From Oscillatoriales cyanobacterium Centralia_MAG_596 (GTDB taxonomy: Bacteria > Cyanobacteriota > Cyanobacteriia > Leptolyngbyales > Leptolyngbyaceae), in NCBI GenBank assembly GCA_021323955.1, contig JAJPKC010000462.1, positions 1-47,214 on the forward strand: a stretch of DNA of 47,214 nucleotides, written 5' to 3'. Below, in pieces: positions 1 through 47,214 of this stretch (position 1 is the first letter of the stretch; each line of letters opens with the position of its first letter). Both the position numbers and the translations under genes were made by a program. The notes beneath the pieces were generated by a model, which saw nothing but the letters and a program-made list of their open reading frames with translations, was not told where the DNA came from and did no database searches.

Positions 1-1
1 G

Positions 2-133
2 GATCTTAAAATCAATGCGACCAGTGGCGTGAAGGTGAATGACGCTACAGTGGTCAGGGCTAATGTTGAAGCTGACAATGGGATCATTCATGTGATCGAT
101 ACGGTCTTGCTGCCGCCGGGAGTCAGCGTGTAG
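2..133 (+). CDS. Fasciclin (FAS1) domain protein, C-terminal end only
   Basis: This frame is open from the window edge to a TAG stop and encodes 43 residues ending in [12 protein letters not shown] followed by SV. The pattern of an N-N/G-I-IHVID motif followed by VLLPP is the H2 box that closes FAS1 domains, which are extracellular or periplasmic adhesion modules. The start, any signal peptide and the number of FAS1 repeats lie outside the window, so only the family can be stated. It is missing from the ORF track because it has no start codon here. The 202 bases after it hold no recognisable gene. Confidence 0.8.
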
Positions 134-335
134 CGACTATGGATGAGTGATGCATGACGGGTGGAGCCTGGGTTGGGGTGAACGATCATTCGTCCTGCCA
201 CAGGCTCTTAGGCTATGAGTGGCACCGTCGTTTGATTTGCGTTGCCACGGCTTTCTGTCTGCAACCCGATGTGCGGCAGGGAGCGGGCTGGGATATTCTT
301 ATTGAAAACCAGGCATTGTAGCGAGGGCCGACACA

Positions 336-560
336 GTGGTGAACCATTCTCCGTTTAATGACGAGATTACTCTGGCAGAGCAGGCAGAGCTGCTGGGAAA
401 ACAGGCGATGAAGTTGGGGCTAATTCCTAGTTTTGCGGTTCATCACTTTCCGGATAGCTGGCAGTTTTACATTCCTGACTTTCATAATAGTGAGCCGCTG
501 ACGCCAGAAGAGGCCTATCTCACGTTTAAAAAGAAAATTGACGCCGTCAGAACGGCGTGA
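336..560 (+). CDS. Small hypothetical protein (74 aa)
   Basis: I do not recognise the family. The protein is soluble, has no signal peptide or membrane segment, and is rich in aromatic and acidic residues (HHFPDSWQFYIPDF). It ends in a Lys-rich helix followed by VRTA. The ORF starts at GTG 336, and a second GTG follows immediately at 339. No clear Shine-Dalgarno sequence precedes either. It lies 94 nt before the flavoprotein response regulator on the same strand, so co-transcription is possible but not shown. The compositional look fits a real cyanobacterial small protein, though spurious translation cannot be excluded. Confidence 0.55.
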   Translation: MVNHSPFNDEITLAEQAELLGKQAMKLGLIPSFAVHHFPDSWQFYIPDFHNSEPLTPEEAYLTFKKKIDAVRTA

Positions 561-654
561 TCCGTGATGCGATCGCGGTCATAAGTGGTTCAACAGCAGG
601 AGGACAACCGAGGTTCTTTGTGGGAGATTGGTGGCATTGCGTTGAACAACTCCT

Positions 655-2319
655 ATGGCAAAACCTGTAATCCTGAGCGTTGATGACGACCCGGAGGTTT
701 TACAAGCGGTCGCCCGTGACCTGCGGCGACAGTATGGCGATCGCTTTCGCATCATCCGGGCCGATTCGGGTGCGACGGCGTTGGATACGGTACAGCAGTT
801 GAAACTGCGGAACGAACCCGTGTCGCTCTTTATCGTGGATCAGCGGATGCCTCACATGAGCGGTGTCGAGTTCTTGGAACAGGCGATCGCCATTTTTCCC
901 GATGCCAAACGGGCACTGCTAACGGCTTACGCAGACACCGATGCGGCGATCCGTGCCATTAACAGCGCCCGCATTGACTACTATTTGCTGAAACCGTGGG
1001 ATCCACCCGAAGAACGACTGTACCCAGTTCTGGATGATTTACTCGATGACTGGCAGGCAACGACCAGCCCGCCCTTTGAGGGCATTCGCGTGGTCGGCAA
1101 TCGCTGGTCGCCCCAGTCCCACCAGGTCAAAGACTTCCTGGCGCGCAATCAGGTGCCATACCAGTGGCTTGATATCGAACTGGCACCCGAAGCGCAGGAA
1201 CTGGTTGCCTACGCCGAAGCAGACGGGACGCGATCGCTCCCCCTGGTGCTCTTTCCCGATGGCACTCGCCTGGTGCAGCCCTCGAATCTGGATATCGCGG
1301 CCAGAATTGGCCTGCAAACGCAGGCAGAGCGCCCATTTTACGATCTGGTGATTGTTGGGGGCGGGCCAGCCGGACTCGCAGCGGCTGTCTATGGGGCCTC
1401 AGAAGGCCTTACCACGGTCATGATTGAGCGCGAAGCCCCTGGTGGACAGGCCGGGTCGAGTTCTCGCATCGAAAACTATTTGGGCTTTCCCGTGGGGCTG
1501 AGTGGTGCCGATCTGGCACGGCGGGCGGTGACTCAGGCGCGGCGCTTTGGGGTAGAAATTCTCACGCCGCAGGAGGTCTGTGGGGTGAGAATCCAAGACT
1601 CTTACCGCATTGTCGAACTGTGCGACGGCAGCGAGTTGAGCTGCCATGTCCTGCTGATTGCTACGGGTGTCTCCTACCGAAAGCTGGATGTGCCGGGAAT
1701 GGACGCATTAACAGGCGCGGGGGTCTATTACGGGGCCGCCATGACCGAAGCGATCGCCTGCGGTGGCGAAGATATCTACATTGTGGGTGGGGCTAATTCG
1801 GCGGGACAGGCGGCGATGTACTTCTCGAAATACGCCCGTCGCGTGGTGATGCTGGTGCGGGGGCCATCGCTCACGGCCAGCATGTCGCAGTACCTCATTG
1901 ACCAGATCGCCTCAGTTGACAACATTCAGGTCTGTACAGGCTGTAGCGTGGTTGAGGTCAAGGGCACCGAACACCTGGAGTCGATCGTCATTGCCAATGC
2001 GACGACCGGCACGAAGGAAACCGTACCCGCAAAATCGCTGTTTATTTTCATTGGTGCCAGTCCCTGTACCGACTGGTTGGACGGTGTGGTTGAGCGCGAC
2101 AAACAGGGCTTTATTCTGACCGGCACCGACCTGCTGCGCGATCGCGATCGCCCCCGTGGCTGGACACTGGAGCGCGATCCATTCCTGCTGGAAACCAGCG
2201 TGCCCGGTATCTTTGCGGCGGGTGATGTGCGCTTTGGGTCGGTCAAACGTGTGGCATCTGGCGTGGGTGAGGGGTCGATCGCCGTTCAGTTTATCCACCG
2301 CTATCTCAGCAAGGTGTAA
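655..2319 (+). CDS. Response regulator fused to glutaredoxin-like and thioredoxin reductase-like flavoprotein domains
   Basis: Three modules are visible. Residues 1-130 are a REC domain with the acidic pair at D10-D12, phosphoacceptor D62 in IVDQRMP and K113 in LLKPW. Residues about 144-220 resemble glutaredoxin, but SPQS stands where a CPxC-type redox site would be. Residues 228-554 are a thioredoxin reductase-type FAD/NAD(P)H oxidoreductase with the FAD motif IVGGGPAG, the second nucleotide motif IVGGANSAG, and the C-terminal FAD motif GIFAAGDVR. The CxxC disulfide expected between the two nucleotide motifs reads GAAMT, so thiol reductase chemistry is unlikely. The probable role is a phosphorylation-controlled flavoprotein oxidoreductase with unknown substrate. 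The start ATG has no obvious Shine-Dalgarno sequence. The next gene, a histidine kinase, begins 2 nt after the stop, which makes it the likely cognate kinase. Confidence 0.85.
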   Translation: MAKPVILSVDDDPEVLQAVARDLRRQYGDRFRIIRADSGATALDTVQQLKLRNEPVSLFIVDQRMPHMSGVEFLEQAIAIFPDAKRALLTAYADTDAAIRAINSARIDYYLLKPWDPPEERLYPVLDDLLDDWQATTSPPFEGIRVVGNRWSPQSHQVKDFLARNQVPYQWLDIELAPEAQELVAYAEADGTRSLPLVLFPDGTRLVQPSNLDIAARIGLQTQAERPFYDLVIVGGGPAGLAAAVYGASEGLTTVMIEREAPGGQAGSSSRIENYLGFPVGLSGADLARRAVTQARRFGVEILTPQEVCGVRIQDSYRIVELCDGSELSCHVLLIATGVSYRKLDVPGMDALTGAGVYYGAAMTEAIACGGEDIYIVGGANSAGQAAMYFSKYARRVVMLVRGPSLTASMSQYLIDQIASVDNIQVCTGCSVVEVKGTEHLESIVIANATTGTKETVPAKSLFIFIGASPCTDWLDGVVERDKQGFILTGTDLLRDRDRPRGWTLERDPFLLETSVPGIFAAGDVRFGSVKRVASGVGEGSIAVQFIHRYLSKV

Positions 2320-2321
2320 TC

Positions 2322-3722
2322 ATGCTTCATAACCCTAAAGAGGAATTGCTCTTCCCAACCCTCTCGGAGGAAGAGCTTGAGCGCTTACAGGCCCACGGAC
2401 AGGAGTTGTCGCTCACGGATGGTGAGGCAATTTTTCACGAAGGTGACCCGACCTACCAGTTCTACGTGGTACTTGAAGGCGAGGTACGCGTGACCAAAGT
2501 GGTGAATGGGGATGTCCAGATTCTCGCCATTCACGAGCGTGGGCAGTTTACGGGCGAACTATCGATGCTGACGGGTGCTCCGGCACTGGCAACAGCGCGA
2601 TCGTGCGGTGCCAGTCGGGTGCTGGCAATCGATCCTGACACCTTCAAGCAGATTCTCGCGGAGTGTTCCCAGGGGGCATCGGTCATCCTGGCGGCAATGG
2701 CGGGGCGGGCACGCGAAGTCGAGTTTCAGATGCAGCAGCAGGAGAAGCTGGCGGCGCTGGGCAGACTGTCGGCGGGCCTTGCCCACGAGTTAAACAACCC
2801 GGCAGCAGCGGGCAACCGGGCGGCTCAGCAGTTGCGTGACGCGATCGCGGCAATCCAGACCCGCCTGCTGAAACTCTGCGAAGATCTCTTCCCCGCCAGT
2901 CAGCGTCAGGCGCTCGTGACACTGCAGCAGGATGCCCTGGGCTATCTTGCGGCGGCACCCCGTCTTGCGCCATTGGATCAGAGCGATCGCGAGGATGCCC
3001 TGACTGACTGGCTGGATGATCATGCGATCGCCGATGGGTGGAAGCTCGCTCCCACCCTGGTCTCTGGTGGTATCAACGCCACTCAACTGGATAAACTCGC
3101 GCCGCAGCTAACGCCCGATGCTCTGGCTGAAGGCCTTTCCTGGTTGGCGGAAACGCTGACCCTGGCAGGGCTGGTGAACGAGGTTGAGCAAAGCACCAGT
3201 CGCATTGCGCAATTAGTCAAAGCGATCAAATCCTACTCCTACATGGATCAGGCTGCCCTGAAGGACATTGATCTACACGAAGGGCTGGAGAATACGCTGA
3301 CGATCCTCAACCACAAGCTGAAATACGGCATCACGGTTCATCGTGAGTATGACCCCGCTGTGCCACGCATTTGTGCCTACGGCAGTGAACTCAACCAGGT
3401 GTGGACAAACCTGATCGATAATGCGGTCTATGCGATGGGCGGTAAGGGGGACTTAACGGTGCGCACGACGATCGACCATGACCAGGTTCTGGTTGCGATC
3501 GCTGACACCGGCACGGGCATTCCACCAGACATCCAGTCCCGCATCTTCGAACCGTTCTTTACGACCAAGGGGGTTGGTGAAGGCTCTGGCCTTGGGCTGG
3601 ATATCGTGCGCCGTATAATTGTCAACCGTCATCACGGTGACATCCGCGTGACATCCAAACCCGGTGAAACCTGCTTTCAGATCTGGCTGCCCATCCAACC
3701 ACCGGCCACGAATCAGGGATGA
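2322..3722 (+). CDS. Sensor histidine kinase with N-terminal cyclic-nucleotide-binding-like domain
   Basis: Residues about 10-125 form a Crp-type cNMP-binding fold (HEGDPTYQFYVVLEGEV, then GELSML). The phosphate cassette reads GAPALATA, where cAMP binders usually have an Arg (APRAAT). Position 88 is Ala, so classical nucleotide binding is doubtful. A short coiled coil leads to the H box LSAGLAHELNNP with H155 as the expected phosphorylation site. An atypically long helical stretch of about 150 residues separates it from the HATPase domain, where the N box (NLIDNAVYAM), G1 (DTGTGIP), F (FEPFFTTK) and G2 (GSGLGL) boxes are intact. No membrane segment is seen, so it is cytosolic. It lies 2 nt after the flavoprotein regulator and overlaps the convergent cyclase kinase by 10 bp. 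Its signal is unknown. Confidence 0.88.
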   Translation: MLHNPKEELLFPTLSEEELERLQAHGQELSLTDGEAIFHEGDPTYQFYVVLEGEVRVTKVVNGDVQILAIHERGQFTGELSMLTGAPALATARSCGASRVLAIDPDTFKQILAECSQGASVILAAMAGRAREVEFQMQQQEKLAALGRLSAGLAHELNNPAAAGNRAAQQLRDAIAAIQTRLLKLCEDLFPASQRQALVTLQQDALGYLAAAPRLAPLDQSDREDALTDWLDDHAIADGWKLAPTLVSGGINATQLDKLAPQLTPDALAEGLSWLAETLTLAGLVNEVEQSTSRIAQLVKAIKSYSYMDQAALKDIDLHEGLENTLTILNHKLKYGITVHREYDPAVPRICAYGSELNQVWTNLIDNAVYAMGGKGDLTVRTTIDHDQVLVAIADTGTGIPPDIQSRIFEPFFTTKGVGEGSGLGLDIVRRIIVNRHHGDIRVTSKPGETCFQIWLPIQPPATNQG

Positions 3723-6700
3723 GTGTGGGAGCTCGGTTCGGGTGTCACGGCAAAGGTGAGAACCGTTTCATCCACTCCTTTTAGCTTTAAAGGGCTGAAT
3801 TTGGTGATCTCGTCTTGCTCCAGATAGTCGGCAACGGCTGCCGACACCAAAATACAGTCAGGTTCCGCTGCCTCCTGAATCCGAGAGGCAATGTTCACAC
3901 TGGGACCGATCGCGGTGTAGTCCGATCGCTCGGCACCGCCAAACATGCCCACGACTGCGGTTCCCTGATGAATGCCGCAGCGGAACTGCACCTGACTGAT
4001 GCCTTGCTTCTGCCAGCGCTCGTTGAGTCTGTGCAGCGATCGCTGCATTTGACGGGCTGCTGCAATGGCACGGCGTACCTGCTCATTGGGCGTCATTTCC
4101 TCCGGCGAGCCAAACAGCGCCAGAATCGCGTCGCCCATAAATTTGTCTACGGTGCCGCCGTTGTCAAACACGGCACGGGTCATTTCTGCCAGATATTCAT
4201 TCAGCAGTTCGGCGACCCGGCGCGATCGCAGCGTGTTGGACAGTTGCGTAAAGCCAATGATATCGCTAAACAACACCGTCACCATACGCGGTTCAGGACG
4301 CAGATCCAGCACCAGATCGCCCCGAGCGGCTCGCTGCACCAGCGATGGCGGCAAAAATCGTTTCAACACTGATTCCGTCAGGTACGTGTTGAGTTCGGCA
4401 ACCCGCTGTTCGTTGGCCTTGAGTGCCAGCAGGTTACGCACTTCGGCCAGCAGTTCGCGATCGCTAAACGGTTTGGACAAATAAGCATCCGCGCCCTGCT
4501 CCACGCCTTCAATGCGGGTATCTTCATCCGCTTTTGCCGTCAGGAGAATGATCGGAATTCCCTTCAGGTCTTCGTTCTCTCGAATCATGCGGATCATGTC
4601 CAGACCCGACACCATGGGCATCATCAAGTCACTCACGATCAGCTGTGGACGATGGACTTGGGCCGTTTGAAATCCTTCCGAGCCGTTGCGCGCCGTCCAC
4701 ACGTGGTACCCTTGTTCGCGCAAAATGCCCGAAACATAGGTCCGTAGGTCTGGGTTGTCGTCCACAATGAGAATTCGAGCCGCATCCGATTTTACGAGTG
4801 GTGGAGCGATCATGCTGTCCCCTACGCTGGGTTCGTCCTGTAGCTCCATCTCGACATCAGCGAGTTCTACCAGGGCTCGACTGGGCTGCACTTCGGCTTG
4901 AATTTCAATCAACTGCTGAGGGGGGAGATGCGCCACCCCAGTTTGCAGCCAGACCGTAAAGGTCGTGCCCGTGCCATAGGTGGACTCCACCGAGATTTGT
5001 CCGCCGTGCAGTTCTACCAGTTCCTTGACCAGTGCGAGTCCCAGTCCGCTACCCTCATAGCTGCGATTGGCGGATCCCTCTGCCTGCCGGAAACGCTCAA
5101 ACAGGTGCGGCATCTGATCGGGACGAATGCCAATACCCGTGTCACTGACTTTCAGTAAGCAGTGATCACCCGCTGGTTCCAGCGTCGCTGTGATGTTGCC
5201 ATGCTCAGGTGTGAACTTCATGGCATTCGACAGCAGGTTGTACAACACCTTGTCGAATTTCTCCAGGTCTAAGTAAACCTGGGGACAGGTGGCCAGATGC
5301 GTTGTGAGGGTGATCCCCTTCTTCTCACAGTAGGGACGAAACGAATCGACCGTTTGACTGACGAAGTCCACCAAATCGCACGGGCGAAAGCTTGGCTGCA
5401 TCCGTCCAGCATCCAGCCGCTGGAGGTCGAGCAGTTGGTTGACCAGCCGCAGCAATCGACGTGAGTTGCGCAACGCGATCGCCGACTGCTCATAGGTTAA
5501 TCCCTGATTCTGGGCGATCGCCGACTCCAGTGGCCCAATCATGAGCGTTAGCGGCGTGCGAAATTCGTGGGAGATGTTTTGGAAGAACTCCGTTTTCTGC
5601 TGGTCTAGTTCCAGCAGTTGCTCTGCCTGTTGGCGAGTTTTCTGGTAGAGACGAGACTGGTGCACCGCGATCGCCGCCTGTACGGCCACGGCCTGCGCCA
5701 GCTCAATCTCCGATGACAGCCAGCGGCGGGGCTGGCGGTTTTGTCGGAGCGAGATGCTGCCAATAATCTGCCCATCCAAAATCAGCGGCACGACCAGCAA
5801 GGCCCGAGCCGGATTGCGAAACGGTTGTTCAGACACCGTCATCTCTGTGTCCTGGGTCAAATCATTGAGCACCACCGGTTGCTGGGTGAGGAGCAGTTGC
5901 TTCAGCACCGGATTGCCCTCGATCGGCACGGTGGACTGGGGCAATGGGCGCGCGATCGTCTCTCCCGTCAGCGGACGTGAAGAGGGACTGTACACAGGGT
6001 TGTTTACGGCGGCGGGATGCGTCGGCGCGTGGACACCAGGTACAGAAGTGGTCGCCCAGCCGGCATGGGCGGCATCGTGCAGTCCAACCAACTGAACAAA
6101 CTCATCCTCCCGCGTCCACAGCGATAGGGCGCACCCATCGGCATGGAGCGCTTGCCCAAGCTGTTGCGTAATAGCGGCAAAAATCTCCTGGGGATCAAGA
6201 CTGGAACGAATGGCAGTGGTAATCGTGTTGATCAATGCCTCACGCTTTGCCAGTGCCCGCACCTGCTCGTAAGTGCGCGCCTGAAACAGCGCGAGGGCGG
6301 CCTGGTCTGCCACCATGGTGAGTAGCTGAACTTCATCCTCCTGCCAGGTGCGAAGTTCACCGCACTGGTGGAGCGCCAATACGGCCATTAGCTCTTGCTG
6401 ACAGACCAGAGGCACGATCAGGCTGGAGCGGATGCCCGTGTCGATGTACATCTGCCGTCGCTGCTGCACGTCGCGATCGCTCCCCTGGAGTCGATCGTCC
6501 GTCTCTACGTCCTGAATCACAGCGACTTTGTGGGTCTGCCAAACGGTTTGGGCCAGCGTGGATTTCAGTTTGCCGAGTTCCTGCCCCTCTGGGACGGTCG
6601 CCTGTTCGTTCACATACACAAACCAATCGTCATCCATACGCCCATCCTGGAATGGGCGGACGACGCAGCTGCTCACTTCCAGAACCTGACCGACGGTTTC

Positions 6701-7207
6701 ACCAATTGTGTGCAGGATCTGACGATAGCTGAGGTCACTCCGAATCGTGCTGGTAACGGCATTGAGCAGCGATTCCTGACGGAGCGATCGGCGCAGTTCG
6801 CGGGTTCTGGCCTTTAGCAAATTGTGGGTATCGACTGCCTGCCGGACGACTCCTTTCAGCTCATTGTCATCCCAGGGCTTTGTGACGTACTTAAAGACTT
6901 TACCCGCGTTGATGGCTTCAACCAAGTCTTCAACGTCGGTGTACCCGGTGAGGATAATGCGGATCGTGTCGGGGTACTGGGTCGCGGTTAAGCTCAAAAA
7001 CTCCGTCCCGCTCATCAACGGCATCCGCTGATCGGAAATAATGACCGCGATATCGCCTTCCTTCGCCAGGATGTCAAGGGCGATCGGTCCATTTTCGGCC
7101 TTTAAGACCTTAAACTCACGATGAAACGTGCGGTACAGCAAGTCTAAATTGTCTGGTTCATCATCGACGACCAGCAGTTTTGGCTTGTTGTGCGGTTGAA
7201 CTTTCAT
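3713..7207 (-). CDS. Hybrid kinase REC-GAF-GAF-HisKA-HATPase-REC with C-terminal class III adenylate cyclase
   Basis: The domain order over 1164 residues is REC1 (D59, K110), GAF1 (about 150-315), GAF2 (about 335-520), HisKA (H547 in NISHEFRTP), HATPase (NLLSNAMKF to GSGLGLAL), REC2 (D860, K912) and a class III cyclase (about 970-1140). In the cyclase, the metal aspartates are D982 (LFSDIIGFT) and D1026 (FMGDA). The purine-selecting pair is K1022 and T1098 (SDYTAIG), and the transition-state residues are N1105 and R1109. A Lys/Thr pair is the class IIIb adenylate cyclase signature known from cyanobacterial CyaB1-type enzymes, so cAMP is the predicted product. No transmembrane segment is seen. 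The GAFs lack an obvious bilin-attachment Cys, so they are probably not phytochromes. The last 10 bp overlap the 3' end of the facing kinase gene. Confidence 0.9.
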   Translation of the reverse strand: MKVQPHNKPKLLVVDDEPDNLDLLYRTFHREFKVLKAENGPIALDILAKEGDIAVIISDQRMPLMSGTEFLSLTATQYPDTIRIILTGYTDVEDLVEAINAGKVFKYVTKPWDDNELKGVVRQAVDTHNLLKARTRELRRSLRQESLLNAVTSTIRSDLSYRQILHTIGETVGQVLEVSSCVVRPFQDGRMDDDWFVYVNEQATVPEGQELGKLKSTLAQTVWQTHKVAVIQDVETDDRLQGSDRDVQQRRQMYIDTGIRSSLIVPLVCQQELMAVLALHQCGELRTWQEDEVQLLTMVADQAALALFQARTYEQVRALAKREALINTITTAIRSSLDPQEIFAAITQQLGQALHADGCALSLWTREDEFVQLVGLHDAAHAGWATTSVPGVHAPTHPAAVNNPVYSPSSRPLTGETIARPLPQSTVPIEGNPVLKQLLLTQQPVVLNDLTQDTEMTVSEQPFRNPARALLVVPLILDGQIIGSISLRQNRQPRRWLSSEIELAQAVAVQAAIAVHQSRLYQKTRQQAEQLLELDQQKTEFFQNISHEFRTPLTLMIGPLESAIAQNQGLTYEQSAIALRNSRRLLRLVNQLLDLQRLDAGRMQPSFRPCDLVDFVSQTVDSFRPYCEKKGITLTTHLATCPQVYLDLEKFDKVLYNLLSNAMKFTPEHGNITATLEPAGDHCLLKVSDTGIGIRPDQMPHLFERFRQAEGSANRSYEGSGLGLALVKELVELHGGQISVESTYGTGTTFTVWLQTGVAHLPPQQLIEIQAEVQPSRALVELADVEMELQDEPSVGDSMIAPPLVKSDAARILIVDDNPDLRTYVSGILREQGYHVWTARNGSEGFQTAQVHRPQLIVSDLMMPMVSGLDMIRMIRENEDLKGIPIILLTAKADEDTRIEGVEQGADAYLSKPFSDRELLAEVRNLLALKANEQRVAELNTYLTESVLKRFLPPSLVQRAARGDLVLDLRPEPRMVTVLFSDIIGFTQLSNTLRSRRVAELLNEYLAEMTRAVFDNGGTVDKFMGDAILALFGSPEEMTPNEQVRRAIAAARQMQRSLHRLNERWQKQGISQVQFRCGIHQGTAVVGMFGGAERSDYTAIGPSVNIASRIQEAAEPDCILVSAAVADYLEQDEITKFSPLKLKGVDETVLTFAVTPEPSSHTHP

Positions 7208-7643
7208 GCACCGCTCTCCGGCTGTGAAGGCAGTTGAATAAGCAATTGTTGAGATGCATAGAAGCGTGGCAGCGCTAGTCTTGAAGCCCCCTGCTGACTA
7301 AGTTGATGCTCGTGTAGCACTGTATGTCGTCTACTGCTAATTGGTTCCTGCATGCCACTACTAAATTCAAAGGGATCACATCAATCAATATTGCTGTTCA
7401 TGTTGGTTACCTCAGTCCTGGTCTTACCGCAGTCCCGGTCTGAAGTCCGCGGGTCTGAACATCAATATGGCTTAGCGCTGGACGAAGTGCTAGGCACGGT
7501 CCAACAGGGCAGCGCATCAAAGCGATTGGAGCTGTTGTCATACTCAAACGTAAGCCCTGTTCAACCCATTGATTAACCTTCACTAAGGTTGCCCCCAGTC
7601 ACACATTGTCTAACTCCCACTCTTAACCTTCCCCGATAACGTT

Positions 7644-7675
7644 ACTGCAATGAACCGAAACTGCAATGAACCGAA
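7644..7675. repeat. Exact tandem duplication, 2 x 16 bp
   Basis: The unit ACTGCAATGAACCGAA occurs twice back to back (7644-7659 and 7660-7675) with no mismatch, inside the long gap before nrdR. It is the first of four tandem duplications within 300 bp. No function is evident. An exact copy suggests a recent replication-slippage event. Confidence 0.93.
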
Positions 7676-7745
7676 ACGTTGTCAATCCTGACCTGTCGAT
7701 CGAGCGGTGTCACTCCACGCTGAGCTAGTAGCGCTCAGCCCGGTC

Positions 7746-7781
7746 GATTGGCTGCCATCCGTGGATTGGCCACCATCCGTG
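7746..7781. repeat. Near-exact tandem duplication, 2 x 18 bp
   Basis: The unit GATTGGCTGCCATCCGTG (7746-7763) is followed directly by a copy with two adjacent mismatches (7764-7781). It lies in the same gene-free stretch as the other short duplications. Confidence 0.9.
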
Positions 7782-7847
7782 TGATCAAGCGATACTGCTG
7801 CTTAACCGTACGCGGTCTGCACCCGAGATTTGCGGTTTAACGTCTAC

Positions 7848-7875
7848 CTTGAGCCTGCGGTCTTGAGCCTGCGGT
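7848..7875. repeat. Exact tandem duplication, 2 x 14 bp
   Basis: The unit CTTGAGCCTGCGGT is repeated exactly (7848-7861 and 7862-7875). The 14-nt period recurs at 7901, 11491 and 34700 with unrelated sequences. Confidence 0.93.
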
Positions 7876-7900
7876 AACGACTGAAAGTGGAGCGCGATTG

Positions 7901-7928
7901 TTCGCTGCTGATCATTCGCTGCTGATCC
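7901..7928. repeat. Tandem duplication, 2 x 14 bp
   Basis: The unit TTCGCTGCTGATCA (7901-7914) is followed by a copy differing only in the last base (7915-7928). It lies 25 nt after the previous 14-bp duplication, but its sequence is unrelated. Confidence 0.92.
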
Positions 7929-8254
7929 TTATGTTAGAAGCGATCGCTGACGAACGCGATCGCACAGCCTTTATCGGGATACATTAACTGACTGAAACGT
8001 TTGATCAGCAGGTGCTACGGGAACAGTCCTTCTCTCACCGCCCGTAGAGCACGATCATGCTGTGAGGCTGGTCAGAGACTATAACACTGGGAGCCTTGCT
8101 CCACGATGTAAAATCAATGACCATGTGACAGCGCTTGTGCGACACCAGCGGTGCTCGTTATCAGCCCTAATGGGAGCACCTCGCCTCAATCCTAAGCGTA
8201 CGGCTCCATCCGTACAGCATTCTTTAAGCTCAACGACGATGCACCTCTGTATCA

Positions 8255-8280
8255 TGCTAGTTTTTCTAGCACAATTTTTC
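8255..8280 (+). terminator. Weak stem-loop with T-rich flank
   Basis: A 6-bp stem TGCTAG/CTAGCA encloses a T5 loop and is followed by CAATTTTTC. The stem is short and A/T-rich and no accepted gene lies upstream on this strand, so this may be chance or may end a small transcript from the gap. Confidence 0.25.
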
Positions 8281-8608
8281 TACCTGTTCTGATATCTACG
8301 ATGCGACAAATGGCGATCCGCACAGATTTGAATGCTAGACACCTATGCCTGTAGTCCACACAGGCCGTCATGCCTGTGACTCTTGGCCCAACCGCTGAAT
8401 GGCGAAATTAGCCAAACAGATCAGGCATAATGTAAAAATGCAGGATGATTGATAAGCCAAAACCACCTGATTGCTTTGTTGACATAATTTATCGGTTTAA
8501 TTCTGTTTAATTTGTGTCATTTCTGCGATTGGGGTCTATAACAATATTCGACATTTCATTTAGCTTTTATCAATCCTTTGTCCCTTCCGCCTGGAGTTTT
8601 CCCTGATC

Positions 8609-9172
8609 ATGCGGTGTCCCTTCTGCCAATATACTGACAACCGTGTTCTCGAATCGCGCTCCGCGGAAGCAGGCCAGAGTGTGCGGCGACGACGGGAATG
8701 TTTGCGGTGCGAACGCCGTTTCACGACCTACGAACGCATTGAATTTGTACCAATTACTGTCATTAAACGCGATGGCGATCGCGAGTCCTTCGATCGGTTC
8801 AAGCTTTTACGCGGTATTGTTCGCGCCTGCGAAAAAACTGGGGTTTCCTCGGTGCAGCTCGAAAACCTGGTTGACGAAATCGAAACCGAATTACAGCAGC
8901 GAGCCGTTCGCGAAGTTCATAGTTACGAAATCGGCGAATTAGTGCTGCAAAGTCTACGCCACCTCAGCGAAGTTGCTTACATCCGATTTGCCTCGGTCTA
9001 CCGCAAATTTCAGGGTATTAATGATTTTGTCAATACGCTGCACCATCTGCGCAGTGACGGTACCCCTGACCAGGCAGAATTAGGTCTGACATTAATCGAT
9101 AGTGATCAGCTCAACGGTACGACAAACGAGGCAATCCTTTCGCCGTCACAGTCCCCCTCTTCGAGACATTAG
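8609..9172 (+). CDS. nrdR: Transcriptional repressor NrdR
   Basis: NrdR is the zinc-finger/ATP-cone repressor of ribonucleotide reductase genes and senses dATP/ATP. The N-terminal zinc ribbon has C3/C6 (MRCPFC) and C31/C34 ([12 protein letters not shown]), followed by the ATP-cone ([21 protein letters not shown]) and the conserved [11 protein letters not shown] segment. The core is full length. The 187 residues include a C-terminal tail of about 35 residues that is longer than the roughly 150-residue E. coli protein and ends in a Ser-rich patch. The start ATG has only a distant GGAG upstream. It precedes rps1 on the same strand with a 391-nt gap, so separate promoters are likely. No NrdR box was recognised nearby. 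Confidence 0.96.
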
Positions 9173-9563
9173 CCAGTTTTCTATGGCGGGCGCTGGCGGC
9201 GCGATCAACGACTGGCGGCGCATGTGGCCGCAGGTGGGCATGATGTGGTTCGGTCAGTCTTAAGTGGGCGTGACTGACAAAGATTCGCTATGCTGTATAA
9301 GCACGGTCATTCGTGCACGAGTTCGCTCTCTGATTGAGGACTGCTATCGCTAGCTTGATCTGAAAACGTATTAAGACGATCGCGAAAGGTGTGTCGAGTG
9401 AACTTGATTAGGTTATGATGGTTCTTCTGAGCCCAATCTTGTCCCAATTTAACTCTCCTAGTTTAGCGCTCGGGGAGGTGTAGGTGTAGGCAGCACAATG
9501 ACAGTGCGTATACATCGGCAGGAGGCAAACTTTTACGGAGATAACTACCAGGAAACGATTCGC
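9173..9563. other. Intergenic gap between nrdR and rps1
   Basis: There are 391 nt without an accepted gene if rps1 starts at 9564. The decamer CTGGCGGCGC occurs twice 19 nt apart near 9190-9220. A short inverted repeat GCACG/CGTGC lies near 9301-9318, and two adjacent copies of GTGTAG near 9478-9489. The promoter of the ribosomal protein gene is expected here, but I could not fix it. Confidence 0.5.
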
Positions 9564-10538
9564 ATGGTCAATCAGGAAACGACAGAAATAGATGTTGGCT
9601 TTACCCACGAGGATTTTGCTGCCCTACTTGACAAGTACGATTACCACTTCAGTCCAGGGGATGTGGTCGCTGGAACCGTGTTTAGTCTTGAGCCAAGGGG
9701 CGCACTGATTGACATTGGCGCGAAAACGGCCGCATATATCCCGATTCAGGAAATGTCAATCAACCGAATTGATGGCCCTGAAGAGGTGCTGCAGTCGAAT
9801 GAAACACGTGAGTTTTTCATTCTTGCCGACGAAAACGAAGATGGACAGTTGACTCTTTCCATTCGTCGTATCGAGTACATGCGGGCCTGGGAGCGCGTAC
9901 GTCAGCTGCAGGCAGAAGATGCAACTGTACGTTCCAGTGTTTTTGCCACCAACCGGGGTGGTGCTCTGGTGCGAATTGAAGGTCTGCGAGGGTTTATTCC
10001 TGGATCGCACATCAGCACGCGCAAGCCGAAAGAAGATTTAGTGGGCGAAGAGCTACCGCTGAAATTTTTGGAGGTAGATGAGGAGCGTAACCGTCTCGTG
10101 CTGAGCCATCGTCGAGCGCTGGTTGAGCGCAAGATGAACCGTCTAGAAGTGGGCGAAGTGGTGATTGGTACTGTACGCGGGATCAAACCCTACGGTGCGT
10201 TTATCGACATCGGCGGTGTCAGCGGGTTGCTTCATATCTCTGAAATTTCGCACGACCATATCGATACGCCTCACAGCGTCTTCAACGTTAATGATGAAGT
10301 CAAGGTGATGATCATCGATTTGGATGCCGAACGGGGTCGGATTTCGCTCTCGACTAAGCAGTTGGAGCCAGAACCGGGCGACATGGTGAAGAATCCTCAG
10401 GTCGTGTATGACAAAGCGGAAGAAATGGCGGCTAAGTATCGTGAACAGGTACTGGCAGCCCAGCAGCCCCAATCGCCAGCTATTCCGGTGACGATTCCAG
10501 AGACAGAAATGGAAGAATTGCCCTCGGCGGCTGAGTAG
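9564..10538 (+). CDS. rps1: 30S ribosomal protein S1 (three S1 domains)
   Basis: Ribosomal protein S1 helps bind mRNA to the 30S subunit. Three S1 RNA-binding domains are visible: FSPGDVVAGTVFSLEPRGALIDIG, the middle VRSSVFATNRGGALVRIEGLRGFIP, and the canonical VGEVVIGTVRGIKPYGAFIDIGGVSGLLHISE. The 324-residue, three-domain form is the usual cyanobacterial/chloroplast type, much shorter than the six-domain E. coli protein. The ORF track starts at 9498, but I place the start at ATG 9564 because the protein then begins MVNQETTEIDVGFTHEDFAA like its relatives. An AGGA lies 10 nt upstream of this ATG. A good intrinsic terminator follows at 10593-10622. Confidence 0.95.
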   Translation: MVNQETTEIDVGFTHEDFAALLDKYDYHFSPGDVVAGTVFSLEPRGALIDIGAKTAAYIPIQEMSINRIDGPEEVLQSNETREFFILADENEDGQLTLSIRRIEYMRAWERVRQLQAEDATVRSSVFATNRGGALVRIEGLRGFIPGSHISTRKPKEDLVGEELPLKFLEVDEERNRLVLSHRRALVERKMNRLEVGEVVIGTVRGIKPYGAFIDIGGVSGLLHISEISHDHIDTPHSVFNVNDEVKVMIIDLDAERGRISLSTKQLEPEPGDMVKNPQVVYDKAEEMAAKYREQVLAAQQPQSPAIPVTIPETEMEELPSAAE

Positions 10539-10592
10539 TCTGCTTGATTGATTTTGTTATTGACGGTAAGGCCAGTTGGTTTAATGTTCGGA

Positions 10593-10622
10593 AAAAGGAG
10601 GGATTATCCCTTCTTTTTTTTT
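10593..10622 (+). terminator. Rho-independent terminator after rps1
   Basis: The stem AAGGAGGGA pairs with TCCCTTCTT (9 bp with one G-T pair) across a 3-nt loop and runs straight into a T tract. It lies about 55 nt after the rps1 stop and before the HAD phosphatase gene. Confidence 0.88.
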
Positions 10623-10665
10623 GCGATTCATCGTATGAGCTGTTGTGTCTTATGGGAGCAATTCT

Positions 10666-11412
10666 TTGGCAACCATTCAATGTAGCGGGGTTCAGTTTCA
10701 TTCCATTCAAGCTGTACTGTTTGATAAGGATGGGACGCTGGCCGATTCTCAAGCTTTCCTGCGTAACGTGGGGCAAAAGCGGGCACGTCTGATTGATGCT
10801 CAGATCCCAGGGGTGCAGGAGCCTCTGCTCATGGCCTTTGGGTTTACTGGGCCAGAACTAAATCCGGCAGGACTGCTGGCGATCGGAACCCGCCTGGAAA
10901 ATGAAGTGGCCGCGGCAGCCTACGTCGCTGAAACGGGCCGTGACTGGGTTGAGTCGCTCCATCTTGTGCGATCGGCTTTTGTGGAAGCCGACAAGGTGTT
11001 ACAGCGTAAAGCCGACAGCACGCCCTTGTTTGAAGGGGTGCGTGAAACGGTACAAATGCTGGCAACGGCTGGGATTAAGGTGGGGATTGTCTCTGCCGAC
11101 ACTACTGAGAATGTGCGGGACTTCGTCGATCGCTACGATCTGGGCGATTGGATTCAGGTTGGACGGGGTATCGATCAGGGGCCTGGTAAGCCAGACCCAA
11201 CCGTTTTGTATCAGGCGTGTGCTGAGTTCGGTGTGCCGCCGGAGACGGTGCTGGTGGTCGGTGACACGACTGCCGATATTGAGATGGCAAAAGCGGCCAG
11301 GGCCGCGGGCTGTGTTGCCGTCACATGGGGATGGACGTCACCCGATCAGCTCAGTCGGGCTGATGCCGTGATCGCACGATTGGCTGAGATTCAGATTTTA
11401 AAGCGTAGCTGA
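10666..11412 (+). CDS. HAD-superfamily phosphatase (phosphoglycolate phosphatase-like)
   Basis: Motif I is VLFDKDGTLAD, with the Asp nucleophile and a Lys between the two aspartates. Motif II is GIVSADTTE, motif III is the Lys in GPGKPDPT, and motif IV is VVGDTTADIEMAKAAR. A helical cap lies between motifs I and II, as in the phosphoglycolate phosphatase (Gph) subfamily of HAD hydrolases. The substrate cannot be read from sequence. The track starts at GTG 10645. I prefer TTG 10666, giving MATIQCSGVQFHSIQAVLFDKDG, because GGGAG sits about 8 nt before it. It lies between rps1 and metK, an arrangement typical of cyanobacteria. Confidence 0.88.
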   Translation: MATIQCSGVQFHSIQAVLFDKDGTLADSQAFLRNVGQKRARLIDAQIPGVQEPLLMAFGFTGPELNPAGLLAIGTRLENEVAAAAYVAETGRDWVESLHLVRSAFVEADKVLQRKADSTPLFEGVRETVQMLATAGIKVGIVSADTTENVRDFVDRYDLGDWIQVGRGIDQGPGKPDPTVLYQACAEFGVPPETVLVVGDTTADIEMAKAARAAGCVAVTWGWTSPDQLSRADAVIARLAEIQILKRS

Positions 11413-11461
11413 TTCGGTAATTCCTCGCTGGCGATGTGACTTTTTTGGTGTCAGGTTCAGA

Positions 11462-11470
11462 TGCTATAAT
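11462..11470 (+). promoter_or_regulatory. Extended -10 promoter for metK
   Basis: TGCTATAAT is a perfect extended -10 element (TGn plus TATAAT). The matching -35 region is poor (TTTTTG at about 17 nt spacing), which is usual for extended -10 promoters. Transcription from about 11477 would give a leader of about 70 nt before the TTG start of metK. The leader contains a 14-nt tandem duplication, and no SAM riboswitch fold was recognised. Confidence 0.65.
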
Positions 11471-11490
11471 CTGCAGACTGAATGCAACGC

Positions 11491-11518
11491 TACGCAGCTA
11501 ATTGTACGCCGCTAATTG
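11491..11518. repeat. Tandem duplication 2 x 14 bp in the metK leader
   Basis: TACGCAGCTAATTG (11491-11504) is followed by TACGCCGCTAATTG (11505-11518), with one mismatch. It lies between the extended -10 promoter and the ribosome-binding site of metK, so it is probably transcribed. It shares the 14-nt period, but not the sequence, of duplications near 7850-7930 and 34700. Confidence 0.9.
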
Positions 11519-11549
11519 TCCACCGTCGTTTGCCAGAGAGGATTGACGC

Positions 11550-12809
11550 TTGGTCCGCCGCTATCTCTTTACTTCTGAATCTGTTACTGAAGGTCACCCC
11601 GACAAAATCTGTGACCAGATTTCCGACACAATTTTGGATACACTGCTGGCGCTCGACCCCACAAGTCGTGTTGCAGCAGAGGTGGTTGTTAACACCGGGC
11701 TTGTTTTAATTACAGGTGAGATTTCGTCGAAGGCCCAGGTGAACTACATTGACTTGGCACGACGAAAAATTGCTGAAATTGGCTACACTGGCGCAGATAG
11801 TGGTTTCTCAACCAATAGCTGTGCAGTGCTGGTAGCTCTTGATGCGCAGTCGCCAGACATCGCTCAAGGGGTGGACGCGGCCCATGAAGCGCGTGAAGAA
11901 GACAGCGATGAGGAACTCGACCGGATCGGTGCGGGTGACCAGGGCATCATGTTTGGGTTTGCGTGCAATGAAACGCCGGAGCTGATGCCGCTGCCCATTT
12001 CGCTAGCACACCGGATTTCGCGCCGATTGGCAACGGTACGAAAGACAGGTCAATTGCCTTACCTGCGCCCTGATGGCAAAACTCAAGTGACGGTTCTCTA
12101 CGAGAATGATCGTCCGATCGGGATTGACACCATCTTGGTCTCAACGCAGCATACCGAAACGATCGGTGACATTACCGATGATGCGGCTGTGCAGGCAAAA
12201 ATTAAGGACGATCTGTGGTCACTGGTGGTACAGCCCGTCTTTCTAGATATCGACATCAAGCCCGATGCCAGCACCCGCTTTTTGGTGAATCCGACTGGAA
12301 AGTTTGTCATTGGTGGACCGCAGGGGGATTCTGGCCTCACTGGGCGCAAGATTATTGTTGATACCTACGGTGGCTATTCCCGTCATGGTGGTGGTGCCTT
12401 TTCGGGTAAAGATCCTACAAAGGTCGATCGCAGTGCGGCCTATGCTTGCCGCTATGTCGCCAAGAATATTGTGGCGGCAGGTTTGGCCGAGCGTTGTGAA
12501 GTTCAACTGAGCTACGCGATCGGGGTGGCACGCCCAGTCAGCATCATGATCGAAACATTTGGTACGGGAACGGTGAGTGACGATCGGCTGCTGGAACTGG
12601 TGAAGGAGCACTTTGAGCTGCGTCCGGCTGGCATCATTAAAGCCTTCAATCTCCGTAATCTACCGAGAGAGCGCAACGGGCGATTTTACCAGGATGTTGC
12701 CGCCTATGGTCACATGGGACGCAACGATCTGGATCTACCGTGGGAGCAACTTGACAAGGTGCCTGTCCTCAAGGCAGCGCTGGCAGAGTCGTTGTCGTTG
12801 AAGAATTAG
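11550..12809 (+). CDS. metK: S-adenosylmethionine synthetase
   Basis: MetK makes S-adenosylmethionine from ATP and methionine in the cytosol. The N-terminal [20 protein letters not shown] carries the catalytic His and metal-binding residues. [12 protein letters not shown] is the methionine/loop motif, and [21 protein letters not shown] plus [19 protein letters not shown] complete the P-loop-like and active-site signatures. The length of 419 aa is normal. The only sensible start is TTG 11550 (encoding [11 protein letters not shown]), preceded by AGAGAGGA at about 7 nt. An extended -10 promoter lies at 11462-11470. A 10-bp inverted repeat follows the gene at 12861-12895. Confidence 0.98.
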
Positions 12810-12860
12810 TGCGATAACGAACGCTTAATTGGGTACTCGATGAATAATGTTTATCGCTTT

Positions 12861-12895
12861 AGCAGCGAGCGTGGTTAAAAGCCGTGCTCGCTGCT
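12861..12895. terminator. Inverted repeat between convergent metK and transglutaminase genes
   Basis: AGCAGCGAGC pairs perfectly with GCTCGCTGCT across a 15-nt loop. There is no real T tract on either side, so it is not a textbook intrinsic terminator. Its place in the 114-nt gap between convergent genes suggests a bidirectional stop or RNA-end-protecting hairpin. Confidence 0.5.
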
Positions 12896-12923
12896 GTGGT
12901 GGATGGGTGCTTTTAGCAGAGCC

Positions 12924-14666
12924 TTACGAACGGGTGCTGATGCTGTCAGTGGGGGACAACTCACCTAAAATCGTGAAGCGAACGTGGTTGATGGCGAGTT
13001 CTCCGATCGACACATCAACACCATCGTCTTGAGTCGTCATCGTTTCAAAGGGAATGCCTTTGCCAATCTCGGCATGATACCAGGGTAGCCCCATAAAAAA
13101 TCGGGTTGGGTAGGGGCCCCGCTCAATCACATCATCCGGGTTGGACTCCATTGGCAGCCAGCCATAACCGGGGACATAGAACTCGATCCAGACGTGATTG
13201 TAGTCCGGCTCTAGCGGTACATAGTGTTGCTCTCCTTTGGCAGGGCATTTGTAGCGGCCAACGGTGCGACACGCAATGCCATTCAGACGGGCCAGCGCCA
13301 GCAGTAAGCCGACGTATTCACCGCAGGAGCCGATGCCCCGTTCTAAAACGACATCCGGTGTGTCGATGTGGGGGGTCAGGCTGTAAGACAAACGATCGTA
13401 CACATAGTTACGAATCTTCAAGATTTTTCGCAGCAAATTCGTCTCGGTGCCGATCGCTGCTTGAGCCGCTTGCTGAATGATCGGCGTGTCCATCGCCAGT
13501 TCGTCATCATCCACCAGATAACGTTGCCGAAACTCGGCTGGCAGCGATGGTAACCGATCCACATCGTCGGGTGTTAGCGAATACTTAATTCCGTGGACGG
13601 CCAGGAGTGCTTTCCAGCCAAAAACCTGGCGTTCGTGAGACTTGAGCGTGTGAAATTTAAACACGGCCACGCGCTGTCCATCCTGGATTTCTTCTGTAAA
13701 GGGTAGACCAATGGCCTCGACACGCAGAATCTTTTGGCGGTGAGTTTCGGTCGGTAGCGCAATGCGCCACTCCAGGTTATGCAACTCAACTTCTTCCAGG
13801 GGCAGCAACTCCTCCGCATAGGACATCTCAATCAGGTAGCCGTTGGAGAGGGTGTAGCGGTCTTGCGGGTTGTGCTGAATGTAGAGGGGATGAATAAAGG
13901 TGCGATCGTGAAACGTCAACTCCAGTGGCTCATCCTGATTGTTAGGGTTATCGCGAATATACGGCTCTTCACCGGCGTAGGAGACATAGAGAATATCGCG
14001 GTTGCTCTCAGGGTGCCGGTAGAATGCCAGACCCGTAGGAAACTCAAACGGGGTCAGAACACAAAACTGCTGTTCGCCAGTGGCGCGATCGAGACAGTAA
14101 ACGGTCTGTTCCAGGCGATCGCAGACCCACAGTTCTTCACCGCGTACAGCCAGATTTTCAACGCCAACCCCCGGCATTTGCAAGCGGGTGATCAATCGGC
14201 GCGACTGCCGTTCAAAGATGGAAATATAGCCTTCTTTCTGGCTGGAAACGTAAACTGTAGACTCCCAAACAGCAACGCCATCGACTTCGTAGGGCATCGT
14301 GACGAAGAGCTGCGGGGTCAAGTCATCCAGATTGCACACATAAACATTTGCTTCGCGGGCAAACCAAATGCTGTTTTGCCAGACGGCCAGCCCCGTTGCG
14401 CCCACAAAGTCGTCTACCTGACAGGAATTGATGATCGTGGCATTGTCAGTGGCCGGGTCAATGCGTAGCAGGTAGCCCCGGATTGAGTCCAACGCCATCA
14501 GTGAATCGTCTAGAATCGCGAGCCCCTGAATGGCATAGGTTCCCAATGGCCGAACAGTGCGTGACCAGGACTCCTGGCGAGAAAGAGGGGTTGGGATTGT
14601 TGCAGTGGAGAACTGAACGGTCGGCTGTACGTGGCTGGTTTGCATAGTTGCAGGGTGTTTGGTCAT
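12924..14666 (-). CDS. Beta-propeller protein with C-terminal transglutaminase-like domain
   Basis: Residues about 45-240 show repeated short blades (ILDDSLMALDSIRGYLLRID, then AVWQNSIWFAREANVYVC, then LAVRGEELWVCDRLEQTVYCLD) of an SMP-30/NHL-like propeller. Residues about 405-515 are a transglutaminase-like fold. Its catalytic Cys is C448 (GSCGEYVGLLLALARLNGI) and His is H491 (YNHVWIEFYVPGYGWLPM). The third residue, usually Asp in a VPVD context, reads E507 (LPME), with aspartates four residues later. Such domains act as cysteine peptidases, deamidases or cross-linkers. The substrate is unknown. No signal peptide or membrane segment is seen, so it is probably cytosolic. The propeller-plus-transglutaminase layout is unusual. 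Confidence 0.85.
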   Translation of the reverse strand: MTKHPATMQTSHVQPTVQFSTATIPTPLSRQESWSRTVRPLGTYAIQGLAILDDSLMALDSIRGYLLRIDPATDNATIINSCQVDDFVGATGLAVWQNSIWFAREANVYVCNLDDLTPQLFVTMPYEVDGVAVWESTVYVSSQKEGYISIFERQSRRLITRLQMPGVGVENLAVRGEELWVCDRLEQTVYCLDRATGEQQFCVLTPFEFPTGLAFYRHPESNRDILYVSYAGEEPYIRDNPNNQDEPLELTFHDRTFIHPLYIQHNPQDRYTLSNGYLIEMSYAEELLPLEEVELHNLEWRIALPTETHRQKILRVEAIGLPFTEEIQDGQRVAVFKFHTLKSHERQVFGWKALLAVHGIKYSLTPDDVDRLPSLPAEFRQRYLVDDDELAMDTPIIQQAAQAAIGTETNLLRKILKIRNYVYDRLSYSLTPHIDTPDVVLERGIGSCGEYVGLLLALARLNGIACRTVGRYKCPAKGEQHYVPLEPDYNHVWIEFYVPGYGWLPMESNPDDVIERGPYPTRFFMGLPWYHAEIGKGIPFETMTTQDDGVDVSIGELAINHVRFTILGELSPTDSISTRS

Positions 14667-14860
14667 ACCGTGGGGCTTGCTGGAAATTGTCTAATCCTCC
14701 AGTACTGCTAGGGGCACAGAGGGAGAGACTGCCAGGGCCATTGTTGATCGCGTTGTTAATGCGCGTCAGTCTCCCAATCATAAACACAATCCCTCGGTAT
14801 ATCTGTATCCAGATAGCGCACAGGGGAAATAATTTGAACCGGATTGATGATGGCCAACCG

Positions 14861-15061
14861 CTACCCTCTGGGGTGCCAGTTCCCATCGTCTCCTTTAACA
14901 TAGTCTCGCTTGACTGCGGCCCAGGCAACCCGAAAAGCACGTTCCTCATCGTGATATTCGGCTTCGGCACTGTTAAAGGCAGCACGAAAAATGGCTTGAG
15001 CATGTTCAGGCAGATGATGCTTGACGGCATCCGGCAGTTCGCGAAGCTGTTGGTAGGACAT
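14861..15061 (-). CDS. chaB: ChaB family protein
   Basis: The 66-residue product MSYQQLRELPDAVKHHLPEHAQAIF continues with the ChaB signature (FRAAFNSAEAEY, then RVAWAAVKRDYVK). The E. coli namesake was described as a regulator of the cation antiporter ChaA, but the biochemical role is uncertain. No chaA lies in this window. The ORF track extends the start to 15118, but that extra N-terminus runs into a palindromic repeat and is not ChaB-like. I choose ATG 15061. It lies 194 nt upstream of the transglutaminase gene on the same strand. Confidence 0.9.
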   Translation of the reverse strand: MSYQQLRELPDAVKHHLPEHAQAIFRAAFNSAEAEYHDEERAFRVAWAAVKRDYVKGDDGNWHPRG

Positions 15062-15097
15062 GGCGCTACTCCCGAAATGAGCGCTGGCGATCGCCGC

Positions 15098-15220
15098 TAA
15101 GTAGGGAGGTGGAATCAAATGTAGGATGGGTTAGCGGCAGCGTAACCCATGCGGGCGTTGGGCTTCGTGCCTCAACCCAACCTACGCAGGTTCTACATTT
15201 AATTAGACCCACCTACTTAA
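15098..15220. repeat. MITE-like palindromic element upstream of chaB
   Basis: Outer arms TAAGTAGGG...AAATGTAG and CTACATTT...CCTACTTAA are imperfect inverted copies about 27 nt long. Inside are two further hairpins, ATGGGTTA/TAACCCAT (15126-15150) and GTTGGG/CCCAAC (15157-15181). Nested palindromes containing GGGTTAG/TAACCC and GGTTGGG blocks resemble common cyanobacterial intergenic repeat families. There is no transposase gene. The left end lies 37 bp from the chaB start, so it may influence chaB expression. Confidence 0.75.
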
Positions 15221-15272
15221 TAAACCCTTCATGCGGATGGACAGTCGTTGAGCCGTTGTAAAACCAACCGCA

Positions 15273-15313
15273 GTAGAGACGCGGGCGTTTTGGCCATACC
15301 GCGCGTTCTCTAC
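15273..15313. repeat. Inverted repeat with GTAGAGA arms
   Basis: GTAGAGACGCGGGCG faces GCGCGTTCTCTAC as an imperfect hairpin in the gap between chaB and the small acidic protein gene. GTAGAGACG-type arms are a frequent form of cyanobacterial short palindromic repeat. The rest of the 432-nt gap (15062-15493) shows no gene. Confidence 0.55.
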
Positions 15314-15493
15314 GGCGTGTTATGGCTGTCACCGAACATTACGTAGTATGACTGTCGCCTATATTGTGTGACAACGGTGAGTCAGGCGGCAGACCTGAAC
15401 AGCAGGCTACCGCCAGTTACTGGAGATCGGTTTAACCAGTCGCCAACTTTTGGCCAACGCGATCGCCCTGGGCGAAGGCCCCAGGAGTACAGG

Positions 15494-15847
15494 TTAACCG
15501 CCGTAACCCGCTTGACGCACTACATCGGAAATTTCTTCAGCGTCCTTCACGTGGTGCAGCGCCTTTTGAGTGCCATCTGGTTCATCGACTACAAAGTAGG
15601 TTGGCACTACAATGTGGTCACCTGTGATGTCGGGTGCATCCACAGCAACTTGCTGAGCTTTTTCTTCCAAAGACTTTGACTCGTCAATGCGATCGCCCGG
15701 GTTGGCCGTTAGCGACTTGTGTTTGATTTCAGCCTTTTGCACCTGCTTCTGAGCGGGATCAACTTCCTCAGGAGTCATCGGCTGGTTAATTCCAGACTCG
15801 TTATCGTTTGCGGCAGCGTCTTTGTTCATGTCGGCATCGTTGGTCAT
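15494..15847 (-). CDS. Small acidic hydrophilic protein (117 aa)
   Basis: I do not recognise the family. The first half is Asn/Asp/Glu/Gln/Lys-rich and probably disordered (TNDADMNKDAAANDNESG). The second half is more ordered (DHIVVPTYFVVDEPDGTQKALHHVKDAEEISDVVRQAGYGG). No signal peptide or membrane segment is seen. I prefer ATG 15847 over the track's 15862 because GAGGG sits 8 nt upstream of the former. Codon choice and HIP1 sites resemble the neighbouring genes. Extreme hydrophilicity recalls stress-associated disordered proteins, but that is speculation. Confidence 0.65.
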   Translation of the reverse strand: MTNDADMNKDAAANDNESGINQPMTPEEVDPAQKQVQKAEIKHKSLTANPGDRIDESKSLEEKAQQVAVDAPDITGDHIVVPTYFVVDEPDGTQKALHHVKDAEEISDVVRQAGYGG

Positions 15848-16004
15848 AGCATCGGCCCTCATTCACTATCTGGCTACAGCTTAGAAGTTAGGCCACTGAA
15901 TCTCCTCTTTCTAATGGCGAGACACGGTCTATCTCAAAGGAGGGAACCGCAGCGAGCGATTGGCTAAGCGCACGGTGCCGCAATCGTGGTAACGATCCCC
16001 AATC

Positions 16005-16035
16005 AGAAAAACTGAGAGCAACCAGTTGCTCTCAG
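16005..16035 (-). terminator. Rho-independent terminator of the DUF2993 gene
   Basis: Read on the minus strand, CTGAGAGCAAC pairs with GTTGCTCTCAG (11 bp, no mismatch; the central bases form the loop) and is followed directly by TTTTTCTG. It lies about 70 nt after the stop of the minus-strand gene ending at 16106, so it separates that gene from the small acidic protein gene. Confidence 0.87.
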
Positions 16036-16105
16036 TCGCTTACGGCCCGCCACGATTAACAAAGAATGGACGGGTTTGGTGATGGGTGGCTCAAGGTGCA
16101 GGGCA

Positions 16106-16834
16106 TCACGAGGCTGGAAACTGTTCAACGTGCGCGATCGCCTGGAGGATCAGCTTGCCCGCCTGGACATCCAGCGTCTTGAGCCGCAAAGACATTCCAC
16201 CCAACTCGAAATTGCGTAGATCAAGCAATTCAGTGGCTTGCTTCAGCATGGCGTCTGTCAGTTCGGGCGCTAAATCTTTGCCGTCAATGTAGGCAATGTC
16301 ATCCAGCGCGATCGCCTGCCCATCCGGGCTAACGTGAGGAATCGCCGTAAACGCTACCTGCTGCGTCTGACCCGTTTCATCGCGAATGCTGGTACTGAGC
16401 TGCACTTTTTGATCCCCAGGCAACCCAAACGCCATCTGCTGCGTGTCTACAGTAACGGGCTTTCCGTTGACATGCACTTGAAGGTTTTGCATCTTCGCAC
16501 GTACAAACTCGGAATTGAACGCGCGATTGATGTCGGCTTCCGTCAGGACAACATGCGTTTCTGCATCGGTGGGATGGGTGAGTTCAATCTTCCCGAAAGC
16601 GGCACTCAGAGGATTAATCGTAATTTGATTGGTATTGACCTGCATCTCTTCAACGCGAAGATCCTTCTGCATGACCATACCTTTGCCATGAACAGAAACC
16701 GAGTCTACCGTTCCCGAAACAAGTTTTCCGGGGTCAGTGGCAATTGCAACGTCCAGGGTCTCGACAGCGTCTAATTGGCTAGACAACCCAACTTCCGCAA
16801 CTTTACTAATGGCTTTTTCACCTAAATCTGGCAT
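16106..16834 (-). CDS. LmeA/DUF2993 family phospholipid-binding protein
   Basis: The protein matches the DUF2993 (LmeA) pattern: an N-terminal DLGEKAISKVAE helix, then VDSVSVHGKGMVMQKDLRVEEMQV, LTEADINRAF, and a final LRNFELGGMSLRLKTLDVQAGKLILQ strand pair. LmeA in mycobacteria is a phosphatidylinositide-binding envelope protein. Cyanobacterial members are common and uncharacterised. At 242 residues it is close to the usual length. No cleavable signal or transmembrane segment is visible, so its location is uncertain. It has its own strong terminator and diverges from sucC across a 149-nt gap. Confidence 0.85.
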   Translation of the reverse strand: MPDLGEKAISKVAEVGLSSQLDAVETLDVAIATDPGKLVSGTVDSVSVHGKGMVMQKDLRVEEMQVNTNQITINPLSAAFGKIELTHPTDAETHVVLTEADINRAFNSEFVRAKMQNLQVHVNGKPVTVDTQQMAFGLPGDQKVQLSTSIRDETGQTQQVAFTAIPHVSPDGQAIALDDIAYIDGKDLAPELTDAMLKQATELLDLRNFELGGMSLRLKTLDVQAGKLILQAIAHVEQFPAS

Positions 16835-16983
16835 AAAACTGGCTCTCTAAGTGCTTTCTAAACATGCATCCACACACTTTAAGGAATTGGCCTGAGTGAA
16901 TAAATCGGCAGCATGATAGAGAGAACTCGGGGCAACAGTCTATCTTTGGATAAGAGACTGATGATGAGAAGGTTAGGCGCAGT

Positions 16984-18183
16984 ATGGACTTGCTGGAGTA
17001 TCAGGCAAAAGAATTGTTTCGCGAGATGGGCATCCCGGTGCTGCCGTCCCAGCGGATCGATCGCCCCAAAGACCTGAAAGGGCTGACAATCCCGTATCCT
17101 GTAGTGCTGAAATCGCAGGTTTATATCGGCGGGCGTGGGCGTGTGGGCGGCGTTCGCTTTGTTGAGAACACGATCGATGCCGTCGCGGCAGCGCAAACCA
17201 TTTTCAATTTGTCCATCATGGGGGAATACCCCAAAGTGCTGCTGGCTGAGGCCAAATACAACGCCGATCGCGAGTTTTACCTGGCAGTTGTGCTCAACCG
17301 CTCTATTTGCCGACCGGTGTTGCTGGGGTCGCAGCACGGTGGGATCGATGTGCAGACGGCCCTCGAGCAGATGCAGCACGTTGTCGTCGATCAAGATTTT
17401 TCGCCATTTTACGCGCGGCGACTGGCGCTAAAAATGGGGCTACAGGGATCACTCATCGAGTCGGTCAGTACCATCCTTGAAAAGATGTACCAATTGTTTG
17501 TGCAGAAGGATTTGGATCTGGTTGAAATCAATCCGTTGGGTATCAGCGCCAGCGGTGAAGTCATGGCGCTGGACGGCAAGATTACGGTGAATGATGATGC
17601 TTTGGCGCGTCATCCCACGCTGACGGCGCTAGTTGCCAGGTCAGATCCAGGTCAACCGGGACATTTGGCAGATGCGCCAGTTGCGATTGAGTCAGACGGT
17701 CAGATCGGTATTTTGTGTAATGGTGCGGGTCTGACCATGGCCACGATGGATGCGATCGCCCAGGCCGGTGGTAAACCCGCTGTTTTTCTCAATATTGGCG
17801 GTGAGATGCAGTGGGATGCTTCGCCTACAGCGCTGCGCGATCGGCTAGAGCACGGTCTGGAGCAAATGATTCAAACCAAGCAGGTGCGCGTGCTGTTGAT
17901 CAATCTGGTGAGTGGTCTGGTCCCCTGCGATGAGATTGCGGCTGTCATTACGGCGTACTTGACCAACCGTATCCGTAAACCCCGCAGTATCAACGAGATC
18001 AGCCCTGAAAGCCTCATTGCCCACACCCTCCGCTTCCCCCAACTGGTGGTGCGGCTGGTGGGTCGCGATCGCGAAGCCGCCCGCTCGCGGCTCGAAACCG
18101 TTCAGGTGCCGCTCATTGACAGCCTTGAAGATGCTGTGACACAGACTGTAATGCTCGCCAGAGCCACTGTCCGAAATTCCTAA
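16984..18183 (+). CDS. sucC: Succinyl-CoA synthetase beta subunit
   Basis: SucC is the ATP-grasp subunit that, with SucD, interconverts succinyl-CoA and succinate with nucleotide phosphorylation in the TCA cycle. It starts MDLLEYQAKELF, the family hallmark. It contains the ATP-grasp Lys strand (VVLKSQVYIGGRGRVGGVRF), the metal site VEINPLG, and the C-terminal ligase domain NGAGLTMATMD. At 399 residues it is slightly longer than E. coli SucC because of a C-terminal extension. The motif that usually reads GGRGKAGGV is GGRGRVGGV here. sucD follows on the same strand after 139 nt (if it starts at 18323), so they may be co-transcribed. Confidence 0.95.
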   Translation: MDLLEYQAKELFREMGIPVLPSQRIDRPKDLKGLTIPYPVVLKSQVYIGGRGRVGGVRFVENTIDAVAAAQTIFNLSIMGEYPKVLLAEAKYNADREFYLAVVLNRSICRPVLLGSQHGGIDVQTALEQMQHVVVDQDFSPFYARRLALKMGLQGSLIESVSTILEKMYQLFVQKDLDLVEINPLGISASGEVMALDGKITVNDDALARHPTLTALVARSDPGQPGHLADAPVAIESDGQIGILCNGAGLTMATMDAIAQAGGKPAVFLNIGGEMQWDASPTALRDRLEHGLEQMIQTKQVRVLLINLVSGLVPCDEIAAVITAYLTNRIRKPRSINEISPESLIAHTLRFPQLVVRLVGRDREAARSRLETVQVPLIDSLEDAVTQTVMLARATVRNS

Positions 18184-18322
18184 CAGTCCCATCCAGTTGG
18201 GTGATTTTGCCCTCGCCAAAGTCGCGCTACTGTGACTTGAATAGCAGTAGGATTCGCTTTTCTTCTGCATTCTAGATATTATTAGGGTTTTCGTTGTGCG
18301 ATCGACCCCCTCATCATTGGTT

Positions 18323-19228
18323 ATGAACTTCACGCCCGATAGCAAAGTCCTGATCCAAGGTGTAGCGGAACCCCTGGGTGCGACCTATGCGCCGCTCATG
18401 CAGGCCTATGGTACGAATGTCGTTGCTGGCGTTAGTCCGGGGCATGGCGGCAAAACTCAACATGGAATTCCCATATTCGATTTGATTGAACAGGCGTTAC
18501 CCGTCGTGGGCGCTGTGGATACAACGGTTATCTTCGTGCCCCCCTACGCGGCACTGGACGCTGCCTTAGAGGCGATCGCGGCAGGTATCCGTCAGATTGT
18601 GCTGGTGACGGAAGGCATTCCGCCGCTGGACATGGTGAGTCTGTTGCGCAAAGCCGAAGCGACCGAAACATTGGTGGTGGGTCCCAATAGCCCCGGCATC
18701 ATTGTCCCTGGTCAAGTGCTGCTGGGCATTCACCCCGAAGAATTTTACACGCCCGGTGCTGTGGGTCTAATTAGTCGGAGCGGTACGCTAACCTACGAGA
18801 TCGCCCTGGAGCTGACCCAGGCTGGACTGGGCCAGTCGATTGGCGTTTGTATTGGTGGGGACGCGATTGTGGGGTCATCCTTTCCCCAATGGCTCCAGAT
18901 TTTGGACGAGGATGAAAATACGGAAGTGATTGTGCTGGTGGGCGAAATCGGTGGCGACAGTGAAGAAGCGGCGGCCCACTATATTGCCGAAGCGATCGAC
19001 AAGCCGGTAATTGCTTACGTTGCTGGGCGTACCGCACCCAAAGGTCGGCGCATGGGGCATGCGGGAGCTATTATCAATTCGCAAATTGCCGAATTGGGTA
19101 GTGAAGTTGGCACAGCGGACAGTAAAATTAACGCCTTTAGACGGGCCAAGATCCCTGTGGCCGATCGCCCGTGGCAAATTCCTGATCTCGTGAAAAAAGC
19201 ACTGAAGCTACCCACAAGAAAAGGATGA
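18323..19228 (+). CDS. sucD: Succinyl-CoA synthetase alpha subunit
   Basis: SucD carries the CoA-binding domain and the phosphohistidine. Visible are the N-terminal CoA-binding Rossmann start ([16 protein letters not shown]), [48 protein letters not shown], and the active-site [11 protein letters not shown] with the phosphorylated His. The motif that is GPNCPG in E. coli reads GPNSPG. The track starts at GTG 18296, which has a possible AGGG upstream. I prefer ATG 18323 because [13 protein letters not shown] aligns with the N-terminus of known SucD. A 17-bp perfect hairpin follows at 19237-19292. Confidence 0.94.
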
Positions 19229-19236
19229 AGTGGGGA

Positions 19237-19292
19237 AAGGCTCAAGGATGAGGGCTAAAACGCTTAGCCTTTATTCCTCATCCTTGAGCCTT
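19237..19292. terminator. Strong bidirectional hairpin between sucD and the ABC permease gene
   Basis: AAGGCTCAAGGATGAGG and its perfect reverse complement CCTCATCCTTGAGCCTT flank a 22-nt loop. The hairpin fills almost the whole 69-nt gap between two convergent genes, starting 9 nt after the sucD stop and ending 6 nt before the permease stop. There is no long T tract, but the 17-bp stem should stop or protect transcripts from both sides. Confidence 0.75.
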
Positions 19293-19297
19293 CTAGC

Positions 19298-20911
19298 CTA
19301 TCCCCTGCCTGCTGCCATGAGCGCTTTCAGCTCCGATTCACCAGCACGGCGCAGTTGCTGGGTCAGGCGTAGCGACAGCAGACTGAGAATGCCAAGATGC
19401 CCCAGGAAAGCAGTCAATACGGCGGTTGTCGAGAGGCCCGATTGCAAAGCGGCAAACGCACCAATCGAAAACAGCCACGCTAACGGTGCTTTGTCCGGGT
19501 AGAGCTGTAGAATGCAGAGCACCACCGGTGGCAGAATGATCACGATCGCCAGCAGCCCAACAGCCCAGGCCACCCGTCTGGGCGACTTCATAAACATCAT
19601 GAGTTGGGCAATCACGGCGCAGATGAGTATAAACGTGCTGCCAAGGGCGATCGTGGCCAGTCCGCTAATTGAATCGCCAGCCTCGCCCCACCCCAGGATC
19701 CAGGGCGTAACCACGACCATCGCAATCAGCAGGTTCAGCGCGATCGCTACTAGCGCTGGGCTTTTCTCACCCCAAAGCAAGTCCGGCATCATGGATCGAC
19801 GCCAAAACGGCTGCGTTCGAGTCACACGTTCCCGGCGGTACCGTGCCCAATCGAGGAGCATTTGGCGCTGTGGGGTAATCGTCGCAATCAGCACGATAAA
19901 CCACAGGAGATTGCAAAAGCCCAGTACAATTAGCTCATTAAACGGTCGGTAGTATTCCGGGATATCCCGAACGAAGAATCCGATCAGCCACACTTCAAAG
20001 CAAAGCGTCATTTGGTAGCTCTGGCGCTTGTTTAATAAGGTGACGTTTGGATTACGAAAGCGGCGATTGACCGCCTGCCAGATCCAGTAAGAGCCTGTGC
20101 CCAGGGTCAACAAGGCAAATGCCACGGCGAAGCCAAGATTAGTCCCAATCCACAGATGAAACCATTCTCCCAACCCGAGATAGCGCTGCTCAGAACTGTG
20201 GTTGAAGCTGCTGTAGGTCTGCCAAAGCTGAAAAAAGATTGAGTAGCCAAACCAGATGACAACAGCTCCAATCCATCCTTGAACGCCACCTAGAAAGGCA
20301 TACAGTAATGCGCTGCTGTAAAAGAAAGTGCAGACAGCGGCGGTCACCAGATAAATGCTAAACACTTCAGCGATCGATACCTGTGCCCCGATCGCGGCCA
20401 ACAGATGCAGTGGCACTGTTAAGGCTGCGGCCAGGTAGGGAATTGCTGGCACTCCCAGCACTTTGCCTAAAAGAATGTTGTGGCTGGTTTGCGGACTGAG
20501 ACGAATAAAATTCAGCGTTCCGCGTCGTTCTTCCTTGCCGAGATCGCTAATGAGCATGTACACGCCTGCAATCAGCAACACAAACGGCAGCGTCCAGCTT
20601 AATGCCTGGAATATATCAAACCACCAGTGCTGCCAGTCTAGAAGTGGATGCCCCAGTGCATCGTACAGGCATTCGAAGTAGCCATAGCTCCCCTTCCCTG
20701 TACAGTAAGCGCTATGGCTGGGATACAGGTATGGCTTATCGGTTGATCGCGGCGGTGGAATCAGGTTCCAAAAATACATCAGCACCAAGAGCTGTGCTGT
20801 CAGCGTGGCAGTGATTGTCAGAATTAGGTTGCGCCGTTTGAGGCGGCCTTTTAATTCACGAAAGATTTGCGGATTCCAGTCGCTAAATCGTTCGAGCCAG
20901 TTGAGCGTCAT
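19298..20911 (-). CDS. ABC-type exporter permease (ABC-2-like)
   Basis: The 537-residue protein begins with a short cytosolic amphipathic segment (NWLERFSDWNPQIFRELKGRLKRRN), then about 12 hydrophobic helices. A DLGKEERRGTLNFIRLSPQT loop follows helix 2, a feature of ABC-2 transporters in which an E-R-GT motif precedes the next membrane helices. It lies 150 nt downstream of the ATPase gene on the same strand, so the two probably form one transporter. The substrate is unknown. It ends 6 nt from the shared hairpin with sucD. Confidence 0.85.
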   Translation of the reverse strand: MTLNWLERFSDWNPQIFRELKGRLKRRNLILTITATLTAQLLVLMYFWNLIPPPRSTDKPYLYPSHSAYCTGKGSYGYFECLYDALGHPLLDWQHWWFDIFQALSWTLPFVLLIAGVYMLISDLGKEERRGTLNFIRLSPQTSHNILLGKVLGVPAIPYLAAALTVPLHLLAAIGAQVSIAEVFSIYLVTAAVCTFFYSSALLYAFLGGVQGWIGAVVIWFGYSIFFQLWQTYSSFNHSSEQRYLGLGEWFHLWIGTNLGFAVAFALLTLGTGSYWIWQAVNRRFRNPNVTLLNKRQSYQMTLCFEVWLIGFFVRDIPEYYRPFNELIVLGFCNLLWFIVLIATITPQRQMLLDWARYRRERVTRTQPFWRRSMMPDLLWGEKSPALVAIALNLLIAMVVVTPWILGWGEAGDSISGLATIALGSTFILICAVIAQLMMFMKSPRRVAWAVGLLAIVIILPPVVLCILQLYPDKAPLAWLFSIGAFAALQSGLSTTAVLTAFLGHLGILSLLSLRLTQQLRRAGESELKALMAAGRG

Positions 20912-21061
20912 AGCGGTTAGTACTCCAGGCTAGAAGGCAGTGAGAATGGGTGAGCTTGAACACAGACGATGACTGAAGCAATAGTGGGCAAGGTTTAAAT
21001 TCAAAAATGGTGCGGTGAAATTGTTCGCAGCGTGCCCAAAGAAAGTCTGGACAATGAACAA

Positions 21062-22009
21062 CTACGATGTTTGCTGATGTCCCATTTTGAGAAAGATGGT
21101 TTCCAGGTCTTCTTGCGTGCGGTGAAATTCGGTCAATGGAATCCCAGCGGCAATGAGCGATCGCAGTAGTGCTGCCGACTCCTGCACCCCACCCGAAAAA
21201 TGGACGCGAATACTCCGTTCTGGTAAAACCTCTAGCCCTTCTACCTGCGGGCAGTGATTCAATTCCGAACGCAGCGCATCCAGCTCGCCCAGGGTAGAAA
21301 TCACAATCTGCTGACGGCTTAAGCGCTGGTAAAGGTTTTGTAGGGAGGCGCTTTCTACCAGATAGCCCAGCTCCATAATGCCAACCGAGGTACAGAGTTC
21401 TTCTAAATCACTCAACACGTGAGACGAAATGAGAATCGTCATCCCCAGGTCTTGCAGCACTTTGATGATTTCGCGAAACTGGACGCGGGCGATCGGATCC
21501 AGACCGGACACAGGTTCATCCAGCAAGAGCAGCAGCGGGTCGTGAATAATGGTGCGTGCCAGACTGAGACGCTGCTTCATCCCCCGCGAGAGTGTTGCAA
21601 TTAAGCTGGTGCGTTTGTGGGTGAGTTGCACCAACTCCAACACATCTTTCAACCGACGGCTGCGATGGGGGTCCTTCAGTTGGTACAGCCGCGCGAAATA
21701 ATCGAGGTAGTCCCAAACGGTCAGGTCATCGTACAGCGGAAAGTCATCGGGCAGGTAGCCAAGCTGTCGCTTGAGGTGGGCATTGTCGCGATCGCGCTGT
21801 AGCGGCTCACCATTCAGATGAATTTCGCCGATCGTGGGCTCTTCTGCTGTCGCCAGCATACGAATCAGCGTTGTTTTACCGGCACCATTCGGGCCAATTA
21901 ACCCATATACCTCACCGACCTGTACCTGTAAGTCAACATCGTTGACAGCAATCTGGCGTTCAAACTGCTTGGTCAATCCACGGGTGGAGATAGCAAGTGC
22001 TTGTGGCAT
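21062..22009 (-). CDS. ABC transporter ATP-binding protein
   Basis: Walker A is GLIGPNGAGKTTL, the Q-loop region is LGYLPDDFPLYDDLTVWDYL, the signature is LSRGMKQRLSLAR (a variant of LSGGQ common in ABC-2 exporters), Walker B is LLLLLDEPVSGLD, and the switch His is in ISSHVLSDLEEL. About 100 extra C-terminal residues follow, as in CcmA/NatA-type exporter ATPases. The partner is the downstream permease gene at 19298-20911. The upstream gap of 370 nt to the MFS gene contains no clear Shine-Dalgarno sequence. Confidence 0.95.
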   Translation of the reverse strand: MPQALAISTRGLTKQFERQIAVNDVDLQVQVGEVYGLIGPNGAGKTTLIRMLATAEEPTIGEIHLNGEPLQRDRDNAHLKRQLGYLPDDFPLYDDLTVWDYLDYFARLYQLKDPHRSRRLKDVLELVQLTHKRTSLIATLSRGMKQRLSLARTIIHDPLLLLLDEPVSGLDPIARVQFREIIKVLQDLGMTILISSHVLSDLEELCTSVGIMELGYLVESASLQNLYQRLSRQQIVISTLGELDALRSELNHCPQVEGLEVLPERSIRVHFSGGVQESAALLRSLIAAGIPLTEFHRTQEDLETIFLKMGHQQTS

Positions 22010-22379
22010 AGAAAGGGATGAATGAAGGGTAGGGAGGCGATTTGAGCAATGCGTTGTGGGTGGTAGACCGCAACCCGTGAAAGGGCAATGGATTTACCGT
22101 GACATGCACCAGCGATCCGAAATCCGTGGGTAGAGTCCGCTGTTGTCGGGGCGAACGGCCGTTCGGCTGCATATAAGCGGTTGACGATCGCCATCCGTGA
22201 CGGGTGGCTGCTTTGGATGAAATGCTGGGCAGCGCATTAACCACGGCAACCGAGCCACCAGGGAGGCTGGCCAGCGCTTGAGTGCTAAATGCCAGATCCT
22301 CAGAAAGTTACCCGCTAGCCTAGCCCCTCTCTACACGAATTGGCAGGAGGATTTCGGAAATTGAAACCAAAAGTCAAAT
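22010..22379. other. Intergenic gap upstream of the ABC ATPase gene
   Basis: These 370 nt separate two minus-strand genes. The ORFs on offer (21960-22244, 21973-22194) overlap the ATPase start out of frame and are not supported. I saw no tRNA, strong hairpin or tandem repeat. The promoter of the ABC operon should lie here but is not identifiable by eye. Confidence 0.5.
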
Positions 22380-23573
22380 TTAACTTTTCGATGCCTTTTG
22401 CAGGCGATCGCTTAAAACGATGCACCCACCCGCACCCAGCAAGACCGTCGCCGCCAGCAGTCCAGCAGTAGTCGTTATCAGGGCGCTAAGCGGACTGGCT
22501 ACCAGCCCAAACAGACTCGATGCGAGTGCTGTCCCCGCAAAATAAAGCCCTGTTCCCAATCCAGCTTGAGCGTTGGGGACTAAAGATAGGGCAAGCGGCA
22601 CTGTTCCATTAACCACCAGACTAAAGGCTGCGCCAAGAATCAGCGTGATCGCGATCGCGGCACCCGGCAGCCCCACCATCAGGCACAGCAGACCGGCCAT
22701 GGCACCGAGGCCCCCAATCATACTGCGACGGTTGCCAAAGCGCACGGCCAGTTGTCCAGCTGGTACAACCGTCAACACATGGGCAATCGCAAACATGCTG
22801 GCTAGCAGGTCAGCATTGAACGCTGGGGCAAATGAACTCAATGCCCGCCGCATCAGAATGGTGCCAAGTCCAATGCCCATGCCGGTGCCTAAAATTAATC
22901 CCAATATTGGCAGGTTGGGTCGTTGAGACGCACCAGAGACAATCTGGTCTGGCAGCTGCAGTCTGGGGTTGAGGTAACGCAGCAGTGCGGTCGCGCCTAA
23001 GAGGGCAAATGATCCGATGGCAAACGCGATCGCGGGGCCTAAATTCAGCACAAATTGGCTGGCAAAACTGCCAATAGCGCCTACCAATGCTCCAGTTAAC
23101 GTCAACAGGCTTGCAGCTTGAGGCAATTGACTGGCAATCGTATAGTTCCCTAGCATTGCCAGAGTTGGGCTGCGAAAAAGACTCATCGCGATCGCCCAGC
23201 CCACAATGACCACCGGCACGATCCAGCGCGACAGTGCGGTTGTGCCGCCAAACGTGACTGTGGCAGGAATGCCAATAAACAGCCCCGATGCCAATACGGT
23301 TCCCAGCGCAATGAGGGGAAACTGCTGACTCATCCATTGCCGCATGCGATCGGACACGCTCCCCATCAAAGGCTCCAGTATGACCGCCAGCAGACCCTCA
23401 ATGACGAGCAAGCCAACAGCTACTCCGGCTGGGATCCCGCACTGATTCAAAAGCTTCGGTAGATAAAGGTTGTAAATTAGCCAGGTTAAGGCGATCGCGC
23501 CTTGCACCACGGCCAACCCAATCACCTGTGGCCATAAAATAGTTGGCTGAGACCAATGTGGTTCTATCTTCAC
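22380..23573 (-). CDS. Major facilitator superfamily transporter
   Basis: At 397 residues the product has about 12 predicted membrane helices in two halves. The loop between helices 2 and 3 reads EPLMGSVSDRMRQ, matching the MFS motif A (G-x-x-x-D-R/K), and a second similar loop (GQLAVRFGNRRS) occurs in the C-terminal half. The Gly/Ala-rich helices and overall layout resemble the MFS carrier branch near sugar/PucC-like carriers, but the substrate cannot be assigned. It is transcribed divergently from the diguanylate cyclase gene across 142 nt. The ABC operon follows on the same strand after 370 nt. Confidence 0.85.
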   Translation of the reverse strand: MKIEPHWSQPTILWPQVIGLAVVQGAIALTWLIYNLYLPKLLNQCGIPAGVAVGLLVIEGLLAVILEPLMGSVSDRMRQWMSQQFPLIALGTVLASGLFIGIPATVTFGGTTALSRWIVPVVIVGWAIAMSLFRSPTLAMLGNYTIASQLPQAASLLTLTGALVGAIGSFASQFVLNLGPAIAFAIGSFALLGATALLRYLNPRLQLPDQIVSGASQRPNLPILGLILGTGMGIGLGTILMRRALSSFAPAFNADLLASMFAIAHVLTVVPAGQLAVRFGNRRSMIGGLGAMAGLLCLMVGLPGAAIAITLILGAAFSLVVNGTVPLALSLVPNAQAGLGTGLYFAGTALASSLFGLVASPLSALITTTAGLLAATVLLGAGGCIVLSDRLQKASKS

Positions 23574-23715
23574 GCGATTTCTATTGAGTGATCAGTCAAC
23601 AAGCCTGGCCGGAGTGGGTAAACCGTTTGCCATCGCGATCGCAAGCCCTATGACCAACTCCTTAGCGACCCAACTGTTAACGTTAAACTTCGCTGGTTAT
23701 CGGGCAATCTAACCT

Positions 23716-25983
23716 GTGACCGTTGCGATCGACCACGGTGACCGATCGACTCAATCATTAACCATCATGCAGAAAAAATGCCAAATCAGCAGATGGACAG
23801 TGCTAAAGCACAAAATTCTTAAAGCAAGAAGAGTCCTCTTCACAGCGTCAGGCGTCGCGGGATGCGTAATTGGTCTTCGCCTTGTCGGCTTTTGGCAACC
23901 CTCAGAATTGAACGCCTTTGATGCACTCTTCAGCCTGCGTCCATTAGAGCCTAAAGATGAACGGGTCGTTATCGTCAGCATTGACGAAGCGGATCTCCGC
24001 CGTGTGGGTCGCTGGCCAATTCCTGACCGGGTGATGGTGCAGCTACTAAACAAGCTCCAGTCCTATCAGCCGCGCGTGATGGGTTTAGATATTTATCGGG
24101 ATCTGCCGGTGGATCCTGGTCATGCCGAATTGATTCAAACCTACCGTACATTGCCCAATCTCGTTGGGATTGAGCAGATTAAAGATAAAGCGAACGTCGG
24201 TATTCCTGCACCCGCGATCCTCGCACTCCGTGATCAGGTTGGCTTTAACAACCTTGTTTTTGATGTCGATGGAAAAGTCCGTCGGGGACTTCTTTATTGG
24301 AATGTGGATGGGGTTGCCCATCAGAGCTTTGCCCTCACGCTCGCTCTGGCCTACCTCGCGCGTGAAGGGGTTACGCCACAAGCGGCTACCACCGATCCGC
24401 AGTATCTGCAGCTTGGCCGCGCTGTCTTTCGCCGCTTTGAACCCGATGATGGGGCCTATAGCCATACTGACAATGGGGGCTATCAATTTCTTGCCAATCT
24501 CCGTGGCCCGACGGGGACCTTCGCCACCATATCAATGACAGATGTGCTGGCAGGACGGGTATCGCCCGAAATGCTGCGCGATCGCATTGTAATCATCGGT
24601 TCTACCGCCGTTAGCCTCAAAGACTTTTTCTACACCGCGTACAGCAGTGGTCTTCTGGGTTCAACGCCTCAGCCCGTGGCAGGTGTTGAACTTCAGGCCA
24701 ATTTTGTGAGCCAGATCGTCAACGCCGCCCTCCAGGGGCGAACTGCTATTAAGGTTTGGGAAAAAACCCAGGAATACCTCTGGATATTGATCTGGGCCTG
24801 GATCGGGACTCGGCTCAGTTGGATGCTCAGCTCGCCCCGTAAATCAGCTCTCGCCATTTTCCTGGCCGGTGCTGGCCTCGCAGGAATTTGCTACCTGTTT
24901 TTTTTGGGGGGGTGGTGGATCCCGTTCGTGCCCCCACTGGTGAGTCTGGTTGGCTCGTCGATCGTCATCATTGCCCATATCGCACATTTGCAAGATGAGC
25001 TGAAGCGATCGAAAGAATTTCTCAGCAAGATTATCAATGCAATTCCCGATCCAGTTTTTGTCAAGGACAGGCAGCACCGCTGGATTGTGCTGAACCAGGC
25101 GTATGCCTCCCTGCTGGGGCGTCCCCTGGAGGACCTGCTCGAAAAATCAGACGATGATGTATTCCCGCCGCACGAAGCCGATCGGTTGCGACAGCAAGAT
25201 CAACAGGTTTTTGACACCGAGCAACCCCAGGAGAACGAAAACGATTTCACTAATCAGCAGGGGGTGACTTACTACATTTCGACGAAGCGATCGCTCCATA
25301 AAGATGCGGCTGGCAACCTGTTTCTTGTTGGTGTGATTCGCGACATTACCGAGCGCAAACGCATGGAGGAGGAGTTGAAACGGACTGCCGCGGAGCTGGT
25401 TCGTTCTAACGCCGAACTCGAGCAATCGGCACACCAACTGCGACACCTGGCCAATCACGATGTGCTTACCAGTTTGCCTAACCGCAAGCTATTCTATGAG
25501 CGCCTCAGCCAGTCGATCGAGTGGGCGAATGAAAATGGTCAGCTGGTGGGGCTGATGTTTTTTGACCTGGATGGATTCAAGCTCATCAACGATACACATG
25601 GGCATGATGTTGGCGATTTACTGCTGAAGGCCGTCGCTAAACGTTTGACGGGCTGCTTGCGCGGGAGCGATACCGTTTCCCGATTGGGGGGGGATGAGTT
25701 CACCGTGATCTTGCCGGCTATCCCAAACATCCAGGATGCCGCTCGTGTAGCAGAGAAAATCCTCGCAACGTTAGCCAAACCATTCATGATCGAAGGCCAC
25801 ATGATTTGGGTTACCGCCAGCATTGGCGTTGGGCTGTATCCGCAAGACGGCACGACAGCAGATGTCCTGATTAAAAACTCAGACAGTGCCATGTACTGTG
25901 CGAAGGAGTTGGGCAAGAACCGCTACCAGTTTGCTTCAACCCTGACGATCAAGAATGACCGTCGATCGCACGAGTCTGAATAG
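23716..25983 (+). CDS. Membrane diguanylate cyclase CHASE2-PAS-GGDEF
   Basis: An N-terminal membrane helix (about residues 40-60) is followed by a CHASE2 sensor on the far side of the membrane (FDALFSLRPLEPKDERVVIVSIDEADLRRVGRWP), then two or three helices (about 350-420), a PAS domain (INAIPDPVFVKDRQHRW to RDITERKR), a coiled linker and a GGDEF domain. The active site is GGDEF at 658-662 and the inhibitory I-site RxxD at 649-652 sits five residues before it, so an active, product-inhibited c-di-GMP synthase is predicted. No EAL domain is present. The track start is GTG 23716. ATG 23767 (MQKKCQISRW) is an equally good start. It is a candidate source of c-di-GMP for the PilZ-containing BcsA. 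Confidence 0.93.
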   Translation: MTVAIDHGDRSTQSLTIMQKKCQISRWTVLKHKILKARRVLFTASGVAGCVIGLRLVGFWQPSELNAFDALFSLRPLEPKDERVVIVSIDEADLRRVGRWPIPDRVMVQLLNKLQSYQPRVMGLDIYRDLPVDPGHAELIQTYRTLPNLVGIEQIKDKANVGIPAPAILALRDQVGFNNLVFDVDGKVRRGLLYWNVDGVAHQSFALTLALAYLAREGVTPQAATTDPQYLQLGRAVFRRFEPDDGAYSHTDNGGYQFLANLRGPTGTFATISMTDVLAGRVSPEMLRDRIVIIGSTAVSLKDFFYTAYSSGLLGSTPQPVAGVELQANFVSQIVNAALQGRTAIKVWEKTQEYLWILIWAWIGTRLSWMLSSPRKSALAIFLAGAGLAGICYLFFLGGWWIPFVPPLVSLVGSSIVIIAHIAHLQDELKRSKEFLSKIINAIPDPVFVKDRQHRWIVLNQAYASLLGRPLEDLLEKSDDDVFPPHEADRLRQQDQQVFDTEQPQENENDFTNQQGVTYYISTKRSLHKDAAGNLFLVGVIRDITERKRMEEELKRTAAELVRSNAELEQSAHQLRHLANHDVLTSLPNRKLFYERLSQSIEWANENGQLVGLMFFDLDGFKLINDTHGHDVGDLLLKAVAKRLTGCLRGSDTVSRLGGDEFTVILPAIPNIQDAARVAEKILATLAKPFMIEGHMIWVTASIGVGLYPQDGTTADVLIKNSDSAMYCAKELGKNRYQFASTLTIKNDRRSHESE

Positions 25984-26258
25984 GGGCTTTCCATCGACCC
26001 AACTCCAGGGCGTTTTCAAAATTTCACACTCCGTAACCATTGCTACGCAGGCCGCATTGAATTTGACTTACGCTACTAATATCAATGTTTTGTGAAGCGA
26101 CAGAAAATTCCGAAATCTCCGAAATCCTACGTAGAAAGGGTGTCACGATGTAACTAAACCGCAACTTCATAGAGAGCAGTGATGTTAACCATTTTTACAA
26201 AACGTGAAGTAGATTGGAATCGGCATACTTCCATATCTCAATGAGGGGGCGATAAGGA

Positions 26259-27620
26259 ATGGTGGATGTGACTGAAAAGCAATCCTCACACCGGGTTGTG
26301 ATTATTGGTGGCGGATTTGGGGGGCTGTACGCGGCCAAGGCGCTCAAACGCGCTGCGGCAGATGTAACGTTGATCGACAAGCGAAACTTTCATCTGTTCC
26401 AGCCGCTGCTCTACCAGGTGGCAACGGGAACACTTTCTCCAGCTGATATCTCTTCGCCGCTGCGTGCCATTCTCAGCGGTAACAAAAATACGCAGGTGTT
26501 GATGGATGAGGTCGTCGATCTGGATCCAGAACAGCAGAAAGTCATCCTTAAGGGTAAGGAACTGAGTTACGATACGCTGATTGTGGCGACGGGTGTAAGT
26601 CATCACTACTTTGGCAATGATCAATGGAAGACGACAGCGCCGGGATTAAAGACGGTTGAAGATGCATTGGAAATGCGTCGCCGGATCTTTATGGCGTTTG
26701 AGGCGGCTGAAAAAGAGCCTGATCCAGAAAAGCGGCGTGCCTGGTTAACGTTCGTGGTTGTTGGTGGTGGCCCAACGGGCGTAGAGCTAGCGGGCGCGAT
26801 CGCTGAACTCGCCTTTAATACACTCAAGAGCGATTTTCGTAATATCGACACGACCGAAGCGCAGGTGCTCCTCCTGGAAGGACTGGATCGGGTCTTGCCG
26901 CCCTACGATCCATCCCTTTCGGCGAAGGCAGAAGTCGCACTTACCAGGCTTGGCGTTACGGTTGAAACGAAGGTTCTCGTCACGAACATTCAGGATAATG
27001 TGGTCACCGTCAAGCGGAATGGTCAGGAAGAGTACATTCCTTCTCGAACCGTTCTCTGGGCTGCGGGTGTCAAAGCGTCAGCGATGGGACAAGTATTGGC
27101 TGACCGGGCTGGTGCAACGCTCGATCGAGCAGGCCGGGTGATGGTTGAGCCAGATCTGAGCATTGCGGGGCACTCCAACATCTTCGTGATTGGTGACCTG
27201 GCCAACTTCCCCCACCAGGGCGAAAGACCGCTCCCGGGTGTGGCTCCAGTTGCGATGCAGGAAGGGGAATACGTTGCGGATCTGATTAAACAGCGACTGC
27301 AAGGAAATACCGTGGCACCCTTTGTCTACAGAGATATTGGTAGCCTGGCGGTTATTGGCCAGAATGAGGCTGTGGTTGATCTTGGGTTTGTGAAATTTGA
27401 TGGCCCGCTCGCCTGGTTTGTCTGGATCTTTGCTCACATCTATTACCTGATTGAGTTTGATAACAAGCTGATTGTGCTGTTGCAATGGGGGTGGAACTAC
27501 TTCACCCGCAATCGTGGGGCACGGATCATTACGGGCGACGAAGGGCGGATGCCCATCGATGTGGATAAAAACGGTGGATTTGCCATACCCGTCGATCGCC
27601 GATCGCCCGTTGAAGTGTAG
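26259..27620 (+). CDS. Type II NAD(P)H:quinone oxidoreductase (NDH-2 family)
   Basis: Two Rossmann motifs are clear: RVVIIGGGFGGLYAAKAL for FAD and FVVVGGGPTGVELAGAIAEL for NAD(P)H. NFHLFQPLLYQVATG is the NDH-2 signature. The FAD-binding AAGV and NIFVIGDLA segments follow, then the quinone-site region VAPVAMQEGEYVADLI. A hydrophobic C-terminus (WFVWIFAHIYYLIEFDNKLIVLLQW) should anchor it on the membrane. At 453 residues it has the normal length. It would pass electrons from NAD(P)H to plastoquinone without proton pumping. Cyanobacteria carry several paralogues (NdbA/B/C), and I cannot say which this is. An intrinsic terminator follows. Confidence 0.92.
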   Translation: MVDVTEKQSSHRVVIIGGGFGGLYAAKALKRAAADVTLIDKRNFHLFQPLLYQVATGTLSPADISSPLRAILSGNKNTQVLMDEVVDLDPEQQKVILKGKELSYDTLIVATGVSHHYFGNDQWKTTAPGLKTVEDALEMRRRIFMAFEAAEKEPDPEKRRAWLTFVVVGGGPTGVELAGAIAELAFNTLKSDFRNIDTTEAQVLLLEGLDRVLPPYDPSLSAKAEVALTRLGVTVETKVLVTNIQDNVVTVKRNGQEEYIPSRTVLWAAGVKASAMGQVLADRAGATLDRAGRVMVEPDLSIAGHSNIFVIGDLANFPHQGERPLPGVAPVAMQEGEYVADLIKQRLQGNTVAPFVYRDIGSLAVIGQNEAVVDLGFVKFDGPLAWFVWIFAHIYYLIEFDNKLIVLLQWGWNYFTRNRGARIITGDEGRMPIDVDKNGGFAIPVDRRSPVEV

Positions 27621-27657
27621 CGCTGGCCCTCTGATTTAGATTTGGTTTGTACAGTAG

Positions 27658-27706
27658 TGCGCCATTGGAGCAGCGTTTGCTGATTTCCCAGTGGCGCATT
27701 TTATTT
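27658..27706 (+). terminator. Rho-independent terminator after the NDH-2 gene
   Basis: TGCGCCATTGG pairs with CCAGTGGCGCA (11 bp with one G-T pair) across a 19-nt loop and is followed by TTTTATTT. It begins 38 nt after the stop codon and lies between convergent genes. Confidence 0.82.
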
Positions 27707-27804
27707 AGCCAGCGTTGGGCGTCGCGTTTAATCACCCAGGCGACGCGGGACAAGTGCTATATGCGTCGCGAACGATCACTGCAACCAAAACATCCTCTAA
27801 ACAC

Positions 27805-29970
27805 TCAATCGGAAGACGGCTGCGCTGTGCCGGTTGCCGCGCGGGTCAGCATTCCCGCTCGCACCTTACTCCGCTTGGAGCCTAAAATATCAACGTAATA
27901 GCGCTCCGGTGAGGCTGCCACCTGGATGCGCTTTTGTTCGCAGATCCAGGAAAGATACTTCAGTGCTGCCTGGCGACGGTCTTGTAGCGGTAACTGCCGG
28001 GCCTGATTCAGCCGATCCTGAAACTCATTGGATGGGGCTTTCAGATCAAATTCCTCCGGACTCTGGGTAATGATTGAGTCCAGTAAGCCCTGGAAGCCCA
28101 AAAACGCCAGGCGGTAAATCAGCAACTTGCTGAAATGCCCGTAAAAGTAGCCACCGTGGACATCTACGCCAACGGCAGGATTTTTAGAAAAGTCAACGTA
28201 GGCTTTCAAGAGCTTAACGTAGCTCCAAAACTTGAGTGGCGATCGCTGCCCATTGCAAATCAAGACATTCATCTCTTGATTGTCGCGCTTGTAATAGGTC
28301 GTCAGGTCGCGGTACTCAGTGCAGTCAAAATAGGTAAATAAGTCTGCAATGGACTCCGGATCCGGTTTGGCAGTCGCCAGCGATTCGTTGTCTTCCTGTC
28401 CCTCTTGCTTGCGATGAGCCGCTACGCGCAGGCTCCGGTCTTCTCGCTCTAACGTTTGCACACCGATATATTGCAACAGGTGGTCTACTTTACCGCTGGC
28501 CAACTGCTCTAAATTGACAATGCCGTAAACGTTTTGGTCGGGTAAATTGACGGAAACATTCCCCAGCCGGAAACCCTGCGATCGCGTGCTGGCTGGAAAC
28601 GAAAAATAATTGGCGGCTGTAGACGCCAACCGCAATGCCAGATCGCCTTCATTGCTGAAAAGATAGGCCTCTTCAAACCGCCGCAAGGATGAGCGCAAAA
28701 AGTTTGTGCGTCCCGAAATAATGGTCTTGAGCTGAATGTCTGGCGATACCAGTACCAGTCGTCCCAGACAGAAGACGCGACCAATCACAGACGCCGGTAA
28801 TTTTTCTAGGCTGGTGCGATCGCCGATCGCTTTAGGGTCAAAGGCATCGGAGAGGATACGAATCACCTGGGTGGTCACAAAGCCCCCCATGCTGTGACCG
28901 ATAAATGTTAATCGGATACGGGTCTTTTCCTGGTTCCAGTAACTAGCCGCCTCGTCAAACTCCTGCGTCGTATAGCTGGGCTTTGGGGCAGCCACAAAGC
29001 TGGCGTAGATCTTGAAGAAAATCGCATCATCGAGCTGAGCCAGCGTTCCTTGCTTGAGCTGGGGAAGTAATGCGCCAAACGTATCGTCCTGACGGTTTGC
29101 CAACAGGTCTGACTGGTTTTCAATGACTTCCCAGGTTTTTCGAACGGCTTTGTCGAGGATCGCAGGCGCTATCTCTATGCCCTGGCCTGCCGTTTGTTTG
29201 ACCGCTTCAAATAACGGATCGTTAATCTTGCGCTTGACTAAGCCCAGATCGAGCTGGCGAATAAATTCAACGAGGTCAGGCACACCGAAGTTCGTCGCGC
29301 GATACGAGTCTCTAAAATAAACAATGATGCGGAGTATAAATAAGCTACCCACGATCGCCGCCAGCGCGACACCAGCAATGGTCAAAATGGCGTTCAAGGC
29401 ATCGGCGATCGCGGATGGCAGCAGAATGAGCAGCACCAGACCAATCAGCCCCAGGATCAGCCCACTGCGGAACAGCAGCTTGAGAATAATGGGCAGCGCG
29501 GTGGCCGCTGTGTATAAATCCGACGGGACACTTTCGGACGGCCAACGGTATCCTAAATAGACAAAGCTATTCGACTTTTCAAAAATTGCTGGATCAGATT
29601 GATTGAGGAAATAGGAGACGTTTTTCCAATCCTTGTAGATATAGTCTACAATCCCAACCCGTTTCCCTTTTTGAACATTAACGTAGTCATAGTTCTGCCC
29701 GCCTGGTTTTCCGTCATCCAAAACAGCCGATTGAACACCCGTGTTGTATCCATGAATTTGAATCACAAGCCCGGTGTAGCTTGTGTTTGCCTGGCTGTTT
29801 TGATAAAGCGCCTCAATCACATCACCCATCGTGGGCAGTGTTTCATCCGTTAATTGTTCATCGTCTTCAATATTAATTGGTGCCGTACTGCGGATAAAAA
29901 AGCTGGGGACTTTTTGGGGCTGATTGTTAATAATCTGGCCCTTCCAAAAATCATCGACTAAAACATCCAT
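27805..29970 (-). CDS. Large membrane-associated alpha/beta hydrolase of unknown substrate (721 aa)
   Basis: The N-terminal LVIQIHGYNTGVQ (about residue 70) is an oxyanion-type HG motif of the kind found in DUF900-like hydrolases. The nucleophile elbow FIGHSMGGF places Ser360 about 290 residues later. Between them sits an insertion with two or three hydrophobic helices (about 158-218: ILKLLFRSGLILGLIGLVLL, then AILTIAGVALAAIVGSLFIL). About 360 residues follow, with a possible acid in LVSPDIQLK and His in the VDVHGGYFYGHFSK region. AAGGG sits 7 nt before the ATG. The membrane insertion between oxyanion strand and nucleophile elbow is unusual. Lipase, esterase or thioesterase activity is possible, and none can be chosen. 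Confidence 0.78.
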   Translation of the reverse strand: MDVLVDDFWKGQIINNQPQKVPSFFIRSTAPINIEDDEQLTDETLPTMGDVIEALYQNSQANTSYTGLVIQIHGYNTGVQSAVLDDGKPGGQNYDYVNVQKGKRVGIVDYIYKDWKNVSYFLNQSDPAIFEKSNSFVYLGYRWPSESVPSDLYTAATALPIILKLLFRSGLILGLIGLVLLILLPSAIADALNAILTIAGVALAAIVGSLFILRIIVYFRDSYRATNFGVPDLVEFIRQLDLGLVKRKINDPLFEAVKQTAGQGIEIAPAILDKAVRKTWEVIENQSDLLANRQDDTFGALLPQLKQGTLAQLDDAIFFKIYASFVAAPKPSYTTQEFDEAASYWNQEKTRIRLTFIGHSMGGFVTTQVIRILSDAFDPKAIGDRTSLEKLPASVIGRVFCLGRLVLVSPDIQLKTIISGRTNFLRSSLRRFEEAYLFSNEGDLALRLASTAANYFSFPASTRSQGFRLGNVSVNLPDQNVYGIVNLEQLASGKVDHLLQYIGVQTLEREDRSLRVAAHRKQEGQEDNESLATAKPDPESIADLFTYFDCTEYRDLTTYYKRDNQEMNVLICNGQRSPLKFWSYVKLLKAYVDFSKNPAVGVDVHGGYFYGHFSKLLIYRLAFLGFQGLLDSIITQSPEEFDLKAPSNEFQDRLNQARQLPLQDRRQAALKYLSWICEQKRIQVAASPERYYVDILGSKRSKVRAGMLTRAATGTAQPSSD

Positions 29971-30305
29971 GTTGCTACCCTTAGTTCATAACGGCGAAGC
30001 CTGTAGCGCTTGGGAAAGCCCATCGCTACTGCCTGGATTGGGCGCTCTAAACCTGCGATGGCTGTCCTCAGCCTTTGTTAAGAAGGGGCCTTGCATAACG
30101 TTTCCCTGCTGGGAACGCCCTTCCACAACCTGAATTCGATCGCCAATACCATGCAGGATGGGAGCTTCAAAGAGACACCCTGGATTTTAGCCGCTAATGG
30201 CTGAATCCTCTTCCTGGATCACACCAATTTAAGCAGTCGTTGATTGATCTTCATTAAGTCATACGCTACTGTGAACTGGTTTATGGGACTTACGAGGTGA
30301 GGACG
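29971..30305. other. Divergent intergenic region between the hydrolase gene and hisA
   Basis: These 335 nt must hold promoters for both divergent genes. A short hairpin, CGTTTCCC-TGCT-GGGAACG, is visible around 30099-30117. No small ORF, RNA gene or clear promoter pair could be supported. Confidence 0.5.
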
Positions 30306-31079
30306 ATGGAGGTCATCCCAGCGATCGATCTGTTGGAGGGTCGCTGTGTGCGGCTGTATCAAGGCGATTACGAGCAGGCGCAGACATTCGATGAAAATCC
30401 AGTATCGGTAGCGCGGCAGTGGGCCGACCAGGGCGCGACCCGGTTGCATGTTGTGGATCTAGATGGTGCCAAAGCCGGACATCCGGTAAATTTGCCGACG
30501 ATCGAGGCGATTGCGCGTGCCGTGGATGTGCCGATTCAGGTAGGCGGTGGCATCCGCGATCGCGCCAGTACAGCCAGCCTGCTGCAAGTGGGGGTCGAGC
30601 GGGTCATTCTCGGCACGGTGGCTGTGGAACAGCCCGACTTGGTGCGAGAGTTGTGTCAGGCATTTCCGAACCAGATCGTTGTTGGAATCGATGCCCGCAA
30701 TGGGTTGGTAGCAACGCGGGGATGGGTTGAAACTTCGACCGTTTTGGCAACGGATCTGTCTCGGCAGATGGCTGAAGTTGGGATTGCCGCGATTATTTAT
30801 ACCGACATTCACCGGGACGGGACGCTGCAGGGGCCAAACTTGACGGCCCTCAGGGAGCTAGCGACTAATGCGACAGTTCCAATCATTGCGTCGGGCGGCA
30901 TCAGCTCGGTGACAGACCTATTAAGCTTGTTGGCACTGGAACCACTGGGTGTAACCGGCGCGATCGTGGGGCGAGCGCTTTACACCGGCGACGTGGTGCT
31001 CAAAGAGGCGCTACGGGCGGTAGGGCAAGGGCGGTGGCAGGATATCCCGCCTGATTTTGGTTCTTCAGCATTGGCCTGA
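30306..31079 (+). CDS. hisA: Phosphoribosylformimino-5-aminoimidazole carboxamide ribotide isomerase
   Basis: HisA catalyses the fourth step of histidine synthesis, an Amadori rearrangement on a TIM barrel. The protein begins [22 protein letters not shown], with the catalytic Asp8 in AIDLLEG. The second catalytic Asp is in [13 protein letters not shown], and the phosphate-binding loops are VGGGIRD and ASGGISS. The 257 residues are the normal length. The track starts at GTG 30297. I prefer ATG 30306 because GAGGTGAGG lies just upstream with correct spacing and MEVIPAIDL is the family N-terminus. It is not clustered with other his genes, as is usual in cyanobacteria. Confidence 0.96.
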
Positions 31080-31097
31080 ACCCTTGCTGTAAGTGGT

Positions 31098-31322
31098 TTA
31101 CGAGTGGATCATGGTCCGGCTACTGGCAAGATCACGAATCAAGGGGAGCCGGGAATGAATGTAGTGATGAAATGCAGTGGTTTCATCGTGGTCGAGCGAT
31201 CGCTGGGTCTTGAGCTGCTTGAGCAACCATTGCACTAGGCTATTGTCGTCCAGATTAAGCAGCGTTTGAGACTGACTCGCTTCCACAATGGACCAAAGTT
31301 GACGCAGCGTTGTTGGAGACAT
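31098..31322 (-). CDS. Small hypothetical protein (74 aa)
   Basis: The product, beginning MSPTTLRQLWSIVEASQSQ, is a helical, soluble small protein with no Cys or membrane segment. It looks like a cyanobacterial conserved hypothetical family, but I cannot name it. I choose ATG 31322 over the track's 31352 because the extra ten residues (PFTPPWKSC) look non-coding and a weak GGAAAAG lies about 5 nt before the internal ATG. It converges with hisA, with only 18 nt between the stops. Confidence 0.6.
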   Translation of the reverse strand: MSPTTLRQLWSIVEASQSQTLLNLDDNSLVQWLLKQLKTQRSLDHDETTAFHHYIHSRLPLIRDLASSRTMIHS

Positions 31323-32430
31323 GCAACTTTTCCAGGGAGGGGTGAAGGGCAATTGAGAAGAGCAGGTTACAATTCCGTGTTGGTTGAGTGGTCTACGGTT
31401 TGATTACTCCTTTCTACGCATACCATAGCGAACCGACCGGAACTGATATGGGGATCACATAAGACGACACAAGAGTTACAAATCGCTTAACTATCCGATC
31501 CATAACTTGACCTTCGATTTTATCCGGAATTTGCTTTCAACGCAGCCAATTTGTATCCGCTCGGTTTGCTTGGCGCTGCTGCGATCGTCCATCAGCTCAC
31601 ATTGACATCGGGCACTTTTAGCAACGCCATACTCCAGCCTAAATGCAGCTGCAATCGGTAGCAATCAAGTTTGTCTGTCCCCACTTGATGAATGCTCCGA
31701 CCCCTGAATTCTGTAGCATAAATAACAATTGAAAAGGGCGTTCACACGATTTGAATCAGGTGCGGAAAACAGATGCAATGGTTGCTGTGCTGTTGCGACC
31801 CTTCGTATTTGCAATATCCCTCTAAAGGTGGAGTGCAACGCTTTGTGGTTTAGCCTGATTGTGTTGGGAAAGATGCGGTTCGTAGGCACACAATTTAAGC
31901 GCTACCGACCGCTCATAAGACTAGTGGGGAAGCCTCTCAGCAGCACGCCGATAATTTAAAAGATGGCTCCAACCCGTATTGATTGTGAGTGAAAAACGCC
32001 CGGAAGAATCGTTTGAGAAGCGCGCGATCGCAGCATTCCAACCCGCAACAAATTTAATTTCGCGAACAAATTTTCGCTCAATTAAGCGCTAAACCGGCGT
32101 CGGGTGCAATTAACGTGGACGATGGAACGAGCGCGTTCTTGCATTACTTCATCTCACCTGAATCCGGTCAGTACTACTGAGATCAGTAATTGGTAAAAGC
32201 AGCCGATAATCCGTAACGAAAGCAACCAGGTGTTGCGTGGTACGGGGGTGATTTACCTGAACTTTATTCATGCATCTATTTCTTCAAGTGATGAAGAAGC
32301 TGTCTCTAAATCCAGGACACTCCTTATTTCAAGCGCTAACTTAAATTTATGAAGCGGTCTGAAATGATAAGAACTCCAGTGCTTCACCCGCGAGAATAAC
32401 CGTTATATCAAACACTAGAGGTCACATATA
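31323..32430. other. 1.1-kb gene-poor, A/T-richer stretch
   Basis: The ORFs 31665-31889 (minus) and 31729-31959 (plus) overlap each other, have no Shine-Dalgarno site and give unconvincing translations, so they are not accepted. A degenerate repeat (GCAACAAATTTAATTTC followed by GCGAACAAATTTTCGCTC) lies around 32046-32082. The long run before the next gene could be a long 5' leader or hold an sRNA, but no hairpin with a T tract was clear enough to call. Confidence 0.5.
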
Positions 32431-33279
32431 ATGTCAGTACCTTCACTGAAAAAGCTTGTGTTACCCGCCACTGTGCTTGCTGGCACAATGTTTTCTTCGC
32501 TCACGGTGCCTCTAGCAGTATTTGGTTCAAGCCCGGTTGATGTTCAACTCAACCAGGAGCCAATTTTTTCTGGAAAATTCAAAGATTTTGCCGCACCTTA
32601 TGTTGGCGTGGTTGGTATTCTAAGCCTGGGAACAGGGGTTGCTGGCGTGGCGATCGCTGGTTGGCAACAATCTTCTCGCAAGTCTGGAAGCTTGGAAGCA
32701 AAGCTGTCCGATCTGCAGCAGGAGCTAAAGGGAAAAGAGCGTCAGCTAGAAGCCGTGATGCTGTCGGATAATCGTCTGCAAGCGCTGGGGCTTGACTTCT
32801 TTCTCCAAGACGAAACCCAGGCGGGCCAGTCAACGCCTGTGGCTCAAGCTGAGTTAGAGCCAGTCGTTGGCCAGTCTAACCAACCTGTTGTTGAGTCTCG
32901 CGTCAGTTCTGCTCCAGCGGCTCCAGCAGGTGCGCCTGACGCAGGGCCAGCAACGGTGCAATCGGTCGTTTCCACTCTGGCTGCTGCTCAAGCTTTTTTG
33001 AGCTTTACCCGGCCTAACGTCGCCGTGAATGGTGCAACTGATGGTCAGTCGAATGCAAAAGAGCCATCCATGAAGGCAAATATTACGCTTCAAGAACTGC
33101 AAGACCAACTCAAGCAGATCATGTCTCAAGTCGAGACCCTGCGTAGTTCTTTAGAATCTGAATCCAAGCCTGCGGTAGCTCAAGCGTATGAACCAGATTA
33201 TACGGTTAACACTTCAGACCCTCTGCATTACAGACCCGTAGCCAGACCGCAGTGGATTGCCCAACCGTTGGCCTCTTGA
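32431..33279 (+). CDS. Hypothetical membrane-anchored coiled-coil protein (282 aa)
   Basis: I do not recognise the family. Two hydrophobic segments are visible: residues about 8-32 (LVLPATVLAGTMFSSLTVPLAV, signal-anchor or signal peptide) and about 56-78 (YVGVVGILSLGTGVAGVAIAGW). A coiled coil follows (about 85-115), then a low-complexity Ala/Pro/Val/Gln linker (about 128-200), a second coiled coil (about 214-245, LQELQDQLKQIMSQVETLRSSL) and a short tail. The layout fits a cell-envelope or thylakoid scaffold protein. There is no clear Shine-Dalgarno sequence before the ATG. It has a 1.1-kb gene-free region upstream and a MITE-like repeat downstream. Confidence 0.75.
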   Translation: MSVPSLKKLVLPATVLAGTMFSSLTVPLAVFGSSPVDVQLNQEPIFSGKFKDFAAPYVGVVGILSLGTGVAGVAIAGWQQSSRKSGSLEAKLSDLQQELKGKERQLEAVMLSDNRLQALGLDFFLQDETQAGQSTPVAQAELEPVVGQSNQPVVESRVSSAPAAPAGAPDAGPATVQSVVSTLAAAQAFLSFTRPNVAVNGATDGQSNAKEPSMKANITLQELQDQLKQIMSQVETLRSSLESESKPAVAQAYEPDYTVNTSDPLHYRPVARPQWIAQPLAS

Positions 33280-33355
33280 GGCATCAAAAGTACAGCTTTG
33301 GTCAGAAAATTAGGCCAGCGCCAGCCTCGTGCAGTCTGGGTTGGGTTACTGACTC

Positions 33356-33455
33356 ATACCAACTCCAAAAAATAGCGCTCCAGATGGCCGTCTGTAAGGG
33401 CTTACGGCCGTAAGCCCCTACGAGGAGCTGTAACCGGAATGGAGAGAATTGGTAT
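33356..33455. repeat. MITE-like element with ATACC...GGTAT ends and a central palindrome
   Basis: The 100-bp element begins ATACCAACTCC and ends GGAGAGAATTGGTAT, which are imperfect inverted copies. The centre has a perfect 20-bp palindrome, GGGCTTACGGCCGTAAGCCC (33398-33417), followed by CTAC. No ORF is present. The organisation resembles the 45555-45695 element: ATAC(C) termini and an internal GGGGC/GCCCC hairpin ending in CTAC. It is probably a non-autonomous mobile repeat. Confidence 0.72.
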
Positions 33456-33494
33456 CTGCTCCCTACGCTGGATAGCAACGGTTATAACTGCCCT

Positions 33495-33547
33495 ATGTTC
33501 GCTGTGTAGAGATGACATCACCTCTGCACAGCGAACATTTAGTTTTT
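33495..33547 (+). terminator. Large hairpin followed by T-rich run
   Basis: ATGTTCGCTGTGTAGAG pairs with CTCTGCACAGCGAACAT (17 bp, one G-T-type mismatch) across a loop of about 10 nt, followed by TTAGTTTTTG. It lies 216 nt after the coiled-coil protein gene and could terminate a long 3' UTR on the plus strand. The T run is interrupted, so it may also be a palindromic repeat. Confidence 0.6.
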
Positions 33548-33672
33548 GATCAAACCGCGATCGCGATCAACTTCCTGCCCATATCGATCCGCTGGACTGA
33601 CTGTTACAGTTAGTGTCCTTGCTCGACATCAACCCTCCATCATCCCGCATAACCACTCGAAGAATGATTGGG

Positions 33673-34428
33673 TTAACGGAGCTGTTGCTCAGGAGACAGT
33701 GGTATGTTGGTCATCTTTTCTTTTATGGGGGGTAGATTGATTGGGGCCGAGTTGGTGGCTACGCTGGCCAAATCCGCTCGATTTCCCCAGCCGCTGCCCA
33801 TCTCACTGATGCTCACGCCCGGAGCCACGGTCTTTCCAGTCGGCAGGCTGATGGCCAGGGATTGTTTTGCCTGTAAATACCACTGACCATCGGCGGCAAA
33901 GCGAACGCTGCCACCCTCCAGCTTTTTGCCCTCTTTTTCCAGGGTTTGTGTCAAAGATTTAGCCTGATTGCCCGGGTCGATGACCGCAACGAATACGACA
34001 TCAGAACTGGGCTGAAGTCGATTAATTTGATTGTGGCTGAGTTGCCAGGCTTCTTGATACTGGCCATCGGGTGCAACCTGCCAGAGCTTTAGGGTGGCTT
34101 GCCATTGACCCTGCGATGAACTGACGATCTGGCGATCGAGAATGGCGTAATCGGAGGACGTATTAGCGCTCACCAATTGAGTGGGCGCGTTGAGGGGACG
34201 GATTCCCTGGACAATAATTTGGCTGCGATCGGGCAGGTTGGTGTGGCCAGAGACAATATAGGTTCCGGGACGATTGGTCGGCTCTACGTTTAGACTCAGT
34301 TCGACTTTGGACGACCGCTCTTGTGTGCAGCCAACGATTGATAGCACCAGGGCCAGTGCCCCGATGGATGCAAAGCAATGTCGCACAGAACGATTAAGCG
34401 CGTACTGCCGTGGTGTTAGAGCAGCCAT
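33673..34428 (-). CDS. Predicted lipoprotein (251 aa)
   Basis: With ATG 34428 as start, the protein has a basic N-terminus, a hydrophobic helix (FASIGALALVLS) and lipobox SIVGC with Cys34, so it is predicted to be a lipid-anchored envelope protein. GAGG sits about 6 nt upstream of this ATG, and I reject the track's 34473 start. The mature part is beta-rich (VELSLNVEPTNRPGTYIVSGHTNLPD, WQATLKLWQV), like an Ig-like or carbohydrate-associated fold. No enzyme motif was recognised. It is divergent from the cellulose operon across 424 nt, which hints at a shared control region and a possible envelope role with cellulose export. This is inference only. Confidence 0.75.
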   Translation of the reverse strand: MAALTPRQYALNRSVRHCFASIGALALVLSIVGCTQERSSKVELSLNVEPTNRPGTYIVSGHTNLPDRSQIIVQGIRPLNAPTQLVSANTSSDYAILDRQIVSSSQGQWQATLKLWQVAPDGQYQEAWQLSHNQINRLQPSSDVVFVAVIDPGNQAKSLTQTLEKEGKKLEGGSVRFAADGQWYLQAKQSLAISLPTGKTVAPGVSISEMGSGWGNRADLASVATNSAPINLPPIKEKMTNIPLSPEQQLR

Positions 34429-34852
34429 TTTCGCCTCAAGTGTTGGTTTGCTGGATTCTATTACAAAAAACAATTCTTTTACGATTGCTCCGGAGCATAT
34501 TCAAAATAGTCCGTAAAGATTGAACGTGACGATAGTTTTTTGCAACTAAGTGATTGGCAGTCGTTTTATAAAGATTTGATGAAAAGATTAACTACTTTTA
34601 CTGATACCACCGCCAGACCTGGGCAGTTTTTGAACTAAGCGCTTAAGCTGGGGACGAGTAATAAAGCATTCAAAAAAGAGTCCAATTCTTGGTGAGATCA
34701 GTCTACTGAAATTGGTCTACTGGAGTTAGTTTACTGAAATTGGTCTACTGGAATTGATCTACTAATTGGGCGTGAATCGCTATTTTCGGGTGCATCGCGA
34801 TTAATTGACTAGAGCAAGAATTTCAAGGCTTACTAATCGTGGTGTGAATCGC
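34429..34852. promoter_or_regulatory. Divergent control region between lipoprotein gene and cellulose operon
   Basis: The 424 nt are A/T-richer than the flanking genes and hold no acceptable ORF. They must contain promoters for the lipoprotein gene (leftward) and the operon (rightward). The five-copy 14-nt array (34700-34769) sits 84 nt before the chosen start of the barrel gene. A palindromic AAGCGCTTAA lies near 34638-34648. No promoter could be fixed with confidence. Confidence 0.55.
34700..34769. repeat. Five tandem 14-nt units upstream of the cellulose operon
   Basis: The units are AGTCTACTGAAATT, GGTCTACTGGAGTT, AGTTTACTGAAATT, GGTCTACTGGAATT and a decayed GATCTACTAATTGG. Units 1 and 3, and units 2 and 4, resemble each other most, so the array probably grew by duplication of a 28-nt dimer. 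It lies 84 nt before the first gene of the operon and could be a multimeric protein-binding site or neutral slippage. Confidence 0.9.
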
Positions 34853-36661
34853 ATGACCTCTGAGTTTTCGCAGTCTAATCCGCCCACTGCTGCGCCACCG
34901 TGGAAAGTGGGTCTAGCTGGATCGCTGTCGTTATCTACCTTTTTAGCGGTCGGTGTGGCGCAAGCAAAACCAATACCAGATGCACCGCACGATCGCGCGC
35001 CGCGATCGCTGCCCCAGGTGTTGGCCCAGTCACCCAATCGCCTGGCTGATGCCAGCGCGGGTCGTCAGGCCTCTTTGCAGCCGTCAGATACGGCCATTGC
35101 AGCACGGTCGATTGCTCCACCGCAGCTAATCCCGGCGATCGAATCAACCCGTGGTTATGCCAGTGAGGATGATTTGATTCAGCGGGTTACTGGCAGGGCG
35201 ACTGTAGCGCCAGCAAAACCCGTACGGACAAAAACACCGGCGTTTCTGCCGCCATCCTCTGGGACAGCGACCGACAAACGAACTGGGCCAGCCGCGACGG
35301 CAACAGCACCCCAGAAGACGCCGTTTTTGATCACAGCAGGAACCAATTCTGATTTAGATCTGAAGCTCTTTGCCCCGCCGACCCCAGGGGGCTGTGGCGC
35401 GTCTATTTGCGACGATGGGCAGTTGCCAGTTCCCTCCTTACCGCCCTACCGTGTCCAGTTCCCGGCGATGGCTCAGTTAACGCCGCCACCGCCCTATTCG
35501 ACCCTGCCCACTACGGGACTACCGGGTGAAGCCCTGCCGACTGATGCGACCGCTACTGACCCGACGTTGATGCCGATCAACAGTAGCCCTTCCAGCATTC
35601 AGCCGCCCGCATTCCGCACTGCCTCACCTACCCCATTGCTGACGCCTCGACGCACGCTCTTACGGACAACAGCGCTTACCGATCCGTCAATTAAGCTGCA
35701 AGGGGTTTATCTGTATCAGGGGGATGCATCCTCTGCCCGTGCGCGTCTGTCAATTTCCTATCCGTTGACACCGCATTTGCTGTTTGGTGCAACCTTTGAC
35801 CTGACAGACGGTAATGCGTTTGCTGACTCCCAGACGCAAGGGTTTAACGTTAACGAGCTATATTTAGCGGCGTCGTTGCCGGAACTGCCGAATCTCAGAT
35901 TTGTGGTTGGGCAGCTAGACCTGACCTCCTATTTCGATCGCAACAGTTTTGCCAAAGACGGTGCGACCCATTTCTTCAACACAGTCTTCCAGACCAATCC
36001 GGCGTTAAGTGCAACCGGCATCGCGTCTCGTCCCGGCGCGCTGGTGAACTGGACGCTGACTGACAACATTGATGCCAGAGCCGCCGTGTTTTCGTCGTCG
36101 CGCAATCTGGGTGATTTTTCCCTGGATGGCTTTGCGGGTGAAGTCGGTATCCGCTACGGCAACGCCATTATTCGCGGTACCTATGCAACCGATCGGGATG
36201 CCGGGTCGCGGGATGGCTTTCGGGAAATCTTTCAGATTGACCGTGGCAATGGCATTACAGGAACCTTAAAGGGCGATCGCGAAGAAGCCTACGGCATCAA
36301 CGGTGAGCTATTTGTACCGCAGTGGAAGATGGGACTTTTCGTTCGCTACGGGCGCTACAACAACGATGCGCTCAATCGTAGTGCCGAAACCTATAGCCTG
36401 GGCATGAACTTTCTGGACATCTTTGCCCCGGACGATCGCCTCGGTCTGGCCTACGGTCGTGGGCTGTCCAACGACACGCTACGGCGGCAGATTGGCGACA
36501 AGCTGCCTGATGTTCTGGAGTTGTTTTACGACTTCCGATTTCTGCCGAACTTGCGGCTTGGTTTCTCCATTCAGGAACGCAATGAGTTTTCTGAAATTGT
36601 TGCGGGGGTGCGGCTCAAAACCGAGTTTGACGTGACGCCGAAGGGCAAGCTCGTCCAGTAA
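34853..36661 (+). CDS. OprB-like outer-membrane beta-barrel protein, first gene of cellulose operon
   Basis: ATG 34853 gives MTSEFSQSN, then a hydrophobic stretch (VGLAGSLSLSTFLAVGVAQA) with an AQA-type signal peptidase site. The track's TTG 34805 adds only an unlikely 16 residues. Residues about 45-280 of the mature region are Pro/Ala/Thr-rich and probably disordered, with two Cys (GGCGASICDD) that could form a disulfide. The last 310 residues are amphipathic beta strands like carbohydrate porin OprB (LRFVVGQLDLTSYFDRNSFAKDGATHFFN and a final VLELFYDFRFLPNLRLGFSIQ). The usual SLH anchor is absent. It likely forms the outer-membrane exit for cellulose. TPR and cellulose genes follow. Confidence 0.82.
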   Translation: MTSEFSQSNPPTAAPPWKVGLAGSLSLSTFLAVGVAQAKPIPDAPHDRAPRSLPQVLAQSPNRLADASAGRQASLQPSDTAIAARSIAPPQLIPAIESTRGYASEDDLIQRVTGRATVAPAKPVRTKTPAFLPPSSGTATDKRTGPAATATAPQKTPFLITAGTNSDLDLKLFAPPTPGGCGASICDDGQLPVPSLPPYRVQFPAMAQLTPPPPYSTLPTTGLPGEALPTDATATDPTLMPINSSPSSIQPPAFRTASPTPLLTPRRTLLRTTALTDPSIKLQGVYLYQGDASSARARLSISYPLTPHLLFGATFDLTDGNAFADSQTQGFNVNELYLAASLPELPNLRFVVGQLDLTSYFDRNSFAKDGATHFFNTVFQTNPALSATGIASRPGALVNWTLTDNIDARAAVFSSSRNLGDFSLDGFAGEVGIRYGNAIIRGTYATDRDAGSRDGFREIFQIDRGNGITGTLKGDREEAYGINGELFVPQWKMGLFVRYGRYNNDALNRSAETYSLGMNFLDIFAPDDRLGLAYGRGLSNDTLRRQIGDKLPDVLELFYDFRFLPNLRLGFSIQERNEFSEIVAGVRLKTEFDVTPKGKLVQ

Positions 36662-36710
36662 ACCTGATCCGAATTCGACCACAACTATTGCAGTGAGACT
36701 GGTGTAACTC

Positions 36711-39029
36711 ATGTTTCAGGGTAAGCGAACAAAACAACAGCTCAGTGCCATTTGCCTGACCGGACTATTAGCCGGGATCCCACTGGTGCAGCCGCTTGGG
36801 GTGCCCGTGGCTCAAGCCCAGATGGCTGTACCCGCGATTGTCCGCCAGGGCTTTACTCAACTGGCGCAGGGACTGGTAAACGATGCGATCGCCACGTTTC
36901 AGAGTGCCATTCGCCAGTATCCCGATGTGATTGAGGCCAAGCTGGGGCTGGCGATCGCCTATCGGCGGGCAGGACGGGATGCTGACGCCTGGCAGACCTA
37001 TCAGCAGGTGTTGGCGCAAGACCCCAATAATCAACTGGCGCTGAAAACAGTTGGTGTCCTGGGTGGGTTTCGCCCTGAGTGGCAGCAAAAGGGCGTTGAA
37101 GCTCTGACCACGTTGCTCACGCTTAACCCCAATGATGGGGAGGCGCGATCGCAGCGAGCGTTGCTGTACGGCTATCAGGGACAATTTGCGGCAGCGCTGG
37201 CTGATTACCAGATTGTATTGCAGCGAAACCCCACTCCAGAAGCACTTCTGGGCGCAGCGCAGGTCTACACCTACAGCGGTAATTACGCGCAGGGGTTGGA
37301 TCTTTTTAATCGCTATCAGTCCACGGGACGATCCGTGAGTGGCACGGCGGCCATTGCCTACGCGCGCGCGCTGCGTGGAACGGGCAATGCCGCGCAGGCG
37401 ATTCAAATCCTGCAGGCCCAGCTTCCTCGCCAGCTGAACGCCACCGCGATTCAAATGCGATCGGAACTGTCCCAGGCCTATCTGGACAATCACCAGCCAA
37501 CCGAAGCACTGGCCGTGCTGGATCCCCTGCGTGGGCGCTCCGATGCGCGTCTGGCGCTGGCACGGGCACTGAACGAAATCGGGCAGCGCCAAAATCTTCC
37601 AACCTTGCTCAATGACGCGGCTGGGCTGTACCAACAGGCGCTCAGCAGTACTCCCAATCCGTCACCCGTCTTGCTGCGGGAAGCGGCAGATGTGTTGAGT
37701 GGCATTCCGTCGCAGCGTCAAACTGCCCTGCAGATTTATAAACAGCTCGTGCAGCAGCAACCCAACGATCGCGTCCTGGTGCTCCAGACGATGGCACTGG
37801 AAAACCAGCTCGGTCTGCTGTCCAGGGCGGATCTGCGCCGACAGTTGCGATCGCTGCTGCAACCGCTGCCAACCAACCCGGTGGAACAGCAGGCACTCGC
37901 GCGGGTGCTTACGCGCATTGACCCCGACCCCGAACTGCTGCCGATTTATCAAAGTCTGCTGCAGGCAAATGTAAACGAGCCATTTCTCAATTTCCGGCTG
38001 GCGCAACTGCTGATTGAGCGTAATGACCTGGCCGGTGCAAAAGCGGCGATTGCGGCTTATCAGGCAACGTCCGTTGGTGCGGCTGATCAGGCTCCGCAGC
38101 TCTTGCTGGCTGAGATCGAGCGCCGCCAGGGAAATCTGGACGCAGCCGCCCAGCGCTACCAGGCTCTCACCACTGCCAGTACCGCCGATCTGGATGTACA
38201 AGCGGCTGCGCTGCGTGGGTTGGCGGGTATTCGGCTCGCTCAGGGGCGTTCGGGCGATGCGCTCGCCCTGTATGACCAACTTTTGGCCAAAAATCCGCAG
38301 GATCTACAGGTGCAGTTAGGACGAGCCAGTGTGGCCTATCAAGCCGGACGGCTATCGGCAACAGACGCTGAAGCGGTGCTGAATAACTGGCTGCAAGTGC
38401 GATCGCCGAACGATACCCCGCCCGAACTGTATAGCCTGGTTGGCGCACTGCCCGCTTCGCCGCAGCGAGAAGCGCTGTATTCACGACTGATTGAGGCCGA
38501 TCCCACCAATGTCCAGGTGCAGGTGCGTCTGGTACAGGTGCTGGCGCAGCGTGACCCGTATCGGGCGCAGGCCCAAGTGAATCAGCTCCTTGCCCGTGTG
38601 CGAGCAGCCGCGCCCGATCGCGACAACGTGGGGCTTTACTTCCTGCAGGGACAGCTAGCGCAGGCATTAGGCAACCTGGATCAAGCTGGGGCCGCCTACC
38701 AGTCAATTTTGGCGCGGCAGCCGGATAATGCTGATGCTCTGGCGGCATTGGGTGGTATTCGCTTTCAGCAGCGCCGGTTTGACTCTGCCAATGATCTGTA
38801 CGCGCAGGTACTCACCTACAGACCTGACGATGTGGATGCCCGGAAATCTCTAGCCGAGTTATCAGCGGCTCAGGGCAATTCGCTGGAGGCCATTCAGCAG
38901 TTTGAACAGATCCAACTTCAACAAAGCGCAACAGGCAGTGTTGATCCGGCTCTATCGCAACGGGTGCAGAAAATTCAGGAAGGCTTTCTCCAGCAGCGGG
39001 GGTTTCAACCCTACTGGGAGCGCTATTAA
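36711..39029 (+). CDS. Exported TPR protein, BcsC-like without the barrel
   Basis: The 772-residue protein has a signal peptide (about 1-37; LTGLLAGIPLVQPLGVPVAQAQ) and then tetratricopeptide repeats over nearly its whole length, for example GLVNDAIATFQSAIRQYPDVIEAKLGLAIAYRRAG and LDQAGAAYQSILARQPDNADALAALGGIRFQQ. It ends GFQPYWERY. In proteobacterial BcsC the periplasmic TPR superhelix continues into an outer-membrane barrel, which is missing here. The preceding gene encodes a separate barrel, so the two may act as a split BcsC. The gap to the barrel gene is 49 nt and to the cellulase 87 nt, all on one strand. Confidence 0.9.
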   Translation: MFQGKRTKQQLSAICLTGLLAGIPLVQPLGVPVAQAQMAVPAIVRQGFTQLAQGLVNDAIATFQSAIRQYPDVIEAKLGLAIAYRRAGRDADAWQTYQQVLAQDPNNQLALKTVGVLGGFRPEWQQKGVEALTTLLTLNPNDGEARSQRALLYGYQGQFAAALADYQIVLQRNPTPEALLGAAQVYTYSGNYAQGLDLFNRYQSTGRSVSGTAAIAYARALRGTGNAAQAIQILQAQLPRQLNATAIQMRSELSQAYLDNHQPTEALAVLDPLRGRSDARLALARALNEIGQRQNLPTLLNDAAGLYQQALSSTPNPSPVLLREAADVLSGIPSQRQTALQIYKQLVQQQPNDRVLVLQTMALENQLGLLSRADLRRQLRSLLQPLPTNPVEQQALARVLTRIDPDPELLPIYQSLLQANVNEPFLNFRLAQLLIERNDLAGAKAAIAAYQATSVGAADQAPQLLLAEIERRQGNLDAAAQRYQALTTASTADLDVQAAALRGLAGIRLAQGRSGDALALYDQLLAKNPQDLQVQLGRASVAYQAGRLSATDAEAVLNNWLQVRSPNDTPPELYSLVGALPASPQREALYSRLIEADPTNVQVQVRLVQVLAQRDPYRAQAQVNQLLARVRAAAPDRDNVGLYFLQGQLAQALGNLDQAGAAYQSILARQPDNADALAALGGIRFQQRRFDSANDLYAQVLTYRPDDVDARKSLAELSAAQGNSLEAIQQFEQIQLQQSATGSVDPALSQRVQKIQEGFLQQRGFQPYWERY

Positions 39030-39116
39030 CTCTCCTTGACATTCAACCAGTGATGGCGGCGATCGCAACGATTTTTGCAGCGCAGAAATCGCATTTTGCA
39101 TGAGGTCTATTGAGTA

Positions 39117-40367
39117 ATGCGGCTGACTTTTCCTGTTCTACGAATTGTGGTTGGGCTAATCCTCCTGTCGTGTGCGATCGGGGGGTGCCGTGATCATGCG
39201 TCTTCCCAGGCGCAGAATGTCCCCGTTCCGCAGGGGACATCGATCGCTGCTGTGACTGCTCCGATGCCTCCTGGCGTTGCGTCTGAACTGTTGCAGCAAA
39301 GCTGGAATGCCTATCGCCAGCGTTTCATCCAGCCCGATGGACGGGTGATTGATTGGGAAGCCAACGGGCGATCGACCTCGGAAGGTCAGGCGTACGCCAT
39401 GCTGCGATCGGTCTTGATTGACGACCCTCAGACCTTTGGCCGCACGCTGGACTGGGCCGAGAAAAATTTGCGGCGGACGGTGAACGGTAAGCCATCGGAT
39501 ACTCTCTGGGCGTGGCAATGGGGGCCTGATGCCAAAAAGAACTGGGGCATTCTGGATCGCAATTTTGCCAGCGATGCGGATGTGGACGCGATCACGGCGC
39601 TAATCTTGGCCAGTCGCCGCTGGCAACGGCCAGACTACCTGCGTTTGGCCCAAACGAAGCTGCGCGACCTCTGGCTGCTCGCAACGGTGCCGATCGGGGA
39701 TCAGCGCTATCTTTTGCCGGGGCCGAGTGAGGCGTTTCAGCAGCCCGATCGACTCGTGCTAAATCCGTCCTATTTTTCACCCGCCGCGTTTCGGCTGTTT
39801 GCCCAGGTCGATCGCGCCCACGACTGGCTCCGTTTAATCGACAGTAGCTACCAGGCACTCGAAAAATCGGCTGCCCTCTCGGCAGTCAGCCTGCCAAGTG
39901 ATTGGGTGGCACTCGATGGGAAGACGGGGCAGTTCATTGAACTGACTGAGCCGGGGCCGCTCGTCAGTCGCTACGGGTTTGATGCCTACCGGGTATGGTG
40001 GCGAATTGCCCTGGATGGAGCCTGGTTTGGTGAGCCGAGAGCGCGGGATTACCTCCAGCGGCATCTCGGTAATTTGCAGCAGCAGTGGCGATCGCAACAA
40101 GCGATTCCCGCCCAGATCGATTTGCGGGGCAACAAGGCGGCCAGCTACGAAGCCACGGCTCAGTACGGCACGCTATATGCCGCGTTTCGCCTGATTGATC
40201 CAAATACGGCTGAAGAACTTTATCAAAGGAAATTGCTGACCCAGTATCGCAACGGTATCTGGGATAACGACTCGGCCTATTACAGCCAAAATTTGGTCTG
40301 GCTGGGGCTGTTCCCCCCATCGACCGTCTCTGCCAAACTCCTGCAACCTGCTAACGTTACCCAATAA
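39117..40367 (+). CDS. bcsZ: Periplasmic GH8 endoglucanase, BcsZ-like lipoprotein
   Basis: Glycoside hydrolase family 8 cellulases trim nascent beta-1,4-glucan in Bcs systems. The conserved TSEGQAYAML carries the general-acid Glu89. NFASDADVDAITALILASRRW contains the conserved Asp of the substrate-binding loop, and the (alpha/alpha)6 helices run through YEATAQYGTLYAAFRLI. The N-terminus has a hydrophobic helix and IGGC (Cys24), a plausible lipobox, so it may be membrane-tethered, unlike soluble E. coli BcsZ. At 416 residues it is slightly longer than the E. coli enzyme. It ends 8 nt before bcsB, supporting one transcript. Confidence 0.92.
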   Translation: MRLTFPVLRIVVGLILLSCAIGGCRDHASSQAQNVPVPQGTSIAAVTAPMPPGVASELLQQSWNAYRQRFIQPDGRVIDWEANGRSTSEGQAYAMLRSVLIDDPQTFGRTLDWAEKNLRRTVNGKPSDTLWAWQWGPDAKKNWGILDRNFASDADVDAITALILASRRWQRPDYLRLAQTKLRDLWLLATVPIGDQRYLLPGPSEAFQQPDRLVLNPSYFSPAAFRLFAQVDRAHDWLRLIDSSYQALEKSAALSAVSLPSDWVALDGKTGQFIELTEPGPLVSRYGFDAYRVWWRIALDGAWFGEPRARDYLQRHLGNLQQQWRSQQAIPAQIDLRGNKAASYEATAQYGTLYAAFRLIDPNTAEELYQRKLLTQYRNGIWDNDSAYYSQNLVWLGLFPPSTVSAKLLQPANVTQ

Positions 40368-40375
40368 CTCTACCT

Positions 40376-42889
40376 ATGAAACGCTTTCCTCATTGGTTCC
40401 GAGTGCACTCGTCGCGATCGCCCAGCCAACGCCCCAAGTCATGGCCTTTGGGCTGGTGGTTGCTACTCTGCTGTAGCGTTTTAATCACTGGGTTGATTGG
40501 CCCCTCGCTGAGTGGGCAATGGGATGAACCTGCCGTGGCTCAATCGTCTAACGTGCAGAAGCAGGAAGACCAGGTCATTCGGAACTTTACATTGCCCAAA
40601 GCGCCCAGCGAAGCACCCGTCTATCGTCCGGCTCCACCGCCAGCGCCTGCCCCGGTGGAAGAAGCCCCACCGCAGGCTGCGCCAGAGTCCGGTCAGCCCC
40701 CTGCAGAACCGGCAAAAGCCGAGACGAAACCAACGAAACCGACGAAACCGACGACTGACTCGGTGGCCACGAGCCAGTACATTCTGGAGTTTAACCGCAG
40801 TCCGATCGTGGGCAATCGACTGCGACTTCAGGGCGTGTATGCCGAAACTCGACTGGCCTTTACGCGTCCCCGCGATTGGAACCTACAGTCTGCGAAGGCA
40901 TTGATTCGGTTTCAGCACTCGCCAGCGCTGTTGGCCAATCGATCGAATCTGACCGTCCGGGTCAATGGTACGAGTGTGGGCAGTACCCCCCTCAATCGCA
41001 AGCAGTCTCAAATCGGTCAATTCCTGGTAGACATTCCGCCCGCTCTCCTTCAGGATGCCAACGAGATTGCGATCGTGGCGCAGCAAAACACTGACCCAAA
41101 GTGCTCTAACCCCGCGGATCCAATGCTTTGGTCAGAAGTGCTGCCGGACTCCAAACTCTTGTTCAACTATCAGGCGCGATCAATCCCCCTGGATCTGAGC
41201 CGATTCCCCTACCCATTTTTTGACACGCTGGCGCTTGATGCCAGTCGATTGGCTTACATCCGTCCGGCAACCATGAGTGAAACCTGGCTGACGGCAACGG
41301 GCCGCTTTCAGGCTGCAATGGGACGGTTGGCGGACTTTCGCCCGTTGAATACACGCTTTGTGAAAGGGGTCGATGACCTGCAGTGGGACGATCGCCTGAT
41401 TATATTGGGGACACCTGCCGAGCAGCCCATTCTCAAATCACTCAAGCTGCCGTTTGCGATCGCCGATGCACAGATCGTGGATGGGTCAAAAAATGTGCTT
41501 CCGGGTGATGTCGGCGTAGTGATGCTGGCGGCAACGCCGAAGGGCGGCAATTCCATCCTGGTGATCACCGGCAATGGGCCGGAAGGCGTGACCAAAGCCG
41601 CGCAGTTTCTCGTCCAGCCCAAAAATCGTCGCATCGGTTCCGGTCAGGCCATCCTGGTTGATTCGCTGGACGATGTGCCCACACCGCCCGCCCGCCAGTG
41701 GGAACGCGCTTTACCAGACAACAACGCCTTTAAGCTGAGCGACCTGAAAGGTGCTGACAAAGAGCCTTTCAAAGACACGACCGTGCGGGGAACGTCGGCA
41801 CCACCGATCGAGTTTGACTTTCGGGCGCTGCCGGATGACCACTTCACCCGCGGTAGCGCTATGAATCTGGTCTACAGCTATGGGCCGCAGCTCAACCCCC
41901 GGACTTCAGCGGTGGAAGTGTTGCTGGACAATGTCGTGATTGGCGGGAAGCGATTGACCTCAGAAAACGGGGCGACACGAGAATCGTTCAATGTGAATCT
42001 GCCGGAAAACCTCATTACGCCGACCTCCAAGATCGCGATCGCCTTTCGGCTCAACCCACGCGAATCGGGGCAGTGTGGCATCATTACCGATCAGCAGCTT
42101 TGGGGCACCGTACACGCCGAGGACACGAACTTTAAGCTGAACCGGGACAATTCCGTGCAGTTGCCGAACCTGAAACTGCTTCAGGTTGGCTACCCCTTTA
42201 CGGCCCCGCAGGATTTGTCCAGTACGGCGATCATCGTTCCCGACACTCCCTCCGAAACGGAACTGCTGACTATGCTGGCATTTAGCGAACGGTTGGGACG
42301 GCTAAGCCAGGCGGATTCGGTCAAGCTGGGTGTTTACACCGCAGGCACCCTGCCCGATGACGTGCGGAAAGACCATAATCTCGTGGGTATCGGTACACGC
42401 GACAAATTCCCGTTTAATGAAGCCTTTGATCCCAAACAAGGATTTGCGCTGGACAGCTTGTTTTCCCGGATCTGGAATCAGCAAAAAATTCAAACGGTGC
42501 CTGATAAAGGCGGCGTAATTAAGGAAGTGCTGTCGCCCTGGAATGGCGATCGTGTCTTGCTGGCGCTCAGTGGGCAGCAGGCCAGCGGCCTCACAACCGT
42601 TAGAGATGTCCTGGACAAAGACCCCTGGTTTTTCCAGGTAAAAGGGGACACCGTGCTCATCAGTGCAAACCCTGAATCGAACTCGGACTTTGATTCCGAT
42701 GCCTATCAGCTTGGTTTTTTACAGCAAGAATCGCTCCATCGGATCGCCAAAACCGATCCACTCACCGCGATTTCCCGATTTCTCCAGGACAACTGGTTCC
42801 TACTGCCAACGGGCATTATCACCATTTGTTTGCTGCTGTACGGCATTGCTCAACTCTACATTAAGCGCATCGCGGGAGAAACGAAATGA
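40376..42889 (+). CDS. bcsB: Cellulose synthase subunit BcsB
   Basis: BcsB is the periplasmic, membrane-anchored partner of BcsA that guides the glucan chain. An N-terminal membrane/signal segment (GWWLLLCCSVLITGLIGP) is followed by a long Pro/Ala/Lys linker (about 70-125, with KPT repeats), then carbohydrate-binding and flavodoxin-like domains in duplicate (LNRSPIVGNRLRLQGVYAE-type start, and ARQWERALPDN joining the halves). A C-terminal membrane anchor follows (WFLLPTGIITICLLLYGIAQLYIKR). At 837 residues it is longer than E. coli BcsB because of the linker. Its TGA overlaps the bcsA ATG (ATGA), so the two are translationally coupled. Confidence 0.93.
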   Translation: MKRFPHWFRVHSSRSPSQRPKSWPLGWWLLLCCSVLITGLIGPSLSGQWDEPAVAQSSNVQKQEDQVIRNFTLPKAPSEAPVYRPAPPPAPAPVEEAPPQAAPESGQPPAEPAKAETKPTKPTKPTTDSVATSQYILEFNRSPIVGNRLRLQGVYAETRLAFTRPRDWNLQSAKALIRFQHSPALLANRSNLTVRVNGTSVGSTPLNRKQSQIGQFLVDIPPALLQDANEIAIVAQQNTDPKCSNPADPMLWSEVLPDSKLLFNYQARSIPLDLSRFPYPFFDTLALDASRLAYIRPATMSETWLTATGRFQAAMGRLADFRPLNTRFVKGVDDLQWDDRLIILGTPAEQPILKSLKLPFAIADAQIVDGSKNVLPGDVGVVMLAATPKGGNSILVITGNGPEGVTKAAQFLVQPKNRRIGSGQAILVDSLDDVPTPPARQWERALPDNNAFKLSDLKGADKEPFKDTTVRGTSAPPIEFDFRALPDDHFTRGSAMNLVYSYGPQLNPRTSAVEVLLDNVVIGGKRLTSENGATRESFNVNLPENLITPTSKIAIAFRLNPRESGQCGIITDQQLWGTVHAEDTNFKLNRDNSVQLPNLKLLQVGYPFTAPQDLSSTAIIVPDTPSETELLTMLAFSERLGRLSQADSVKLGVYTAGTLPDDVRKDHNLVGIGTRDKFPFNEAFDPKQGFALDSLFSRIWNQQKIQTVPDKGGVIKEVLSPWNGDRVLLALSGQQASGLTTVRDVLDKDPWFFQVKGDTVLISANPESNSDFDSDAYQLGFLQQESLHRIAKTDPLTAISRFLQDNWFLLPTGIITICLLLYGIAQLYIKRIAGETK

Positions 42890-45456
42890 CGAGTCCAGTA
42901 TCTGAAGTTCGGTCGGGACGGCGTCGCGGTAAAGCAGAACAGTTGACATTTTGGCTGACTGAGTGGTTTCCCAGTCGCTTCGATCGCGTTTTTCGCTCTG
43001 TCCACAATGTGCAGCTCTTTGGGCTGGGCGTGTTGCTGCTGCTGCTGTCTGTCCCGTTGATCATGACGCCCCTGGAAACATGGCAGCAGACTATAGCGGC
43101 GATCATGCTGGTGCTTCTGGGTTGGGTCGTTGTGCAGATTGAAAAGCGCTACGGCGATCGTCATACCAGCGAACTGCTCCACCTCTTTATGGTGTGGTTG
43201 AGTCTGATTACTACGTTTCGGTACCTTTACTACCGCGTGAGCTATACGCTCAATCTCGATGGCTGGTTAAACGGTCTGTTTAGCATTCTGCTGTTTGCAG
43301 CGGAACTGTACGCCATCATGACGCTGATGCTGGCGTTTTTTCAGACGCTCAAACTCAAGGATCGCCAGCCACCCGATCTATCGCGGGTGCCAGAGGCGTA
43401 TTTGCCGAAGGTCGATGTCTACATTCCGACTTACAACGAGGATGTGGAAATTGTCCGCAAAACAGCCCTGGGCGCACTGGCGATCGACTACCCAGCCGAT
43501 AAAAAGCGGGTCTACATTCTGGATGATGGTCGCGCTGAAAAATACCGGGCACGGCGAGCAGAACTGCGTCAGATGTGCGAAGACCTCGGCTGCACACTGA
43601 TGACGCGGGACAACAACGACCACGCCAAAGCCGGCAATATCAACACAGCCATGCGGAAGACCGATGGCGACTTGATCTTGATCCTGGACTGCGACCATAT
43701 TCCCACGCGCGACTTTCTCCAAAACACGGTCGGCTTTTTTCAAAACGCCAACGTCGCACTGGTGCAAACGCCCCACTGGTTCTATAACCCTGACCCCTTT
43801 GAGCGCAATCTGCTCACCGCTGGTAAGGTGCCCGTGGGCAACGAACTGTTTTACAAAGTGCTGCAAAAAGGCAACGACTTCTGGAATGCGGCCTTTTTCT
43901 GTGGTTCGGCGGCGGTCATTCGTAAAGACTACGTGCTCCAGATCGGTGGAATTGCGACCGAAACGGTGACTGAAGACTGCCATACGTCGTTTCGGCTGCA
44001 CGCTCTGGGCTATGAGTCGGTCTACTACGACAAGATCATGGTGGCGGGACTGGCTCCGGAGAAATTTTCAGCGTATGTGGGTCAGCAGGTACGCTGGGCA
44101 CGGGGGATGGCGCAAATTCTCCGGCTTGAAAATCCGTTGCTCAACCCCCGGCTGAATCTCACGCTTCCCCAACGGCTGTGCTACTTCAGCGCGACCTCGC
44201 ACTTCTTCTATGGGTTTCCCCGGTTGATGTATGCGATCGCACCCACGCTGTTTCTCCTCTTTGGCATCAACCCCATTCGCGGTCTGGGCCTCGAAACGCT
44301 GGCCTACGCGATGCCGCATATTTTTCTGTCTACCTACGCCAACCACATCACCTATAAAAACGTCCGCTTTACGTTCTGGAACGAGATCTATGAGTTTGCC
44401 ATGTCGTTTCAGGCCGGTATCGTGACTCTGTTGGCGTTGATTAACCCCAAACTGGGCAGCTTTAACGTCACTGACAAAGGGGTATCGGTGACCAAGCGCC
44501 GGTTTGACTGGCAGTCTGCGCGGGGGTTGGTCATTGTCACGATTCTGGTGGCGCTCTCGGTGCTGACGGTGCCACTGTGGTTGATCCTGCGCCCTGAGGA
44601 TACAGAGGCTGTTCTGACCAACATGTTCTGGTGTTTCTTCAATCTCGTGCTGCTCATTTCCGCATTGCTGGTGGCGTTCGAGCAGCCCCAACTGCGGCGG
44701 GCACACCGCCTCGATCGCAAACTGGGTGCCGTAATTTACAGCCAGGGGCAGGAATGGCGAGGGCAGACGCTGAATGTCAGCGAAACCGGCTGCCAACTGG
44801 TGCTGGATAGCTGGACGAATCTCCCGGACGAGGTGGAACTGGAACTAATTGGCGACTATGGCACGCGCGCGTTTGTGAATGGGCGCATTATCCGCGTCAC
44901 GCTGATTAATGAAACCCAGGTGGTGATGGCGATCGATTTTCTAACCCCCAGTCGCGCTCAACTGGATGCACTCAGTCTGGTCATTTACTCCGACGTGCGG
45001 GAGTGGTATTCCCAAACGCGGAATGCCATGGATGACCCAATGGAGTCATTTAAATTTATTGCCACCAGTGTTTCGCGATCGTTCCGGGAACCTCAACCCG
45101 CCCCCAACGCGCCGTTAATCCGAAAACAGATTCGGGCGCTGGCTCAGATCTACTGGGAAGGGCATTTCTACACGGCTGTCGCCACCGAAATTGGCGCTCG
45201 TAGCCTCAGGCTGGAGTTGGAACGTGAGGTGATTCCGAATCTGGAGGCCATGCATCAGACGAATGCTCTCGTGGGGTTACTGCTCAGTCAGACTGGCAAC
45301 GATGCGTTGCCCAAACGCCTGCTGGCGCAGGTACAGTCTGTCGAAACGTTTACCGACGCCGCGGGCAGCAAAATCGCGATCGAACTCAGATTCCCCGAAA
45401 ATCTCCGCGATCGCCAGGGTGGCAAAATTAAGGAACTGGTCGAAACGTTGAATTAA
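42886..45456 (+). CDS. bcsA: Cellulose synthase catalytic subunit BcsA with PilZ domain
   Basis: BcsA polymerises UDP-glucose into beta-1,4-glucan at the inner membrane. Several N-terminal membrane helices precede a GT2 domain with D213/D214 (ILDDG), DCD at 268-270, TED (D364 in TETVTEDCHTSF) and Q400-V-R-W (QQVRWARGM). The gating-loop-like FNVTDKG follows further helices. The PilZ domain has RRAHR (about 603-607) and NVSETG (about 629-634), matching the RxxxR and [DN]xSxxG c-di-GMP motifs, so allosteric activation is expected. A C-terminal extension of about 120 residues (FPENLRDRQGG) follows. The 856-residue length is normal. It is the last gene of the operon. Confidence 0.96.
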   Translation: MTSPVSEVRSGRRRGKAEQLTFWLTEWFPSRFDRVFRSVHNVQLFGLGVLLLLLSVPLIMTPLETWQQTIAAIMLVLLGWVVVQIEKRYGDRHTSELLHLFMVWLSLITTFRYLYYRVSYTLNLDGWLNGLFSILLFAAELYAIMTLMLAFFQTLKLKDRQPPDLSRVPEAYLPKVDVYIPTYNEDVEIVRKTALGALAIDYPADKKRVYILDDGRAEKYRARRAELRQMCEDLGCTLMTRDNNDHAKAGNINTAMRKTDGDLILILDCDHIPTRDFLQNTVGFFQNANVALVQTPHWFYNPDPFERNLLTAGKVPVGNELFYKVLQKGNDFWNAAFFCGSAAVIRKDYVLQIGGIATETVTEDCHTSFRLHALGYESVYYDKIMVAGLAPEKFSAYVGQQVRWARGMAQILRLENPLLNPRLNLTLPQRLCYFSATSHFFYGFPRLMYAIAPTLFLLFGINPIRGLGLETLAYAMPHIFLSTYANHITYKNVRFTFWNEIYEFAMSFQAGIVTLLALINPKLGSFNVTDKGVSVTKRRFDWQSARGLVIVTILVALSVLTVPLWLILRPEDTEAVLTNMFWCFFNLVLLISALLVAFEQPQLRRAHRLDRKLGAVIYSQGQEWRGQTLNVSETGCQLVLDSWTNLPDEVELELIGDYGTRAFVNGRIIRVTLINETQVVMAIDFLTPSRAQLDALSLVIYSDVREWYSQTRNAMDDPMESFKFIATSVSRSFREPQPAPNAPLIRKQIRALAQIYWEGHFYTAVATEIGARSLRLELEREVIPNLEAMHQTNALVGLLLSQTGNDALPKRLLAQVQSVETFTDAAGSKIAIELRFPENLRDRQGGKIKELVETLN

Positions 45457-45490
45457 GAGGAACGAACGCGGTTGAAACAAAGCATTCAAA

Positions 45491-45509
45491 GTCCCCCTTT
45501 TTAAGGGGA
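45491..45509. repeat. Short CCCCTT/AAGGGG stem-loop after bcsA
   Basis: GTCCCCCTTTTTAAGGGGA forms a 6-bp stem of a type common in cyanobacterial intergenic DNA (TCCCCCTTT...AAGGGGGA). It may help end the operon transcript, but no following T tract is present. Confidence 0.4.
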
Positions 45510-45554
45510 TTGAGGGTGATCACCATCAGTCGATGCAATGCCTGGAAGGGGCTA

Positions 45555-45695
45555 ATACGGAATCCGTTTCATGCAGAAGCCCTCCTCTTGTGTACGGGCG
45601 TAGCCTGCGGCAGAAAGATTGAGGTCGAGTTTTAGCGTTTGTGGCCACAGGCTACGCCCCTACCGATACCGCCACTCTACAAACGGATTTGGTAT
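45555..45695. repeat. MITE-like nested inverted repeat upstream of recQ
   Basis: Outer arms ATACGGAATCCGTTT (45555-45569) and AAACGGATTTGGTAT (45681-45695) match at 13 of 15 positions as inverted copies. Inner arms GGGCGTAGCCTG (45596-45607) and CAGGCTACGCCC (45648-45659) are perfect over 12 bp. The 141-bp element has no ORF, and its ends resemble those of the 33356-33455 element. It is a likely non-autonomous element, about 150 bp before recQ. Confidence 0.75.
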
Positions 45696-45847
45696 AAAGC
45701 GCGCCCTGACAGGCGCGATCGCCCTTTCTCAACCAGGGTCAACGAGCCAGTTCTAACCTCAAATCATCGCCAATTTCGCTCCAATGCCTCGGTTAGTGGT
45801 TTAAACTGCATGGGAACCCTGGTTTCCACGTGCATCCAGAATTCTTA

Positions 45848-47214
45848 ATGACAGCCAGCATCCCCTACGCTACCACCCAGTTCGCATCTCTAGAACAAGC
45901 GCTGAAGCACTACTTTGGCTACGAGAGTTTTCGTCCAGGGCAGCGTCAGATCATTGAGCATACGCTGCACGATCGCGACCTGCTGGTGATCATGCCAACC
46001 GGGGGCGGTAAGTCGCTCTGCTTCCAACTGCCCGCGCTGCTAAAAGAAGGCGTGATGATCGTCGTGTCCCCGCTGATTGCATTGATGCAAGACCAGGTAC
46101 AGGCGCTACAAAATAACGGCATCCCGGCAACTCTCCTCAATAGCAGCATCAGTTCGATCGAGTCGCAATCCCGGCAGGCAGCCATTCTTGATCGCAAAAT
46201 TAAGCTTGTCTATGTTGCGCCCGAACGCTTATTGAGTGAATCGTTTCTGGGGTTTCTGGATCAGGTCAAAGCGCGTGTCGGCATTTCGGCGATCGCGATC
46301 GATGAAGCCCACTGTGTGTCTGAGTGGGGGCACGACTTTCGACCGGAATATCGTCAATTACGACGACTGCGGCATCGCTATCAAAACGACGATCGGGTGA
46401 TTCCCATTCTGGCGCTGACTGCGACGGCAACAGAGCGAGTGCGGCACGATATCCTCGATCAACTGGAGCTTAAAGACCCACACATTCATGTCGCCAGTTT
46501 CAACCGCCCCAATTTGTACTACGAAGTGCGACCCAAGAGCAGTCAGCGACAGGCGTATGCAGAGCTTGTGCAGCAGGTACAGCGCACCCACGGCGCGGGG
46601 ATTATCTACTGTTTGAGCCGCAAGCGGGTAGACGAAATTACGGCCAAGCTGCAACACGACGGCATTGCGGCCCTGTCCTACCATGCGGGTTTGAGTGATG
46701 CCGTGCGCAAAGCAAACCAGGAGAAATTCATTCGGGATGATGCCCGGGTGATGGTCGCGACGATCGCCTTTGGCATGGGCATCAACAAACCGGATGTGCG
46801 CTTCGTCATCCATTACGATCTACCCCGCAACATTGAAGGGTACTATCAGGAATCGGGCCGAGCCGGACGGGATGGCGAACTGTCTCGCTGCACGCTCTTC
46901 TACGGCCCAGGTGATATCAAGACTGTTGAATTTTTGATTGCACAAAAGGTTGATCCAGTCACAGGTGACCCCCTGGAGGACGAACAGCGGATTGCGACCC
47001 AGCAATTGCGACGGGTGATCAACTACGCCGAAGCCACAGAATGCCGTCGCACCATTCAGTTAGGTTATTTTGGTGAAGATTTTGCCGGTAACTGCGGCAC
47101 CTGTGATAACTGCTGCCATCCCAAGCCGATTGAAGATTGGACGCTAGAAGCGCAGAAATTTCTTTCCTGTGTCGCTCGGTTTGCTCAAAAGGGACAGCGG
47201 TTTGGCACAAACCA
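45848..47214 (+). CDS. recQ: ATP-dependent DNA helicase RecQ, truncated at window end
   Basis: RecQ unwinds DNA 3'-to-5' in repair and replication restart. Helicase motifs run in order: motif 0 FRPGQRQII, Walker A MPTGGGKSLCFQLPA (50-64), DEAH at 152-155 (IDEAHCVSEWGHDFRPEY), the C-terminal helicase lobe (YHAGLSDAVR, ATIAFGMGINKPDVR, QESGRAGRDGE), then the RecQ zinc-binding cysteines (ECRRTIQLGYF, CGTCDNC). The start ATG 45848 is preceded by no strong Shine-Dalgarno sequence but gives the normal N-terminus. The 455 visible residues lack the rest of the winged-helix and any HRDC domain, which would be beyond the window. The track omits it because no stop is reached. Confidence 0.97.
   Translation, partial: MTASIPYATTQFASLEQALKHYFGYESFRPGQRQIIEHTLHDRDLLVIMPTGGGKSLCFQLPALLKEGVMIVVSPLIALMQDQVQALQNNGIPATLLNSSISSIESQSRQAAILDRKIKLVYVAPERLLSESFLGFLDQVKARVGISAIAIDEAHCVSEWGHDFRPEYRQLRRLRHRYQNDDRVIPILALTATATERVRHDILDQLELKDPHIHVASFNRPNLYYEVRPKSSQRQAYAELVQQVQRTHGAGIIYCLSRKRVDEITAKLQHDGIAALSYHAGLSDAVRKANQEKFIRDDARVMVATIAFGMGINKPDVRFVIHYDLPRNIEGYYQESGRAGRDGELSRCTLFYGPGDIKTVEFLIAQKVDPVTGDPLEDEQRIATQQLRRVINYAEATECRRTIQLGYFGEDFAGNCGTCDNCCHPKPIEDWTLEAQKFLSCVARFAQKGQRFGTN

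Follow-up and report, generated by a model that had tools for sequence, protein, structure and literature searches.

Many cyanobacteria with classical cellulose synthesis genes probably export the polymer through two separately encoded proteins, an OprB-type outer-membrane barrel and a TPR scaffold, which by analogy with known exporters would replace the fused BcsC, with two further predicted proteins, termed LIP and COIL, as additional parts. The system was analysed in a window of 47,214 nt, the whole stretch of DNA examined, from contig JAJPKC010000462.1 of Oscillatoriales cyanobacterium Centralia_MAG_596. The gene content and order, the strict co-occurrence of the genes, the family of the barrel and the predicted folds are established by the observations presented below.

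The barrel gene (34853–36661, forward strand) was defined by its open reading frame, Pfam OprB, AlphaFold2, Foldseek and family alignments. Its start was placed at the ATG at 34853, since the closest relatives align from this codon and the longer ORF from the TTG at 34805 is not needed. The encoded protein of 602 aa consists of a signal peptide, a disordered Pro-rich linker and a C-terminal 16-stranded barrel. The initial annotation had described a signal-peptide protein with an OprB-like C-terminal barrel and a disordered Pro-rich N-terminal half, and the ORF, Pfam and AlphaFold2 all agree with that description. In the AlphaFold2 model, for which the input alignment held 39 sequences, residues 31–273 are almost continuously disordered (pLDDT <50); "half" is correct for this protein, at ~45% of the chain, and the length of the linker varies among relatives from about 150 to 740 aa. 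The barrel domain (35687–36631, forward strand; residues 279–593), delimited by AlphaFold2 secondary structure and by hhalign to OprB paralogues, contains strands with pLDDT mostly >90. Strands 5 and 6 are joined by a long loop, named L3 by porin convention and predicted to be the constriction loop (35921–36025, forward strand; residues 357–391, YFDRNSFAKDGATHFFN..FQTNPAL). L3 exhibits the highest conservation of the barrel elements (0.916, the others ranging from 0.58 to 0.88). Like its OprB counterpart, it probably constricts the pore, a point against a polymer exit.

The TPR protein is encoded by a separate ORF (36711–39029, forward strand), supported by profile matches and AlphaFold2. It comprises 772 aa with a signal peptide, lacks a conserved lipobox and is predicted to be periplasmic; read from the sequence, its signal peptide and that of the barrel protein both end in AQA. 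The AlphaFold2 model (mean pLDDT 87.6) depicts only a helical solenoid, extending over the whole mature length to the last residues, which bears out the earlier claim that this protein ends without a barrel. A fold search returned generic TPR solenoids only. The last 13 residues follow the pattern LxxRGFQPxWERY; this C-terminal signature, LQQRGFQPYWERY in the window (38988–39026, forward strand), represents a candidate docking tail and is the most conserved segment of the protein; seven of its residues are invariant across 42 sequences.

Within the linker of the barrel protein, a conserved short linear motif, SEDDLIQRVTGRA (35162–35200, forward strand; residues 104–116), coincides with a local rise in AlphaFold2 confidence. 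Of 94 linkers, 57 contained a motif of the E/D-x-x-I-Q-Q type and 49 contained PTFNQLLN-type repeats, where shuffled sequences would be expected to give about one in each case. These motifs resemble what a docking segment would carry and would fit a binding of the linker to the TPR protein, although this support is circumstantial because common descent could preserve such motifs in close relatives. Either the linker or the C-terminal tail of the TPR protein could connect the two proteins.

Downstream on the forward strand are located bcsZ, encoding a GH8 endoglucanase (39117–40367; Pfam PF01270, 7.7e-43), bcsB (40376–42889; Pfam BcsB, 2.1e-100) and bcsA with a PilZ domain (42886–45456; TIGR03030, 705.9 bits against a cut-off of 699.1; PilZ, 9e-11). 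In BcsZ, the signal sequence is followed by a lipobox-like Cys, and an apolar run followed by Cys was found in 72 of 79 relatives. The operon encodes the TPR protein and one barrel, with no second barrel. The gene set of a synthase-dependent exopolysaccharide system, namely an inner-membrane synthase with a c-di-GMP domain, a periplasmic TPR protein and an outer-membrane barrel, is present together. A second copy of the operon was identified in the source genome on contig C582 (L062), which retains the barrel-TPR pair and lacks bcsZ; the barrel is likewise present in the bcsZ-less loci L047, L134 and L151. On plasmid pMIC7113.02 of Allocoleopsis franciscana (L154), the barrel-TPR pair stands in divergent orientation to bcsB and a glycosyltransferase gene. 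A Nostoc locus (L115) looks degenerate: its barrel gene continues into a long BcsB ORF, bcsA is split and a TPR gene is missing.

Scanning the GTDB genomes yielded 203 relatives, of which the best 80 were examined for gene order; all of these 80 are cyanobacterial. The initial annotation had suggested surveying cyanobacterial loci for the order barrel-TPR-bcsZ-bcsB-bcsA, and this order was found in full in 61 of the best 80 relatives and without bcsZ in 3. A further 15 of the 80 showed only the leading part, nearly all at contig ends, with L117 continuing into other genes; the one remaining relative is the degenerate L115. No fusion of barrel and TPR in one chain was detected among the best 80 relatives or in the window. 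The two genes overlap by exactly 4 bp in 43 of ~75 adjacent pairs, a frequency that suggests translational coupling; the gap in the window itself is 49 bp. At least seven of the sampled families share the gene set.

Co-occurrence was evaluated in 386 cyanobacterial genomes, with a threshold of at least 560 bits for the barrel family. Full-length BcsB was present in 17 of the 386 genomes, and the barrel was found in 16 of these 17 versus none of the 369 others, the next-best matches reaching about 38 bits or less. Fisher's exact test for barrel against BcsB gave p 2e-27, a value that ignores shared ancestry, and independent events are fewer than such profiles imply. Barrel-negative genomes occur within the same families and once within the same genus (G185 vs G289). 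Lack of conservation with the bcs genes had been named at the outset as a result that would count against the proposed system; the opposite was found. The only genome with full-length BcsB and no barrel, G343, belongs to another class of the phylum, and its locus (L051) contains two adjoining BcsB-like genes, in whose vicinity neither a barrel nor a TPR protein nor a recognised BcsA is encoded. Locus L057, a secondary locus, encodes TPR, bcsB and bcsA, and tblastn detected no barrel relative in this stretch; the other bcs locus of the same genome has the barrel. Weak BcsB-like ORFs of ~665–680 aa in small cyanobacterial genomes (L069, L070, L071 and L072) possibly belong to another polysaccharide system.

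The BcsC barrel domain was also sought. None of the 16 barrel-positive genomes contained a BcsC_C match over the cut-off, and the two genomes in the phylum that did are both outside this set. A full-length BcsC elsewhere in the source genome, the other result named at the outset as adverse, was not found in this MAG (92% complete), which gave a single match of 11 bits. In G338, a BcsC_C match below the cut-off was located in a 427-aa ORF. Five genomes of one family (L186, L189, L190, L191 and L192) encode barrels of 376–466 aa with weak BcsC_C matches, possibly of the alr3754 type; BcsC-type barrels such as alr3754 have been described in five strains, with a suggested heterocyst role (PMC4365693).

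Two further genes, both previously undescribed and located a short distance upstream, accompany the system. LIP, a predicted lipoprotein (33673–34428, reverse strand), is divergent from the barrel gene; its lipobox Cys34 is invariant in 32 members, and no Pfam family matched it. COIL (32431–33279, forward strand) is a predicted two-TM coiled-coil protein, whose hydrophobic segments, two in number, and coiled coil were recognised in the sequence itself; it was assigned to no family, Pfam giving only sub-threshold matches of coiled-coil type. Among the 386 genomes, strong LIP matches were restricted to the 16 barrel-positive genomes, and strong COIL matches to the same 16. In G174, G011 and G215, COIL lies apart from the bcs genes, and its distribution there cannot be a product of shared position. 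In G286, which contains only a BcsB fragment, a weak LIP match adjoins the fragment and COIL is interrupted. Based on these distributions, LIP and COIL are most likely part of the cellulose system as new predicted components. The initial annotation had the barrel, TPR and bcs genes right and missed these two.

The HMM comparison proposed earlier for the barrel matched OprB over the cut-off and left BcsC_C unmatched. The barrel protein of the window matched Pfam OprB (PF04966) with 38.1 bits (cut-off 22.9), and BcsC_C (PF05420) matched neither this protein nor any of 17 members of the family. Only 6 of 17 relatives matched PF04966 at E 0.1, which indicates a divergent OprB branch. Against OprB paralogues from the source genome, hhalign gave the barrel profile 97.3% probability (E 2e-11, 234 columns), versus 0.4% against the BcsC barrel of E. 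coli K-12. The barrel model shows the 16-stranded fold of the OprB family, and Foldseek retrieved 16-stranded porins, including OprB of P. putida (4gey, E 1.5e-12); a sequence search of the PDB with the barrel profile gave no match. Taken together, the HMM and profile-profile results identify the barrel as a divergent OprB that carries the Pro-rich linker in place of the SLH region. The barrel shares its family and the L3 motif with the SLH-OprB porins of cyanobacteria, as illustrated by C671, an ordinary SLH-OprB porin of the same genome with a similar motif (DYNRFANDFDGDPTKNFSSSFFTNNPL). However, C671 has an SLH-like N-terminal region instead of the Pro-rich linker, and the bcs barrel gene, unlike those of these porins, is tied to bcs.

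Among known exporters, proteobacterial BcsC likewise supplies BcsA and BcsB with a TPR solenoid and a 16-stranded outer-membrane barrel. There, the two form one chain, whereas here they are encoded by two genes, barrel first, with a barrel of the OprB family that, unlike BcsC, bears a long disordered linker. Alginate export resembles the cyanobacterial arrangement in having a separate TPR protein, AlgK, and barrel, AlgE, in one operon (PMC9734138). In that system the TPR protein is itself a lipoprotein (PMC9734138), whereas here the lipoprotein, LIP, is separate; the polymer, the barrel family and the synthase also differ. The XcsA-XcsB-TolC model of Thermosynechococcus is similar as a cyanobacterial cellulose export route without BcsC, but it employs an HlyD-like protein and TolC in place of BcsB, the TPR protein and the OprB-type barrel. 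A 2025 review presents this model and calls the mechanism of cellulose secretion in cyanobacteria "poorly defined" (PMC12430437). An earlier survey reported BcsC_C as absent from all cyanobacteria surveyed and did not pursue BcsC further (PMC4594306). No published description of a split OprB-barrel/TPR arrangement was found in the openly accessible literature searched.

Three other explanations of the barrel were considered. The main one, which we regard as unlikely, is that it serves as an accessory porin for cello-oligosaccharides released by BcsZ, while cellulose exits elsewhere, for instance through TolC, or stays between the peptidoglycan and the outer membrane. Since the usual substrates of OprB porins are small sugars, the barrel could be a passage for cellodextrins, and its OprB-type fold and strongly conserved L3 are consistent with this role. 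Cellulose of Synechococcus PCC 7002 is deposited below the outer membrane, and an HlyD-like protein with TolC has been proposed for another cyanobacterial cellulose system (PMC12430437). However, an HlyD gene is absent from the operon, the barrel gene overlaps the TPR gene at most loci, and the barrel is no less obligate than BcsB. Its retention in loci devoid of bcsZ also makes a service to BcsZ less probable.

It is far less probable that the barrel and TPR protein arose by fission and rearrangement of a BcsC gene, the barrel being a diverged BcsC barrel. The TPR protein is a BcsC-like solenoid and the BcsC barrel is also 16-stranded (PMC11379886), but BcsC_C remains unmatched, the profile-profile comparison strongly favours OprB, the barrel gene comes first and its L3 is OprB-like; the HMM and profile tests largely refute this origin. 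The abundance of OprB porins in cyanobacteria, with 15 matches in the source genome, could suggest that the porin and TPR genes are unrelated neighbours of bcs by chance or local synteny. This is barely credible given the 16 of 17 versus 0 of 369 genomes and the persistence of the pair in a second paralogous locus and on a plasmid, and the co-occurrence survey refutes it.

We therefore return to the barrel and TPR protein as the exporter, for which the physical exit role, the protein contacts and the roles of LIP and COIL are inferred. BcsA, regulated through PilZ, would together with BcsB make the glucan and pass it into the periplasm, which the separate TPR protein would cross, and the OprB-type barrel would form the exit in the outer membrane. 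With the barrel as exit and the TPR protein spanning the periplasm, the pair would do the work of the fused BcsC. The barrel and TPR protein may be joined by the disordered linker of the former or the invariant C-terminal tail of the latter. Lipidated BcsZ would remove misrouted chains; LIP would be an obligate part, probably at the outer-membrane end, and COIL an obligate part putatively located at the synthase. In E. coli BcsC, contact with the terminal BcsB is made by the N-terminal (first) TPR, and a putative cello-oligosaccharide is bound by TPRs close to the pore (PMC11379886). A path from BcsA-BcsB through the TPR protein to the OprB-type barrel, as in E. coli and alginate export, would be the simplest reading. 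The more specific proposal, that an OprB sugar porin has been turned into a polymer exit whose linker motifs hold the TPR scaffold, with LIP and COIL obligate and without known counterparts in other cellulose systems, appears to us about evenly balanced.

The system described here offers one concrete gene set for the way of cellulose out of cyanobacterial cells and probably answers the question of its export route. If true, a polymer exporter would here have been assembled convergently, with an unrelated porin as its starting material.
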